Part shown: piece by piece, positions 1-61,564 of the stretch
How positions within the stretch are numbered: position 1 is the first letter of the stretch
Layout of the letters: the number at the start of each line of letters is the position of its first letter
Assembly: GCA_001770015.1 (NCBI GenBank)
Contig: MEQB01000015.1
Location: 1 to 61,564, forward strand
From: Bdellovibrionales bacterium RIFOXYC1_FULL_37_79
GTDB taxonomy: Bacteria > Bdellovibrionota > Bacteriovoracia > Bacteriovoracales > Bacteriovoracaceae
Direction of reading: 5' to 3'
DNA: 61,564 nt
Translations under genes and position numbers: made by a program
Notes under the pieces: generated by a model
Databases searched by the model: none
The model's input: only the letters and a program-made list of their open reading frames with translations
What the model was told of the DNA's origin: nothing

Positions 1-117
1 TTTAAGTCTATTTAAAAAAATATTTTTTACGACTCTATGAAAAATCGGGCCCTTACGGCCCTGCAATGATTGCGGGTGGTCATGGCCTCGTCTGATTGGT
101 AGCGTATCCTGATTAGC

Positions 118-1494
118 ATGAATGCAAAAAAAGTTGGTTGGGTTAAAGACGAATTTAAGGAGATTTCCTTGGGTGATCAACGATTGAATGAGCGTTTGAT
201 AAAAACAGCAGAGTTGTTAGCCATACGTCCGTCAGAGAGTATCAATCGTGCTATCGAAGATGCTGCTGATAAAAAAGCAGCCTACCGTCTTTTTGATAAT
301 GACAAATGTACCTCAGAAAAAATATTTTCTGTTCATCAAAAACGAACAATGGAGCGAATGAATGGGCATCGGATTGTCTTATCAATACATGATACAACTT
401 TTTTGAATTATAACGGACACAAAGCAACCGAGGGATTAGGAAGTATTGGAGGTCCTTCAGAAGAAAATCCTGCTCAAGGTCTCATCTTCCATGCTGGTCT
501 GGCAGCAACGGCGAGCGGTTTGGTATTGGGACTTCAAAATTTAAAAATTTGGTCAAGGCCCAAAAATGGTATTGGAGAAAGATCCGCTGATTGTAAGGCA
601 GAAGAAAAAGAAAGTTACCGTTGGATCACCGGAATGAGAGAGGCCAAGAAATTATATTCACCAGAAACGCAGATGATCTTTATCGCCGATAGAGAAGGTG
701 ACATGTTTGAACTGTTTCTGGAGGCACAACAGACCGGTTGTGATGTAGTCATTCGTAATAAACATGATCGAATGATTATTGGAACTGATTACTATTTGTC
801 ATGGCATTTAGATCGCTTAAGTGATGGTGGGACTCTGGAAGTTGATGATACAAAAAATAATCGCAAGGCAATAGTAAAGGTGACCTATTCAAAAATTGCG
901 TTTAATAATCCTAAGGAGGCCCGTGCAAAGCATTTAGCACGAAAAGATATTGACCGAGTTGAGATGTATATTGTTGAGGCAAAGGAGATTGATCCTCCCG
1001 AAGGAATTGAGGACCTGCACTGGAAATTATTAACAACTCTTCCAGTTGAATCAAAAGAGATGGCCGAGGAAGTGATTGGTTACTATCGCAAGCGCTGGCA
1101 CATTGAATCTTTTTATAAAGTTTTTAAAAAGGGCTGTTGTGATGTGGAAAGTTGCTGTTTGCAAGATAGCGACAATCTAGAAAAATATTTGACATTATTC
1201 GCAGTGATTGCCTGGCGTATTTATTGGATGGTACATATCAATCGTATTAGTCCTACCGCTCCCTGCACAGATGTATTAACTGATTTAGAATATAAAACAC
1301 TTCATTGCAGAAGTAATAAAACCAAAGAACTTCCTAATGGCCCTCCGCCTTCAGTAAGAGAGGTTATTAGGTTGATTGCGAAAATGGGCGGATTCAATGG
1401 AAGGAAGGGCGATAAGGAACCCGGCATGATTACTTTGTGGAGAGGTTGGATACGATTACAAGATATGGTTGAGATGTACGAAATTATGTCCTAA
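118..1494 (+). CDS. IS4 family (Tn5-like) transposase
   Basis: This is a DDE transposase that cuts and pastes an insertion sequence. The 458-residue length fits the IS4/IS50 group. The N-terminal region resembles the Tn5 DNA-binding domain (GDQRLNERL, then KKAAYRLFDN). The catalytic triad is visible: first Asp in SIHDTTFLNY, second Asp in IADREGDMF, and the YREK-type signature YYRKRWHIESFYKVFKKG carrying the Glu. The frame is intact. The window starts only 117 bases upstream, and I could not pair terminal inverted repeats in 1-117 with 1495-1600, so the element ends are not defined. It lies beside an accessory region of unfamiliar exported proteins. Family assignment is firm; current mobility is unknown. 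Confidence 0.9.
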   Translation: MNAKKVGWVKDEFKEISLGDQRLNERLIKTAELLAIRPSESINRAIEDAADKKAAYRLFDNDKCTSEKIFSVHQKRTMERMNGHRIVLSIHDTTFLNYNGHKATEGLGSIGGPSEENPAQGLIFHAGLAATASGLVLGLQNLKIWSRPKNGIGERSADCKAEEKESYRWITGMREAKKLYSPETQMIFIADREGDMFELFLEAQQTGCDVVIRNKHDRMIIGTDYYLSWHLDRLSDGGTLEVDDTKNNRKAIVKVTYSKIAFNNPKEARAKHLARKDIDRVEMYIVEAKEIDPPEGIEDLHWKLLTTLPVESKEMAEEVIGYYRKRWHIESFYKVFKKGCCDVESCCLQDSDNLEKYLTLFAVIAWRIYWMVHINRISPTAPCTDVLTDLEYKTLHCRSNKTKELPNGPPPSVREVIRLIAKMGGFNGRKGDKEPGMITLWRGWIRLQDMVEMYEIMS

Positions 1495-1600
1495 AATATT
1501 TTTGTCTTTTAAATTTTTTTAAAATTTTTCTTCAAATATGATCGCGCAATTGCAAGGATTATCCAAGTCTTAGAAATTAAAGCGTTTTTTCATTCTGTTT

Positions 1601-4600
1601 TTAAGATGTGGGTAATTGAAAGGCATTACCTTCTCCTAAGGCCCTCAATAATTGGGATATTTGATACATTTCATTACTTGTGAACATCCCTCCCTTGATA
1701 TCAAAAGATTCCGCCTGTGCTGGATCAATAAAAGAAATTGTCTTTCCCTTTAGATCAACCAACACATTTCCTGGATGTCCATCAGGGTTATAATAACCAT
1801 AACTAAACAAAGTGCGAAGGGCAATTTCATTGCTTATCTGCCCGACCTTTTTGACTGAATCTTTATATTTTGCCTTTAGAGAGTTAGAAGCTGGCGCTAA
1901 CACTTTCTGCTCGGGTTTACCATCCGTCCTTAACTCTTTCTGCTCGGGTTTACCATCCGTCCTTAACTCTTTCTGCTTGAGTATATCATCCGCCTTTAAC
2001 AATCTCCGCATGGTTATACCTTTCGCATACTCCATCACTAGTAATTGTTTTTGTGGCTCAAACCCATCTATTAATCCAGGAGACTCAATTGTCCATCCGT
2101 TCAATGTATCTCCCATGTCTTTAGCAATAGCCGATATTACTTCCTGGGTTTTCTTTATTTTAGCAGCCTCTTTGCGCATATCAAGCTCTTCTTCCAATTG
2201 TTTTTCATTAGGTTCGACAAAAACATCAAAAGCACTAGCAATTTCTTCAAGACCGTTTACTTTCATTCTAGCAAGCAATTTGCGATCCATATCAACACCA
2301 TTAGCTATGCGACTTTCAGCATTGCCAGGCTGAAGGGCCATTACCGCCTCTTTACCATCAATCTTTACGAGCAATACTGTCTTAAGACTTGCGCTCCCTA
2401 ATATCTTTATAATTTTAATACGTTTTAACTGTTCTGGAGAAAGCAACTTCTCCATGATAGAGCGTATTTCAAAAAGGGTCATGGGATCACTCGCATCTTG
2501 GAGTTTTAAAAGATCCTTAATAATCTGAGGGTCATCAATACTTAACAAGTACGGAGCAATTTGACCTTTTTTTATTGCAGACGGCCCTAATAACTGGAAA
2601 AGAGCAGTTATTTTAGATTTACCAGGACCGTTATGACAGATTAAATAAGCAAGATGGGCAGCTTTTGAAAGTGGTGGAATTATTTCCAAGAAAGATTTCA
2701 TTAGTTTACCCTCTACATTGTCGTACTCCGTATTTAAAAAACGTTTTCCTATGTCCCAAGTGGCATCTTTCCCTTCTTCGGTAATTAAGGGTCTTTCTCC
2801 TCCAGTTAATATTGATTCAACCAAAGGTACTTTTTCTATCGGCGTAAGACGTGGAAGGGTTTTTATATATTCAACGGCACGAAATGTTATTGCTTCTTCC
2901 ATAGAACGCAATAACTTGTTTTTTGAAAATTTGTCGATATTCAGATCAAAACCTTGGGCCACTTCCGCTGCTTGTCTGATCGCTGCCTGCTTTACTGCGT
3001 TTAAAACTGCCACTGGAGGAATTTTACTTTTTGGATTAGTTAAATAATCAATTAAATCATATCTTCCTGCTTCATCTAAATATTGAAAATTATCAGCTGC
3101 AAAAGTTGCCCACAAAACACTGGCAGAATTTATTCGACGCCAATTTGTAGATTTACTATCCTCTAAATATTTCAAGATTTTCAGGCCATCAGGGGTATTG
3201 GCAAGATCAAGCTGCCAGCCGATATTCTCTAAAACCTTGTCTTTCTTTAAAGACGCTGATGGTACTAATTGATCAAACTCATTAACCAAGTCGGTTACTT
3301 GTTTTGTCGTATAGTTAGTATTTTTTAAAAAGCGTAATTTATCCTTTATTAAACGCTGAGCAAGATCAACTTGCAGTTCTCGATCTTCGATAGCACCTTG
3401 GCGTAATAATCTATCTAGAATATCGCTTTGTTCACGAGATAATGGTTTGCGATTTTTCAAATCATGCTGCTTTTTGAAAAAATTATCCGTTTTTTCTGTA
3501 CCCCCGGTAATAGAAATCAATCCCACTAGTTTCATCTGTTTTTCCAGAGGAACCGCAATCCCCTCCACAATTTCGACCGCACGGTCTTTAATTCTTCTAA
3601 TTGATGAGATATTTGAATACATATTTTTTTTCCCATTCAATTCGTAAGGGTTAATTGTCGCTTTAAGGTAGGCATACAGTTTTTCAAATTTTTTTTCTGC
3701 AGTTTCTGACGAATCTTGAATATTTTTTAAATCAGCCATGATTTGATTTTCCAGATTATCTACATCAACATAAAGCTTACGAAGTTTTTCATCATCAACT
3801 TTTATTTTTTTACTTTTATCATCTACTTTTATTTCAACCGAATGCTGATACCTCAAGTATTGTGATTCATTATCTATGACACCAGCGCGAATAAGAGAAG
3901 CTAAAACCTTTTTTTTAGTTATAAGATCGAAATGCCAACTACTGGCTTCCATCGGAATAGTTTGTTGAGAAAAAGAGTTGAAAGAGTTGTGATAATTGTC
4001 AAAAAAACCAACTTTAGGTAAAAATAAAGACTCCAAAACACTTGCCTTGGTTGTCTTATCTAGCGATGAATTCATAATCTCTCTGGCAATGATATCATTC
4101 ACAGGTGCAATCGTAGCAATATTATTAGTAGGATCAAGTGCTTTCATAGAATTTTGATAGACATTATCAATATATAAAACACCTTTAATAATTGAATCAA
4201 ATTGATTTGTCTCAAAATTAACAGATGTTTTGGTTGACTTGTTTTTAACATTATGAAGTTTAACAACTTCCTCATATTCTTTACCAGCATTTTTCATTGC
4301 CTCTTTGCCTTCCTGGGTAGACAAGAAGTCCCGCAATGACTTGGCAAAATGTTGCCTATAAAGGTTTGGATGACATGATAAATACTGATAAGCTATCTTA
4401 CCTTTCATTTTGTTTAATGCTGTCAGATACTTAAAATCCCGGTCATGCATTAATTTGTGCTCACGATAGCTGGCATCTCTTATCTGGTCATTAAAATGTG
4501 GATTAAAATCTCCATCTATGTACGGCAACAAATCAGCATTTGCCCAGCTAGATTTGGATATTTTATCAGGTTTAAAACCCTCGAGTTCAGAACGTGATAT

Positions 4601-6241
4601 CGTATCCAAAAAATTAATATATTTACCTGAAGAAGTGAATTCTTTAACACTCTTATTTAATTCCTCAATTCCCATTTTTTTTGAAATACCAACTCTCTTA
4701 AATATATAATCCCAATCTATGGATGCCTTGGACAAAAAATCCAGCAAAGCATACTCAGCACGATTGTTCCAGATATACTCAGCTGCTTCTTTTTGTATTG
4801 CCCATATCCCATCATTGCCAAGTGGCAGATTTTGAGAAGAGTTGACTTCAGATTTATTGGCATCACGGCTTATTTTTGGAATCAAGAAATCACCATTTTC
4901 TGATATATCGGACTTTACAATTATTGCATACCGATCCCCTCTTAACAAAACCGGAAATAGATTAACTTGAATATCTCGAATTAAACGCACTCCATATCCT
5001 GCAGGAATTACTTCCAATAGTTTCGAATAATTTGTTGCTTTGTGTACAAGATCTAATGGTTCTTCTTCAAAATACTTCAAATAACTTTCAGCAAAAGTTT
5101 TATATATTCTCCTGGGTTTTTCCAGAAACGCTAACTTAAAACCATTTCCCTTAACCATTTCAGAAAGAATAGTATCGATATTGACCTTTAACCAATTTTT
5201 ATATACAGGGTTATCAAAAATTGCAGCATTACCAGGAATCAAGGACTTTCCGTTTTCGCTTGTAAAATCATCAAAATCACTATGAGTAATAATTGAAGAT
5301 TGGATTTTTATAAAAGACTCAATTTCTTGATGGGTTAATTGCTTTCCTTTTTTTTCAAGCATAGAATAATAATTTTTCAAAAGATTTCTCAGTTTATCAG
5401 TTTTATTTACGTTAAAAAAATCGTTATCTGCAAGAAGCTTTCCGATTCGAATTTCTGCCTCGTCAATGGTTTTTGGTGCAATATAGGACTGCTCTGTAGT
5501 TATTTTTGTTTCAAATTTTTTTAATTCACTTATAATCCCTGGTCGAATAGCAGATTTAGATGATAATGTACTTTGTCCATTCAAATAACGATTTAAAGTT
5601 AGAAAAATTCTTTGGGCCGTAAGTCTTGCCGCCATCAAGCTCTTAAGAACTCCTTTTTCAAAATGCTTGGTTGCCATATATGCTGCATCTTCAGGATACC
5701 CTGCCTTTCTGAGCAAAATTACAGCATCCAAATCAGCCTTTACTTCTGGCGCTGGATTAGGGTCATTTGAAAACAATTGATCATAATTCGCTACAACTTC
5801 TCGCGCAATTGCTCCCACCAAACGTGTTTTACCCGGACCTAAATCATTAGCAGAATATTTTCCATCAGTTTCAAACAGCATTTGTAATTTTCTAGTGGTT
5901 ATGGTTAAAGTATTTTGTATGCGCTGAGTATTTTCTTCGATATGAGGTACGATCTTTAATTCAGCATACGGTGCATTTATAATTTCCACATCTGTGATAA
6001 ATAACTTGTCCCCACGATACCCCTCAAACTGTTGATCATGCAATTTTAAAAATATACTTCGTACTTCCGAATATAGTAAGGGAACATCTTTCTCATCGAG
6101 GAGTTCGTTACTATCTCCATTTTTTCCATAACAAGCGAAATTAACTATGAATAATATGAAGAAACAATATAAGACTACGAAAAGAGGAAGTCTCCCTTTC
6201 CATGAAAACTTGCAAAAAATCAACTCTGTCAGAAATACCAT
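1601..6241 (-). CDS. Large exported protein with C-terminal UbiB/AarF-like (pseudo)kinase domain
   Basis: A 1546-residue protein with an N-terminal hydrophobic segment (about residues 17-37, ending near VNFACYG) that could be a signal peptide or anchor; the Cys context is not a good lipobox. Residues 40-1150 are mostly helical and match no family I recognise. The last 330 or so residues follow the ABC1/ADCK/UbiB atypical-kinase order: LGPSAIKKGQ (KxGQ motif), a Ser/Ala loop GSASLK, the VAIK-like strand EAVMALQPG, EELDMRKEAAK, LLVMEYAKG, NPDGHPGNVLV (catalytic Asp and Asn), and FIDPAQAE in place of DFG. The usual VAIK Lys is Met. Tandem 11-residue repeats lie between the hinge and the catalytic loop. 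The SD AGAGGG precedes the ATG. Known UbiB proteins support quinone or lipid functions; an exported version would be unusual. The function is not known. Confidence 0.75.
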   Translation of the reverse strand: MVFLTELIFCKFSWKGRLPLFVVLYCFFILFIVNFACYGKNGDSNELLDEKDVPLLYSEVRSIFLKLHDQQFEGYRGDKLFITDVEIINAPYAELKIVPHIEENTQRIQNTLTITTRKLQMLFETDGKYSANDLGPGKTRLVGAIAREVVANYDQLFSNDPNPAPEVKADLDAVILLRKAGYPEDAAYMATKHFEKGVLKSLMAARLTAQRIFLTLNRYLNGQSTLSSKSAIRPGIISELKKFETKITTEQSYIAPKTIDEAEIRIGKLLADNDFFNVNKTDKLRNLLKNYYSMLEKKGKQLTHQEIESFIKIQSSIITHSDFDDFTSENGKSLIPGNAAIFDNPVYKNWLKVNIDTILSEMVKGNGFKLAFLEKPRRIYKTFAESYLKYFEEEPLDLVHKATNYSKLLEVIPAGYGVRLIRDIQVNLFPVLLRGDRYAIIVKSDISENGDFLIPKISRDANKSEVNSSQNLPLGNDGIWAIQKEAAEYIWNNRAEYALLDFLSKASIDWDYIFKRVGISKKMGIEELNKSVKEFTSSGKYINFLDTISRSELEGFKPDKISKSSWANADLLPYIDGDFNPHFNDQIRDASYREHKLMHDRDFKYLTALNKMKGKIAYQYLSCHPNLYRQHFAKSLRDFLSTQEGKEAMKNAGKEYEEVVKLHNVKNKSTKTSVNFETNQFDSIIKGVLYIDNVYQNSMKALDPTNNIATIAPVNDIIAREIMNSSLDKTTKASVLESLFLPKVGFFDNYHNSFNSFSQQTIPMEASSWHFDLITKKKVLASLIRAGVIDNESQYLRYQHSVEIKVDDKSKKIKVDDEKLRKLYVDVDNLENQIMADLKNIQDSSETAEKKFEKLYAYLKATINPYELNGKKNMYSNISSIRRIKDRAVEIVEGIAVPLEKQMKLVGLISITGGTEKTDNFFKKQHDLKNRKPLSREQSDILDRLLRQGAIEDRELQVDLAQRLIKDKLRFLKNTNYTTKQVTDLVNEFDQLVPSASLKKDKVLENIGWQLDLANTPDGLKILKYLEDSKSTNWRRINSASVLWATFAADNFQYLDEAGRYDLIDYLTNPKSKIPPVAVLNAVKQAAIRQAAEVAQGFDLNIDKFSKNKLLRSMEEAITFRAVEYIKTLPRLTPIEKVPLVESILTGGERPLITEEGKDATWDIGKRFLNTEYDNVEGKLMKSFLEIIPPLSKAAHLAYLICHNGPGKSKITALFQLLGPSAIKKGQIAPYLLSIDDPQIIKDLLKLQDASDPMTLFEIRSIMEKLLSPEQLKRIKIIKILGSASLKTVLLVKIDGKEAVMALQPGNAESRIANGVDMDRKLLARMKVNGLEEIASAFDVFVEPNEKQLEEELDMRKEAAKIKKTQEVISAIAKDMGDTLNGWTIESPGLIDGFEPQKQLLVMEYAKGITMRRLLKADDILKQKELRTDGKPEQKELRTDGKPEQKVLAPASNSLKAKYKDSVKKVGQISNEIALRTLFSYGYYNPDGHPGNVLVDLKGKTISFIDPAQAESFDIKGGMFTSNEMYQISQLLRALGEGNAFQLPTS
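1903..2001 (-). repeat. 33-bp tandem repeat, 3 units (two identical, one degenerate)
   Basis: Units at 1903-1935 and 1936-1968 are identical; 1969-2001 is a diverged third copy. Read on the minus strand the unit encodes KELRTDGKPEQ, so copy-number change keeps frame. It sits inside the UbiB-like domain of the large exported protein, between the LLVMEYAKG hinge and the HPGN catalytic loop. Confidence 0.9.
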
Positions 6242-6515
6242 TTTCCCTCTTTAATGTGACTATTTTTTATCGGATTTTACGAATATATAATTAACATCAT
6301 GTTATTCCTGAAATTTGATCTAAAAATGTTGTTTTGGGTAACAGAGCAAATAATTGAAAATACGCAGGTGGCTAGTATCGGTAAGTAGATTGGTCGGTTA
6401 TTTTTATCTAGGACTATTTATCTTTTATGTTAAATTTCTATTACTGGCCAAAGATCTGAGGCATCCGTTTTAATTTCAAAGACGGTTAGCTAACTCTGGG
6501 AATAACCACTTGGTA

Positions 6516-6794
6516 TCATTCCGATAGATTACTCAGATGAAGATAGAAATCTTGCTTCTCTTTTATATTGTTGATGTGATTGATAATTGCCTGTTTTTCT
6601 TCTTCAGAATCCGATTCCTCATAGCGTTTTTTTTGCGCAGTAATTTCATCTTCGGCCAATTGTAAAACCAAATCACCTGTCGCTTGACCACCTTCTCTAA
6701 TTCCATTCATAATATAATTTACCCGATCAATTTCTGCAGGCGATAATTCACCATTTTGAATTTCATTTCTGGCCTGAATAACGGCATAAACCAC
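6516..6794 (-). CDS. Small hypothetical protein, possibly a gene remnant
   Basis: This 92-residue frame starts at a GTG with GGAG close upstream. The product is predicted to be helical and acidic (KRYEESDSEEEKQ), with no signal peptide and no family I recognise. The same frame stays open for about 40 more codons upstream without an ATG, GTG or TTG, reading residues such as QTDGATHKRV, so this may be the 3' part of a decayed gene. It lies in a gene-poor accessory stretch between two exported proteins. Low confidence that it is expressed. Confidence 0.3.
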   Translation of the reverse strand: MVYAVIQARNEIQNGELSPAEIDRVNYIMNGIREGGQATGDLVLQLAEDEITAQKKRYEESDSEEEKQAIINHINNIKEKQDFYLHLSNLSE

Positions 6795-6959
6795 TGCACT
6801 CCAAACTGTTATATTTAAAACGTCATTTTTAAATATTAGAGATACTATAACACGTTTATGCGTCGCACCATCTGTTTGTAAAAAAAATAGGTTTTGAAAA
6901 TCAGATTAAATGTTTAATATTTTCAGCGAGATAAGCCTTGTAAAAATTACCAAGTCGAT

Positions 6960-6988
6960 TTGGCGGTGCGTTATTTATGTATTATAAT
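6960..6988 (+). promoter_or_regulatory. Sigma-70-type promoter
   Basis: TTGGCG at 6960-6965, a 17-base spacer, and a perfect TATAAT at 6983-6988. Transcription would begin near 6995, leaving about 34 bases of leader before the ATG at 7029. The promoter rules out the upstream in-frame Met codons as starts of the next gene. Confidence 0.65.
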
Positions 6989-7028
6989 GGCGGCAATTGG
7001 ACCATTATACGAACTCTGGAGGCATTTA

Positions 7029-7508
7029 ATGAAACTTATCATCATCGGAATTGCACTTTTACTATCGCTATCCTCCTACGCCAGTAACAACCCACTCACT
7101 ATCTGTAGTGACAAGGATTCATTGGAAATTAAAGCTATTGATAATTTAAATAAAAAATTATCGCAAATATCCACTGCCAAGATAGGTAACGTTTATTTTC
7201 TGATACCAAACTATGGACCATTTAAGCTTACCGCAATCCGTATGGGTATCCTTGCCGCCATCGCCCACGACACTCAGGCCTGTGTCGACATTGAAGAAGA
7301 TAATGACGTGAGCACTAGAGGAATTGTGGTGTATAGCAAGCACTATCACGAATCTCAAAAGGATGCTAACCAAATACTCCAAGAAGAGCTGGAAAAATAT
7401 GACATTGCTTACCAGGGAAATAGTACCATTTTCCAATCAGTCGGCGCTATCGCCGGCAGAAGTGACATAAAGTCCTATATGGCCACGGTTAGCATATTAA
7501 CTAAATGA
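7029..7508 (+). CDS. Small exported protein, unknown function
   Basis: 159 residues. The start at 7029 was chosen because GGAGG lies just upstream and the protein then begins with a clean signal peptide (MKLIIIGIALLLSLSSYAS, cleavage after YAS). The mature protein is a small alpha/beta-like domain with two Cys (TICSD and TQACVD) that could form a periplasmic disulfide. No known family is recognised. It has its own promoter just upstream, and a GC-rich hairpin follows the stop codon, so it is probably monocistronic. Confidence 0.6.
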   Translation: MKLIIIGIALLLSLSSYASNNPLTICSDKDSLEIKAIDNLNKKLSQISTAKIGNVYFLIPNYGPFKLTAIRMGILAAIAHDTQACVDIEEDNDVSTRGIVVYSKHYHESQKDANQILQEELEKYDIAYQGNSTIFQSVGAIAGRSDIKSYMATVSILTK

Positions 7509-7515
7509 ATCCATA

Positions 7516-7537
7516 CAGGTGAGTTTGCACTCACCTG
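7516..7537. terminator. Hairpin after the small exported gene
   Basis: A 9-bp perfect stem (CAGGTGAGT / ACTCACCTG) with loop TTGC lies 8 bases past the stop codon. It lacks a clear U-run, so it may be a weak terminator or an mRNA-stabilising hairpin. Confidence 0.4.
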
Positions 7538-7563
7538 ATGCTTAAGTTATTGCCAACCTAATT

Positions 7564-8004
7564 TTAAATTTTAAGAAAGGAACAGGTGAAAGACACCACA
7601 GGACTAATTTTAGAATAAACCAGTCGTGTCTGGGCATCATCGGCCAACACTAGGGTGCGTGTCGCTATGATTTCATTTTGACGAAAAGTCTTTTCGATAA
7701 TTTGATTATCTACAATCTCAGTATTGATTTGAAATTCATCAGTATGGTTTTCACCGAGTTGAAATTGAGTGTAAGAAATACTTGGGTTACCATTAACATC
7801 AGTCGATACAAACCCCAAGTAAATAATATTTTCTGCATACGGCCCATGTCCCACAAGAATAGTCACTGCTTGAGGACAAGTCTCTGCGGTATTTGATCCT
7901 TCCGCCTTATAACTTCCGGCAAAATCTTCTAAAGTGACGGCCATTGCTAAAGAACTTAGCGTTGAAGAAATAATCAGACATAATGTTGACCATTTTTTTT
8001 GCAT
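7564..8004 (-). CDS. Small exported protein, unknown function
   Basis: 146 residues with a signal peptide (MQKKWSTLCLIISSTLSSLAMA, cleavage after AMA). The mature part is about 120 residues, rich in beta-strand patterns, starting TLEDFAGSYKAEG and containing two Cys (AETCPQA and SFTCSF) near its ends that could be disulfide-linked. The pattern (GSYK..., then alternating polar strands ending with a Cys strand) resembles small lipocalin-like or beta-barrel periplasmic proteins, but this is only a shape argument. It stands alone and converges with the preceding small exported gene. No function can be assigned. Confidence 0.6.
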   Translation of the reverse strand: MQKKWSTLCLIISSTLSSLAMAVTLEDFAGSYKAEGSNTAETCPQAVTILVGHGPYAENIIYLGFVSTDVNGNPSISYTQFQLGENHTDEFQINTEIVDNQIIEKTFRQNEIIATRTLVLADDAQTRLVYSKISPVVSFTCSFLKI

Positions 8005-8106
8005 ACTCTATCTCCTGCGTAAAATGTTTGTTTTCGACCTGAGGCAATCTAGATAATTCTTATTCTTTTGTCAATGACCAGAAGCAGTTGAACACATTTT
8101 GAGTAT

Positions 8107-9642
8107 TCAGGCATTTTCCGATATGTTACCTGATGAATTAGGGAGCGGACGACCTTCCACTTGTTTCAACTCTTTTCCATCGAAGTGATATTTAACTTCA
8201 TGGTTTTCATCAATGGTCAAAAGATTGATGGGTCTTTTCCAGAGATAGTAAATATTTCTCATGGTTTCCGTAGCGTAACCTAAATCAAGTCCCACGCCCA
8301 TGTAGATATGTCTAAGCAGCAACTCTCCCCGATTATTATCATTCGAGCTGATAATCTCAATCATCGGCGATCCAAAATTGGTGAGCTGATTTAAAAGCTT
8401 TTGCTTGATCGCCTCAAAATCCCTGGAGGCAATTTCATTTCTTCCAGTACGAGGATTGTATTTGTAGGTAAAAATTTGCATTCTTTCGCAAAATTCCTGG
8501 GTGAAAAATTCATCAATAAATGAAATATCATTATGCGATTGTCTGACTTCAAATATTTTTTTTCGGCCGATCATGGCATTGGTATCCCAATTTTCCCGCT
8601 CGTTCATATCCTCGCAATTATTATACTCATAACCGAATCGTCCGGTATTCCATCTGAATTCAATATCCCGGAAAAGTTCAATTCCAATTTTATAAGGATT
8701 TAATCTTTGCTTGCTCATCGCCATGACACCGGCGTGATGATCAGCAAAATGAATAATGTCCGCTGGCTTGGCAGCCTTCTTCGTCATGATGGTTGAATGC
8801 CAGTAACTGGCCCAACCTTCATTCATTATTTTGGTTAGTCGTTGGGGCAGATAATAATAGGCTTCCTCCCTTAAAATTCCAATGACATCTGATTCCCAAT
8901 CATCTAGAGGTGCATTTTCCAGCAAGAACAGCATGATATCCTTGGTTGGCAAATTCTTGGAATCCACCCGTTTGACTTCCTGATTTTTAGGTACTTTACC
9001 GGATTCTTTTTTAAGTTCGTCACGCTCCTTACTTTTCATAAAAGATTTTAAAGAGATGCTTAAATCTGAATCATCAGAAAAATTATTTTCAATATTTTCT
9101 TCTTTTTTACTGCTAACCACTCTTTTATAAAATAAAGCATCAATATCCAACAAATTATCAATTGATAAAACCTTGTCAATAAAATCTTCCACTTTATTTT
9201 GCCCGTATAAATCCATATACCTTCTGATCTTGGTACCATGATTAGCCATCAGATCCATCATATTTTTATTGGTTGAACGAAACCAGGCATTATTTTTAAA
9301 AAAATCGGCATGTCCATAAACATGGGCCATAACAATTTTTTGATCAACAATATTATTAACACTTAGAAGATAGGCATAACAAGGATTGGTGTTAACCACC
9401 ATTTCGTAAATTTTCTGCAGGCCATAAGCATAACCTTTATACATTTGATCGTAGTCCATGCCAAAACGCCAATGGGGATAGCGATTGGGAAATCCTCCCA
9501 GCGCTGCTAAAATATTAACCGTGTCGTAATCACACATTTCAAAAATGACGGGATAAAAATCCAATCCATAATCCCTGGCATACCCCTCAATTTCCTCTTT
9601 TAATTCTAAAAGTTCCCCGTCAATGGGTTTTGTTCTATTCAT
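8107..9642 (-). CDS. spoVR: SpoVR family protein
   Basis: 511 residues, typical of SpoVR (E. coli YcgB). The family begins with a conserved region here seen as YGLDFYPVIFEMCDYDTVN, then GGFPNRYPHWRFGM, YAYGLQKIYEMV, and the MNEGWASYWHS and FADHHAGVM segments. It is the last gene of the prkA-yeaH-spoVR operon, starting 3 bases after yeaH. Family knowledge: SpoVR co-occurs with PrkA and YeaH and was first linked to Bacillus spore cortex formation; its biochemical activity is not settled. Residues 180-235 are a charged, lysine-rich insertion of low complexity. The family call is secure; the role here (stress, cell-cycle or predatory stage) is inference. Confidence 0.93.
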   Translation of the reverse strand: MNRTKPIDGELLELKEEIEGYARDYGLDFYPVIFEMCDYDTVNILAALGGFPNRYPHWRFGMDYDQMYKGYAYGLQKIYEMVVNTNPCYAYLLSVNNIVDQKIVMAHVYGHADFFKNNAWFRSTNKNMMDLMANHGTKIRRYMDLYGQNKVEDFIDKVLSIDNLLDIDALFYKRVVSSKKEENIENNFSDDSDLSISLKSFMKSKERDELKKESGKVPKNQEVKRVDSKNLPTKDIMLFLLENAPLDDWESDVIGILREEAYYYLPQRLTKIMNEGWASYWHSTIMTKKAAKPADIIHFADHHAGVMAMSKQRLNPYKIGIELFRDIEFRWNTGRFGYEYNNCEDMNERENWDTNAMIGRKKIFEVRQSHNDISFIDEFFTQEFCERMQIFTYKYNPRTGRNEIASRDFEAIKQKLLNQLTNFGSPMIEIISSNDNNRGELLLRHIYMGVGLDLGYATETMRNIYYLWKRPINLLTIDENHEVKYHFDGKELKQVEGRPLPNSSGNISENA

Positions 9643-9645
9643 GAT

Positions 9646-10755
9646 CTACTTTCCTTTACCAAGAAAATCTTTAATAGAATCTAAAATGGCATCCTTGTTT
9701 TTTATCTGACTTAAAATAACATCTTCTGATTTTTCTCCATATTTTGCTTTTAAGTCTTTATAAAACTGCCCCGATCCGTAGCGACTCTCCACTTGGCCAT
9801 AACAAAACACATTGGATGCCGGAATAATGTCATTATCCAGGATCTCTAAACATTGTTTGGTATCATCGGTTGACCAGTTGTCACCATCGGAAAAATGAAA
9901 AGGATAAATATTCCACTCATCCTTGTTATAATCTGCCTTGATCATGTCCCTGCACAATTTAAAGGCCGATGAGATCAGGGTTCCGCCACTTTCACGAGTT
10001 CTAAAAAAGGTATATTCATCAACTTCCTTGGCAGTGGCATCGTGAATAATATAGCGAATTTCAATATCCTTGTACTGACTTTTTAGCCATAGGTTAATCC
10101 AAAAACTCTCCGTTCGCACAATTTCTTTTTGTTCATCCCCCATAGAGCCGGACACATCCATCATATAGATAACCACCGCGGCATTTTCAAATTCCACATG
10201 GCTTTTAGCCGACCGGTATCTATAATCACCCCGAACCGGAATAATGATCGGATTATCGGAATTATAATTCCCCGTCATAATTTGTCTTTTCAGGGCTTCC
10301 TTGTAAGTTCGTTTAAAATGTTTAAGTGAATCAGGGCCTACCAGTCCAATCGAGGTATAACGGTCTGTTTCCGATTGAATGGTTTTTTTCCCCTTAGGCT
10401 CAATGTTGGGAAGCTCTAACTCCTCCCCCAGGATGCTCGCCAGTTCCTCCAGCGTTAAATCAATTTCCAGTTCTTTTTTGCCCTCGCCCTCACCTGCTTC
10501 GCCTTCGCCTGGTTGATCTTCTCCTTGCCCTAGGGGATCGCCCACTTGGCCTTCACCTTGACCGGTTCCACCTTGTTCTTTATCGCCAAAGCGAAACCTG
10601 GGGGTATCAATGGATGGCATGGGAATCTTGTAGATTCCATCACCTTTGGGTAGCGGCATTTCTCCCTTGGAAATATATTTCCTTAAATTATCGCGGATTT
10701 TTCCTTTGATAATTTTACGAAATCGGGAGTGGTCTCTTTTAATCGGATGTCCCAT
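9646..10755 (-). CDS. yeaH: YeaH/YhbH family (DUF444) von Willebrand A-like protein
   Basis: 369 residues. The N-terminus ([21 protein letters not shown]) matches DUF444 proteins. Residues 60-95 are a Gly/Glu/Gln-rich low-complexity linker. The C-terminal half is a VWA-like domain with a MIDAS motif DVSGSM at about residue 200, followed by TESFW and ESGGTLIS. The gene lies between prkA and spoVR with short spacers (17 and 3 bases), the order known from many proteobacteria. In E. coli YeaH works with the YeaG/PrkA kinase in starvation responses; here the partner is inferred from the operon. Confidence 0.93.
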
Positions 10756-10772
10756 GAACTTCCTTGTGTTCT

Positions 10773-12821
10773 TTAACTTTTTACTGAATCACCTTTGGCA
10801 AAAATGGAGGCCACAAAATTAAGTGCGTCGGTCGCACAAATTTCGCAATAACCAAAATTTTTAATCAGCCGTGATTTTACCACATCGATTTTTTCCTGGG
10901 TTTCCTTGTCCACCACTTTAGAAATAATGGTGGTGAGCTTAATGGAATCTTTTTGATCCTCAAACAGTTTAAGCTCCAAGGCCCGATGCAACCGCTCATT
11001 CATCTTATAATCAAAGGTTTTACCCTCGATGGCCAAGGCCCCTATATAATTCATAATCTCGCGTCTGAAATCATTTTTACGAGATTCGGCGATATCAATC
11101 TTTTCTTCAATGGAACGCATGAATCTTTCATCCGCATCTTCCAATTTATTGGAATATTTATTTCTGATTTTTTCTTTTTGCGTATGCGCCTTCACATTGT
11201 CTATATAGTTAGCACACAGGGTTTGAATCGCCGACTCATCCACACTAATCGCTTTTTGGACATCATTTTTCACCGTGTCCTCATATTCCTGTCTGGCCTG
11301 GGCCAGAACATCCCTATAATGATCAATTTGCTCCTGGCTATTGACTAGGGCATGATGTTTAAGTCCTGCCTCCAGTTCATTAAACACCATAAAGGGATTT
11401 AAACATCCGACTTCTCCGTGTTTAACCAACGCATTGGAAATTTTATCCTGGATATATCTGGGGGAAATCCCTTCAAGTCCTTCCCTCACCGCCTCTTTTC
11501 TTAGCTCTTTAACGTTGTCTTCGTTATAACCGGAAAGGGTTTTTCCATTGTAGAGCTTGAGCTTTTGTAGTTTGGTAAGATCACTTTTTTTAGGTTCTTC
11601 CAATCTGGTCAAGATGGCCCACACCGAAGCCATTTCAATGGTATGAGGAGCAATATGCACATGGGGAATTTTTTTGGTGTTAAAATCCTTTTGATATATC
11701 TTTACTTCGTTACTGAGCCTGGTGATATAGGGAATATCAATTTTCACAGTACGATCGCGCAAAGCTTCCATGAATTCATTACTTTGCAGTTTTCTAAATT
11801 CAGGCTCATTGGTATGTCCCAAGATGACTTCATCAATATCCGTTTGGGAAAACTTTTTAGGTTTGATTGAATGTTCCTGGCTGGCCCCCAGTAAATCATA
11901 GAGAAAAGCAACATCCAGTTTAAGCATTTCAATAAACTCCACGATCCCCCTATTGGAAATATTAAACTCTCCATCAAAATTAAAGGCACGCGGATCTGAA
12001 TCAGATCCATACATGGCAATTTTCTTATAATTAATATCACCTGTAAGTTCGGTGGAATCTTGGTTCTTTTCATCTTTGGGCTGGAACGTTCCAATACCTA
12101 TCCGGTCTTTTTCCGACAGGAGCAATCTTCTCACTTTTATATGTTTGATCACATTCAGCCAGTCACCATTATATTTCTTCATATATTCATTAAAAATAAA
12201 ACGACAGGCCGGGCACACCACCCCTTTGATGTGGGTTTTTTCCAACGATTTTTTCCCTTTGTTTATTTGTTCCAGGAATTGTTCTCTGACCTCATCGGGA
12301 ATAAGTTTCAACGGCTCCTCGTGCATGGGACAAGGAAAATGACTTTGTCCCCCCAAAATATCAGTAACTTCCTCATCAAACCATTCATAGGTATAAAGTG
12401 CACCATCGTCTATGCGGGAATATCTCTCAAGTCCCCTCTTTAACAACCTGGCAATGGAGGATTTGGCCGATCCCACCGGCCCATGCAGCAGTAAAATTCT
12501 CTTCTCGGTTCCATACCCGCTGGCCGCTGATTTGAAAAAATTCACCAACTTCATCAAATGCACATCAATACCAAACACCGCATCCTGTCCTTCACCGTTT
12601 GGATCATCAAAAAAATGATACCTGATGATATCCTTCTTATACTCCTTGTAGCTAGAGGTCCCATAGGACATGATCATGTCGTAAATTCTTTGAAACGAGT
12701 TCCTGGCCACTTTGGGGTTATGGGAAACAATGTTTAAATATTCTTGAAAATCCCCGCCCCAATGTAGGTGGGTAAAATCTTGGGTCTTGTAATGTTCTTC
12801 CATGAATTTTCTGATATCCAT
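10773..12821 (-). CDS. prkA: PrkA serine protein kinase (AAA+ type)
   Basis: PrkA/YeaG-type protein: N-terminal AAA+ domain with Walker [13 protein letters not shown] at about residue 107 and a C-terminal PrkA kinase-like helical domain. The start at 12821 ([11 protein letters not shown]) is preferred because GGAGG has proper spacing to it; the ATG two codons upstream is too close. A Cys pair (FPCPMHE ... VCPACRF) in the middle of the AAA+ domain is a feature of this family. First gene of the prkA-yeaH-spoVR operon, divergent from a PP2C phosphatase. Family knowledge: PrkA phosphorylates proteins or acts as an AAA+ protease-like factor under starvation and sporulation. A TATAAT lies at 12885-12890 upstream, without a clear -35. 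Confidence 0.95.
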
Positions 12822-12981
12822 TTGCATTCATTCCTCCAGAATATGTAGAGCCGCTTTGGAAATTCAACTCATTCCATTGCTTTAATTATAACCTTATACA
12901 TGATTAATTAAAAATTAAAAAAAAATGAGTTTATTTGGTATCCGACCCTTTTGATCCGTTAAGCAGAATTTCTCTCCCTAA

Positions 12982-13010
12982 TTGACAGAAACCCAAATCA
13001 AGCACAAAAT
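12982..13010 (+). promoter_or_regulatory. Probable promoter of the PP2C gene
   Basis: A perfect TTGACA at 12982-12987, then a 17-base spacer and CAAAAT at 13005-13010. The leader to the ATG at 13058 would be about 40 bases. The -10 is imperfect, so this is a candidate only. Confidence 0.45.
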
Positions 13011-13057
13011 AAGTAGGGATCAACCAGCAGGAAATTTATTGGAAAAAAAGGAAAATT

Positions 13058-13801
13058 ATGCCCTTGCTAGCGGCAGGTCAAAGTGATGTTGGTCAGCTGC
13101 GCCTGACTAATCAGGATGCCATTTATTTAAATGTAGATAAAAGAATCTTTGTAGTCGCTGATGGAATGGGTGGGCATAACGGAGGTGATATTGCCTCCAA
13201 TATGGCGGTTGAGGAAATTTCCCAATATTTACTGGCCAATGAGTCAGAAGATCCTTTAAAAAATGTCATCCACTCCATTCGATGTGCCAACGCAGCCATT
13301 TATAAAAAGAGCAAGGAAAACATTCGTCTTAAAGGCATGGGCACGACGGTTTTGACTTTTTATTTTAAAGGACCTACCCTCTATATTGCCAACGTAGGTG
13401 ATTCGCGTGCTTATCTAATAAATAAAAAAAAAATATATCAACTATCCAAGGATCATTCCCTGGTTCAAGAAAAAATTAATCTAGGGATCTATTCCAGACA
13501 GGAAGCACTGCTGGATCCGCAGAAAAACATTCTCATTCGTGCGGTTGGCTTTGAAAATAAAACTAAAATTGATGTCTTCACCTACAAAGTTATTAAACAT
13601 GACATGTTCATTTTGTGCTCTGACGGTCTCTACAACAAAGTAAATGACCAGGATATTACGCACATAATAAACGCTTGCTTGCCAGATCCCGGCAAGGCCA
13701 CTCAGGAACAACTTGACATGGCCATTAAATCCTTGATTGGACTTTCCAATATGAATGGTGGACAAGATAATATTTCAGTCATTCTTGTGGTGGCAAAATA
13801 A
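13058..13801 (+). CDS. PP2C-type serine/threonine protein phosphatase
   Basis: 247 residues, the size of bacterial Stp/PrpC enzymes. Metal-binding and catalytic motifs of the PPM family are intact: RLTNQDA near residue 15, VADGMGGHNGGD at 33-44, GMGTT, NVGDSRAYL, LCSDGLYN and GGQDNIS near the C-terminus. No membrane segment, so cytosolic. It hydrolyses phospho-Ser/Thr with two Mn or Mg ions. It starts behind AAGGA and is transcribed away from prkA, which makes the PrkA substrates or PrkA itself plausible targets. The next gene (M23 peptidase) starts about 100 bases downstream on the same strand. Confidence 0.95.
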   Translation: MPLLAAGQSDVGQLRLTNQDAIYLNVDKRIFVVADGMGGHNGGDIASNMAVEEISQYLLANESEDPLKNVIHSIRCANAAIYKKSKENIRLKGMGTTVLTFYFKGPTLYIANVGDSRAYLINKKKIYQLSKDHSLVQEKINLGIYSRQEALLDPQKNILIRAVGFENKTKIDVFTYKVIKHDMFILCSDGLYNKVNDQDITHIINACLPDPGKATQEQLDMAIKSLIGLSNMNGGQDNISVILVVAK

Positions 13802-13902
13802 GCTCATTAAACCGGCAAGTATAAAAGTTGCCAATATCCATTCCCAGCTTTAAAATAGTTGATAATTAGAGTAATCAAAGCGTAACAAGACTTGGAGTTT
13901 GT

Positions 13903-14997
13903 TTGGATCGATACCTTACAGTCATGATCATCCCGGGCAGAGAAAAAGGAATAAAATCCATCCGCATACCCAATTTTTTTTTTAGAACCTTTGCTTTTTT
14001 GTTTTTTTTGTTTTTCATACTGCTTGGAATACTGGGTTATGACTATTGGAAAATCATTTTACAGGTTTACGAAAATAAACATCTGCGAACGGAAAATAGA
14101 TTACTGAAAGAACAAATCAAACTCAATCAAATGAAAATTAATACTCTGACCGAAGACATTAAAAGAATTCATACCTTTGAAGAAAAATTAAAAATTATAA
14201 CCGGACTGAAAAATATTGATAAATCAAAAAGCTTTCTGGATTACCGCAGCCCTGACTCCACCGCCACTGACCAGCCAAAAGATCAAAGTGAAAAAAAACA
14301 GGATCATGACCAAAAAATCAATACCATTTTACAAGGTCTCAGCGGATCTATCGATAACACCAAAGAGGCAGCATATAACAAACTAAAAAATCTTTATGAA
14401 CTTAAAATTGCCGAAACTTTTGGTCAGCAAACTGGATATAAAATCACCAAAGCCTGGTCCAAACTGGCCAGCAAGACCTTTGCGCTTTCCCATGAATTTG
14501 CATCCTTTGATTATCAATTCCAACAATTAAAAGAGGTCATTAGCGACCTGGAAGTGGATATTCATCAAATCGACCAATATCTTTTGGATCAAGATTCCTT
14601 TATCAAATCAACCCCGACGCTCTTACCTGCCCGCGGTTGGATCACCAGCTACTATGGACACCGGGCCAGCCCCTATTCGGGCAGAGTCAAAATGCATGAA
14701 GGACTTGATATTGGTGGTGATATCGGAACACCGATTATCGCACCTGCCGACGGAATTGTAACCTATTCCGGTGAAAAACCAGGGTTTGGAATTCTGGTCC
14801 AACTCGACCACGGTTATGGGCTGGAAACAATTTTCGCCCACGCCAAATCATCCAAAGTAAAATTGGGAGAAAAAGTGAAAAGAGGAACCACGATTGCCCA
14901 AGTTGGCAATACCGGGATTTCCACCGGCCCTCATTTACATTACGAGATAAGAGTTAACGGTACCCCGGTTGATCCTCTTTATTATATTTTGGATTAA
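13903..14997 (+). CDS. Membrane-anchored M23 family metallopeptidase
   Basis: 364 residues starting at TTG with GGAG five bases upstream. One transmembrane helix (about 28-48) places the rest in the periplasm. Residues 55-105 form a coiled coil (LRTENRLLKEQIKLNQ), and the C-terminal 100 residues are the LytM/M23 domain: His265 and Asp269 in HEGLDIGG and the HLHYE motif (His344, His346) are the Zn-binding and catalytic residues. This is the layout of divisome or cell-elongation endopeptidases and their activators (MepM/EnvC/NlpD type). Because the Zn residues are present, it should be active on peptidoglycan cross-links. It lies directly upstream of secA. Confidence 0.93.
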   Translation: MDRYLTVMIIPGREKGIKSIRIPNFFFRTFAFLFFLFFILLGILGYDYWKIILQVYENKHLRTENRLLKEQIKLNQMKINTLTEDIKRIHTFEEKLKIITGLKNIDKSKSFLDYRSPDSTATDQPKDQSEKKQDHDQKINTILQGLSGSIDNTKEAAYNKLKNLYELKIAETFGQQTGYKITKAWSKLASKTFALSHEFASFDYQFQQLKEVISDLEVDIHQIDQYLLDQDSFIKSTPTLLPARGWITSYYGHRASPYSGRVKMHEGLDIGGDIGTPIIAPADGIVTYSGEKPGFGILVQLDHGYGLETIFAHAKSSKVKLGEKVKRGTTIAQVGNTGISTGPHLHYEIRVNGTPVDPLYYILD

Positions 14998-15038
14998 CCA
15001 ATGCCTTTACAAATAATTTGAAATTCTAGGAGTAGAAA

Positions 15039-17582
15039 ATGTTGGCGGTAATAAAAAAAATTTTTGGAACAAAAAATGATCGTGATTTAAAAAGGCTCCT
15101 ACCCTTGGTAGATTTAATCAATTCCTTCGAAGCCAAAATGAAGCAACTTAGTGATGACGAACTCAAAGCACAAACCAACAAATTCAAGGAAATGCTAAAG
15201 AACGGAACCAGCCTGGAATCTATCATGCCAGAAGCCTTCGCCACGGTCAGAGAAGCGGGTTTTAGAATCTTGAATGAAAGGGCCTACGACGTTCAATTGA
15301 TGGGAGCGATCACTCTTTTTGAGGGCAAAATTGCTGAAATGAAAACCGGCGAAGGAAAAACCCTGGCGGCTACCTTTCCCCTTTATCTTCACGGGCTAAC
15401 CGGTAATGGTGCACACTTGGTCACCGTCAATGATTATCTCGCCAAAAGAGACTCCCAATGGACTGGTAAGATACCCACCTGGTTAGGTTTAACCGTCGGT
15501 TGCATCACCTCCGACATTTCCGAAGAAGAACGACATCAGGCCTATCAATCGGACATTACTTATGGCACAAACAATGAATTCGCCTTTGATTATTTAAGAG
15601 ATAATATGAAATTTTCTCTGGAAGATTATGTTCAACGTCAACATAACTTTTGTATTGTGGATGAGGTTGACTCCATTTTAATTGATGAAGCCAGGACACC
15701 GCTTTTAATTTCAGGGCCCAGTCAAGGCAGTGTTGGATTATATACCACCTCCAACAAACTTATTCCCATGCTTACCAAGGATGCTCACTTTACCGTTGAC
15801 GAAAAATCCCGTTCCTCGAATTTTACTGACGAAGGGATCAATTTCATCCAGGAAAAGATGAATATCAATAATATTTTTAGTATTGAACATGTCAGCCTTT
15901 TACATTATTTAAATCAGTCACTACGGGCCCATCATTTGTTTAAAAAAGATGTTGATTATGTCGTCAAAGACGACAAAATAGTCATCGTAGATGAATTCAC
16001 CGGCAGATTGAAAGAAGGATCAAGATGGTCCGATGGCCTACATGGTGCCATTGAAGCCAAAGAAGGCCTCACCATTAAAACGGATAACCAAACCCTGGCA
16101 TCCATCACCTTTCAAAATTATTTTAAATTATATTCCAGGCTGGCAGGTATGACCGGCACCGCCGACACCGAAGCCGAAGAATTTATGAAAATTTATAACC
16201 TTGATGTCGTGGTCATTCCCACCAACGTTCCCATGATCCGCATCGATCAACCCGATCTCATCTACAAAAACGCTGAAGCCAAATACCGTGCCGTAGTCAA
16301 TCTAATTAAAGAACTCCATAAAAAAGGCCAACCGGTATTGGTAGGTACCATCTCCATTGACAATAACGAAAAAATTTCTAAAATTTTAAAAAAAGATAAA
16401 ATTCCTCACGAAGTCCTCAACGCTAAACAACATGAAAGAGAAGCCTTAATCATAAAAGATGCTGGACAAAAAGGCGCCGTCACTATTGCCACCAACATGG
16501 CCGGTCGGGGAACCGATATAAAACTTTCCAAGGACACCAAAGAACTAGGAGGTCTTTTTATTCTATGTACCGAAAGACATGAAGCCAGAAGAATTGATAA
16601 TCAGCTCCGAGGAAGATCCGGACGCCAAGGCGATCCCGGTGAATCCAGATTTTTTCTCTCTTTGGAAGATGATTTAATGCGAATTTTTGGCTCAAAAAAA
16701 ATTCAAGGTATTATGAATACCTTGGGTATGCATGAAGATGAACCCATTGAACATAAAATGATCACCAATGCCATTGCCAAGGCCCAAAAGAAAGTTGAAG
16801 GTTACAACTTCGAGATCCGGAAACATCTGCTGGAATACGATAACGTCATGAACGAGCAAAGAAGAGTCATTTACCGGATCAGAAAAGAAATTCTAAGCGA
16901 CAAAGATAACATGGGTTTTATCATGGAAATGATTGAGGACGTCGCCACCTATTTTGTCGATGCCTACCGACCGGCCAGAAAAGTCCCCATTGATTCCTGG
17001 GCCTGGAGTGAAATGCAAAATGGATTACAGACCACCTTCAATATTAACTACAAGCTAACAGCACTGGAATGTTCCCAAAAACATGATGGCAATATTGAAG
17101 AGTATATTGCCTCTATCGCCAAAAAAAGTCTGGAAGAAAAATTCAGCGGTTATGCGCAGGAACAAATCAAAATGGCCCTCCGAGAAATCTTGCTTTCCAT
17201 TTTTGACAAGCATTGGAAAGATCACTTGCAGGCCATGGATTCTGTCAAAGAAGGAATCAACCTACGCGCATATGCTCAAAAAGACCCTCTGAATGAATAT
17301 AAGAGAGAATCCTTTGAACTTTTCACCAACATGAAAATTGCCGTCAAAAAGTCCGTCGTCGATCATATTTTCAAAGTTCAATTTTATACCCCTGAAGAAA
17401 TTGAAGAACTAAAACGCAGACAACAGGCCCAACTCCAGGCCCAGCTTGATCAGGCCAAAGAAATCAGAAAAATGGCCGAAGATGGCAGCAAAACTATCCG
17501 AAGAGGACAAAACAAGGTAGGTCGTAATGATCCCTGCCCGTGTGGATCTGGTAAAAAATTCAAACAATGCCATGGAGCCTAA
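15039..17582 (+). CDS. secA: Preprotein translocase ATPase SecA
   Basis: 847 residues, full length. SecA is the motor that drives unfolded preproteins through SecYEG at the inner membrane. Visible: Walker A MKTGEGKT (101-108), the DEAD-like [32 protein letters not shown], the [13 protein letters not shown] helicase motif and [11 protein letters not shown]. The C-terminus keeps the zinc/SecB-binding motif [19 protein letters not shown]. The start follows AGGAG. A gene for an acidic YbjQ-domain protein begins 3 bases after the stop and is probably translationally coupled. Confidence 0.99.
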
Positions 17583-17585
17583 CTC

Positions 17586-18752
17586 ATGACAGATAACGAT
17601 AAAAATGATCTTACCCGTATTGAAGATCTTAAAGAATACCTGCATGAAGAGGATGACTCGAAACTAAGTGATCTCCTGGAAAAAGGCCCCCATCCGGAAG
17701 AAAACCCCAACCCTCCCGATTTTTCAACTTTTGAAGAAAGCAGTGATTCATCCCCTTTTGAAACATCCTTTGAAAATAGCCTGCCGGGACATACTGATTT
17801 CAACCTGGAGGAAAATCCCGATCCCCCACCCGATCTGGAGACCTCGACTGAGGAAGAAACGCATGATCGTCCCAGTTCGCCCCATCAACATTTTCCTAAT
17901 GAAAACTCTGCTAGCAATCTATCCCATCCAATGTCCAAGGAAGATCAACCCAAAACTCAGACCTATAGCTCGGTCAAATTCAAAGACATCCAAACCTTTG
18001 GCCAAAACCTTGAAACCGGCAAAATCACCACCGGAGGTAATCCTCCTTTTGCCATTTTACTTAAAAACATCAAATATAAAGATGATGCGGAAGATATTTT
18101 AAGAATCATGCGAGAATACGAATTACTTAATGCCGATAATGAAAAAACCTATCAACAAGGTCTGCAAAATGGCTCTCTTTTAATTTCCCAAATCAGCGAA
18201 TACTCCGCCATTATGCTGGCCCATAAATTTCGTCGTTTTGATTTGACCATAGAATTTGGCCTTTCCAAGGAAATTTTTGAATCAAAACATTACGACGACC
18301 ATCCCAAGGGATTGGTGACTAAAAATAATCTGCATCAAAACAAAACTGATCATAGTTTCATCAGTAACGAGACAGGCTCCCCTTCCATCATCTTATCAAC
18401 CATGACTTCCCTGCAAAATTTTGAAATTCTTAAATATCTGGATATTGTAACTGCCACCCAAACCATCTCCGAACAGGAACTTTCTGAATTTTCCAAGCCA
18501 AGCAGTGAAACCCCACTACCCTCCAAGGAGGAAAAAAATAATTATACTTTAAAACTGGCAGACACCTATGCTTTCTTGGCAGCTGAATTAAAACAAAAGG
18601 CCCTTAAAAAAGGAGGTAACGCCGTGATTGGAATTACTTATCAAATCACCCCTCTTAGGCCTACCCCCACTCATAAAAAGCCAGAGGAAATACAGTATAA
18701 AATTTCCTGTACCGGAAATATTGTTCTCGTTCGGGATGTAAATGTTCATTGA
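17586..18752 (+). CDS. Acidic, Pro-rich protein with C-terminal YbjQ-like (DUF74) domain
   Basis: 388 residues. Residues 1-115 are acidic and rich in Pro, Ser and Glu, so probably disordered. Residues 130-230 form a compact alpha/beta segment (PPFAILLKNI ... AIMLAHKFRRFDLTIEFG) that reminds me loosely of the L7/L12 C-terminal fold; that is a guess. The last 120 residues follow the YbjQ/heavy-metal-binding pattern: FEILKYLDIVTATQTI, then LAAELKQKALKKGGNAVIGITYQ and a final SCTGNIVLVRD strand. No signal or membrane segment. It is coupled to secA (3-base gap), but a secretion role is unproven. It ends next to a convergent gene with no gap. Confidence 0.6.
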   Translation: MTDNDKNDLTRIEDLKEYLHEEDDSKLSDLLEKGPHPEENPNPPDFSTFEESSDSSPFETSFENSLPGHTDFNLEENPDPPPDLETSTEEETHDRPSSPHQHFPNENSASNLSHPMSKEDQPKTQTYSSVKFKDIQTFGQNLETGKITTGGNPPFAILLKNIKYKDDAEDILRIMREYELLNADNEKTYQQGLQNGSLLISQISEYSAIMLAHKFRRFDLTIEFGLSKEIFESKHYDDHPKGLVTKNNLHQNKTDHSFISNETGSPSIILSTMTSLQNFEILKYLDIVTATQTISEQELSEFSKPSSETPLPSKEEKNNYTLKLADTYAFLAAELKQKALKKGGNAVIGITYQITPLRPTPTHKKPEEIQYKISCTGNIVLVRDVNVH

Positions 18753-19889
18753 TTAGAAACGATAGCTAAGCCCTGCATAAGTAACAAATCCCCCAGTCGT
18801 GGTTTTTAGACTGGTATCATCATCAAAGGTAAAACTTTGGGATTCACTTTGATAATCAAGCTTAAATCTAAATCCCAGTCCCATCGGCAGGTAATACTTG
18901 ATTCCCCCTCCCACCGTAACCGTAGATACCTTTCCACTGGCCTCCTCATCCCCATTGGGTGTTTTCGCAGACCCATAGGCCAAGGTTGCACCGATAAAAC
19001 CAATAATTCGATTATAGGCAAAAGGATTAGCAGAAAAATTATAATTGGCCCCCATGCCAAGTTGAAAAATGGAACGGTTTTCGGTCTCCCCATCAGTTGA
19101 TTCACTATTTGATCTGGTGTGAATGAACAATACAGGTGAAATTTTTCCGAACCAAGCAGAAGGGTTATTAAAATATTTCTCAAGACCCAGATACAAATCA
19201 TAGGTGGTGGACTTTGTATCATCCCCTTCATCGGCGGATGTACTTAAAATACTAAGGGAATAAAGCGACCAAACTTCCCAGTCACGACTGGTATCCACGC
19301 CACTTTCATCGGAAAAAATATTTCCTCCCCGTGCCGGTTTAACCTGTTTTTTATTGGAAGCGTACATATCCTCCAAATCACTTTCATCATTCAAAGAACC
19401 CTTATTGCCCCCGGAACGCGAATTGGTTCTGCGTAAATCCACCGGCACATCCTCGGATCTGCCGCCCAGATCCACGTTATTGCCCATGTCTTCCAGATTG
19501 GGATTTTCCGAATTTCCATCATCATATTGATCGGCTCCAAAGGCCAGGCTTGAATCATTGGTTAATTTCACAGGTGCAGTGATTTTAAGATTGACCACGG
19601 AATCCACATTGATCTCTTTAGGGTTAATCATTCGATATACGGCCCAAATCGTTCTAGATGGTGAAGCCTTTAAAACAACCCCCCTGGCCACCACACCCGT
19701 GGTGATGAAAAATTTGGCATGATCTCCCACCACCAGGCCATCTTCCATGCCTCGATTGATTAACATGGTTTTTTTGGTTGATGACAACCGTAATACACGA
19801 CAAGTCAGCTTCTCATCAATTTCCAGGGCAACTGCATGCAATGCAATCAAAGTGATAAATAAAATGAAAAGTAAAATTCTAAGTTTCAT
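18753..19889 (-). CDS. Exported outer-membrane beta-barrel-like protein, paralogue A
   Basis: Start at 19889 chosen because AAGG lies six bases upstream; the protein then begins with a signal peptide (MKLRILLFILFITLIALHAVA). An N-terminal domain (LTCRVLRLSSTKKTMLINRGMEDGL ... RTIWAVYRM) is shared in pattern with the adjacent gene product. A charged linker (about 120-190) rich in Asp, Asn and Ser follows. The C-terminal half has alternating strands with Gly and aromatics and ends in Tyr-Arg-Phe, the hallmark of outer-membrane barrel proteins recognised by BamA. It is the second gene of a two-gene unit with the next one (12-base gap). Function unknown; probably outer membrane. Confidence 0.65.
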   Translation of the reverse strand: MKLRILLFILFITLIALHAVALEIDEKLTCRVLRLSSTKKTMLINRGMEDGLVVGDHAKFFITTGVVARGVVLKASPSRTIWAVYRMINPKEINVDSVVNLKITAPVKLTNDSSLAFGADQYDDGNSENPNLEDMGNNVDLGGRSEDVPVDLRRTNSRSGGNKGSLNDESDLEDMYASNKKQVKPARGGNIFSDESGVDTSRDWEVWSLYSLSILSTSADEGDDTKSTTYDLYLGLEKYFNNPSAWFGKISPVLFIHTRSNSESTDGETENRSIFQLGMGANYNFSANPFAYNRIIGFIGATLAYGSAKTPNGDEEASGKVSTVTVGGGIKYYLPMGLGFRFKLDYQSESQSFTFDDDTSLKTTTGGFVTYAGLSYRF

Positions 19890-19901
19890 ACGCATCCTTG
19901 C

Positions 19902-21437
19902 TTAGAAAAAAACTCCTAGTCCCACTGATAATTTTAAATCATGAACATCAAATGATCCACTACTATCGTCGGTTTTTTTCTCATCCATCCTAAACTGGAG
20001 CAGTTCATAAGACAGCAGGGTATTAAGGCCAAAGCCTATGCCATTTTTTTGATCTTCATCCTGGGCCTTGAAACGATATTTGAGCCCGGCATGAATTTGG
20101 GGAAATATAGTGACCGCATACGAATCCATTTCCCCGTATTCCACATATTTTGCCTGAGCTGATCCCATGCCCATTCTCACTCCTACATGGGCCAAAAGAC
20201 GATATAGGGTAGAAGGATAATTATAAAAATAATAATTTACTCCCAACTTATAATATTTTTCATCGGCTACAATCTTGACATTTTCCCTGGAAAATAACTC
20301 CGCAACATCATAATACCCCACCGCTTTTTCATAATAAAAATCCAAGGTCCATTTTCTAAAATTCTCACTTAATCGAAGCAAATGATATTCAATGCCAACT
20401 CCCCAAAATTTTGTCAATTCCTTCTGGCCTAAATCATTTTCGTTGGCATGTTTGACCATACTGCTGCCATATTTGAACACAAACTCAGTGGCAATCGAAT
20501 TCTGTAAGGCAAATTTTTGCCTTTTTCTCTCTTTGAAGGTGCCACTTTCAATAAAAAATTTGCGAAGTTCCTCATCTGTTAAATCCTTTGACCAGCGCAG
20601 ATCGGGTTCCTTTAATCTTTGCATCGAAGCATCATTAAGCCGTTGTTCATCGTCATCACTTTGTTCACCATACAACTGTTTTTCATTAAAGGTATTCATA
20701 GAGGCTTGCGCTGAAGAATAAAAAATATCCTCTTCATTCTTTTTTTCAATCTCCCCTTTAAATCTTTCTTCGGTTACCGTATCAAAATACTTGGTCTCCA
20801 CATCTTGTTTCAGCTCTTTGACTGTCTGGGGATTTCCATTTCTCCAACTACTGTAATAATTCGAATGAATTGTCGGATTTTCATCAGTTGCAATAATTAT
20901 CTCCTGTTCATCTTGGCGGTATTCATGTTTTTTGCGAGCAAATTTTTCGGCCAAGCCATTTTCGCTGGTTTCTTGGTAACTTTGAACGTTTTGATTTTTG
21001 CCCAGAACAATTGTCTCATGCTCGGTAGGTGTATCGACCCTACCTCTTAGGACTTGAGAAGAAGTGATAAAATATATTTTTTTTTGGTTCTTTAATAACT
21101 TGGGATCATCTATCTGATGCAAATACCAGTACGAAGAATTATCCTTGACCTCAATCGATCGCCCTCTGGCCACCTCTTTCATCAAATAATCCTTGATAAT
21201 AGGATTGTGTTTTTCATAAACATAAAAAATGGCTTGCTCGTTTTTTACCAGAGCATGGTTTTTACCTCGATCGATGATAACACTTTGCCCGGACACACTG
21301 ATATCGAGAATTTTTCCTGAATAGGCAACTTCTGCGAAACCAGAGCTTGACCAAAAACATCCCAAACCAAACCACCAACAAAAAATAATTTTAATAGCAA
21401 CCCCCAAAACCATCAGACTCAGGATTTTCACTCTCAT
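19902..21437 (-). CDS. Exported outer-membrane beta-barrel-like protein, paralogue B
   Basis: 511 residues with an N-terminal signal or anchor (hydrophobic to about residue 36). The first domain (VAYSGKILDISVSGQSVIIDRGKNHALVKNEQ ... SYWYLHQI) parallels that of the downstream gene: a short strand, an IDRG or INRG motif, then a second half ending in Trp. Residues 140-300 are charged and low-complexity. The last 190 residues look like an eight- to ten-strand barrel and end in Phe-Phe. The start lacks a strong SD. The pair are likely outer-membrane proteins from a duplication. No family name can be given. Confidence 0.6.
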   Translation of the reverse strand: MRVKILSLMVLGVAIKIIFCWWFGLGCFWSSSGFAEVAYSGKILDISVSGQSVIIDRGKNHALVKNEQAIFYVYEKHNPIIKDYLMKEVARGRSIEVKDNSSYWYLHQIDDPKLLKNQKKIYFITSSQVLRGRVDTPTEHETIVLGKNQNVQSYQETSENGLAEKFARKKHEYRQDEQEIIIATDENPTIHSNYYSSWRNGNPQTVKELKQDVETKYFDTVTEERFKGEIEKKNEEDIFYSSAQASMNTFNEKQLYGEQSDDDEQRLNDASMQRLKEPDLRWSKDLTDEELRKFFIESGTFKERKRQKFALQNSIATEFVFKYGSSMVKHANENDLGQKELTKFWGVGIEYHLLRLSENFRKWTLDFYYEKAVGYYDVAELFSRENVKIVADEKYYKLGVNYYFYNYPSTLYRLLAHVGVRMGMGSAQAKYVEYGEMDSYAVTIFPQIHAGLKYRFKAQDEDQKNGIGFGLNTLLSYELLQFRMDEKKTDDSSGSFDVHDLKLSVGLGVFF

Positions 21438-21582
21438 GAAAAACAGATACTATAATGGTAACACAGACTATAAAAATTTTAAAACCAACAACGCCGTGCG
21501 TTTTTTTTTAAGGTTTTACTTGTGCTTAGGCAAGTTTTTATATAAGAAGAAGGATAATTTAAATAATCAAAAGGATATTCAC

Positions 21583-21828
21583 ATGGCCCGTAAAAAAACA
21601 AAAATTACCTACACTTACAAGTGTAGCATATCTGGTAAAAAATTTCTTCGAACCCGCAAAATTACCAACACCGACGAGCTGGTTTCCGTCAATTCTTTTT
21701 ATGAATTAAATCCCGATAAAGATGATCGACCAGAAAAAGTAAAAAAAGAAATTCTTCTAAGACAGGAAGAAGATCAGAGTATGGATAATCTATTGGATAA
21801 TGCCGGCGCAGAGGAAGAACCTAATTAA
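21583..21828 (+). CDS. Small conserved-looking charged protein upstream of trxB
   Basis: 81 residues. The ATG at 21583 follows AAGGA with good spacing; an upstream extension of the frame contains no SD and overlaps the divergent barrel gene's promoter region. The product begins MARKKTKITYTYKCSISGKKF and ends in an acidic tail (NAGAEEEPN). One Cys (KCSISGK) precedes a basic strand, so it could be a small nucleic-acid-binding protein, but no zinc knuckle is present. It ends 12 bases before trxB and is probably co-transcribed with it. Confidence 0.6.
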   Translation: MARKKTKITYTYKCSISGKKFLRTRKITNTDELVSVNSFYELNPDKDDRPEKVKKEILLRQEEDQSMDNLLDNAGAEEEPN

Positions 21829-21840
21829 GGAGATTGCTTC

Positions 21841-22773
21841 ATGATTCAAACAGATGTAGTCATCATTGGAACAGGCGCAGCCGGACTGACGGCGGCTATC
21901 TATTGTGCCAGGGCCAACATGTCACCCATTGTATTGGAAGGACACGAACCAGGTGGACAGCTGACGACCACTACCGACGTTGAAAACTTTCCAGGTTTTC
22001 CGGAAGGAATTTCCGGGCCCTTACTGATGGAACACATGAAAAATCAGGCCATGCGCTTTGGCGCAAAATTAATTCCAACCATGGCCATCAATGCCAAGCT
22101 CAGCAGCAGACCGTTTGTTGTTGATCTGGAAAATGGTGAACAGATAAAGGCCCAGACCGTGATCATTTCAACGGGAGCATCTGCCAAATATCTAGGACTG
22201 GCCCACGAAAAAGAATTGATTGGCAAGGGCGTAAGTGCCTGTGCCACTTGTGATGGCTTCTTTTACAAAGGTAAGATTGTACATGTGGCAGGTGGTGGTG
22301 ATACGGCCATTGAAGAAGCCACATTCCTCGCCCGGTTTGCCTCCAAAGTTTATTTAATTCATCGAAGAGATAAATTACGGGCCTCCAAACCCATGCAAGA
22401 GAGAATTTTTAATAATCCTAAAGTGGAAATCATCTGGAATACTATCATCAAAGAACTTAAATTTGACGATCAAGGATTAAATGGCCTTTTAGTGGAAAAT
22501 ACCCAGACCCACGAAACTACTTTGCGTAAAACCGATGGTTTTTTCCTTGGTATCGGTCATCAACCCAATACTGCATTTTTAAACCATCAAATCACCCTCA
22601 ACCCGCAAGGTTTTATCGTAACCCAAAATGGTCCAGAGACTAATATTCCAGGGGTATTTGCCGCAGGCGATGTCCAAGACCCTTACTATCGTCAGGCTAT
22701 CAGCGCTGCAGGGTCTGGCTGTATGAGTGCCATCAAAGCGGAAAGATTTTTGGAAGAACATGGGCGGATCTGA
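21841..22773 (+). CDS. trxB: Thioredoxin reductase (NADPH)
   Basis: 310 residues, the usual size. This FAD enzyme passes electrons from NADPH to thioredoxin. The FAD-binding motif is IIGTGAAGL near the N-terminus, the redox-active CATC is at 134-137, the NADPH-binding motif is VAGGGDTAIEEA at about 148-159, and GVFAAGDVQDPYYRQA is the C-terminal FAD contact. The start follows AAGGAG. The gene follows the small 81-residue protein gene. An inverted repeat (TAATTAA / TTAATTA) lies downstream, before the crotonase gene. Confidence 0.98.
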   Translation: MIQTDVVIIGTGAAGLTAAIYCARANMSPIVLEGHEPGGQLTTTTDVENFPGFPEGISGPLLMEHMKNQAMRFGAKLIPTMAINAKLSSRPFVVDLENGEQIKAQTVIISTGASAKYLGLAHEKELIGKGVSACATCDGFFYKGKIVHVAGGGDTAIEEATFLARFASKVYLIHRRDKLRASKPMQERIFNNPKVEIIWNTIIKELKFDDQGLNGLLVENTQTHETTLRKTDGFFLGIGHQPNTAFLNHQITLNPQGFIVTQNGPETNIPGVFAAGDVQDPYYRQAISAAGSGCMSAIKAERFLEEHGRI

Positions 22774-22976
22774 CTTTCAAAAATTATTCATACCTTTTTA
22801 CTGGGTTATCTAAGCTTTTGTTATTTCTCATACGGTTGAACTATTTTTTTAAAAATATTTTTTTATTTTGACAACAAACCATGAAAATTGAAACAATCAA
22901 TAGTGGCAGGACCATGGTGCTGTCCGGGTAATTAAAGGATTAATTATCCAACGTTTATATCCAGGGACGGTAATAA

Positions 22977-23822
22977 ATGACCAAGCTTTTCAACTTCAAC
23001 ACCCTCAACATTGATCTTAACAAAGAAACCAAATCCTTGACTGTTACTTTAAATAGAAAGGAGTCCTGGAACGCCATTAATTTTGAAATGATCTTTGAAC
23101 TGGAACAAATTTTTTCCTGGGCCTGTGAACGCATTGAAATCAATTCCATTTTACTGACCTCGGATTTGGATATTTTTTCCAGCGGTTTTGAATATAAGGA
23201 ATTTTTAAACACCCCGGAACATAAAATCCAAAAATATTTACAAAAATTTCAAAAAATTATTTACTCCATGTTCATGTTACCCCAAACCATTATTATAGAT
23301 TTAAAAAAAGGGGCCAGTGGAGCCGCTTGCGAACTTGCCATTGGCGCAGACATACGCTTTGCCCATCAACAAAGCACCATTCACTTTAATCACCTGGAAA
23401 TGGGGTTAATCCCCAGCTGTGGAGGGATTGGTTTTCTAAGTTCCATCATTCCCAAAAGTACCGCTAAAAATTGGATCCTCAGTGGTAGCTCCATTAGCAT
23501 GCATGAATTATTGCAAAGTGGGTTTATTTTTAAATCCTATAGCGATGATGAAAAGCTAATTGCCGCCCAATTGAATCATATCTGCCAGCAATCCCAAGTG
23601 GCCAGGATGCAGGCCAAAAGAAGTATGCTTGAACCCGTCCTAAGTGAACTTAATCATACTTTGGAATTTGAAAAAAATTTTGCTTTTGGTACCATGTATG
23701 CACCTGATTGGAAGAAATCCCTGGAGGCCAAAATCAATGGGGACAAACCGGACTTTATATCTGCCAGGGACTTCAAAGAGGTTTTAAAATTTCATAGCAA
23801 ACTCAACCTTAAAGAAGCTTGA
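22977..23822 (+). CDS. Enoyl-CoA hydratase/isomerase (crotonase) family protein
   Basis: 281 residues with a crotonase fold. The oxyanion-hole region is DIFSSGFEYKEF and GASGAACELAIGADIRFAH. Both acidic positions of hydratases are kept: Glu in ACE and Glu in NHLEMGLIPS. The Gly-Gly turn after it is present (SCGGIGFLS). The substrate is not evident; candidates include hydratases of fatty-acid or branched-chain acyl-CoA degradation. It is a single gene about 200 bases after trxB, convergent with the following coiled-coil gene. The overall identity to classic hydratases looks low, so the reaction is unassigned. Confidence 0.85.
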   Translation: MTKLFNFNTLNIDLNKETKSLTVTLNRKESWNAINFEMIFELEQIFSWACERIEINSILLTSDLDIFSSGFEYKEFLNTPEHKIQKYLQKFQKIIYSMFMLPQTIIIDLKKGASGAACELAIGADIRFAHQQSTIHFNHLEMGLIPSCGGIGFLSSIIPKSTAKNWILSGSSISMHELLQSGFIFKSYSDDEKLIAAQLNHICQQSQVARMQAKRSMLEPVLSELNHTLEFEKNFAFGTMYAPDWKKSLEAKINGDKPDFISARDFKEVLKFHSKLNLKEA

Positions 23823-23897
23823 TTTCTAAAAAGTAACCAAAAAAAATACTAAACCTAAAATGGTCAAAAACCCTAATTTTTTTTCCGTAGTGTTATT

Positions 23898-26378
23898 TTA
23901 GAGCTGCTTTAATAATTCTAAGACACTTTCTCCAATACGTTTAGCTTTATCATTATCCATTTTTTGCACACCTAGCCAGTCACTTGCATCAGTCACCCAC
24001 TCCTTCAACAATGCCTCATCTATTTTTGGTTGATAATAATCAGCTTGCCCTTTATTATATTCGACTTCCTTCAATGCCTTTTGAATTCTGGTTAAAAGAT
24101 CTATGGTTGATTGATTTGTTGAGTTCAAGGCATTTTGATATTTTTTAATAAGAGCAGGATAGCTATCGAAACGAGATGTAGCCTCTACAGATGCAAGCAG
24201 AGAGAAATCTTTCAAGGCTTTTCGATACGCTTTATAGACGGTGGATTCGAGAACTTTAGGGTTATAAGCCTTAAGCTCTTTTTCAAATATATCTATAAAT
24301 TCAAGTTTGTTTTCAGCTGGTAACTCTGCATAGTTTTTAAATAAATGATCAAGCATACCATTATTTTTATTTCGCGATTCATTAAGTTTCTTCCAAACAT
24401 TTTGTATGTCATTTAAAACGTTATCAAAATCATCTATTGAATCAAATTTTTTGTTTTGTATAATTGGTGCAAAATGCCCTTCTAGATGATCACTAGTATT
24501 TGCTGCTTTTTTTGCTGCTTTTTCTGCATTTTTTATTTTTAATAATCTTGTGTTTCTTGCTAGTGTGGTTTCGTTTTGTGGAATGTTTTTTCTTAATTTT
24601 GCTGCTTCTTCTCCTAATTTTTTTGCTTCTTTTCTTAAGGTTGCTATTTCATTTTCTAATTTTGCTGCCGCTCTTGATGCTATTACTTCTTCTCTTGATT
24701 TTGCTACTTTTTCTTTTAATGTTGGTGGTTTTTGGGTCTTTAATACTGCTGTTTCTGGTTTTAGTTGTAAAGTTTTTGCCACTCTTGGAATTTGTTTAAA
24801 GGTCTTGGCAAGGGAAAACAAGTTTGCCGGAAGTGTCGCAAGATCAACCAGCATTACTTTTGATGCAATATCTTCAGTTCTGGCGATTTCTAGCAATTGC
24901 TGAATTTCACTTTGTTCAAATCCGGCCATGGACTTTTCGAGTGTTCGTTGATTCCACCTATCCCGAGCATTATCCCCCGCCATGATTAATCCTCCCATGA
25001 TCACCACTGGTGGTGCACCAGATATCGCACCATATGCGAGCAGGCCCGTGCCCGTACCCATTGCCCATTTACTTACTGAGGGGTAATCCACTTTTTCAAG
25101 TAAGGCACAATGGCTTTTTTTAGCTGCTTCTTGCATAGTTTTGTCTTCAAGACTTTCTATATAGTGACTTACTAATCCTTTATCAAACAACATATACTCT
25201 TTTGCTTTTGGACTCTTACAAATCAGTTCTAGATTTTCCAAGATATCAATTTTTATTTCTCTTGATCTTTTTTGATAATCTCCTCTTAATGCCGTGAAAA
25301 TGCTTTCATCTTCACCACTAGTATAGAGCAATGCCCTGGCAATCGCCTCTTTTTTGTTTCCATTATTAACATCATCTTGTATCAATTTAATTAATTGCTT
25401 TCCTTTTTCGTCTTTGGAAAGCAATTCCAAGGCCTTCTTTCCGAAACCGGAATAAGCATATACTTCGTGGTGAGATACTTTATTTGTATCATATATCTTA
25501 GCACCGGGATTTTTTCCAAAATAAAATGTTCTGCGCTCTATATTTAATTTATCGAACAAATTAATTGATAATGGTCCGCCGCCAGATAATTCTTTATTTA
25601 ACTCATCAACCCTTTTTTTCAAACCTTCTAGTCTTTTTTCTTCCGCTATTTGGCCATCTTTATTTCCAGACTTCTTAAAGTCATATATTTTTTTATAACT
25701 TTCATAATATTGGCCTCCTTTTTTTTCAATTTTACGCAGGGTTGGCGATAAATCAATCATACTACCCGATGGAGCCGTCCAGGCTATCATCTCATCGTAA
25801 GCCTCCTGATTAAACTTCATATCACCATTGGTACCAACAATCTTTTTAATTTCCTCAATTTTTTGGGCCCGTAAATCCAATCTTGGTTTATCAGAAATAA
25901 GATTTACTAATTTTTCAGCAAAGTATAATTTTCGCTTTTCTTCCACTGACAATTTCTTATCTGGGTCACTTACATGTAATTCCCCTGTTTGATCTTTACG
26001 AAACATATTCGCATTTTCATTTTCTTTATTTTTCTCAAAACACGACAGAATTTCCTTGTCCCAAAGTTTATAAGGTTCTCGGGTATGAAATAATCCCATT
26101 TCACGAAGCTTTGCGCTTCTTTCAATCAATGTCTTCACGCCAAAATTATATAAATTCGCTTGAAACGCACCTGGATCTGATATTGAAATAAGCGATTCTA
26201 AATTTGAAATAAGCGGTGTTGTTTCTGCCTTCGTACATTGACCATTTTCAAATGCTGATAATTCGGATGCATTTTGCTTGCAGTATTCAGGTGGTATAAA
26301 ATCCTCCCCGAAGCACAATGGAATTACTTGTGAAAAGAGGGATAAGACTAAAAAAGATAAAAGAATTGACTTATACAT
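23898..26378 (-). CDS. Large exported coiled-coil protein, unknown function
   Basis: 826 residues from the ATG at 26378, which follows GGGAG and opens a signal peptide (MYKSILLSFLVLSLFSQVIPLCFG). The 37-residue upstream extension to 26489 is rejected because it has no SD. Residues 1-440 of the mature protein are mostly helical with some Cys. A hydrophobic stretch (about 450-475, GTGTGLLAYGAISGAPP) may be a membrane segment or buried hairpin. Residues 560-640 form a strong coiled coil (LRKEAKKLGEEAAKLRK). The C-terminal 200 residues are helical. No family is recognised. Size, export and helical content resemble the large exported protein near the window start, but I see no clear sequence similarity. 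Confidence 0.65.
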   Translation of the reverse strand: MYKSILLSFLVLSLFSQVIPLCFGEDFIPPEYCKQNASELSAFENGQCTKAETTPLISNLESLISISDPGAFQANLYNFGVKTLIERSAKLREMGLFHTREPYKLWDKEILSCFEKNKENENANMFRKDQTGELHVSDPDKKLSVEEKRKLYFAEKLVNLISDKPRLDLRAQKIEEIKKIVGTNGDMKFNQEAYDEMIAWTAPSGSMIDLSPTLRKIEKKGGQYYESYKKIYDFKKSGNKDGQIAEEKRLEGLKKRVDELNKELSGGGPLSINLFDKLNIERRTFYFGKNPGAKIYDTNKVSHHEVYAYSGFGKKALELLSKDEKGKQLIKLIQDDVNNGNKKEAIARALLYTSGEDESIFTALRGDYQKRSREIKIDILENLELICKSPKAKEYMLFDKGLVSHYIESLEDKTMQEAAKKSHCALLEKVDYPSVSKWAMGTGTGLLAYGAISGAPPVVIMGGLIMAGDNARDRWNQRTLEKSMAGFEQSEIQQLLEIARTEDIASKVMLVDLATLPANLFSLAKTFKQIPRVAKTLQLKPETAVLKTQKPPTLKEKVAKSREEVIASRAAAKLENEIATLRKEAKKLGEEAAKLRKNIPQNETTLARNTRLLKIKNAEKAAKKAANTSDHLEGHFAPIIQNKKFDSIDDFDNVLNDIQNVWKKLNESRNKNNGMLDHLFKNYAELPAENKLEFIDIFEKELKAYNPKVLESTVYKAYRKALKDFSLLASVEATSRFDSYPALIKKYQNALNSTNQSTIDLLTRIQKALKEVEYNKGQADYYQPKIDEALLKEWVTDASDWLGVQKMDNDKAKRIGESVLELLKQL

Positions 26379-26588
26379 GAAAAACTCCCGCTTAAAACCT
26401 GTTTGTCTTATCGTTTTTTTTTGTTTTTTGATTAGAAAAGAAATGAAATGTGGTAAGCAAAATCCTTTGGTGAATACTATCGTAAGCAAAGTTTACTGGA
26501 TCATTTTACTTTTTTATATTTACAGCTATGAAAGACGGCTAAATTTGAATTATAACAACCAAGCAACTTGATTGCGATCTAAAAATAA

Positions 26589-27530
26589 TTATAAGAAATA
26601 AAGCGGCCTGATTTCATAGCCTTGCAATTTATCCTTGGCCTCATCAAAATTTTCCGTCATTCCAAGCAAAAATCCGCCTCCCCCGGCCCCACAAAGCTTG
26701 AGATAAAAGGCCTCGCTCTTTAGGCCCTCATGCCACACTTCTTTAAATAAATGAGGAATCATGGGATCAAAATGACGATACTGAAAATCCGAGAGACTTT
26801 GAAAAAAATCCAACAACGCATTTTTATCAGACGATAAAAATGAATGAATACATCCATTGATAATGGGAAGCAAGATAGTCTCACAAAGATTTCTAAAAGA
26901 AGTTTCTTTGCATTTTTCTAAAAATAAATTGACCAGGGGTTCCGTCCGTCTAGGCCTGGCGGTATTTAATAAAAATATGCCGCCGGCAGCCTTCTTTTTA
27001 AAAACTGGATCTGTGATAATTTCCACGTTATTGAGTCCTTTAATCAAAACGGCTTGGTTAACATAACTAATCAAGGGATCAATCCCCGAACTGGCCCCAT
27101 GAAAATGGGCCTCCATGATTGAAAAGATCTTTTTTAATTCTGATAAGCGTTTTTTATCAAAAGTATCAACACTTTCATTTTGCACATCTGCGCAATATCG
27201 GTGATAAACAGATGCACAAAGGGCCCCGGAACTTCCCACCCCGTATCCCTGGGGAATGGTGGATTGAAAACATAATCCTTGAGAAACATCAAACTCAAAA
27301 GAATCAGCATCAAATGATGATAATTCATCATGATTTTTGGAGACATTTTTCAGATATTTGGAAAAGGCCTTAAGCTCGTTATCAATCGTTATTTGATTCA
27401 AGCGAAAGTCTGTTTGAAAATTAAGCTCACCTTGAAATAACGGATAGGGAATAGCCAACCCCATTGAATCATGAATAATTCCATATTCGCCAAAAAGTAA
27501 AATTTTTGAATAAAATATTTTTTGCGTCAT
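26589..27530 (-). CDS. mvk: Mevalonate kinase
   Basis: 313 residues, GHMP kinase. It phosphorylates mevalonate to 5-phosphomevalonate with ATP. Motifs: SKILLFGEYGII at the N-terminus (substrate pocket), GYGVGSSGAL (ATP-binding GHMP loop at about residue 95), and HGASSGIDPLISY with the catalytic Asp. The C-terminal GAGGGG loop (KLCGAGGGGFLLG) is present. Last gene of the mevalonate operon, directly abutting the decarboxylase stop. Distinguishing it from the other GHMP kinase of the operon rests on the GASSGID motif, typical of mevalonate kinases. Confidence 0.85.
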   Translation of the reverse strand: MTQKIFYSKILLFGEYGIIHDSMGLAIPYPLFQGELNFQTDFRLNQITIDNELKAFSKYLKNVSKNHDELSSFDADSFEFDVSQGLCFQSTIPQGYGVGSSGALCASVYHRYCADVQNESVDTFDKKRLSELKKIFSIMEAHFHGASSGIDPLISYVNQAVLIKGLNNVEIITDPVFKKKAAGGIFLLNTARPRRTEPLVNLFLEKCKETSFRNLCETILLPIINGCIHSFLSSDKNALLDFFQSLSDFQYRHFDPMIPHLFKEVWHEGLKSEAFYLKLCGAGGGGFLLGMTENFDEAKDKLQGYEIRPLYFL

Positions 27531-28592
27531 CTATATATACTCAAGGGTGGTAGGATGCGCATTTACTCGGTCCTCAATAAAGTTTTGATTTTCTAAAAAT
27601 TGTACCAACTCCCTTTTTATATAGGCCAACACCTCCTCATGAAAATGATTGGGATAAAGTAAATGGAGATTTGGCCCCGCATCCAGGGTAAAGGCCACAG
27701 GAATCTGGGTTTTCTCTCGAAATCTGACAATTTTATCAATGATGGCCAGGGTATTGGGTTTTACCAAAATATAAGGCTTCGTTCCGGTCATCATCAAACC
27801 GTGTAACATCAAGGCCTCACTTTCCACAATCCTAACAAATGTCGCCAGATCTCCCATGATAATTGCATCCAGGAGTTTTTTACAATTCTCCCTGGCCTGG
27901 ATATATCTTTTTTCTTTAAATGGATGCTCATGCATTAATTGGTGACCTTGCGGACTTGAAATTTTTTTGGGGGTAGAATCAACAATCAGGATGGTATCCC
28001 TATAATCGGAAAAAATATCGTGATAATTTTGTACCGGCACCGCATATTCATCACTGCTTTCACGCCACCCATCCAATTGGCCCCATAAACATATTGGCCC
28101 ATAAACCGATCGACAAGCGCTTCCAGAGCCAATTCGGGCCAACCTTGACACTGCTTGGGAAAATTCCGGCCCCGATGTAGGGAGATCATTTATAAGCGCA
28201 TCCAGGTGCCGGACCATTAGTGCCAGCGAGGCCATAAACGATGCCGAGGAAGCAATGCCTGAAGAATGCGGAAAGGTATTGTGGCTTTTTATTTTTAATT
28301 TAAGGTGATGAGGAATGGCATGCAAAGATGCAATTGTTTCAAAATACTTGATCACTCTTTGCTTGAATTCAATATTTTCTTGTGCTTCAAAATAAAACTC
28401 TATCTCCAAAGCACTGGTCCTATCCTCTTTAATTTCCCAGGCAACCTCGGTGATTGATTGCGACTGACAAAGGGATAAACTGACCGAAGGATTTTCAGGA
28501 ATCTGCAGGCCTTTTTTCCCCCAGTATTTTACTAGGGCAATATTGGAAGAGGCACTGGACTTAATTACACCTGATAATTTTATATTATTCAT
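27531..28592 (-). CDS. mvaD: Diphosphomevalonate decarboxylase
   Basis: 353 residues. The enzyme uses ATP to turn 5-diphosphomevalonate into isopentenyl diphosphate. Family motifs are clear: SSNIALVKYWGKK near the N-terminus, SLSLCQSQ, HSSGIASSASFMA (ATP loop), the Ser/Arg run GSACRSVYGP, and the catalytic Asp in TLDAGPNLH. It sits between the GHMP kinase (5-base gap upstream) and mevalonate kinase (no gap downstream). Assignment is strong, and it fixes the pathway identity of the operon. Confidence 0.95.
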   Translation of the reverse strand: MNNIKLSGVIKSSASSNIALVKYWGKKGLQIPENPSVSLSLCQSQSITEVAWEIKEDRTSALEIEFYFEAQENIEFKQRVIKYFETIASLHAIPHHLKLKIKSHNTFPHSSGIASSASFMASLALMVRHLDALINDLPTSGPEFSQAVSRLARIGSGSACRSVYGPICLWGQLDGWRESSDEYAVPVQNYHDIFSDYRDTILIVDSTPKKISSPQGHQLMHEHPFKEKRYIQARENCKKLLDAIIMGDLATFVRIVESEALMLHGLMMTGTKPYILVKPNTLAIIDKIVRFREKTQIPVAFTLDAGPNLHLLYPNHFHEEVLAYIKRELVQFLENQNFIEDRVNAHPTTLEYI

Positions 28593-28597
28593 TGAAC

Positions 28598-29644
28598 CTA
28601 CTGTAGAAAATGGGATATTTGATTGACATCTTCCAAGGCAGGTAACGGGTAAAAATCAACTTTTGAATTTTTATTATAAACCATCTCTTCGTAAGGAATG
28701 ATGACCTGGTTTCCTCTTTGTGCAAAATATTCTTTGGTTTCTTCAAAAGATTTCCTGCTGGTGACTAGGACAAAGTCCCCGCCCCAGGCTCCCAAGGATT
28801 TCACTTCACCCCAATAATCGCTAAAACAAGCATCCTTCATCCTGGTCATATTCAAAGTTTCGGACACAATTTGCTCATGAGATTTAATAAGTGCATTAAA
28901 CTGTCTTAAGCTCGTGGCTTCTTCCAATAAACCACTTATCTTGGATAATTCATTAACCACTGCCGTATTATTCACTTTTTTATTCAGGTAAGCTTCAATG
29001 GCCTTGAATGAATCCGCCTTGTTCCCCATGAAAACAAAATAGAGATTATCCTTAAATACTGGATCAAATTTACTAAGACGCCAATTAGGCCCTTGTTTTC
29101 CTTTTTCATAAATAATGGGGCAATCCGAAGAAGCGGCTGCCACGTCATATCCCGAACCATTATAAATATTAAACAATAGGTTAAAAGGACTAACGTAGGC
29201 CCACTGGGCTATATTGTAAATCAAAGTTGAGCTGCTACCAAGTCCCCAATCAAGTGGAAACTCTAAATTAGTCTCAACATACACATCCACATCATCTCTT
29301 AAAAAATGTTGATTTTGTTTTCTCGCTTGTCTGAGTATTTTTTGTAAAAACATCACCGTGCTATCGGAACTGGAATCCAGACAGTCAAAATGCCAAAACT
29401 CAAATTTCGATTCAAACCATAAATCATTGTTGGAATCAAAACTTTTCCAATGCAATTTGGGATTAAAGGAAGGACTATACCGGACAGTCATGGACTGTCC
29501 TAGTTTGGTTGGTAATACCAAGGCACTGGCACCATCCAAAACAAAATATTCCCCACTTAATAGAAGTTTTCCTCTCCCGAAATAGGTCTGCTCATTTTGT
29601 CCTGGTCGTTTTTTTAAATTAGGGGCTAATTTATTCATATTCAT
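28598..29644 (-). CDS. GHMP kinase, probable phosphomevalonate kinase
   Basis: 348 residues. N-terminal GRGKLLLSGEYFVLDGASAL, ATP loop DWGLGSSSTLIY and SGYDVAAASSDCPI are GHMP kinase features. By elimination in an operon that also has a mevalonate kinase and the decarboxylase, the missing step is phosphomevalonate kinase. The YDVAAA motif resembles a GHMP kinase group found with the mevalonate pathway in Bacteroidetes. The start overlaps the HMG-CoA reductase stop (ATGA), showing translational coupling. It could instead be the mevalonate kinase, with roles swapped. Confidence 0.75.
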   Translation of the reverse strand: MNMNKLAPNLKKRPGQNEQTYFGRGKLLLSGEYFVLDGASALVLPTKLGQSMTVRYSPSFNPKLHWKSFDSNNDLWFESKFEFWHFDCLDSSSDSTVMFLQKILRQARKQNQHFLRDDVDVYVETNLEFPLDWGLGSSSTLIYNIAQWAYVSPFNLLFNIYNGSGYDVAAASSDCPIIYEKGKQGPNWRLSKFDPVFKDNLYFVFMGNKADSFKAIEAYLNKKVNNTAVVNELSKISGLLEEATSLRQFNALIKSHEQIVSETLNMTRMKDACFSDYWGEVKSLGAWGGDFVLVTSRKSFEETKEYFAQRGNQVIIPYEEMVYNKNSKVDFYPLPALEDVNQISHFLQ

Positions 29645-30939
29645 TGTAATTGCTTATCCCGGCCTAAAAAATTTCTTACGTCATTAAATGACACTCGTTT
29701 ATCTTTAAAAAATAAAAAAGCCAGATCTTTTTCTGGTTCACTCGCCTCAAAATAATTTAAGATATTTATCAAATGCATCTTCATATGACCTTTTTGAATT
29801 CCACTGGTCACCAGCGATCTAATGGCAGCAAAATTTTGTGCCAAACCCACACATGCCATAATTTTCATCAGGTCTTCGGCATGCGGTTTTTTTAACATAT
29901 TTAAAGAGTAGCTTGCCAGGGGATGCAGATTGGTAAGCCCTCCTACCGTTCCAACGCTTAGAGGAATAATCAATTCATAATAAAACATATTATTATCCAA
30001 ACTGATATTGGTAAGCCCTCGATATCGCCCTTCTTTGGAGGCAAAGGCATGAACACAGGCCTCAATCGACCGAAAATCATTCCCGGTGGCGATGGCCACG
30101 GCATCCACCCCATTCATAATTCCCTTGTTGTGGGTAACCGCCCGGGTAATATCTATCTGGGAGATTTTAACCGCCTTTTTAAATCGTGCCGCAAAAACAT
30201 CCGGAGACATCCCAATCTGTTCATCATGCAATTCACTGATAGCACAAGTAATATAACACTTGACCAGGGAGTTGGGAGTGTAATTTGAAACAATCGAAAA
30301 AATAATTTCCAGCTCATTATCTGAAAAAAGTTTCTTGAACTCAAATGCCAGAGTTTCCAAATTGGTATTGATATAGTTGGCCCCTTGAGCATCACAGGTA
30401 TCGAAATTTAAACTAAGTTGATAATAATGAGCTTCATCGTGAGTCTTATCAATAAGCGCCAGATCCAATATGCCTCCTCCACGCTTCGACATATTGCAAT
30501 TGATCTCCTTAACATGGGTTAAAAGGGTGGATTTGTTTTCGTTAAATATTTTTCTTAGTTTTTTAATTGATCCTGTGTAATAAAAATGTACCTGGCCAGT
30601 TTTTATTTTAGAGATAACTTCCGCATGAAAGCCACCACGTCGTTTCCAAAATTTGGCACTTCTGCTACAAGCTGCCACCACCGAACTTTCTTCAATCACC
30701 ATGGGAACGCAATAATCCACACCATTCATGAGCAGATGAGGCACCACCCCGTACGGCAGATGAAAATTACTGATGGTATTTTCACTAAACTGATCATGTA
30801 TTCTTTGAAACTTTTCATTTTCGTAGGCACAACTTAAAAAATCTTTTTTGACATTTTCCGAAGCATTTAAATACTCATCTACGACAAAGTTTAATTTTTC
30901 CAATTTACTAAGTTTTGAAAATCCACACAACTCTTTCAA
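29641..30939 (-). CDS. mvaA: Hydroxymethylglutaryl-CoA reductase (class II-like)
   Basis: 432 residues, the size of bacterial class II enzymes. It reduces HMG-CoA to mevalonate. Motifs: the catalytic Glu in SENTISNFHLPYG, MVIEESSVVAACS, the dinucleotide-binding DAQGANYIN, the Lys in HNKGIMNGVDA, and ATGNDFRSIEACVHAFAS. The start is TTG behind GATGAGG, two bases after the isomerase stop. It is followed by an ATGA overlap with the kinase gene. HMG-CoA synthase and thiolase are not in the window. Confidence 0.93.
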   Translation of the reverse strand: MKELCGFSKLSKLEKLNFVVDEYLNASENVKKDFLSCAYENEKFQRIHDQFSENTISNFHLPYGVVPHLLMNGVDYCVPMVIEESSVVAACSRSAKFWKRRGGFHAEVISKIKTGQVHFYYTGSIKKLRKIFNENKSTLLTHVKEINCNMSKRGGGILDLALIDKTHDEAHYYQLSLNFDTCDAQGANYINTNLETLAFEFKKLFSDNELEIIFSIVSNYTPNSLVKCYITCAISELHDEQIGMSPDVFAARFKKAVKISQIDITRAVTHNKGIMNGVDAVAIATGNDFRSIEACVHAFASKEGRYRGLTNISLDNNMFYYELIIPLSVGTVGGLTNLHPLASYSLNMLKKPHAEDLMKIMACVGLAQNFAAIRSLVTSGIQKGHMKMHLINILNYFEASEPEKDLAFLFFKDKRVSFNDVRNFLGRDKQLQ

Positions 30940-30941
30940 AC

Positions 30942-31979
30942 TTATACCTCATCATCAACGTTATTTTTCAAAGATAAAAAACTTCTATATAAATCCATTC
31001 CTTGAATCACACCCAGCATATAACTATCCAAGGCCTCTTTGGAAATTTTAGCATATTCTAAAAATCGGAAGGCCTGTCCAAACACCACTTCCACCTGCAA
31101 CTGGGGAGTGATCTTTTTAAACCTGTCAATAAGACACAACCCGTCTTTCCATGATTCAACCCCCCCCGAAATAATTATTTCCTTCAAGCTAATTACGCCA
31201 TTTTCAGGAAGGAAAATTTTTCCAAACGTATTTATCATCGATATCGCATCATGTCCAACGGTGATCAAGGGATTGATGGTTTCTTGGTAAATTTTATCTT
31301 CCAAACGAAGCAGTTCCATTTTAGTAAAATTAGTACCACCAAAGGCAGCAAATTCAAAAACCCGCACTGGTAAATTTAAAAGTTGTTGAATGCTTTTAGG
31401 CCCCATCCCTTGACCAACTTCTTTCACCCCAATTGGAAGATCCAGCTGGCCGGCTATTTTTTTAATACTAATGTATGGAGGAACATAATAGCGATCCCCA
31501 CCCTTTTGCATCCATTCTTGAAGAGGGTTTACATGGATCATTAAGCAATCCACCCTGAGCTTGCCTAAAACTTCTTGCAACTGATCAGTCTTATGATCAT
31601 TCAAAATATTTTCAATCTGGGCAATTCCCAAATTGGCAACAATGGGAACGTCCTCCCCCACCAGAGGCCGCAAGTTAAAGGTGTCAAAAAGTCTTTCATC
31701 ATCCAGAAGTTTACGAATAGAACCAAGTCCCATACCTATTTGATATTTTTTACAAACATAGGCCAAACGCTCATTAATCAACTTACCCATCGGCATTCCA
31801 CCAGTCATACTGGAAATCCAGATCGGATACTTCAGGCGTTTATTTAAAAAATTCAAAGAATGATCTGTATGAAGCGGGTGTCCCGTTAATAATGGCTCAT
31901 AATCAAACCGGTCATCTAAAAAACTTCCATCAATTTGGTTCAATTTGGCCAATTCAATATGATCAACTTTTCTATTCAA
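30942..31979 (-). CDS. fni: Type 2 isopentenyl-diphosphate isomerase (FMN)
   Basis: 345 residues. It interconverts IPP and DMAPP using FMN and NAD(P)H. Motifs: ISSMTGGMPMGKLINERLA near residue 56, GLGSIRKLL, VNPLQEW, GVKEVGQGMG, EFAAFGGTNF and ISGGVESWKDG. The start codon is TTG behind AAGG. First gene of the mevalonate operon, downstream of a good promoter. Its presence with the decarboxylase means the operon delivers both C5 building blocks. Confidence 0.95.
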   Translation of the reverse strand: MNRKVDHIELAKLNQIDGSFLDDRFDYEPLLTGHPLHTDHSLNFLNKRLKYPIWISSMTGGMPMGKLINERLAYVCKKYQIGMGLGSIRKLLDDERLFDTFNLRPLVGEDVPIVANLGIAQIENILNDHKTDQLQEVLGKLRVDCLMIHVNPLQEWMQKGGDRYYVPPYISIKKIAGQLDLPIGVKEVGQGMGPKSIQQLLNLPVRVFEFAAFGGTNFTKMELLRLEDKIYQETINPLITVGHDAISMINTFGKIFLPENGVISLKEIIISGGVESWKDGLCLIDRFKKITPQLQVEVVFGQAFRFLEYAKISKEALDSYMLGVIQGMDLYRSFLSLKNNVDDEV

Positions 31980-32011
31980 TTTTTGCCTTCATTTGGAAGA
32001 AAACACATGGA

Positions 32012-32040
32012 AATTTACCGCCACGATGCATCACAGTCAA
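32012..32040 (-). promoter_or_regulatory. Promoter of the mevalonate operon
   Basis: On the minus strand TTGACT (32040-32035), a 17-base spacer, then TAAATT (32017-32012). Transcription would start near 32005, about 26 bases before the TTG start of the isomerase gene. Each hexamer differs from consensus at one or two positions. Confidence 0.6.
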
Positions 32041-32094
32041 GTAGAAAGAAATTTCTTCTAAATCATAGTAATTTTTCATCATGCGAAGCGCTAA

Positions 32095-32775
32095 TCATTC
32101 AATTATTAGGATGAATTCTCTTTTAAAATTTTTTATTTTTCCCATGACTTGGGCAACTGTGCCAAAAACTAGTTCTTGGGTACTGCAATTTAAATCCAAG
32201 GCCACAAAAATCTTCCGACCAAGACCCGCTAAATCTTCCAAGGTTTTTTTAAGCCGGTAGGGCGTATCTAAAAGCACTACCGTCCCTTGGAAAGTGCTCA
32301 ATTCTTTCATCTTTTTTTCCCGATCATCAATCTTGATCGGTAAGCGACCTTCAAACAGAAAGCTTTCATGGGCAATGCCGGACAACGCCAGTGCCAACAC
32401 CACCGAGTTACAAAAAGGCGTGGCGGTCACTTGAATATCATTGGCATGACACATGCTAACCAGTTCTCTCCCGGGGTCCATAAAGGCAGGCAATCCCCCA
32501 TCACTCATCAGATAAATATCCTTCCCTCTCTTTAACTCTTCAATAAAAGAAAAGGTCAGATTTTTGGCGGAATGCTCATTAAATAAAATAAGCTCCGCCA
32601 CAGTTTCTCTAGGCAATCCAAAACGAATCCATCTTCTTCTGCCCGACTTGAGTTCTTCCACAGCAAAAAGTGAATGCGCTAAACTACAAGCATTGATTAT
32701 TTTTTCTTTTGCCACTGACTCGAGCGGACTGCATTCATCAATAGGGGTTGGAACCAGGATGAGTTTACCTTTCAT
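32095..32775 (-). CDS. RsmI-like SAM-dependent methyltransferase (divergent paralogue)
   Basis: Start at 32775 chosen for GAGG five bases upstream, giving MKGKLILVPTP. The fold is the tetrapyrrole methylase/RsmI type: N-terminal GKLILVPTPI, YLMSDGGLPAFMDPG (RsmI has SDAGxPxxSDP), and ATPFCNSVVLALALSG. The EDTR motif of true RsmI is not found. A second, more typical RsmI is encoded at 54705-55529, so this one is a paralogue with another substrate or a diverged copy. It overlaps the PAP2 gene by 11 bases and lies downstream of it. Confidence 0.8.
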   Translation of the reverse strand: MKGKLILVPTPIDECSPLESVAKEKIINACSLAHSLFAVEELKSGRRRWIRFGLPRETVAELILFNEHSAKNLTFSFIEELKRGKDIYLMSDGGLPAFMDPGRELVSMCHANDIQVTATPFCNSVVLALALSGIAHESFLFEGRLPIKIDDREKKMKELSTFQGTVVLLDTPYRLKKTLEDLAGLGRKIFVALDLNCSTQELVFGTVAQVMGKIKNFKREFILIIE

Positions 32776-33715
32776 GGGGACCTCGAAGAGACACCACATC
32801 TACGGGAGCCGGGTAAAATAACCCTGACAAATAGTATGAAAAGATGGCCAAAGGAATGGAGGCAAGCGCATCCACAACATAATGGTAACGAAGTGCAATC
32901 GTCGCAAAAATCACACCGATTAAAATGAGTGTTACCAGAAAACGCTGCTGGTGATTTATTTTATAAAGCCAAAAGGTGACCAGAAAGGTTGCCCCCACGT
33001 GGCCTGAAGGAAAACAATCTATATAATTTAATTGCCCAGCTTTAATTAAATCATAAAGCCACTGCCCCATGCGGGAAAAAGGCAGATCATTTACAAACAT
33101 TTCCCTTAGATAATATTGAGGACCACTGACCGGAATAGTAAAATACAAGGTATAATTCATGGAGTAGTAAAGTATGATGTTGGAACAAAAGCGACCTACC
33201 CGATACTTTAAATGCCTGGGCAATTGCAGATAATAAAGAATGCCGCCCACATAAGGTAGAGCATAATATAATAAGTAACAAATAATAATCGAATCATAAA
33301 AAAAAGAGGAATAAATTTTAGTTACCTGAAAAACATTCTCAATTAACAAGGCAGGTGGCATTTTAAAAATCCAGAGATCAAATTTCCACATGACCTCGTC
33401 ATATCTTTTCAAGAAGCCTGCCATGCGATCTAGTTCGCCTATCATGTAGTAATTGTAACTAATGGCCACATTCATAAACACCGCATTCATAATCAGGATG
33501 AACGCATGGCCTTTTTCTATGATCTTTTGTCGATAAGCATAAAAGGCAAACGACACCGGGATTGGTAATAAAATATATAAATTGATCTTTTGAAAATAAA
33601 ATCCACCAATAAAAAACAAAAAGACATTGAAAATGCAAATAAACAACGCCATTCTTCCTAAACCAAAATCTTTAAGTCTTTCTTCCCAAGCTTTTTGAAT
33701 GCTTATTTCAAACAT
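32765..33715 (-). CDS. PAP2 family membrane phosphatase or lipid transferase
   Basis: 316 residues with about eight hydrophobic segments in the inner membrane. The phosphatase signature is present in parts: PSGHVGATFLV (PSGH motif) and ALRYHYVVDALAS, corresponding to the SRxxxxxHxxxD motif with Arg, His and Asp kept. The order and spacing resemble PAP2_3/inositol-phosphorylceramide synthase-like proteins. It probably dephosphorylates lipid or polyprenyl phosphates, or transfers headgroups. Its position just upstream of the mevalonate operon invites a link to polyprenyl phosphate metabolism, but nothing proves this. Confidence 0.85.
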   Translation of the reverse strand: MFEISIQKAWEERLKDFGLGRMALFICIFNVFLFFIGGFYFQKINLYILLPIPVSFAFYAYRQKIIEKGHAFILIMNAVFMNVAISYNYYMIGELDRMAGFLKRYDEVMWKFDLWIFKMPPALLIENVFQVTKIYSSFFYDSIIICYLLYYALPYVGGILYYLQLPRHLKYRVGRFCSNIILYYSMNYTLYFTIPVSGPQYYLREMFVNDLPFSRMGQWLYDLIKAGQLNYIDCFPSGHVGATFLVTFWLYKINHQQRFLVTLILIGVIFATIALRYHYVVDALASIPLAIFSYYLSGLFYPAPVDVVSLRGPHER

Positions 33716-33767
33716 TTCTTTTGTTTCCTAGTAAAGATATCTCTTTTGTAATATAAAAAAAAACAAG

Positions 33768-34919
33768 ATGATGAGCAAGCAATACTATACCTTTTTTTTA
33801 ATAATTCCTCCAGGACTTGAAGACCTGGCCAAATTGGAACTTTTGGAAAAGACCGCTGCTTTACCTGAAACCTTTATCAAAGAAATCCGCCTGGAAAAAG
33901 GTGGCATTTCCATTGAAACCACTCTCTCCGTTGGTTTTTCCCTCAATCTTACATTAAAAATCCCCACCCGTATTCTACTCCGTCTAGATGAATTTAAGTG
34001 CCGGGACTTCCCCAGGCTTTTTAAAAAAATCTCCCGGTTTAAATGGGCCACTTATTTAAACCAACCCCTTTATAAAATTCATGTTTCCTCCCAAACCTCC
34101 AGACTCCTTAATACTAAAAAAATTGAACAAACCGTTACTTTAGGTATTTTGCAATACTTCAAAGCCAATACCCCCACTAAAAAAATGTTGTTAAAAAAAA
34201 TAGATAAACCACCTCAAATATTTCTAAGAGTAGTTAATGATCTCGTCACTCTTTCCATTGATACCACCGGGACCAGATTAAATATCAGAAACTATCGGAC
34301 CAATATCGGGTTTGCCCCTATCCGAGAAAATATTGCCGCTGCTTTAGTGTTGGCCTTGGGTAGCTTGAAAAACACACATTTGGTTGATCCCATGTGTGGC
34401 AGTGGTACCTTCCTTTTGGAAGCGGCTGGCTTTTATCTACCAAGCACCAGAAATTTTGCCTTCACTTTATTTAATCTGCCGCCCGAGTCTGACTTGCTTC
34501 TTCCCATCCCTGGCGAGCATGCCCATACCTCTTTTTTATCCTATACCGGACTCGATATTAATGATCGGGCAATTGAAACTTCCCAAAACAATTTTAAAAA
34601 TTTAAAACAGACTGCCCCGATCCATTTTTTTACCCATGATTTGTTTTTAAAGAGGACTTATAAGTTATATGGCAACCTGGCGGTCATTACCAACCCTCCC
34701 TACGGTAAAAGAATAATCATCAAAGAAAATCTGATTCAATATTATCAAAAAATAATGGATGCTATTTATCACAACTATACACCCCAGGTGGTGGGAATTG
34801 TGATCCCTCAAAATATTAACTATAAAAAAATAAATTTTAAAAATTATTTGATCAAGGAAATCATTACTTTCAGTAATGGTGGTATCAAGGTAAATTTTCT
34901 AGTCCTTCACAAAGACTAA
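33768..34919 (+). CDS. RNA methyltransferase (THUMP / RlmL-type N2-guanine methylase)
   Basis: 383 residues. An N-terminal THUMP-like domain (residues 1-170) is followed by a class I methyltransferase. SAM-binding motif DPMCGSGTFLLEAA and active-site motif TNPPYGKR are typical of the UPF0020 family, which methylates guanine N2 in 23S rRNA (RlmL N-terminal half). It lacks the RlmK half. It is divergent from the PAP2 gene and its 3' end overlaps the U32 protein gene by 21 bases on the other strand. Confidence 0.88.
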   Translation: MMSKQYYTFFLIIPPGLEDLAKLELLEKTAALPETFIKEIRLEKGGISIETTLSVGFSLNLTLKIPTRILLRLDEFKCRDFPRLFKKISRFKWATYLNQPLYKIHVSSQTSRLLNTKKIEQTVTLGILQYFKANTPTKKMLLKKIDKPPQIFLRVVNDLVTLSIDTTGTRLNIRNYRTNIGFAPIRENIAAALVLALGSLKNTHLVDPMCGSGTFLLEAAGFYLPSTRNFAFTLFNLPPESDLLLPIPGEHAHTSFLSYTGLDINDRAIETSQNNFKNLKQTAPIHFFTHDLFLKRTYKLYGNLAVITNPPYGKRIIIKENLIQYYQKIMDAIYHNYTPQVVGIVIPQNINYKKINFKNYLIKEIITFSNGGIKVNFLVLHKD

Positions 34920-36041
34920 ACTTTTAAAAGTAACCCCACCAACATAGTTAAAATAAACAATACATTCATGGTCTGAATGGTCAATCTCCTGCCAACTAGT
35001 ATTTTTAAGAAATGACAACTTAGGATTTTTTTTCCGGCCATCAGGGGTGATTATATATAGTCTAGATTTTTTATCAATAGCGTGCTCCCCTTTTAAAAGC
35101 ACCCCCACGAACTCGTCCTTCTTAACATCGATAACTTCGCCCACGAACTTCCCGGAAGTAATTTTCAAATGCTCATTTTTTAATTTTTGAAATATTTTAT
35201 CCGAAGAATTGGAAGGATAGAAGCCGTTGGTCAGGTCATGCTTATACTTCGTCTTAACTTGCTCAAGTACCGCCAAATCGAGCGTATGGAGATACTTGAT
35301 AATGTCAGCATAAACCGTGGCATCCTTGGAAAATCTTAAATCCACTCTAAATGCATCCAGGTTTATATCGATTAACTCCTGGACGCTGTCAAAAAGGGAA
35401 AAATCCTTTGAATAAAATAAAAAAGTGCCATGGTTATTTTGCAAAGCCTCAAATTTTTCAGCCGGGCCTTCCAAGGGATAAACTTCGGTGATCCCCTGAT
35501 TATTCCCACTATATTTCGTAAGCAGCCGCCGAGGGGTATAGGACATTAAGATTTTCCCCAGAAGCATGACTTCCAGTTCCAGGCAGGTATGGGTTTTTAT
35601 TTTTTTTATAAATTCAAAAGTGGCTTCTTGGGATACCACCAATTTACGCAAACGATTTGTCAGATAACTTTGCCAAAATAAAATGGCGTCCATATTTTGA
35701 TTGAAATGGCCTTGAATCAAATCAATGTGAGCCTTGGTTTTTTCTTTGATAAAATAAATGGCACCAGTATCCCTGACCCGGAAAATATTTGCCCCCTCAT
35801 CATAATATTTTAATACCTCAAAAGCGCAACGGGAAAAGCTCTCTTCCGTCATTAAAATATCCCATTCGATGACTGCGGTGACCCCGATCTCTTTACTAAA
35901 ACATAAACACTCTTGGATTTGCGCAAAATCTTGCGTACCAAACGAAGCCAGGTTCTTGGGTGATAAAATAACTTCCAATATACCTTGATAATACAAGTCA
36001 TTAATCTCTTCAATCGTATCTGCATAAAATACCAAATTCAT
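34899..36041 (-). CDS. U32 peptidase-family-like protein, second copy
   Basis: 380 residues, starting within the stop of the upstream U32 gene (ATGA overlap). The N-terminal half is a TIM-barrel-like segment (VILSPKNLASFG ... VTAVIEWDILMTEE), and the C-terminal part (GKFVGEVIDVKKDEFVGVLL) looks like the beta-barrel domain of U32 proteins. The Cys cluster of the canonical copy is absent, so it is probably not an Fe-S enzyme. In E. coli U32 proteins pair up (UbiU/UbiV) or act in tRNA/rRNA hydroxylation (TrhP, RlhA); this pairing suggests a heterodimer. That is inference. Confidence 0.6.
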   Translation of the reverse strand: MNLVFYADTIEEINDLYYQGILEVILSPKNLASFGTQDFAQIQECLCFSKEIGVTAVIEWDILMTEESFSRCAFEVLKYYDEGANIFRVRDTGAIYFIKEKTKAHIDLIQGHFNQNMDAILFWQSYLTNRLRKLVVSQEATFEFIKKIKTHTCLELEVMLLGKILMSYTPRRLLTKYSGNNQGITEVYPLEGPAEKFEALQNNHGTFLFYSKDFSLFDSVQELIDINLDAFRVDLRFSKDATVYADIIKYLHTLDLAVLEQVKTKYKHDLTNGFYPSNSSDKIFQKLKNEHLKITSGKFVGEVIDVKKDEFVGVLLKGEHAIDKKSRLYIITPDGRKKNPKLSFLKNTSWQEIDHSDHECIVYFNYVGGVTFKSLVFVKD

Positions 36042-37204
36042 TTTTTTCTCTTGATCCTTACAATATTCCCACTCTCTATATTGGGATTATATGGCAGTTT
36101 CACCACAGACCCGGTTTTTCCTGCATCGATAGGTTGACCGCTGGCATCCATCATATGCAAAACCTCCAGCATAATTGACTCTCCTCTAAAGGGTAAAAAT
36201 TCCAGATGATCAAATTTTTCAAAAGCACTTTTAACTTGAATAAGCAAATGCTCTCCCTTTTTGGCCTCTAACACCACTCCCGCAATATCCTCCGCTTTAT
36301 CAATTTTACCCTTGGAAAAAACGCTTTCCTCGGTGGCCTTTGTCATAAGATTCCCACCGAAATAATCTCTGGTTTGAATTTTATTCAGTTCACCGATTTG
36401 CGACCAATCCATTTCATTTTTTTCCTTCAAACTATCAAGACCTGCACGATATGCTTTGACCACGGTGGCAAGATAATGGGGAGTTTTCATTCTGCCCTCA
36501 ATTTTCAAAGCATCAATCTTGGCATGACAAATTTTTAATAGAAACTCAAATCCCATCAAATCTTTGGAACTATAAAAATAATCCCGACGCCCGTCAATCT
36601 GATACAAAAATCGACAACTATGCTTGCACCCGCCCCTATTACTATCACGATTAAAAACGTAATTGGAAATCAGACAATTTCCTGAATAAGACATGCACAT
36701 GGAACCATGAATGAACATCTCCATTTCAAGACCGGTCTGATCTTTAATGATCTTTGCCTCTTCCATCGAAACTTCACGCCCCAACACAATTCGGTTAATC
36801 CCAATCTCTTTACACAAGGACGCTGCATAAGAATTTAAACAGGTATTTTGAGTGGATAAATGAATATTGAGATTGGATATTTTTTTAATATAACTGATCA
36901 CCCCGAAGTCAGAAACCACCACGGCATCCACTTTTACCTGGGACAAAAACTCAATAAAGGACTCCAATTCACCCAATTCTTTATCGTGTAAGAAAGCATT
37001 GATCACCACATATATTTTTTTACTTCGGCAATGGGCAAATTCTATACCTCTTAAAATCTCATCTTTTGAAAAATTATCTGCCGCCGTTCTCAGACCGAAA
37101 TTTTCACCCGCAATATAGACAGCATCGGCTCCATACAAGATGGCCATTTTCAATTTTTCCAAGCTTCCGCCTGGGGCCACCAATTCTGGAATATATAACG
37201 CCAC
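36038..37204 (-). CDS. U32 peptidase family protein (TrhP/RlhA-like)
   Basis: Start set at the GTG at 37204, which has GGAGGGGG five bases upstream and gives the canonical N-terminus ALYIPELVAPGG. Family motifs: GADAVYIAGENFGLR, a Cys set in FIHGSMCMSYSGNCLISN and SNRGGCKHSCRF that can bind Fe-S, and IDALKIEGRMK. Family knowledge: U32 proteins such as E. coli TrhP hydroxylate tRNA uridine using prephenate. It overlaps the second U32-like gene by four bases and is likely an operon with it. Confidence 0.85.
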   Translation of the reverse strand: MALYIPELVAPGGSLEKLKMAILYGADAVYIAGENFGLRTAADNFSKDEILRGIEFAHCRSKKIYVVINAFLHDKELGELESFIEFLSQVKVDAVVVSDFGVISYIKKISNLNIHLSTQNTCLNSYAASLCKEIGINRIVLGREVSMEEAKIIKDQTGLEMEMFIHGSMCMSYSGNCLISNYVFNRDSNRGGCKHSCRFLYQIDGRRDYFYSSKDLMGFEFLLKICHAKIDALKIEGRMKTPHYLATVVKAYRAGLDSLKEKNEMDWSQIGELNKIQTRDYFGGNLMTKATEESVFSKGKIDKAEDIAGVVLEAKKGEHLLIQVKSAFEKFDHLEFLPFRGESIMLEVLHMMDASGQPIDAGKTGSVVKLPYNPNIESGNIVRIKRKK

Positions 37205-37293
37205 GCACCCCCTCCAGCTAATTATCATCAGAGTTTTATGCCATTTATCAAGAAAATAAGATAGAATAAAGTGAAAGAAATTAATTTATAAAA

Positions 37294-38457
37294 ATGACCA
37301 AAAATAAAACCAAAAAAACCTCTATTTTTAAGAAAGTTGCTGCCATGGGACCAATAGTGCTGCTTACCCTCATGGTCGTTTTAATCCTTATTTTTTTTAC
37401 TTCCAACTCTCAATTCATAAATCATCCTTATGCATACCTAATCAGTGATCAAATTCTAGATCCCAAGGAAGTCGCCTCGGCTTCTAGTGCCAACGTTTTA
37501 TTGATCGGGGATAAAATGGGAGTTGCTCTGGCCCATTATATCCCGTACATCCAGGATAAAACCTCCAAAAATTTGCAATCGCCTCTTAAAATTTTTAACT
37601 GGTGTAAAAAAAATGAGAGTATCGTACGCACCCTGGATAAAATAAAAAAACTAAAAAAGATCCCTCCGCTCATCATTTATCATGGAAGTGCCGATGAATT
37701 TTATGAAAATATTTTTGAAATTGATGATTATCAGCAAATAGCTACCAATATTAAAAGATTCAATATTCCTTATGTGCAGCTTATCCTGGAATTTTTTCCA
37801 CAATTATCCAAAATTATATTTAAACCCACCAAAATTAATATATTAAAAGAGTTAAAGCAAGATACTAGAACCTATAGCGATCTGGAACAACAGCGCAAAA
37901 TGGAAATCACCTACTCGCTTTACCACTATCATTTAATGGAACTCATCAAAGTCATTCGTCAAACTAATGCCGAAATTATTCTTTTAACCACCCCTCTCAA
38001 CTTTCAAGTTCCCCCCCGCAGGGTTTGTTCAAATTCCACCACTACCAATCTTAGCAATCATCTTTTGAAAATAAAAAGTTACCTAGACGAAGGCAAAACC
38101 AAAGTGGCTTACCAGCAACTCAAGGAACTGTCGCAGCAAGCATTCACTAATGCACAGGTTTACTATCTGCTGGGGCAGGCCAGTTTATTACTGGGTAAAA
38201 CCAATGAAGCAAACCAGGCCTTCAACCTGTCCACCAGTTTTGATTGTGTTCCTTGGCGCAGCAACGGTGTCTTTAATTCCATCATCACACAGGCAGCGCT
38301 TTCCAATAGACTAAACTATATTGATTTTCATTCCCTGGTTAACAAAAGTATTGAAAGACGGGTGTTATTTTCAGATGTATTTTTCCCCCAAACCATTTTT
38401 TATGAAGAAATAAGCCAGCAGATCATCCTTCTTATTAAACAATTTTTTCAGATATAA
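37294..38457 (+). CDS. Membrane-anchored degenerate SGNH-like protein with TPR-like insert
   Basis: 387 residues. One transmembrane helix (about 15-35) exposes the rest to the periplasm. The layout fits SGNH proteins: first strand ANVLLIGDKMG where GDS is expected, then IIYHGSADEF in the third block and FSDVFFPQ in place of the DxxHP block. The nucleophile Ser and the catalytic His both look replaced (Lys and Phe). Residues 255-305 form a helical pair (AYQQLKELSQQAF, YYLLGQASLLLGK) resembling a TPR. It could be a non-catalytic envelope protein. The following gene starts 14 bases downstream. Confidence 0.55.
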   Translation: MTKNKTKKTSIFKKVAAMGPIVLLTLMVVLILIFFTSNSQFINHPYAYLISDQILDPKEVASASSANVLLIGDKMGVALAHYIPYIQDKTSKNLQSPLKIFNWCKKNESIVRTLDKIKKLKKIPPLIIYHGSADEFYENIFEIDDYQQIATNIKRFNIPYVQLILEFFPQLSKIIFKPTKINILKELKQDTRTYSDLEQQRKMEITYSLYHYHLMELIKVIRQTNAEIILLTTPLNFQVPPRRVCSNSTTTNLSNHLLKIKSYLDEGKTKVAYQQLKELSQQAFTNAQVYYLLGQASLLLGKTNEANQAFNLSTSFDCVPWRSNGVFNSIITQAALSNRLNYIDFHSLVNKSIERRVLFSDVFFPQTIFYEEISQQIILLIKQFFQI

Positions 38458-38471
38458 AAAAGGATCAACCT

Positions 38472-38951
38472 ATGTCAATCAGTATGAGTAATCTCGAAAA
38501 ATATAAAATCAAGCTTAAAAAAAACGATGTCTTGTGCATGGCCGGGGACATTAACCATGATCTTTATTATATTATTTCAGGTAATCTACTTATCTGCGTA
38601 AACCAAAAAAGACAAATCACACCGATTGCTTATTTAGGACCAAATGAATATTTGGGAGAGCTCTCATTTATTGATCATATGGATCGGAGTGCTCACATTA
38701 TTGCCTTTGAAGATAGTGAAGTTTTACGAATTCCCTCTGCCGAATTTCAAACCCAAGTACCAAGGTGGCTTAGAAGAATTGCCAAAAAAATTACTGCTAA
38801 GATCAGATTGATGGATGAAATTATCCAACAAAATGGCATTAGAAAAAAAAATGTTGAATCCATTAAACCACTATCCATTGAAGATCAACGAACTTATTTC
38901 AATTCCTTAGAAGAATACAAAAAGAAAAACAACCAGGCCTTTAAACCATAA
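38472..38951 (+). CDS. Cyclic nucleotide-binding domain protein (CRP-like, no DNA-binding domain)
   Basis: 159 residues. One cNMP-binding domain: CMAGDINHDLYYIISGNLLI, IAYLGPNEYLGELSFIDHMDRSAHIIAFEDSEVLRI is the phosphate-binding cassette, with the GELSF signature and Arg. No HTH follows; the C-terminus is basic then polar. So it is a stand-alone sensor domain, not a CRP transcription factor. It follows the SGNH-like gene by 14 bases (AAAAAGG SD) and overlaps the convergent membrane protein gene by 11 bases. Confidence 0.85.
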   Translation: MSISMSNLEKYKIKLKKNDVLCMAGDINHDLYYIISGNLLICVNQKRQITPIAYLGPNEYLGELSFIDHMDRSAHIIAFEDSEVLRIPSAEFQTQVPRWLRRIAKKITAKIRLMDEIIQQNGIRKKNVESIKPLSIEDQRTYFNSLEEYKKKNNQAFKP

Positions 38952-40116
38952 AGGCAATTACGATCAATGTGATAACACTACTCAAATAAAAAAAATTCTT
39001 CAATGAATCAGAGATTAAGTGACGGTTAAAAAGAATAAATGACAACATGAAAAATGGATTGACCGCTATCAAGTGCGACAAATCAATTCTCTCCTTCAAC
39101 ACTTTTTTCAAAAGCAAAGCCACTGCAAAATATAAAAAACAGATCAGGGCAATGACCAGCGTAACATGCAAAATCTTATCATATGCCACCAGACCATTTA
39201 ACACATATTGGCCACCCAATATAATGGCCAATAGGTAGTTAAATATTAAAAACAACCTGTATTTTTTCATTTTAATCATCATATCATCAACAATATCTTT
39301 CTCTCTAAAAATATTCCCTAAGAAAAATAGGGTTATTAGATAAACCCCCAAGGGTTTGGCAAATAAAAAAACTCCCACCCAAAAAAGATACAAAACTATT
39401 TTAATACCCACCACCGGAAGCTGTTTACCCTTGCCCACTTCCACCAGGGTAGGTTTCATAACCTGGTTAAATCCAAAATGCAAAAGTAGAATTGCTGCCC
39501 CCCCCAGCAAAAGGGTCATTAAAAAAAAGATTAATTGTGCATTTCTACCGGATACCATATTTAGACCTAAAGATTGAAGCTCTTCCCACCCCGCAAACAA
39601 TCTGATATAGACCGCTGGGACAATAAGCAAAGTTCCCACTAGTATCCATGTCACGAGATGGAAAAAAATGGTTTTGGAATACTTTAAGACAAAATCGAAA
39701 CTGGCTCCCCACACAAACATCATGATGGTCAAAATAAGCAAAACCATCAGCGATATCGGTGATAATTTTTCAAAAGAAACATAATAAAGAATCATAGGTG
39801 CAGCATAAACCGCCAGGCATATTCTGAAGATTTTTTTTCGGTTGGCAAAAAAACCAAAGAACATCAGCAGCATGGTCAACAATCCAAGCAATTTAGCCGA
39901 CCGATCGAGATTATCATTTTTTATATTTTCATAAAGCGAATATCTCCAATCTTTCTCAGGTATAGCCATATTAGTAGGCAATTGCCCTTCTCGATAATTT
40001 AAGGGTCCTGAATCATTTGATAGCGAAGCCTGACACTGAGAATAACTCTCCGTGGGAAAAAAACATATAAGCAAAAAAATACATATTTGTATGGAATTTA
40101 CAATCATTCTAAGCAT
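38941..40116 (-). CDS. Polytopic inner-membrane protein, unknown function
   Basis: 391 residues. A cleavable signal or first helix (about 1-25) is followed by a roughly 60-residue soluble loop and about nine predicted transmembrane helices. No family motif is recognised. The SD is GGGGGGC four bases before the ATG. Convergent with the cNMP-binding gene and divergent from the Asn-rich protein gene. It could be a transporter or a membrane enzyme; I cannot tell. Confidence 0.65.
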   Translation of the reverse strand: MLRMIVNSIQICIFLLICFFPTESYSQCQASLSNDSGPLNYREGQLPTNMAIPEKDWRYSLYENIKNDNLDRSAKLLGLLTMLLMFFGFFANRKKIFRICLAVYAAPMILYYVSFEKLSPISLMVLLILTIMMFVWGASFDFVLKYSKTIFFHLVTWILVGTLLIVPAVYIRLFAGWEELQSLGLNMVSGRNAQLIFFLMTLLLGGAAILLLHFGFNQVMKPTLVEVGKGKQLPVVGIKIVLYLFWVGVFLFAKPLGVYLITLFFLGNIFREKDIVDDMMIKMKKYRLFLIFNYLLAIILGGQYVLNGLVAYDKILHVTLVIALICFLYFAVALLLKKVLKERIDLSHLIAVNPFFMLSFILFNRHLISDSLKNFFYLSSVITLIVIAFMV

Positions 40117-40275
40117 GCACGCCCCCCATCCGAAAATTACTAGGATTCCAGCTTTTTTGACGGTGTTTTAAGCCATTTCAATTATAGACCCTTTATTAAA
40201 AATCTGCTAGTTTTATAGGAAAAAAGGAAAACCCTATATTAAGATCACTCATGATTTATTTTTTCCTGGGAGTAT

Positions 40276-40929
40276 ATGATGAATAATAATTTTTCTAACG
40301 ATAGAAAAAATCAATCAAAAAATAATTCTAGAAATGGCAGCAAAAATAATTATCGAGGCAACTCCAAGTTTAATAAATATAACCCCAATAAATCAAATAC
40401 CAAAACTCCCGCTCCACTTTCCGATGTGGCAGTCATCTCTCATTCCTTGAAAACCAGTTCCAATCCTAACAAACATTTCAATCCAAACTACCGGCCCAGA
40501 AGGAACAATTATCGGGGAAAACCAGAAAAGAATTTTTCATTGGATAAAGTATACACCCGCTATAACTACCTACTGGAACTACATAACCAGGCCCGAAAAA
40601 AATATTTTGAAAATATTTATCAAAGCAATGAAAGAATTATTTTTAAATTAAAAAATAGCTACGAGCAGACTCTTATCGATATCCAGACTTTTTTAAAAGA
40701 ACTGACTGACCCACAAAAAGCATATTTAAATGAACAGCTTAATATGTACCCGGAAGACACCATCTATTCCACCAATCACGACCTCAATAAAAAAGGTGAT
40801 AAACCTATTGATGATTATCAAGTGAAAGATCCACATTTTCTAAACTCTCAGAGGGAAACCGATTATTCCGCGGACACCCAAGAAAGTATTGGCACTTTGG
40901 ATGATTACAATCAGATTAAACAGTATTAG
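40276..40929 (+). CDS. Asn/Lys-rich low-complexity protein
   Basis: 217 residues. The first 85 are rich in Asn, Lys, Arg, Ser and Tyr, probably disordered and basic, as in some RNA-binding tails. Residues 90-160 form helices (YNYLLELHNQARKKYF, LIDIQTFLKELTD). The end is acidic. No signal peptide or domain is recognised. It lies convergent with the XRE regulator gene (9 bases between stop codons) and might be a nucleoid- or RNA-associated protein. The composition is unlike its neighbours. Confidence 0.55.
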   Translation: MMNNNFSNDRKNQSKNNSRNGSKNNYRGNSKFNKYNPNKSNTKTPAPLSDVAVISHSLKTSSNPNKHFNPNYRPRRNNYRGKPEKNFSLDKVYTRYNYLLELHNQARKKYFENIYQSNERIIFKLKNSYEQTLIDIQTFLKELTDPQKAYLNEQLNMYPEDTIYSTNHDLNKKGDKPIDDYQVKDPHFLNSQRETDYSADTQESIGTLDDYNQIKQY

Positions 40930-40938
40930 GTAGACTGG

Positions 40939-41268
40939 TTAAAGGCCTTCCGCATCGTACATATCTTCTTTTAAATCTTCACCAGAGGACTTGGAATTAA
41001 GATAATTATCCAAAGTTTTTTCATTATCATCCAGGATTGCCTTTTTAAGATCAGTGGCGGGAATATCCAAAACTTCAGTAACCCTTCTAAGCATTTTAAG
41101 TGGAACGTTACATAGCGCCCGCTCAACATTGCTGATAAATTGCCCATTTTTATATCCCAACAAATTCGATAATTCTGATTGCGAATACCCTTTGGGATGA
41201 CCAAGACGCTTGTCTTTAATAAGTTTCGCAATATTTTCAAAGCAACGCATACTCTCCTTCTCTTTCAC
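40939..41268 (-). CDS. XRE-family helix-turn-helix regulator
   Basis: 109 residues. An HTH_3 domain at about 8-65: IAKLIKDKRLGHPKGYSQSELSNLLGYKNGQFISNVERALCNVPLKML, with SQSELSNLLG as the first helix pair and FISNVERAL the recognition helix. An acidic, unstructured C-terminal tail of about 40 residues follows. Such small regulators often repress their own gene. A perfect 25-base palindrome lies 157 bases upstream, just before the divergent exonuclease III gene, and could be its operator. The start could also be the ATG seven codons in. Confidence 0.85.
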   Translation of the reverse strand: MKEKESMRCFENIAKLIKDKRLGHPKGYSQSELSNLLGYKNGQFISNVERALCNVPLKMLRRVTEVLDIPATDLKKAILDDNEKTLDNYLNSKSSGEDLKEDMYDAEGL

Positions 41269-41424
41269 CTTTCACTCCATTATTTTAATATCTTTGAATA
41301 CATTTAATTTATCAAAATTATTCAAATCTGGCCAAACATGTTTTAGTTACTTGTTTTAATCAACTATATATAATTACAACAAGTTAACGCATGCATTTTG
41401 TAAAAATAATATTTAATTTGCACA

Positions 41425-41449
41425 TATAAAAATGTAATACATTTTTATA
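41425..41449. promoter_or_regulatory. Perfect 25-bp palindrome (candidate operator)
   Basis: TATAAAAATGTA at 41425-41436, central A at 41437, then its exact reverse complement at 41438-41449. It lies between the divergent XRE and xth genes, 24 bases before the xth start. A TATAAA inside it could serve as a -10. No U-run follows, so it is not an intrinsic terminator. Confidence 0.5.
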
Positions 41450-41472
41450 CAAAATAAAAGATGAGGAAAAAA

Positions 41473-42249
41473 ATGAAAAGACTTGCCACTTGGAATGTTA
41501 ATGGTCTTAGGGCGATAGCTAAAAAAAATTTTATTTCATGGCTCAAGCAAAACGATTGTCAGATTATTGCACTCCAAGAAACCAAACTTAATGAAACCCA
41601 AATCCCTCCTGAACTACTCATTTTAGATAATTATCATTCTTGGTATGCAAGTGCTTTAACCAAGGGCTATTCGGGAGTGGCCCTTTACTCACATAAGCTT
41701 ATTGAAAAACCAACCGTAGAAATTGGACTTGGGATCAGTAAGTTTGATGAGGAGGGAAGAACTATTATTGCCCACTACCATGATTTTATTTTTTTTGCGT
41801 GTTATTTCCCAAACGGTGGCAGGGATCTTTTCCGAGTCCCTTATAAATTAGAATATAGCGATGCCGTGCTTGCCAAGGCCCTCTTTCTAAAGGAGCAAAC
41901 TAAAAAGGAAATTATTATTGCTGGCGACTTTAATACTGCCCACCTACCCATTGATCTTAAAAATCCTAAATCCAACGAGGGAAATACCGGCTTTTTACCC
42001 ATTGAGCGGGCCTGGCTGGATAAACTCATGCAAAAGGGATTTGTCGATATTTTCAGAAAACAACATCCCAAAGAAGAAGGACAATATACTTGGTGGAGTT
42101 ATCGCTATGGTAGCAGAAATAAAAATATCGGTTGGCGGCTTGACTACTTTTTTATTTCCAGCAAGCTTGAATCAAAAATTCGCCGTACATGGCATGGGCA
42201 AGACGTACCGGGATCTGACCATTGCCCAAGCTATCTTGAGCTTGAGTAA
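41473..42249 (+). CDS. xth: Exodeoxyribonuclease III
   Basis: Start at 41473 (MKRLATWNVNGLRA), six bases after GAGGA; an upstream ATG lacks one. AP endonuclease/3'-5' exonuclease for base-excision repair. Motifs: WNVNGLRA, ALQETKL (metal-binding Glu), YSGVALYS, FACYFPNGG, AGDFNTAH (catalytic Asp/Asn), WRLDYFFIS and PGSDHCPSYLEL (catalytic His). The length is about 258 residues, as expected. The 3' end overlaps a convergent amidohydrolase gene by 19 bases. Confidence 0.96.
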   Translation: MKRLATWNVNGLRAIAKKNFISWLKQNDCQIIALQETKLNETQIPPELLILDNYHSWYASALTKGYSGVALYSHKLIEKPTVEIGLGISKFDEEGRTIIAHYHDFIFFACYFPNGGRDLFRVPYKLEYSDAVLAKALFLKEQTKKEIIIAGDFNTAHLPIDLKNPKSNEGNTGFLPIERAWLDKLMQKGFVDIFRKQHPKEEGQYTWWSYRYGSRNKNIGWRLDYFFISSKLESKIRRTWHGQDVPGSDHCPSYLELE

Positions 42250-43565
42250 ACTTCCTGACCTTTATAATAGGTATAATAAACCATATCGTTATATTTTTCT
42301 CTATTTAATTTATTTTTCGAAATAATCCTGCTTAACACCTCTTCGGTTTTCTCGTGGTGCCGGATGGTGGGCGATTCAACAAATATCATGTTAGCATATT
42401 TACCTTTTTGAAAATTTCCATGAGTTTTTTTAAGTCCCAAAAATTCAGCTGATTTTAAGGTGGAATGATAAAGCCCTTTTACATAGGTGGCACTTTTAAT
42501 ATGTTTTTTTTGATTTTGACTGACAAAAGACTCAATCACATCAAACATGGAAAGATAAGGTCCTCCACCAATGTCAGAAGCCAGAACCCAATTAACTTTG
42601 GCCCTTTCAATTTTTGTAAAATCAAAAAGACCTGACCCCAAACCTTTATCCTTAATGGGTGCATTAGAGGTGGGACAATGGGCGATCCATGCCTTTTTCT
42701 TTTTAAGCAGTGCCAGTTCTTTAGTGGATAAATAAATACCGTGTCCAAAGAGTGAATGCGGACCGATCAGTCCGCATTTATCGTATATTTCGGTATAGGT
42801 TTTAACCTGTTCAAAACCCGCCAGTCCCCTGTATAAATCAAGCACCGCTTGAATTTCAATTTTGGTTTCTGATAAGTGGGTTTGAATAAACACCTTTTTA
42901 TTTTTAATATACACACTAAGTTCACGCATCAAAGGAGCATCCACTGATAATGCAAAACGGGGAGTAAGTGCATAACGTCCTTGATACTTGGTGATCATTC
43001 TTTTTACCAGCTTGGCCGTAGCACTGGATTTCATAGATAGATACTTGGGAGAATTAATGGTCATTAACACATTACCAATTAAAAAATCCCCTCTAAACGC
43101 ATGCAAGGCATGATCGAGTGCATGCGCATGAATTGAAGAATAGCAAGCACCTCCCAGAGTGCCTACTTTAGTCAGAAGTTTTGAAAATGCTTCGGCTTTC
43201 CTTTGCGAAAACATTTTATTATTAAATTTTGCCTCATATGGCCAAGTGTGTTTTTTAAGCCAGTCAAGCAGGGATATTTTAGGTTTATGGCATACTTCAT
43301 CTTGAACCCAATGAAAGTGCATATCAAAAAAAGCTGGCAACGCCAGCAGTTTGGTCATCTGGACTACTTCCACTGATTGCTTGTTACAATATTTGGGTAG
43401 AACTTTTTTTTCTTCTCCATGCTCTTTAATTTTATAAAAAACTTGGTTTTTCAAACCATTTTGTTTCTTTAACACAATGGCCCCATTTCTCACTAAAATG
43501 GCCTTTCGATCCGATTCTGGATTAATAAAATCACATAGAAATATTTTATAAGTTGGGTCTTGCAA
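42231..43565 (-). CDS. guaD: Amidohydrolase, guanine deaminase-like
   Basis: 444 residues, starting at TTG behind GGGAG. A metal-dependent amidohydrolase in the guanine deaminase group: MHFHW (HxH), YALTPRFALS, THLSETKIEI, FGHGIYLS (His), HCPTSNAPI and LGSGLFD, and ASDIGGG (catalytic Asp). It would turn guanine into xanthine and ammonia, in purine salvage. A related deaminase or TRZ/ATZ enzyme cannot be excluded. Convergent with xth (19-base overlap). Confidence 0.8.
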   Translation of the reverse strand: MQDPTYKIFLCDFINPESDRKAILVRNGAIVLKKQNGLKNQVFYKIKEHGEEKKVLPKYCNKQSVEVVQMTKLLALPAFFDMHFHWVQDEVCHKPKISLLDWLKKHTWPYEAKFNNKMFSQRKAEAFSKLLTKVGTLGGACYSSIHAHALDHALHAFRGDFLIGNVLMTINSPKYLSMKSSATAKLVKRMITKYQGRYALTPRFALSVDAPLMRELSVYIKNKKVFIQTHLSETKIEIQAVLDLYRGLAGFEQVKTYTEIYDKCGLIGPHSLFGHGIYLSTKELALLKKKKAWIAHCPTSNAPIKDKGLGSGLFDFTKIERAKVNWVLASDIGGGPYLSMFDVIESFVSQNQKKHIKSATYVKGLYHSTLKSAEFLGLKKTHGNFQKGKYANMIFVESPTIRHHEKTEEVLSRIISKNKLNREKYNDMVYYTYYKGQEVYSSSR

Positions 43566-43578
43566 AACTAGCTCCCTG

Positions 43579-43607
43579 ACATTAAATTGACTCTAATTAT
43601 TTAATGT
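43579..43607. repeat. 9-bp inverted repeat upstream of nfeD
   Basis: ACATTAAAT (43579-43587) and its exact complement ATTTAATGT (43599-43607), 11 bases apart, upstream of the nfeD-slipin operon. It could bind a regulator. No -10/-35 pair is convincing here. Confidence 0.3.
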
Positions 43608-43619
43608 AAGGTGACACCT

Positions 43620-44945
43620 ATGACAAGTTTTCAATTTAGATACATACCTTTTTTCCTGGCATGCTGGTTGTCTTTGCAGGTTAGTGTTTGGGCCCAAACC
43701 ACAACCTATGGCGTTAATAAGATTCTAAGTTTAAATATTTCATCCTCCATTAATCCGGCCACCACCAATTACCTTGAAAGCGGTTTTAAACATGCTCATA
43801 TTAACGGTTACAATCTAATTTTAATCAAAATGAATACCCCGGGAGGTTTAATCACGACCACCAAACAAATCTTAACCATGTTCGGTGAAAGTGATATCCC
43901 TATAGTGGTATGGGTCACCCCCGAGGGGGCTTCTGCCACTAGCGCAGGGGCCATCATCGCCAGCGGGGCACACCTACTTTATATGAACACTGGTACCAAT
44001 ATTGGTGCAGCCACCCCGATCACCTTAGGCAAAGATATTGAGCAACCTGACTTAAAAAATAAGGCCATTAATGATCTGAAAGCACTGGTGCAAAGTCTGG
44101 CCCAAACCAGGGGCCGTAGTGAAAAAGATTTTGGCATGATGATTGAGGAAGCTAAATCTTTTAAAGCACAGGATGCCTTAAATAATAAATTAATTAACGG
44201 ACTCGTTCACAGCGAAAATGATTTGTTCCAAGCTATGAACAATCAATCAATAAAAGTAAAAAATCATGACCTTTCCCTAGTGGTGATCAATCCATCCTTG
44301 GATGAATATGAAATGGATCTGGGACAAAAATTATTAAATATTCTATCCAACCCAAGTCTTACCTACATCCTCTTTTTAATTGGAGCAGCCTTGATTTACT
44401 TGGAGTTTCAAGCCCCCGGAGGATACGTTGCCGGAGGGCTGGGTTTTTTATGCGTTATTCTTTCCGGGATTGGATTTCATTTGCTCCCCCTGAATTTTGG
44501 TGCACTCGGATTAATCCTTTTGGCCTTTATTCTTTTTATTTTAGAGGCCTTTATCACCAGCTTTGGACTCATTGCCCTAGCTGGACTGGTTTCACTGACC
44601 ATCGGATCATTATTTTTATTTAGAACAGATGATGCATATCTGCACTTTAGCAAGATGGCCATATTCTCATCGATATTATCCATCGGTTCATTTCTGTTAA
44701 TCATTTTATATTTGTTTGTTAAAGCAATGAAAAATAATGATGCAACGTCTTTTCATAATTTAACCGGAAGCATCGGAGTGATTACCCAAATAATAGATAA
44801 TACTCATGCAGAAAAATTATATTATATCAAAGTAAAGGGGGAAATTTGGAAGGCAAGATCCCCTGATGACATGCCTATTAACACCAAGTGTGTGGTGTTG
44901 GATAATAATAAAAAAGAGATAATACTCAATATAAAAAGAAACTAA
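43620..44945 (+). CDS. NfeD family ClpP-class membrane serine protease
   Basis: Start at 43620, behind AAGG; it then gives a signal peptide (MTSFQFRYIPFFLACWLSLQVSVWA). Residues 30-230 are the ClpP-like protease domain: MNTPGGLITTT, then the nucleophile region EGASATSAGA (Ser) and the conserved Lys about 50 residues on (DLKNKAINDLKA). Four or five transmembrane helices follow, then a C-terminal OB-fold (GSIGVITQI). NfeD proteases cleave stomatin-type proteins; the partner slipin is the next gene, nine bases away. Confidence 0.9.
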   Translation: MTSFQFRYIPFFLACWLSLQVSVWAQTTTYGVNKILSLNISSSINPATTNYLESGFKHAHINGYNLILIKMNTPGGLITTTKQILTMFGESDIPIVVWVTPEGASATSAGAIIASGAHLLYMNTGTNIGAATPITLGKDIEQPDLKNKAINDLKALVQSLAQTRGRSEKDFGMMIEEAKSFKAQDALNNKLINGLVHSENDLFQAMNNQSIKVKNHDLSLVVINPSLDEYEMDLGQKLLNILSNPSLTYILFLIGAALIYLEFQAPGGYVAGGLGFLCVILSGIGFHLLPLNFGALGLILLAFILFILEAFITSFGLIALAGLVSLTIGSLFLFRTDDAYLHFSKMAIFSSILSIGSFLLIILYLFVKAMKNNDATSFHNLTGSIGVITQIIDNTHAEKLYYIKVKGEIWKARSPDDMPINTKCVVLDNNKKEIILNIKRN

Positions 44946-44954
44946 GGAGCGTTT

Positions 44955-45707
44955 ATGTTTGGAAGTGCTTTTATTCCATTTGTGGTCATTTTATTTATTT
45001 TACTCGCGAACATGATCAAAATTGTCAACCAGTATGAAAGAATTGTGGTTTTCACGCTTGGAAAATTCACAGGGGTCAAAGGTCCAGGCCTTATTATCAT
45101 CATCCCTTTAATACAAAAAATCAGAAAAGTTGATATTCGAACCCTCACGATGGACATTCCTCCACAAGATATTATTTCCAAGGACAATGTGACTTTAAAA
45201 GTCAATGGAGTAGCCTATTTCAGAGTGGAAGAGCCAGCCAAGTCCATTATTGAAGTGGAAGATTATTTAATGGCCACCGGGCAAATCGCCCAAACCACCC
45301 TCAGATCGGTGATTGGCCAATTTGAGCTGGATGAAATTTTGTCCCAAAGAGACACCATCAATCACAGGCTACAATCAATCATCGATGAACAGACTGAGCC
45401 GTGGGGTATCAAAGTCTCCGCCGTGGAAGTTAAGGCCATCGACCTTCCCATTGAAATGCAAAGGGCCATGGCCAAACAGGCCCAAGCTGAAAGAGAAAAA
45501 AGAGCAAAAGTTATTTCGGCTGAGGGCGAATTGGTGGCTGCGGAAAAATTATCCAAAGCGGCTGCTATCTTAGATCAAAATAAAAATGCCATCATTCTTA
45601 GATATCTAGATACCATGAAAGAAATATCCAGCGGCGAAGGCAGATCCACCACCTTCTTCCCACTCCCCATTGATTTTTTAAATACGGTTAAAGATAATTT
45701 AAAATAG
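44955..45707 (+). CDS. Slipin/stomatin (SPFH) family protein
   Basis: 250 residues. N-terminal membrane helix, then the SPFH domain: [33 protein letters not shown]-type segment ([11 protein letters not shown]), [11 protein letters not shown] and the [15 protein letters not shown] segment. A coiled-coil region rich in Ala, Lys and Glu ([16 protein letters not shown]) ends it. Organised with NfeD, it forms membrane microdomain scaffolds. A terminator-like hairpin at 45719-45744 follows. Confidence 0.95.
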
Positions 45708-45718
45708 TTTTTTGGTTG

Positions 45719-45744
45719 GGTGACAAAAATTATTTTTTGTCACC
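45719..45744 (+). terminator. Terminator-like hairpin after the slipin gene
   Basis: A 10-bp stem (GGTGACAAAA / TTTTGTCACC) with a six-base loop, followed by TTTT on the plus strand. It overlaps the 3' end of the convergent prepilin-S74 gene, so it may serve both directions. Confidence 0.65.
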
Positions 45745-46905
45745 TTTTGCGGTTGAGGCAAGCGCACGTTCTATTTTTTTAAGTTCCCGTTCATTTTCTC
45801 GAATCTGTTTTTCCTGTCGCTTGATGACTTCGAGCATGGGGGCAATTAAATTCGCATATTGAACGGCTAACCCATTACCGACCTGATCAACCAGTTCTGG
45901 ATACTGCTTTTGCACTTCCTGGGCCACCAGACCCAAACTTTTTTCCCCGGTATTTTTCCAATTAAAACTGACTCCTCGCAAGCTAAGAATTCTATTGGCC
46001 TCTTTTTCGCTGATCACTTTTATATTCTTTTTTTCCTTTTGGTCTGAGACATGGTTATATTTCGTAGCGGACACCTCATCGGCAGCCGCCGATCCGTTGA
46101 CAAATAATTTGGTAACATTATTAATAACTCCATTTTCCACGATGACCGGAACTCCTCCCGAATGATTAAAAGTTAACTTTCCAAAAATATCCACGGCGCC
46201 ATCGGCTTTTATAGCGTAGGGTCTCGGTCCAGGTGTTCCGCCCATCGCCGTTGAATTTGCGGCAGTAAAAGTTTTTATACTGATACTTTTACATAGATCA
46301 TTATCGGAATAATCCAGTATCCCCCCCAGGGCGCTACAAAGATCTTCCAAATTATTTGAATTTTCAGAAACACACCTTAGCAGTGTAGTTCCGGCCCCGT
46401 CAAAGATGAATTTTATAGGGAGTATCCTAGTCGTCTCAATCTCCTTGGCGCTACCGACACCTTTCTTTTCAAATGTAACAATCAAACTGGTTCCTCTTAA
46501 ATTTCCTTGGATAAGCTTTACATTGCCAAGCTTCAAATCCTTAATCTTAACTTTACCAACCCCTGATTCGTTCTCCAAGGAACCATATTCCTTACTTTTT
46601 ACCAGTACCGGCGTCACAGTTCCGCTCAACTCCTTTCTTACAATTTGGCTTAAAGATGCATTAGAGGTATTGTGATCCTTGAACGTTTCATAGCAACTAT
46701 CACGATCTCTAAGGACAAACATCAAGTCATACATAATATTGTCCGCTTGAAAATTTTTTGAAGTATCTCTCGTTCTTTCCGTTTGAAAATCGATTATCTT
46801 CATTCCCCCCAGAGCAATCACGCCCAAAAGCCCTGCCGCCACAATCACCTCTGCCAAGGAAAAGCCATGATTTTTAATCAAATTATTTTTATTTTTTGTA
46901 TTCAT
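45730..46905 (-). CDS. Prepilin-like protein with C-terminal S74 intramolecular chaperone domain (copy 1)
   Basis: 391 residues. N-terminus is a type IV prepilin signal: basic leader ending NHG, then FSLAEVIVAAGLLG with Glu at +5, cleaved and methylated by PilD-type peptidase. A middle region (about 30-280) includes CSALGGILDY and PYAIKADGAV segments shared with the neighbouring gene. The C-terminal 105 residues match peptidase S74/endosialidase chaperone: Ser287-Asp in SDQKEKKNI (autocleavage Ser and Lys), LRGVSFNW, LGLVAQEVQKQYPELV, then a coiled coil (KRQEKQIRENERELKK). This domain trimerises phage tail spikes and cleaves itself off. It is 22 bases from the second fusion gene. Confidence 0.88.
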   Translation of the reverse strand: MNTKNKNNLIKNHGFSLAEVIVAAGLLGVIALGGMKIIDFQTERTRDTSKNFQADNIMYDLMFVLRDRDSCYETFKDHNTSNASLSQIVRKELSGTVTPVLVKSKEYGSLENESGVGKVKIKDLKLGNVKLIQGNLRGTSLIVTFEKKGVGSAKEIETTRILPIKFIFDGAGTTLLRCVSENSNNLEDLCSALGGILDYSDNDLCKSISIKTFTAANSTAMGGTPGPRPYAIKADGAVDIFGKLTFNHSGGVPVIVENGVINNVTKLFVNGSAAADEVSATKYNHVSDQKEKKNIKVISEKEANRILSLRGVSFNWKNTGEKSLGLVAQEVQKQYPELVDQVGNGLAVQYANLIAPMLEVIKRQEKQIRENERELKKIERALASTAKGDKK

Positions 46906-46927
46906 AAAACATACCCACCCAATACTT

Positions 46928-48904
46928 TTACGGTTGATGCTTAAGCTTCCTGTTTATATCCTTAATCCTCGATTTTTGACTTGCGATTACTCTTTCATTT
47001 TCTTTGATCATCTCTATGAGCGGAGCTATTAATTTTTCCGTTTCCAGGGTTTTCACATTCAATTTTTCATTACGATGAGTAATTTCCGGAAAATATTTTT
47101 CCACCTCTTGAACCACCACCCCTAGATCATGCTGATTATTTCTTTTCCAATCAAAACTCACCCCGGTTATATTCAGCACTTTTTTTGCATCCCCTAGACT
47201 TAGGTCCTTTACGTTATCCTTGAGTATGAGATCCGAATCGTAGAACATTTTTCGAATCGTCATATGATCATAGATATCCAAATCACCTTTGACCTTACAG
47301 ACGGTGGGGTAATTCTTGCAAAAAGAATCCCCCACATAAAGATCCCCTGCTTTCAATCGGAAGATATCGTGTCGATTATCTCCCGTGACTTCGCAATAAT
47401 TAAGCCCGCTACTCCCGCTTTTATCGCAAGGAATATAAGTATCGCCGTTTCCACCACAAACATCCTGGCAGTTAAAAGCATCTGTTTCAGTGCTACCAAA
47501 ACTGCACTTGCGATAGCCACCATCCACGACGGCATCACCGTTACAATCCCTGGTCTCCAAACTCTGAGGAGGAATAAAATATCCAGGAGCACCTGGTCCT
47601 CCTTCCACGACCGGTCCACTGCAACCAGTATAACTGTCTGACTTGATTTTTACCCATCCCGAAGCATCGGGAGCTCCTAATACCGTACAGCTACCTCTAC
47701 TTTGGGCGTTTTGCCGACAAGTACATTGTCGCACTTTTTTATCTTTTATAAATTGAATTTCAATTTCTCTTTTGACCCGGTCATATTCCGGATCGCCAGT
47801 AACACTGTTAACCCAAAACTCCAGAAAATCGGTTACCCGTTTCGAATCGTGGATCGCATCTCCTGACATGGTTCCCAGCACCACACAATCTTCCACTCTC
47901 ACTCCTCCGGGAGCAGTAGCTTTGGTTTTACATGACACTGGTGATTTGAATTCGTTAATCGTTCCTTGACAATAAGCACTCCCCGTTGGACATAATTGGG
48001 TCGCACCGGCCGTTATTCTAGATGGATATAAGGCGTTATTACTGACCACGACTTCAAGGGCAGAAGCATCACTTTCAGCTTTTATTGCATGGGGTGAGAT
48101 GCTTCTCTTTCTGATCGCTATGCTTTTACATTCCAAGTTATTTCCCTGCTTATATAATTCACCACCTAGGGTATTACATGCCACACTGTCAACACTCCCC
48201 TGATACCCACAATCATGAATAAAAACCCGCTTTCCGTTTGGACTGTATCTAAGTGTAAGGGGTAGCACAAATTTTTGTTCAATCACCTGCTTGGCCTTTT
48301 TATCTTTTATTTTATTTTCCCCTACTACATTTTCACCTACCGTATACTTTATACTCATGTTAACAGTGGCATTTTGGGCCTTGACCACCCTCTCGATACC
48401 CCCGGACATGATTTTCATTTCCATATCCCTTAATAGCTTGAGATTGCTAAGCCCAATATAACTGACTCGAAACTGCCCATCACCCTCACCGTAACGGTAA
48501 TAAAGACTGGCACCGACCTCGGTATCTTTTTTAGGTTGCGCATAACTAGTCCTGAACATTTTCAACAGAGGGACTGAGCTTTTAGAATAAACCATGCTGT
48601 TAGTGGAACTAACCGTCGTCGTTCCAAGATAAAGATCATTGGAAAAAATTTCCGAATCCGGCTTGCTTAGCCACGGAGTCACCTCCAGCCCCCCCCAATT
48701 GGCCACACAGTGTTTGGGCTGGGTCATTGCTTTGAGTACCAGAAATTTCATCTCACTGACCGCAAAATCCTGCTCTAATTTTTTACTGCTTTTCTGCAAA
48801 TTAGAAACCAAGGTCATGACACCCAAACCGACAATCGCACTTACCCCCAGCGCAACGGTCAATTCAACCAGATTAAATCCATTTTTATTTTTCATGATAT
48901 ACAT
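46928..48904 (-). CDS. Prepilin-like protein with C-terminal S74 intramolecular chaperone domain (copy 2)
   Basis: Start at 48904 behind GGGGTGATA. The short leader MYIMKNKNG precedes FNLVELTVALGVSAIVGLGVM, a prepilin N-terminus with Glu at +5. Middle region (about 30-545) has CNTLGGELYK and PHAIKAES, as in copy 1, plus a Cys-rich part (RDCNGDAVVDGGYRKC, NCQDVCGGNGD) that suggests disulfides outside the cell. The C-terminal ~100 residues carry SDLILKDNV (Ser at about 557 and Lys match the S74 cleavage site), ITGVSFDW, LGVVVQEVEKYFPEI and a terminal coiled coil. First gene of a two-gene operon with copy 1. Confidence 0.88.
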   Translation of the reverse strand: MYIMKNKNGFNLVELTVALGVSAIVGLGVMTLVSNLQKSSKKLEQDFAVSEMKFLVLKAMTQPKHCVANWGGLEVTPWLSKPDSEIFSNDLYLGTTTVSSTNSMVYSKSSVPLLKMFRTSYAQPKKDTEVGASLYYRYGEGDGQFRVSYIGLSNLKLLRDMEMKIMSGGIERVVKAQNATVNMSIKYTVGENVVGENKIKDKKAKQVIEQKFVLPLTLRYSPNGKRVFIHDCGYQGSVDSVACNTLGGELYKQGNNLECKSIAIRKRSISPHAIKAESDASALEVVVSNNALYPSRITAGATQLCPTGSAYCQGTINEFKSPVSCKTKATAPGGVRVEDCVVLGTMSGDAIHDSKRVTDFLEFWVNSVTGDPEYDRVKREIEIQFIKDKKVRQCTCRQNAQSRGSCTVLGAPDASGWVKIKSDSYTGCSGPVVEGGPGAPGYFIPPQSLETRDCNGDAVVDGGYRKCSFGSTETDAFNCQDVCGGNGDTYIPCDKSGSSGLNYCEVTGDNRHDIFRLKAGDLYVGDSFCKNYPTVCKVKGDLDIYDHMTIRKMFYDSDLILKDNVKDLSLGDAKKVLNITGVSFDWKRNNQHDLGVVVQEVEKYFPEITHRNEKLNVKTLETEKLIAPLIEMIKENERVIASQKSRIKDINRKLKHQP

Positions 48905-49053
48905 TATCACCCCAAAACCAAAACACATCAAATCTGCATTTTTTTCCCTTTAATCTTAATAAGATAGCATTTGACTAAGACAATCCTTTAGCCAACTTAA
49001 TAAGTCAGTTTCCCGATCAAATTTCACCTATTAAAAAATCCGAGCACGCCAAA

Positions 49054-49083
49054 AAATAGACCCAGCATTCGCTGGGTCTATTT
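49054..49083 (-). terminator. Rho-independent terminator of the flagellin gene
   Basis: A perfect 13-bp stem (AAATAGACCCAGC / GCTGGGTCTATTT) with a four-base loop, about 40 bases past the flagellin stop. On the minus strand the second arm runs into a T-run. Confidence 0.9.
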
Positions 49084-49121
49084 AGGTGTTATAAAACACT
49101 TATGATTTTTTAAAGCGCAAT

Positions 49122-49955
49122 TTAGCTGAGTAATTTAAGGGCAGCAGTCCCCTCATTATTCGCTTGAGACAATACGGAAACACCTGCGTTCGTCAGAATG
49201 TTGTATTTCGTATTTTTGGCAGTCTCTTCTGCAAAATCAGTATCACGCATTCTTGAATTGGCAGTATTCAAATTTTCTGAACTGATTTGCAAATTCTGAA
49301 TGGTTGAAAATAGTCTGTTTTGGATTGCACCAAGATCCGCTCTTTGTCCTGAAACATGAGTGATCGCTGAATCCAAAATCGCCAGCGATTCCTGAGCAGC
49401 TTTTTTGTCACTAACATTGATCTCATTTACCCCCAAACTCTCCAAACTTGAATTGGAAGCCTGTGCATTATAAGAAATCCTATCTTGAAAATCATTATTA
49501 TTGATGCCAATCTGGAAATCATACTTATCGCCAGAACCATCTAATAATTTTTTGCCGTTAAACTCAGTAACTTGAGCTATTCTTTCAACTTCAGCCTTCA
49601 AATTCTGATATTCCACGTTAGTAAATGATCGTTCAACATCGCCAACTGTATCAGAAGCAGCTTGGACTGATAACTCGCGCAATCTTGTTAAAATGCTAGA
49701 AATCTCATTCAAACCACCTTCTGCAGTTTGAATCATTGAGATTCCATCGCCCGCATTTCTTTCTGCTTGGTTAACACCACGAATTTGAGCTTTCAATTTT
49801 TCAGAAATCGCCAAACCAGCTGCATCATCAGCTGCTTTGTTGATTCTTGAGCCCGATGACAATTTGTTAATTGTGTCGGATGCTGCTCGATTGGTGTTCC
49901 CAAGAGTTCTTTGGGCAGATAGTGAAGTAACGTTTGTGTTGATTCGTAAACCCAT
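49122..49955 (-). CDS. fliC: Flagellin
   Basis: 277 residues, short flagellin with conserved N- and C-terminal D0/D1 regions: MGLRINTNVTSLSAQRTLGNTN, LSSGSRINKAADDAAGLAISEKL, and C-terminal FAEETAKNTKYNILTNAGVSVLSQANNE. The central variable domain is small, about 60 residues. It is exported by the flagellar type III system and polymerises as the filament. SD AAGGGAGG precedes the start. It stands alone with its own terminator; a long 5' region separates it from a divergent CheY operon. Confidence 0.98.
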   Translation of the reverse strand: MGLRINTNVTSLSAQRTLGNTNRAASDTINKLSSGSRINKAADDAAGLAISEKLKAQIRGVNQAERNAGDGISMIQTAEGGLNEISSILTRLRELSVQAASDTVGDVERSFTNVEYQNLKAEVERIAQVTEFNGKKLLDGSGDKYDFQIGINNNDFQDRISYNAQASNSSLESLGVNEINVSDKKAAQESLAILDSAITHVSGQRADLGAIQNRLFSTIQNLQISSENLNTANSRMRDTDFAEETAKNTKYNILTNAGVSVLSQANNEGTAALKLLS

Positions 49956-50293
49956 TGATTCCTCCCTTGGATATATAGCTTCCTTCTGGAAGTTGCCCCC
50001 AAACCGTGAGGATCAATAAGCATACTGCTTTTCTAATTCGTTTATGTTTCCAACACCATGTTGAAAACTTTCACACTCCAGATCGGATCATTCAAAAAAG
50101 ACCTTAGTTTTTTAATCATTTTTATTTTTTTTTTGTCAACCGCTTATCCGACTTTTTTTATCAATCTTTTTTTCCAGCTTTAAAGCACTTTTTTCGACCA
50201 TGCCTTTCATTTATAACTGGACTATAAAACACTAATCAGTAGAATAATAAAGAAACATGTCCTAAATAAAGCAAATACATTTCAGGAGTGATT
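49956..50293. other. Intergenic region between flagellin and cheY genes
   Basis: 338 bases with no gene. It is AT-rich with long A/T runs. On the minus strand TTGACA at 50139-50134 sits before an A/T-rich -10-like stretch, and TAAAGCTG...TTGATAA (about 50184-50155) is loosely like a sigma-28 promoter but with poor spacing. I see no convincing site. The flagellin 5' leader would be long if the TTGACA is used. Confidence 0.4.
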
Positions 50294-50698
50294 ATGGAGC
50301 TTAAATCTGATCTTAAGATACTTGTCGTTGATGATATGGGAACCATGAGAAAAATTATAAAAAAAATGTTGGTTCAACTTGGCTTTAATAATATTCATGA
50401 GGCCCAAGATGGCAGTGAAGCATGGCCTATGATCCAATCACACTTGGAGGAAGGAACCCCCTTTGAATTCGTTATTTCTGATTGGAATATGCCTGGCATG
50501 ACCGGGATAGAACTTCTTAAACACGTCAGATCCACTGACGAAATCCATGGCCTTCCTTTTTTAATGGTGACGGCTGAAGCCGAACAAAGTAACGTCGTCA
50601 CCGCTGTACAGTCTGGGGTTAATAATTATGTTGTCAAACCTTTTTCGGCACAAACACTGAAAGAAAAGATCAACACCATTTTTGCCAGCAAAAAGTAA
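50294..50698 (+). CDS. cheY: CheY-like response regulator (single receiver domain)
   Basis: Start at 50294, six bases after AGGAG; the in-frame GTG upstream overlaps the SD. A stand-alone receiver domain of 134 residues: VVDDMGTMRK (acid pocket), phospho-accepting Asp in SDWNMPGMTG, Thr in MVTAEAE, and Lys in VVKPFS. The sequence is closest to chemotaxis CheY, which binds the flagellar motor switch. First gene of a three-gene unit with an HPt-like and a CheX protein, just upstream of which lies the flagellin gene. Confidence 0.95.
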   Translation: MELKSDLKILVVDDMGTMRKIIKKMLVQLGFNNIHEAQDGSEAWPMIQSHLEEGTPFEFVISDWNMPGMTGIELLKHVRSTDEIHGLPFLMVTAEAEQSNVVTAVQSGVNNYVVKPFSAQTLKEKINTIFASKK

Positions 50699-50710
50699 GG
50701 AAAATACCCA

Positions 50711-51214
50711 ATGAATATTATTAATGATCCTACTATGAAGGAAATCGTTGATGATTTTTGTGATGAGGCCATGAAGCTTTATCTTGAGCTCGACAGCGTG
50801 CTTGACAACCTTGAAGATGACCCCAGCAACCAAACCGAAATGGAAAATTTCGGACAAGTCATTGACCGGGTGATGGGTGCTGCCAAATCGATCGGTGCAG
50901 ATGAAATTGGAAAATTTTGTGAGCTGGGAAAACTGATTGGATACAAGGCCAGCCAGGTTACCGATATCCCCCTCTTGGAAGTGGTGGTCGCCGTTTTGTT
51001 TGATGCCAATGATCTTTTAAAGCGCATGACTAAAGCTATCAAAACCGGAGAATCCAAGGGACTTGAATCCCTTAATACCCAGGCCTTTGTCACCCGCTTA
51101 AAATGGTTATCGGAAAAATTCAAATCCATTGAGCGTTCCTCCGTGGCGGCAAAACCTAAACAACCCATCGGCCAGGCTGACATTGATAACCTACTTCAAG
51201 ACCTGGGTTTATAA
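50711..51214 (+). CDS. HPt-like helical protein lacking the phospho-His
   Basis: 167 residues, all-helical. Residues 45-80 align by pattern with the HPt core (HxxKGxxxxxG): QVIDRVMGAAKSIGADEIGKFC, in which the Gly-Ala and Ile-Gly-Ala positions fit, but the expected His is Asp52 and the Lys is Met55. So it cannot accept phosphate on His. It could be a docking or phosphatase-type partner of CheY, or not an HPt at all. Twelve bases separate it from cheY and 19 from cheX. This alignment is by eye. Confidence 0.6.
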   Translation: MNIINDPTMKEIVDDFCDEAMKLYLELDSVLDNLEDDPSNQTEMENFGQVIDRVMGAAKSIGADEIGKFCELGKLIGYKASQVTDIPLLEVVVAVLFDANDLLKRMTKAIKTGESKGLESLNTQAFVTRLKWLSEKFKSIERSSVAAKPKQPIGQADIDNLLQDLGL

Positions 51215-51233
51215 AATCAAAAGGAGTTCTTAA

Positions 51234-51740
51234 ATGGGAACAACAGGTTTTCTCAATTATTCAAGACCTTTTATCGACGCAGCTAAAAAGGTTTTTGAAA
51301 CCATGATTTTCACCAAACTGGAGCCCCAAAAACCGCTGATCAAGAAGGATAACACCTCTCTTGGTGATATCACAGCCTTTCTTGGGATTATGGGAGAATT
51401 TGAAAAAGATAGCATTAAAAAAAATTATAAGGCCATGCTGGTTATCGCATTTAGCTACGACACCTATGTCAAAGTGGCCAACGCCATGTTAATGGAAAAC
51501 CGCACTCAATATAGCCAGGATATATCCGACGTAGGTGGTGAGATTTGCAATATGATCATGGGCAGCGCCAAAAGACATCTGGTTGAGCTTGGATACTCTT
51601 CCAACATGGCCGTCCCTTCAATCATTGAAGGAAAAAATCATACAATTTCCTATCCCACCAGCACGAACGTGGTGATTATTCCCATGAACTCGGCCTATGG
51701 CACTATTTACATGGAATTATGCTACAAGGAAGAGGATTAA
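51234..51740 (+). CDS. cheX: CheX-family CheY-P phosphatase
   Basis: 168 residues. The CheC/CheX fold: catalytic signature GGEICNMIMGSAK with Glu103 and Asn106, which attack phospho-Asp of CheY. CheX has one such helix (CheC two). The N-terminal FIDAAKKVFETM is the other typical helix. It would remove phosphate from the CheY two genes upstream. The stop codon overlaps the convergent metallophosphoesterase gene by four bases. Confidence 0.85.
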   Translation: MGTTGFLNYSRPFIDAAKKVFETMIFTKLEPQKPLIKKDNTSLGDITAFLGIMGEFEKDSIKKNYKAMLVIAFSYDTYVKVANAMLMENRTQYSQDISDVGGEICNMIMGSAKRHLVELGYSSNMAVPSIIEGKNHTISYPTSTNVVIIPMNSAYGTIYMELCYKEED

Positions 51741-52870
51741 TATTCTGTATAGGGTAAATGATGTCTCCCATTCCAATTATTAAGTGAAATTTGGTAATTG
51801 TAGTTTTCAAGATTTTGGGGAATATCAATTTGAGCGTAGGTCAGCTGGGTACCGCCTACACTGGTTCCAAAATCCAAGTGAAAGGTTTTGGTCCAGGTTC
51901 CAGTATTGACAAAAACTGAGCCATCGGGACGTGGCCTAAAAGCAGGGATATGGGTATGCCCCACAAGTAACGCTTTAATAAAGGTTTTATTCTCAAAAAA
52001 ATCCTCGGTAATCTGTTCATAATCTTTAAATAAGGACAATTCTCTTTTGACATGTTCCCAGATTTTTTTCACGTTCTTATGTTGCCTATAAAAATAAATA
52101 AACCTTACCATAATAAAATACCAAACCGATGCGAAAAAAAAGCGAATAGTAAATAGCGGCTCATAAATCAGGCCATTGATGAATAATTGTCCTATCGGTT
52201 TAAACGCATTAATGTGACCTTTTTCTTCCCTAAATTTATTAAGTACCCTGGTAATATAATAGGCACCCCACGAAGGCCTGAAATATTTCCGCCCTGATTC
52301 GTCCTCCACAATCGATCTTTTGGAATTAAAAAAATGGGCCAGCTCATACTCGTGCCCATGAATTACAAAAAGACCTATCTCCGGATTATAATCGCCGTTA
52401 TCGTTAGCAATAATTTTAATATTATCTCTCACAGTTTCGGCAAACAAGCACAAAAAAGATGCTTTCACCTGATCAAGAATAAGTTCGGCATCGTGGTTTC
52501 CTATGATATAGATAATTTTTCTTTTCTTATTGGATAAGAATAAACCTAGCGCATGGAAAACTTCCTGATGGCCGGCCACCATCAACTTAAGTTTTTCCAA
52601 AGAGGCTTCCTCACTCCAATATTCATCATCAAAATAACGCACATATGGGACGGCCAAAAAATCCAGGAAATCACCATTAATAATTAGCTCTATTTCCCTA
52701 TTTTGATATTCACCGTCGCTATAAAAATCTAAAAAATCCACTAGCTCTTTATCGTGGTAAAAATCCTCCAACGGATTGCGTTTCCCATCAAAGAATGCTC
52801 CTGCCCCCAAATGAAGATCGGAAATGACCAGGATGGTTTTTTTAAATTTATCTTTCTGGAGGAATCTCAT
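51737..52870 (-). CDS. Metallophosphoesterase (LpxH-like)
   Basis: Start at 52870 (MRFLQKDKFKK), since the upstream Met is inside the preceding gene. Calcineurin-like fold motifs in order: SDLHLG, NGDFLDFL, IGNHDAE, IHGHEYE and GHTHIPAF. LpxH-type proteins cleave UDP-diacylglucosamine in lipid A synthesis, but this protein is longer (about 377 residues) and carries a hydrophobic insertion (about 240-270, FTIRFFFASVWYFIMVRF) that may touch the membrane. Substrate unknown. Overlaps the preceding gene by 23 bases. Confidence 0.85.
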   Translation of the reverse strand: MRFLQKDKFKKTILVISDLHLGAGAFFDGKRNPLEDFYHDKELVDFLDFYSDGEYQNREIELIINGDFLDFLAVPYVRYFDDEYWSEEASLEKLKLMVAGHQEVFHALGLFLSNKKRKIIYIIGNHDAELILDQVKASFLCLFAETVRDNIKIIANDNGDYNPEIGLFVIHGHEYELAHFFNSKRSIVEDESGRKYFRPSWGAYYITRVLNKFREEKGHINAFKPIGQLFINGLIYEPLFTIRFFFASVWYFIMVRFIYFYRQHKNVKKIWEHVKRELSLFKDYEQITEDFFENKTFIKALLVGHTHIPAFRPRPDGSVFVNTGTWTKTFHLDFGTSVGGTQLTYAQIDIPQNLENYNYQISLNNWNGRHHLPYTEY

Positions 52871-53213
52871 ATGACTTTTTTCCAATTTGCAATTCCACTT
52901 CCTGAAATGAAGGTGACAGTGGTACAAAAAAAAGCCTCTCCTGCTTTTTTAAGACAACATCAAGAGAGGACATACTTTGTGGTACAATAGAATAAAAACC
53001 TACTCTTTCACCGTTACCTTTAACCAGTTTGCCCAGTAGTTTTTGATTCATCTTGTTTTCGACAATCACGCTGAGATTTTCTTTATATTGATCGGGAGAT
53101 AACACTTTAACAAATTGATCATGTACCTGCACATAAAAAGTATCACTTTTTTCGTAAGCATACCCGCCACTTGAATAGACCAAAAACCAACCGACTAAAA
53201 TTATAGTTTTCAA
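52848..53213 (-). CDS. Small exported protein, unknown function
   Basis: About 121 residues from the TTG start at 53213, eight bases after GGGAG. This start gives a signal peptide (MKTIILVGWFLVYSSGGYA); the frame extends upstream another 48 codons, but without an SD. The mature domain is about 100 residues and unfamiliar (EKSDTFYVQVHDQFVKVL ... FQEVELQIGKKSYEI). It lies upstream of and overlaps the metallophosphoesterase gene, likely co-transcribed. Confidence 0.55.
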   Translation of the reverse strand: MKTIILVGWFLVYSSGGYAYEKSDTFYVQVHDQFVKVLSPDQYKENLSVIVENKMNQKLLGKLVKGNGERVGFYSIVPQSMSSLDVVLKKQERLFFVPLSPSFQEVELQIGKKSYEIPPER

Positions 53214-53370
53214 TGAAGATACTCCCTTATCTATTATTTTACTTGAAAATCCCACCTCCTTTAAAAGATCCAAAACCGGAAAAAATTGCCGCCTTTCAAA
53301 ATAGACCAGGTCACCCACATATAACCAACCAAGACTCCCGAAACGATGAAAGGTCAACCGCTGGAGATAT

Positions 53371-53919
53371 ATGTTAAGTTACCTTAAACAAAAATTTCAT
53401 ATCGCAAAAAAAGATGAACCTTTCGAAACCAGGCTCGAACTATTCCAAGCCAATTTTTTTAATATGCCCCATCACTTATGGATAACCGAAAGTAAGGCAT
53501 TAAAACGAGCCTTTTTAATCCTTTTTGATTCTTTAAATGATAAATTGCTGCAGATCTTATGGAAAAAAAATTTAATCTGTTTAAGATCTTATGGCGTTTT
53601 AGCTTGTACCCTGTCACTCCCCCCCCAATCGGATGTACTGATTGTCTATCCTGATCTGATTAAATTACTTCATAGCGCATCCTTGATGCATGGGGTTTCC
53701 ATTTTGGCCCATGAAATTGGGCACATTGTTTTAGATCACTCCCATCACGAATTAAATCCTGTCCTGGCCCAACTAGAAGCTGATGCCATTGCTTTCGAAA
53801 TGGGACTTGGCAAAGAGTTAATGGAACAAATAAAATCCTTTCCGGTCTCCGATGAATACCAACTGCGCATAGAAAATCTGACCAGTTTATTAACCCAACA
53901 TTCTAAAAAACGTAGCTAG
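53371..53919 (+). CDS. HEXXH zinc metallopeptidase-like protein
   Basis: 182 residues, no signal peptide. A zinc-site motif LAHEIGHIVLDHSHHE with a downstream EADAIAFEMG (second ligand candidate Glu) suits a small cytosolic metallopeptidase fold of the type found in ImmA/IrrE or related proteins. The N-terminal part is unfamiliar. The substrate is unknown. Convergent with the MBL gene (17-base overlap). Confidence 0.65.
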   Translation: MLSYLKQKFHIAKKDEPFETRLELFQANFFNMPHHLWITESKALKRAFLILFDSLNDKLLQILWKKNLICLRSYGVLACTLSLPPQSDVLIVYPDLIKLLHSASLMHGVSILAHEIGHIVLDHSHHELNPVLAQLEADAIAFEMGLGKELMEQIKSFPVSDEYQLRIENLTSLLTQHSKKRS

Positions 53920-54667
53920 TATCATCTGCTCCCAGTAAAGTAATCCGATCACAATTAAGGTCGTCAATTTCCTGGTAGAGTTGGGTTTGAAAATTGGGCT
54001 TTAAATGTCCAATAAAGAGCGGAACCCCCTCGGGCATTTTTTTTATCTCTTCTTTCAGTGAATTGGGAGTATGGTGCTGGCTATCCGTGGCAATTTTTTG
54101 TAATCTGTTAGGGAAACTTACTTCTGTAAAAATGGCCTTTAAATTTTTTGTCTTATGGGCATATTCCCAAATTTTATCAGTAGGGCCGGTATCTTGAGTA
54201 AATAAGACTGAAGTCTTATTTTTACTTATAATAAAACCAAAGGCGTCTTCGGGATGATTAACTCTAATAGGTAGGATTTCATAACCACCAACTAAAACTT
54301 TTTTCTCCGCCATAATCTCATTAAATCTGATAGTGGGATTTTTTTCATTCGGTAGTTTAGAAAAATCCGGCCAAATCACATCATTCATCAGGTGTTTTTT
54401 GATGGCCTGGCTCACTCTTTGATTGGAATAAACTTCAAAAGGTAAATCCTTCAATCCAAAACAATTATCACAAAGATAGGCCAAATCAGAAATATGATCA
54501 AGGTGAGGATGAGAAATCAAAATGTTCTCAATCATTAATTGTTCATCGATAAGAAGCCCTACTGCGGCAGAACCGGCATCAATTAATAATTTTCCATCTA
54601 CCAGATAAGAAGTGGCCCTAAATCCAGGAGCTACCCCACCATGCCCACCTACAATTCTAATTAACAT
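53903..54667 (-). CDS. MBL-fold metallo-hydrolase (class II cAMP phosphodiesterase-like)
   Basis: 254 residues. The metal-binding signature is ISHPHLDHISDL. The N-terminus MLIRIVGGHGGVAPGFRATSYLVDGKLLIDAGSAA resembles class II cyclic-nucleotide phosphodiesterases, and the FTQDTGPTDKI and FIGHLKPN segments give further ligands. If so it would hydrolyse cAMP; other phosphodiester substrates are possible. A cNMP-binding protein is encoded at 38472. Co-directional with rsmI, which lies 37 bases upstream. Confidence 0.8.
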   Translation of the reverse strand: MLIRIVGGHGGVAPGFRATSYLVDGKLLIDAGSAAVGLLIDEQLMIENILISHPHLDHISDLAYLCDNCFGLKDLPFEVYSNQRVSQAIKKHLMNDVIWPDFSKLPNEKNPTIRFNEIMAEKKVLVGGYEILPIRVNHPEDAFGFIISKNKTSVLFTQDTGPTDKIWEYAHKTKNLKAIFTEVSFPNRLQKIATDSQHHTPNSLKEEIKKMPEGVPLFIGHLKPNFQTQLYQEIDDLNCDRITLLGADDTSYVF

Positions 54668-54704
54668 TTTTTATCCCCATCATACAATCATCAATATTTT
54701 CTTA

Positions 54705-55529
54705 CTAATGTGCTAATTTGTCATATATTGTTTTAACATCCCCACCGGTTATTTTGGCAAATATCCTGGCCAAGTCCTTCTTACTACCCGACTGACTAAG
54801 ATATTTTTCTACCAATTCCTTCAATTTTTGGTCATTGTAAGCACCCGCTTCTTCCGTCTTAGTCCGATACACACAAAGAACAAACTCTCCTTTTAGTATG
54901 ATATTGTCTTGCAACTTTTTTAATTCTTTAATTTCAAACCGGTAAATACTTTCAAATTTTTTGCTCATTTCTCGACACACCGAAACTCTAGCATCCGGTA
55001 TGGTTTGTTCAATTAATCCCAGTGTATCTAAGATACGATGAGGTGATTCAAAAAAAATACTCAATCCATTTGGTAGGTTTTTAAATACTTCATTGCGCTT
55101 ATTTTTTTCTTTGGGTAAAAATCCATAAAAGAAAAACGGGTAAGGAGGCAATCCCGCAAGCTCAATGGCCGAGATGACAGAAGAAACCCCCGGCAAATTT
55201 AACACCTCAAAATTACGATCTAAGGCAGCTTTAATAATCGGGTAGGCCGGATCTGAAATAATCGGACTGCCTGCATCCGAAGTTAAATAGACCACATCAT
55301 TTTCAGATAACAATTTGAGAACATATGCAATTCTTTCCTGATCATTATGTTCATGAAAAGAAATAAATTTTTTTCCTTCAATCCTTTCCCCTATGGTGCG
55401 TAAAAAATCTTTTAACACCCGGGTATCTTCTGCTAAAAAAATACCATTTTGCGAGAGAGCTTCCCTGGTTCTGATGGTAATATCGCCTTGATTACCAATA
55501 GGTAGCGAAAAAAGAACTAAACTTCCCAA
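54705..55529 (-). CDS. rsmI: 16S rRNA 2'-O-cytidine methyltransferase RsmI
   Basis: Start set at the TTG at 55529 (GGAG six bases upstream), giving MGSLVLFSLPIGNQGDITIR. Family motifs: PIGNQGDITIRTREAL, LAEDTRVLKDFL, FISFHEHND, YLTSDAGSPIISDPAYP, LPGVSSVISAIELAGLP and FFYGFLP. The enzyme methylates C1402 of 16S rRNA at the ribose. A divergent relative lies at 32095-32775. It precedes the MBL gene on the minus strand. Confidence 0.95.
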   Translation of the reverse strand: MGSLVLFSLPIGNQGDITIRTREALSQNGIFLAEDTRVLKDFLRTIGERIEGKKFISFHEHNDQERIAYVLKLLSENDVVYLTSDAGSPIISDPAYPIIKAALDRNFEVLNLPGVSSVISAIELAGLPPYPFFFYGFLPKEKNKRNEVFKNLPNGLSIFFESPHRILDTLGLIEQTIPDARVSVCREMSKKFESIYRFEIKELKKLQDNIILKGEFVLCVYRTKTEEAGAYNDQKLKELVEKYLSQSGSKKDLARIFAKITGGDVKTIYDKLAH

Positions 55530-55688
55530 ATATTGCTCCAAGCGGCTTTAAGTCATTTATTTTTTAAGGATAGAATAGTTTTTATTTTATTACTTCAAAG
55601 CAATTATTGCCGACCCTAGCGTACCAAATCACCCAGGTGATAAAATGAGGGCATCGACTCTTGGTTTTATAAAACAAAGGGAATGTAT

Positions 55689-56075
55689 ATGTCACTAAAG
55701 GCCATGATTAAAACTGAAGTTAATGGAAATCTGACCATTCATATGAAAGGTGGATTAAACTTTGAAAACACCGAACCACTGAAAAAAGAGCTGGCGACCA
55801 TGCTTTCACAAAACCCTGCCCAAAATATCACGCTGGATATGTATGGACTGGACTTTGTCGGCTCCAGTGGGATTAGTTATTTCGTCGACACCATCAAACT
55901 GCTCAATACAGAGAAAGCGCGGATTAAATTAAAAAATGTTAAAACCGAATTTTTAAGAGTATTTAAACTTTACGACTTCGATGCCCTTAGTCTCATAGAA
56001 GATCAATTCGATGATGATGAAACCATGGAACTCAATCAAAAGTTTGGAAATAGATCAAAAACGTTTCAAAATTAA
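55689..56075 (+). CDS. STAS-domain anti-sigma factor antagonist-like protein
   Basis: Start at 55689 behind AAGGGA; an ATG two codons earlier abuts the SD. 128 residues: a STAS domain with strand LTIHMKGGLNFENTEPLKKEL, the phosphorylation-loop region DMYGLDFVGSSGISYFVDTI (SSG, with the candidate Ser), then KLKNVKTEFLRVFKLY. A basic C-terminal tail follows. Such proteins switch anti-sigma factors or act in flagellar/polar signalling. No anti-sigma factor is near, so the partner is unknown. Confidence 0.9.
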   Translation: MSLKAMIKTEVNGNLTIHMKGGLNFENTEPLKKELATMLSQNPAQNITLDMYGLDFVGSSGISYFVDTIKLLNTEKARIKLKNVKTEFLRVFKLYDFDALSLIEDQFDDDETMELNQKFGNRSKTFQN

Positions 56076-56077
56076 CA

Positions 56078-56109
56078 TTCAAATCACTTTTTTTAAAAAG
56101 TGATTTGAA
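56078..56109. terminator. Bidirectional terminator between convergent genes
   Basis: TTCAAATCACTTTTT and its complement form a long A/T-ended hairpin just after the STAS stop. It includes the last codons of the convergent exported gene. The T-rich and A-rich arms give U-runs in both directions. Confidence 0.75.
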
Positions 56110-56587
56110 CTACATCCACATAAACTCGAGATAGATCAACCTTCGGTTGCGCCTGATACTTGATAAGATTATTTGAAAGCTTAAACTCATATTTGATCCA
56201 GTAAGGGTTATAGGCATAACCTCCCCTTTCACCATTTTGATAGTATGAATCTTGGTAAGGCCCTGGTTCATCTGCTGGGTACTCTGACTCTTCAGAATCA
56301 GAATCAGAAGGGTATGAATTGGCCCGACTTTGCCTGATACTATGAGAGATCACTACATACCCCCCAAAGATCAATCCTGCCCATAATCCCAGCGAAGCTC
56401 CTTGAAAGATCGCTCTCCCATTGCTTTTAAAGGCCATAGAAGCAAACCCCAGGAGTGCCCCTCCTGCTGTGCCATAAGCGGCCATCGTGGCCATCACTTT
56501 AACTTTGGGATCAAGTTCTGCCTGAGCCTGACCTTGAAAAAGAAAGCTACTAAACAACAAGAAAATGGCAAACAGTATTACTTTCAA
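56093..56587 (-). CDS. Small exported membrane protein with Gly-rich hairpin
   Basis: 164 residues with a signal peptide (MKVILFAIFLLFSSFLFQGQAQA). A Gly-rich pair of hydrophobic helices follows (MAAYGTAGGALLGFASM, SLGLWAGLIFGGYVVI), then an acidic, Tyr/Ser-rich stretch (SDSDSEESEYPADEPGPYQ) and a final strand region ending in Thr-Phe. Glycine zipper-like helices recall small outer- or inner-membrane lipoprotein-like proteins. No function is assigned. A bidirectional terminator overlaps its 3' end. Confidence 0.6.
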   Translation of the reverse strand: MKVILFAIFLLFSSFLFQGQAQAELDPKVKVMATMAAYGTAGGALLGFASMAFKSNGRAIFQGASLGLWAGLIFGGYVVISHSIRQSRANSYPSDSDSEESEYPADEPGPYQDSYYQNGERGGYAYNPYWIKYEFKLSNNLIKYQAQPKVDLSRVYVDVVQITF

Positions 56588-56663
56588 AGTTTATTCCTTC
56601 AACATCATTTTAATTTCCATCTCTTATAGGTTAAAAAAGCTTTAGGCATTTGGCAAAAATTAT

Positions 56664-56993
56664 TTACATTTTTTTGTCTTTAATCTCGTAAAGAGGCTCT
56701 CCCGCAAGCAATTTCCATAAAACCACACAATTTAAAATTTCACCTACAAAAATTGAGCTAGATTTTAATCTTTTTTGCTGATTATAAGATAGATGACCAT
56801 GAGATTTAATTTCGTAGAGATAAACGACTGGCCGATTATATTCCATCACGGCTAAATCCACCTGCCCTGCGCCAATTTCTCTAAGAAGGAGTGATGATAA
56901 CAAAACAGGCATTCCACACCTATGAACAATGGCAGAATATTTTTTTTCAAGCTCAAATCCTTTATTAACCCGTGAAGCACTCATTTTATTCAT
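56664..56993 (-). CDS. yraN: YraN family (UPF0102) nuclease-like protein
   Basis: 109 residues. The restriction-endonuclease-like fold shows in GFELEKKYSAIV, then EIGAGQVDLAVMEYNRP and VVYLYEIKSHGH (Asp and ExK as the PD-(D/E)xK core). YraN commonly sits next to rnhB, as here; the start overlaps the rnhB stop by 8 bases. Its activity is unknown, presumably a DNA- or RNA-processing nuclease. Confidence 0.85.
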   Translation of the reverse strand: MNKMSASRVNKGFELEKKYSAIVHRCGMPVLLSSLLLREIGAGQVDLAVMEYNRPVVYLYEIKSHGHLSYNQQKRLKSSSIFVGEILNCVVLWKLLAGEPLYEIKDKKM

Positions 56994-57693
56994 CCGTTGG
57001 GATTACCCCCTTAAATGTTTGCCGATGAATTCTACATCGCCCTTTTTGCTTTAACTGATTTAAATGTTCTGCCGTTCCATAACCTACATTATTTTTAAAA
57101 TTATAGGCCGGATAAATGGCATCCATTTGAAACATCAAAAAATCCCGGTATTCTTTGGCCAAAATTGAAGAAAGCGCTATCAGTAATGATTTTTGATCTC
57201 CCTTAACCACAGGCTTAACGATAATGGGCAAATGATGAAGTGCTGGAATCCTGTTGCCATCAACCAGCAAAATACCATCTCTATTTTTCGTATATACCTG
57301 CTCAAAGGCATTTTTCATACTCAGTAGGGATGCATTCAATATATTCATTTTATCTATCCAGGTGTTTGAAATGCTAGAGATTGCAGCAGTCAGAGAACAA
57401 TTGTTGAACTCCCATAACAAAAATTTCTGGTCTAATTTCAGTTCACTGCGAGTCAAATGGAAATGTTTAATAATTTGTTGTCTTTTTTTGGGAGATAATT
57501 TTTTGGAATCAGTAACACCCAGAGCAGCTAAACTAACCAAGCAACTTTCTGCCTCCTTATATTTTTCATATTCTAGACATACACAGGAGGACACCACTGG
57601 ACCGGCCAAACATCCTCTGCCCACCTCATCGACCCCCGATAAAAAACCTGTGCTTTCCCGCAAAAAATCCCGATCAAAATCAATTTTTATCAT
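56986..57693 (-). CDS. rnhB: Ribonuclease HII
   Basis: It removes ribonucleotides from RNA-DNA hybrids and single ribonucleotides in DNA. Motifs: GVDEVGRGCLAGPVV (Asp-Glu), VTDSKKLSPKKR, and the third acidic residue in ILLVDGNR; the C-terminal KNNVGYGTAEHL is typical. The start is either the ATG at 57693 or the GTG at 57702; neither has a good SD. In delta-type bacteria it follows rplS in the trmD operon; here a barrel gene on the other strand intervenes. Confidence 0.95.
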   Translation of the reverse strand: MIKIDFDRDFLRESTGFLSGVDEVGRGCLAGPVVSSCVCLEYEKYKEAESCLVSLAALGVTDSKKLSPKKRQQIIKHFHLTRSELKLDQKFLLWEFNNCSLTAAISSISNTWIDKMNILNASLLSMKNAFEQVYTKNRDGILLVDGNRIPALHHLPIIVKPVVKGDQKSLLIALSSILAKEYRDFLMFQMDAIYPAYNFKNNVGYGTAEHLNQLKQKGRCRIHRQTFKGVIPTDE

Positions 57694-57772
57694 ACCCCAC
57701 ACTTGGACAATATTATGAAAACAACATTAGAGACATTCCCTATTATGTCAAATCAAGTTATGAAATTTTTGC

Positions 57773-57801
57773 ATATTTTAACATTATTAATGTTAAAATA
57801 T
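57773..57801. promoter_or_regulatory. Perfect 29-bp palindrome (candidate operator)
   Basis: Fourteen-base perfect arms around T57787 (ATATTTTAACATTA / TAATGTTAAAATAT), 29 bases before the start of a barrel-like protein gene. It has no U-run in either direction, so regulatory binding or a 5'-leader hairpin is likelier than termination. Confidence 0.5.
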
Positions 57802-57830
57802 CCTGGGTACATTACCGAAGGAAGTTTGCT

Positions 57831-58565
57831 ATGAAAATTGTGCTTTTAGGACTGGTACTGGTTATGGTTTTTTTTCCTATAAAACTCTCTGCCAACGATG
57901 TTTATGTTGTTGTTATGCAAAAACAGGAACAAAAAAAACAGCGAGGCTGGTCTCTTGCCGATTGGATGGTAACCAAAAACAAAATGAAAATCATGGATAT
58001 GTGGCTGGCCCTAAATTCTTCCGCTAATTTGTTTGAATTTTATTTAGGCGGTCATCAAAATAATTACGATCTTAATAATCGTAACACTGCAACCAAAGAA
58101 GCCAAAAAATCGCTGGGTGGAGAACTCGGAGCATATATATCCATTCTGGGGATTGAACTGGAGTATGATAAATCCAACGAAAAATATGATCTTCGGTCTG
58201 GAATGATTGGTCTGCGTATTTTGGGAACCGCTTATCAAGGAACAAATTTGACCATCGGATTTGGAAATAAAACATTTGATGTGGAAAATGATAATGAATA
58301 TAACAATCAGTTTGTCCAAGGTAAATTGGCCATCAATCTTTTTAGTTTTTTAGGGGTTCAAGGAATTTACAAAAATTATCTTGCGAGAAAAAGTAACGGA
58401 ATTGAACTTTCAGGTTACAAAAATATGTACGGTGCCTATCTCGATATTTATTTTCTTCGACTTTATGGAAATCTCTTCAATGAGAAGTTAAATTATTCCA
58501 ATTCTCTTACGTATACCACCCAAAAGCGCAGTGGTTACACCCTTGGTGCACAAATATTTTTCTAA
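57831..58565 (+). CDS. Exported beta-barrel-like protein, unknown function
   Basis: 244 residues. Signal peptide MKIVLLGLVLVMVFFPIKLSA. The rest alternates strands with Tyr/Asn/Gly patterns, e.g. GELGAYISILGIELEYD and SGMIGLRILGTAYQGTNLTIGFG, and ends in Phe-Phe, the usual outer-membrane barrel C-terminus. The start follows AAGGAAG. No family recognised. It sits on the opposite strand between rnhB and rplS, and a perfect palindrome precedes it. Confidence 0.65.
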   Translation: MKIVLLGLVLVMVFFPIKLSANDVYVVVMQKQEQKKQRGWSLADWMVTKNKMKIMDMWLALNSSANLFEFYLGGHQNNYDLNNRNTATKEAKKSLGGELGAYISILGIELEYDKSNEKYDLRSGMIGLRILGTAYQGTNLTIGFGNKTFDVENDNEYNNQFVQGKLAINLFSFLGVQGIYKNYLARKSNGIELSGYKNMYGAYLDIYFLRLYGNLFNEKLNYSNSLTYTTQKRSGYTLGAQIFF

Positions 58566-58576
58566 TCCTAGAAACA

Positions 58577-58608
58577 AAGAAGGCCCTTCGTTTAAAAAGG
58601 GCCTTCTT
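58577..58608. terminator. Bidirectional terminator
   Basis: Perfect 12-bp stem (AAGAAGGCCCTT / AAGGGCCTTCTT) with an eight-base loop, located between the convergent barrel gene and rplS stops. Flanking A/T-rich bases suit both directions. Confidence 0.9.
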
Positions 58609-58627
58609 AATGATAATCAATTTTCGA

Positions 58628-58993
58628 CTATGATTTTCTATCGTAATCAATAGCAATTCTAGCGCCCTTACCTGATCTTTCTCTCAAGTAATAAAGCTTC
58701 GATCTCTTGGTTTTACCTTTTTGAAGAACTTTCACCAACTCAACGTGGGGTGAATGAAAAGGAAAAACTCTCTCGACTCCATAACCACTAGAAATTTTTC
58801 GAACTCTAAAATGGCCACTCATCTTGCCTCTTTCTTTAATGGCAATACAGACACCCTGAAAAACCTGAAGTCGGCTTTTCTCACCTTCAGTAATCCTTAC
58901 CGACACCGCAAGAGTGTCACCGGTTCTAAAATCAGGAATGTTTTTTACTTTTTCACTACTGTGATCCTGATTTACCACATCAATCAAATTCAT
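58628..58993 (-). CDS. rplS: 50S ribosomal protein L19
   Basis: 121 residues, full length. L19 sits at the 30S-50S interface. Sequence marks: FRTGDTLAVSVRITEGEKSRLQVFQGVCIAI, RKISSGYGVERVFPFHSP and KLYYLRERSGKGARI. Follows the SPOUT methyltransferase gene with 81 bases between; a hairpin at 59039-59054 and a TATAAT-like box lie in that gap. The SD AAGGAG is nearby. Confidence 0.98.
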   Translation of the reverse strand: MNLIDVVNQDHSSEKVKNIPDFRTGDTLAVSVRITEGEKSRLQVFQGVCIAIKERGKMSGHFRVRKISSGYGVERVFPFHSPHVELVKVLQKGKTKRSKLYYLRERSGKGARIAIDYDRKS

Positions 58994-59038
58994 CTCGAAC
59001 TCCTTTAGCAGATATTATAATCTACTCTTTCTTCAGAG

Positions 59039-59054
59039 AGTCCTTTTAAGGACT
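59039..59054 (-). repeat. Small hairpin upstream of rplS
   Basis: A 7-bp perfect stem (AGTCCTT / AAGGACT) with a two-base loop between the SPOUT methyltransferase and rplS. It might act as attenuator or processing site in the ribosomal-protein transcript. A TATAAT sits about 20 bases downstream in the direction of transcription. Speculative. Confidence 0.3.
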
Positions 59055-59074
59055 ATGAAGAGCATCATTATGAT

Positions 59075-59638
59075 TCAGAGGCTTCCCCGCAGTCTATCCA
59101 AATAAATGGCCACAGCTGAACGGACAGATAAATGATTGTAATCATCTTTTGAAGCACACTTCAAAGGATTTAATCTGAAATCCGCCTGTTCCATTACAGA
59201 AGCATGTAATCCCCATCCTGTACCAAATACTAAATAACAAGGTATATTGTCAAGCATTATCCTTTCATTTAAAGAAGTTATACTTCCCGTAGGATTTTTA
59301 ATGTTGGCCCCCGTTACCACCAACAATGGTTTTCGTCCTTCAATCTGTTCTATTTTTTTCATAGAATCTGCCAACGAAAAACTAAGCTCTGCCAACGAAA
59401 GTGCATTAAACCGGTCTGGATTATAAGCACAATTCTTATCATCCTTCCAATGATCAAGAATTCGCTGTACCACTTCATGTTGAGTCTGAAGTGGCGTGAT
59501 CAAATAGAATTTTTCAACTCCGTACGTTTTACAACTTCGAGAAATGTCGTGAATATCCATATTAGTAACAGAAGTTGTAACAGTTTCTCCTAATTTATTT
59601 GAAATTGGATAATGCACAAGGCCTACATAAAGTTTCAT
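59075..59638 (-). CDS. SPOUT-like RNA methyltransferase (PF09936 type)
   Basis: 187 residues. Proteins of this family lie next to trmD in Thermotoga and delta-type bacteria. The pattern fits: KLYVGLVHYPI, TTSVTNMDIHDISRSCKTYGV, LVVTGANIKNP and VFGTGWGLHASVMEQAD as the SAM-binding knot region, and LSVRSAVAIYLDRL. It likely methylates RNA; the target is unknown. It overlaps trmD by four bases (ATGA). Confidence 0.85.
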   Translation of the reverse strand: MKLYVGLVHYPISNKLGETVTTSVTNMDIHDISRSCKTYGVEKFYLITPLQTQHEVVQRILDHWKDDKNCAYNPDRFNALSLAELSFSLADSMKKIEQIEGRKPLLVVTGANIKNPTGSITSLNERIMLDNIPCYLVFGTGWGLHASVMEQADFRLNPLKCASKDDYNHLSVRSAVAIYLDRLRGSL

Positions 59639-60393
59639 TTTGATTTTCCTTTTAATAAATCAGGCCTATATATTTTAGTAACTCTAACTCTTTCACTTGC
59701 CCTAAACTTTTCAATTTTATCGTGGTGACCAGATAAAAGAATTTCAGGAACACTCACTTCATCAAACACTTGTGGTTTCGTATAATGAGGATGTTCTAAA
59801 AGTCCACCCGTAAATGATTCATTACTTGAGCTTAACTTATTTCCAAGCACCCCATCCACAAATCTTAAGGAGGAATCCAAAATGAGCATAACGGCTATCT
59901 CGCCTCCCGTTAAAATATAATCACCAACCGAAATTTGTTGATCAACATAAAGATCAATAAATCTCTCGTCAATTCCTTCGTATCTGCCGCAAATAAAAAC
60001 CAGATCCTTTCTTTCTCCACTATGCCAATGTTGAGCCGCAAAGTCCCGAGCTAACTCATCTGACCAAATTTCTCCTCGAGGACCTGTATAAACTATGTGC
60101 AATTTTTCCCTATAATTTTCGGGATATTTTCCCGGTTCAACTACCCCTTCTACCAAAGCATTTTTTAAGACGTCAGGTCGCATCACCATGCCAGCTCCAC
60201 CACCGTAGGGTGAATCATCAACACCTTTCCATTTTTTTTGTGAATATTCTCCTACATTCACTAAATGAAGTTCAAATTTTGCACCTCTACAACCACTCAG
60301 AGCACTTCCCGCAACTCCAAATTTTTTGAAAACTTCAAAATATTCAGGGAACAGGGTAAGTATCCAAATTCTAAATTTATCTTGTTCCATCAT
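59635..60393 (-). CDS. trmD: tRNA (guanine-N1)-methyltransferase
   Basis: 252 residues. TrmD methylates G37 of tRNAs to prevent frameshifting. Knot and active-site motifs: ILTLFPEYFEVF at the N-terminus, YGGGAGMVMRPDVL, ICGRYEGIDERFI, SVGDYILTGGEIA and LEHPHYTKPQVF. It overlaps the rimM stop by 17 bases and is followed by the SPOUT gene. Confidence 0.98.
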   Translation of the reverse strand: MMEQDKFRIWILTLFPEYFEVFKKFGVAGSALSGCRGAKFELHLVNVGEYSQKKWKGVDDSPYGGGAGMVMRPDVLKNALVEGVVEPGKYPENYREKLHIVYTGPRGEIWSDELARDFAAQHWHSGERKDLVFICGRYEGIDERFIDLYVDQQISVGDYILTGGEIAVMLILDSSLRFVDGVLGNKLSSSNESFTGGLLEHPHYTKPQVFDEVSVPEILLSGHHDKIEKFRASERVRVTKIYRPDLLKGKSK

Positions 60394-60919
60394 CTACCAT
60401 TATGGGCAGGTTCACTTCCACCTTCCCATCTTCTATATCAACCACAGGAAAAAAAGAGTGGGTGAAGGGAATATCAACTTTAAGTCCACTATCATCCATA
60501 GCTATAACAAAGATAGTTTGACTGCCATTATCATAATAGCTATGAATCTTTCCAATCTCGCTTTTTGTTATAAAATTTATCACCTTCATTCCAATTAAAT
60601 CGGCAACATAATATTCATTTTCTTGCACTTGAGGAAAAACTTCTCTTGAAATATTAATTGAAAATGGAAGAATCTCCTCGACCTGAGATCTATCCAACAT
60701 ACCCGTAAGGTAACAAATGACTTTATTACCAAACGAAATATTCGTTATTTCAAAAGTTTTACCTTGTTTTGGCAAAGAACTTTTAGATGAAATCGGAATC
60801 AGAAATATTTCCATCCCCGATTTAAGAAAACTATCCTCTGGGTGATGCAGTTTAAAAACAAACCCACCTTTAATGCCATGGGGTCTTTCACAAATTCCAA
60901 TTTCTACTTGTTTATCCAT
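60377..60919 (-). CDS. rimM: Ribosome maturation factor RimM
   Basis: 180 residues. RimM helps assembly of the 30S head. N-terminal domain: EIGICERPHGIKGGFVFKLHHPE; C-terminal PRC-barrel domain: EYYVADLIGMKVIN ... LKVDIPFTHSFFPVVDIEDGKVEVNLP. First visible gene of the trmD operon. In most relatives rpsP (S16) and a KH protein precede it; here a separately terminated exported-protein gene lies upstream instead, so rpsP must be elsewhere. Confidence 0.95.
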   Translation of the reverse strand: MDKQVEIGICERPHGIKGGFVFKLHHPEDSFLKSGMEIFLIPISSKSSLPKQGKTFEITNISFGNKVICYLTGMLDRSQVEEILPFSINISREVFPQVQENEYYVADLIGMKVINFITKSEIGKIHSYYDNGSQTIFVIAMDDSGLKVDIPFTHSFFPVVDIEDGKVEVNLPIMVDDGTR

Positions 60920-61018
60920 ATGCTCATTTAAAAACTATTATTGGGTTATGCTCATATCAAATACAAGCAAACAAGAGTAGTCTTTTTTATCCTTAACCAA
61001 CATAATTAGTACTTTAAA

Positions 61019-61042
61019 AAAAAGGTACCAAAGTACCTTTTT
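61019..61042 (-). terminator. Terminator of the small exported protein gene
   Basis: AAAAAGGTAC / GTACCTTTTT stem with a four-base loop, about 35 bases past the stop codon of the minus-strand exported gene, running into a T-run on that strand. It separates this gene from rimM. Confidence 0.8.
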
Positions 61043-61073
61043 AATGATTAAGCAATATTAAAATATTTTTCTA

Positions 61074-61355
61074 TTATTTTTCTTTGCTGCAATTCATTTC
61101 ATTATATTTCTTTTCCATTTCCTGTACGCGTGCCTTCAGTTTATCTAAGGTTTCTTTTAAATGTTTTTTTCTTACTTCACATTTGCAAACTTTGTCTGGA
61201 CATGCCTTCATTTCGCTTTTCATTTTTTCAAAACTTGCTTTCATTTCTTCTCTTTTTTGCAGTCTGTTTTCCATTCGATTCTCATTATCCATCGCAAAAA
61301 CATTAATTGATAAAGCCACAAGTACCACTAGAATTGCAACTATTCTATTTTTCAT
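61074..61355 (-). CDS. Small exported charged helical protein
   Basis: 93 residues. Signal peptide MKNRIVAILVVLVALSINVFA; the mature 70 residues are a highly charged helix (ENRMENRLQKREEMKASFEKMKSEM) with Cys at KACPDKVCKCEV and near the C-terminus (MNCSKEK). The composition recalls CpxP/Spy-type periplasmic chaperones, but LTxxQ motifs are missing. Cys could bind metal or form disulfides. It has its own strong promoter with an overlapping palindrome, and its own terminator. SD AGGAGC. Confidence 0.6.
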   Translation of the reverse strand: MKNRIVAILVVLVALSINVFAMDNENRMENRLQKREEMKASFEKMKSEMKACPDKVCKCEVRKKHLKETLDKLKARVQEMEKKYNEMNCSKEK

Positions 61356-61369
61356 AAAAGCTCCTGTTA

Positions 61370-61398
61370 TTAGAATTGATAAAAATTATCAATTCTAA
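61370..61398. promoter_or_regulatory. Perfect 12-bp inverted repeat overlapping the -10 box (candidate operator)
   Basis: TTAGAATTGATA (61370-61381) and its exact complement TATCAATTCTAA (61387-61398), five bases apart. It covers the -10 and the start site of the exported gene's promoter, which is where repressors commonly bind. Confidence 0.65.
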
Positions 61399-61413
61399 AG
61401 CAATAGGTGTCAA
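61385..61413 (-). promoter_or_regulatory. Promoter of the small exported protein gene
   Basis: On the minus strand a perfect TTGACA (61413-61408), a 17-base spacer, and GATAAT (61390-61385). The start near 61378 leaves about 23 bases of leader before the ATG at 61355. Confidence 0.75.
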
Positions 61414-61471
61414 TTTAATAATTTTTTAGCTAACTCAGACAAACAGTTCACAAAATATCACAATTGACTAC

Positions 61472-61518
61472 TTTTAAAATAAAAAAACCAGCCTTTCAGC
61501 TGGTTTTTTATTTTAAAA
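61472..61518. terminator. Bidirectional terminator
   Basis: A near-perfect long palindrome: TTTTAAAATA run, then CCAGC / GCTGG core and the mirrored A/T run. It closes transcription from either side. The gene it serves lies past the window end or is the one before. Confidence 0.85.
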
Positions 61519-61564
61519 AGGGTGCATCGTGCTATTTTCACACCAAGTTTCCCTGGCACTAATT

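Follow-up and report, generated by a model that had tools for sequence, protein, structure and literature searches.

Two adjacent minus-strand genes in the window (the whole stretch analyzed, 61,564 nucleotides, which is the entire contig C15 of a 4.36-Mb draft genome that is 96% complete) each join a type IV prepilin N terminus to a C-terminal S74 domain. The organism is related to Bdellovibrio, a predatory bacterium. We consider it probable that both products are modular minor prepilins in which the S74 domain trimerizes the distal part of the chain and is then removed by its own cleavage, so that an adhesive tip of three chains remains. The two-gene fusion architecture proposed in the initial annotation was borne out by the open reading frames, by Pfam, and by the sequence motifs, and every motif quoted there was present (G^FSLAE and G^FNLVE, SDQKEKKN and SDLILKDN, GVSFNW and GVSFDW, and QEVQKQYPE and QEVEKYFPE in copies 1 and 2, respectively). 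The features of the locus, all on the minus strand, are as follows.

49051 to 49078, minus strand: terminator-like hairpin and T run that separate copy 2 from the flagellin gene (GACCCAGC-GAAT-GCTGGGTC-TATTTTTT, found by eye).
46928 to 48895, minus strand: copy 2, prepilin-S74 fusion of 655 amino acids from the ATG at 48895 (or 48904); open reading frame, S74 match (E = 2.6e-8), start favored by the sister genome.
48101 to 48895, minus strand: copy 2 leader (residues 1 to 6; MKNKNG^FNLVE), hydrophobic helix, and a pilin-like module that reaches about residue 265; N_methyl match in the genome scan.
47297 to 47992, minus strand: copy 2 Cys-rich middle, residues 302 to 533, holding 16 of 20 Cys.
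47081 to 47236, minus strand: copy 2 S74 domain (PF13884 match); predicted cut before Ser554, with Lys559 as partner.
46931 to 47080, minus strand: copy 2 C-terminal coiled coil, with heptads patterned like those of copy 1 (heptad listing).
46906 to 46927, minus strand: spacer of 22 bases between copy 2 and copy 1.
45730 to 46905, minus strand: copy 1, prepilin-S74 fusion of 391 amino acids; open reading frame, matches to S74 (E = 1.2e-12) and N_methyl (E = 5.1e-4), TIGR02532 over the cutoff.
46864 to 46905, minus strand: copy 1 leader peptide, residues 1 to 14, with Gly at −1 (MNTKNKNNLIKNHG^FSLAE).
46336 to 46863, minus strand: hydrophobic helix of copy 1 with the pilin-like module, residues 15 to 190 (class III signal peptide read from the sequence; AF2 model weak).
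46048 to 46335, minus strand: distal part of copy 1 up to the predicted cut, residues 191 to 286, a presumed trimeric beta fiber directly N-terminal to S74 (model pLDDT below 35).
45871 to 46047, minus strand: copy 1 S74 domain (Pfam PF13884), residues 287 to 345; predicted cut before Ser287, with Lys292 as partner.
45733 to 45870, minus strand: C-terminal coiled coil of copy 1, whose heptads have Ile/Leu at position a and Gln/Asn at d in the middle layers (AF2 helix 346 to 385; heptad listing).

The longest open reading frame of copy 2 spans 46928 to 48931 on the minus strand and likely starts at one of the two ATGs; 48895 is favored because in the sister genome (Bdellovibrionales MAG RIFOXYA1_FULL_36_14) the matching position has a stop immediately upstream. 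Since only the short spacer separates copy 2 from copy 1, the two are probably carried on one transcript. Copy 2 is preceded on its own strand by a flagellin gene, which, with SPFH/NfeD-like genes, makes up the immediate neighborhood; no pilus genes adjoin the pair, which lies outside any T4b pilus operon. The hairpin upstream of copy 2 was present in the sister genome too and was not among the sites listed by a consensus scan, in which promoter and terminator counts across the region were at chance level.

Both the tandem and the gene order (flagellin, copy 2, copy 1, SPFH/NfeD-like genes) were kept in the sister genome, where the orthologues were 73% (copy 1) and 66% (copy 2) identical. Between the two genomes dN was low and dS near saturation (dN/dS of 0.08 over the whole of copy 2), and both genes are under purifying selection. 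Together with recurrence in many genera, this conservation argues that the prepilin-S74 arrangement is not a product of chance. Identity was highest in the pilin helix (83% and 93% in copies 1 and 2) and the S74 domain (88% and 74%) and was 55 to 74% over most of the middle, which is the distribution expected of a binding head. The Cys-rich middle of copy 2, noted in the initial annotation, is real: 18 of the 20 Cys of the protein were kept in the sister genome, and a search of 125 genomes of the class found no relatives of this region beyond the genus. We dropped the idea that the locus carries the fusion as phage-derived cargo, given the kept gene order and the ordinary chromosomal neighbors.

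Both copies carry a class III signal peptide by sequence (Gly at −1, Glu at +5, and a hydrophobic helix), and these features are conserved in relatives. Glu at +5 is the residue used in pilin packing. Profile scores for the prepilin part were borderline, especially for copy 2: with a Pfam N_methyl cutoff of 21.2 bits, the copies scored 19.9 and 16.2 bits when each protein was scanned alone and 23.7 and 21.3 bits, both over the cutoff, in the whole-genome scan, and with NCBIfam TIGR02532 (cutoff of 16.3) copy 1 was over (17.2) and copy 2 under (14.5). The top three PDB matches of the AF2 model of copy 1, itself weak, were minor pilins (9a1f, 7o5y, and 7ba2; Z of 4.3 to 4.5), one of them the modular pilin PilB of S. 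sanguinis; the matches are weak and come from the pilin part, the only usable portion of the models. The genome encodes two A24 prepilin peptidases over the cutoff, one of them on contig C21 along with PilB- and PilT-like genes, as well as PilB/PilT-like and GspE-like ATPases, several further ATPases, and other prepilins; its filament gene sets are T4a-like on C21 and T2SS-like on C35.

Assignment of the C termini to S74, which the initial annotation had left to a profile search, was confirmed with 48.3 bits for copy 1 and 34.5 bits for copy 2 against a Pfam cutoff of 22, and a genome-wide search returned these two S74 domains only. They are about 36% identical to each other, and both retain the Ser and Lys of SDxxxK. 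Ile/Leu at a combined with Gln/Asn in the middle d positions is a heptad pattern seen in trimeric coiled coils of autotransporter adhesins. AF2 models from two-row alignments left most of both proteins unresolved (mean pLDDT of 41 and 28 for copies 1 and 2), and phmmer with copy 1 alone returned only chance matches in the PDB. A profile built from 15 fusions matched phage tail fibers (4.7e-21) and the S74 protein MYRF (2.1e-9) with its C terminus (6f45, 8jov, and 7dc3 were matched by S74), and its N terminus matched the pilins TcpA (4.1e-5) and geopilin (2.7e-4).

From the known families, we infer processing by prepilin peptidase, trimerization, and self-cleavage; position at the tip, an adhesive role, the filament used, and a homotrimer of its own for each copy are points that we infer only. 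With the N terminus seated in the inner membrane, prepilin peptidase would remove the leader after Gly14 in copy 1 and after Gly6 in copy 2. On the periplasmic side, S74 and the coiled coil would gather three chains and nucleate folding of the preceding fiber-like stretch, after which the trimer would cut each of its chains N-terminal to the Ser of SDxxxK and shed a chaperone of about 105 residues. The product would be a set of three mature pilins held together distally by a trimeric head; it could initiate or cap a type IV filament, with the head (about 96 residues in copy 1, to which copy 2 adds its Cys-rich domain) exposed as a surface-binding tip. Such a trimer would need to pass a secretin, for which TcpB is a precedent. 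The initial annotation had offered either a trimeric fiber tip or a freed ligand-binding part; the trimeric tip is the best-supported reading, and release of a ligand-binding part is not predicted, because S74 would remove itself (the last ~105 residues) and the distal fiber would stay on the pilin, as in Bd3182, a MAT fiber of Bdellovibrio in which the chaperone itself is removed and self-cleavage is lost in a Ser-to-Ala mutant (PMC10769870).

MAT fibers of Bdellovibrio bacteriovorus such as Bd3182, from the same phylum, likewise carry a C-terminal S74 behind a distal fiber and keep SDxxxK (PMC10769870), but they have a signal peptide and a conserved beta domain of about 130 residues, whereas the window proteins start as prepilins, are shorter, and do not qualify as MAT proteins. 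TcpB and CofB, which are homotrimeric tip minor pilins, resemble our reading in that an N-terminal pilin part bears a distal trimerizing beta part at the proposed pilus tip (PMC9565799); they differ in lacking S74 and self-cleavage and in being encoded in a T4b pilus operon. Of this system, the fusion profile reached TcpA only, and that through its N-terminal part. The Kil Tad-pilus tips of predatory Myxococcus, with a three-helix tip of minor pilins bearing added domains, are similar to what is proposed here, but KilL/M/N form a heterotrimer without S74 (PMC12075869). Phage tail fibers and spikes and animal MYRF match the profile by S74 but have no pilin part and act in a virion or as a transcription factor.

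The window pair is not unique, as we had considered at one stage, since tandems recur in other genomes. An S74 search of 59 relatives returned S74 proteins in 25, many of which begin as prepilins when their reading frames are read, and searches of the class and phylum added fusions from further families (G300, G181, G196, G206, G201, G204, and G308), bringing the number to at least 35 fusions, drawn from 27 genomes in five of the phylum's families, a count that covers chosen candidate loci whose open reading frames were read and is no census. In a site-by-site table of 26 fusions (copy 2 included; 21 genomes, 13 genera), Gly(−1), the S74 Ser, and the S74 Lys were present in every one and Glu(+5) in 25, the exception being Gln in L005; the S74 site of L113 reads SDKSLK. 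The +5 residue was looser in the further-family fusions (Gln, Asp, or Gly in some) and degenerate in G308. A 993-residue fusion in G023 (L083, 3625 to 6606, minus strand) consists of a prepilin start, six YadA_head repeats, and S74, and other fusions contain GIGTxxP fiber motifs. To our knowledge, the YadA head fold occurs solely as a trimer.

In some relatives S74 follows an ordinary signal peptide or a lipoprotein-like signal, and in a quick S74 tree, which rests on few columns and has many weakly supported forks, the pilin-borne domains were clustered without forming one clade (10 parsimony changes, at least 2 of them forced by firm branches, against a shuffled mean of 20), so that the N-terminal delivery part has seemingly been swapped more than once with that of signal-peptide fibers. 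Such exchange of N termini, and the distance of the window pair from pilus genes, would suit an alternative in which the prepilin N terminus is merely an anchor and export signal for a short S74 envelope fiber that, like MAT fibers or S74 lipoproteins, does not join a filament. We regard this as unlikely, in view of the near-invariant class III leader of the tabulated fusions and of the pilin-like module that continues beyond the helix.

Tandem genes raise a second alternative, namely, that neighboring copies coassemble into one mixed S74 trimer, comparable to GspI/J/K or Kil L/M/N, which have no S74. Besides the retained order of the window pair, it draws on a tandem of two genes in G300, the second with Gln at +5 (GSSLIQ), and on three genes in G181 (L150, 5219 to 7144, 7152 to 9083, and 9085 to 11001, plus strand; 641, 643, and 638 amino acids), the second and third of which are 49% and 43% identical to the first. 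The window copies, however, are very unequal in size and share little of their S74 sequence, many relatives have a single fusion, and the characterized S74 proteins are homotrimers, which makes a heterotrimer quite improbable. That S74 would instead cut other proteins at the pilus tip, as its family name and the "peptidase activity" in the text of a modular pilin survey (PMC8179133) might suggest, is very hard to credit, because the S74 domains studied to date cut their own chain only and then leave and because the fusions share the C-terminal layout, with a coiled coil behind S74, expected of the self-processing kind.

The survey in question, by Raynaud et al. in 2021, placed the architecture IPR012902-IPR030392 among the 15 commonest modular pilins under the label "peptidase" (PMC8179133). 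It has the same two modules in the same order as the window pair, but as a domain list with no characterized member, whereas the window pair is a tandem with an intact catalytic pair and an extra Cys-rich head. As far as we have seen, the prepilin-S74 fusion has thus been cataloged before and seemingly not studied; we found no published study of any such fusion in a search that lay mostly outside subscription journals. Added here are the invariant catalytic pair across fusions, the evidence for trimers, and the recurrent tandems, and we argue that in these fusions S74 acts as a chaperone that removes itself, not as a protease of the tip. This would change the label on a common architecture from "peptidase" to "trimerizing chaperone" and would connect pilus tips with phage tail spikes and the MAT fibers of predatory bacteria. 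Type IV pili bind via their tips, little is known of how modular tips fold, and S74 offers a simple, testable rule in which the self-cut reports trimerization. More tentatively, the self-cut might serve as a folding checkpoint, such that only a correct trimer sheds its chaperone and primes the filament; the quality control of phage tail spikes would then have become part of type IV pili on many occasions within the Bdellovibrio phylum, and tandems would provide alternative or mixed tips suited to different targets.

The surroundings of the fusions varied. In several genera (L075, L078, L079, and L081), pilin-S74 genes adjoin radical SAM-like, epimerase-like, or polysaccharide-type genes, which the window pair does not. 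In two other families (L149, 11199 to 14381, plus strand; L153, 9583 to 12816, minus strand), they adjoin a gene for a secreted protein of about 1,060 to 1,077 amino acids with a C-terminal Hint-type self-processing domain, close to which lies a cytochrome c-like open reading frame in L149; L153 has a similar-looking one. By analogy with TcpF and TcpB, the Hint-type protein may possibly be a cargo or partner of the tip. Large prepilins of 739 to 804 amino acids (L085, 2399 to 4618, minus strand; L086, 5811 to 8225, plus strand; L089, 2736 to 5015, plus strand; L083, 8222 to 10549, plus strand) have an N terminus related to that of copy 1, and the remainder contained neither S74 nor any other Pfam domain above the cutoff.

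A separate class of small S74 proteins (145 to 170 amino acids) has no signal peptide (L085, 5123 to 5617, minus strand; L086, 3414 to 3851, minus strand; L087, 1818 to 2285, minus strand; L088, 3740 to 4249, plus strand; L089, 14389 to 14844, minus strand; L090, 3392 to 3841, minus strand; L091, 3171 to 3617, plus strand). Its members form one group in the S74 tree and share the N terminus YxFGGIKEFNLEEIExEVLNDSVYLDVFAG directly before the predicted self-cut, which is followed by SDxxFK; a literature search for small S74 proteins with this conserved N terminus returned no paper. The predicted cut would free a peptide of about 35 to 60 residues, which might be a peptide substrate with the trimeric chaperone as its carrier. 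Radical SAM/SPASM, glycosyltransferase, and polysaccharide-type genes surround several of these genes.
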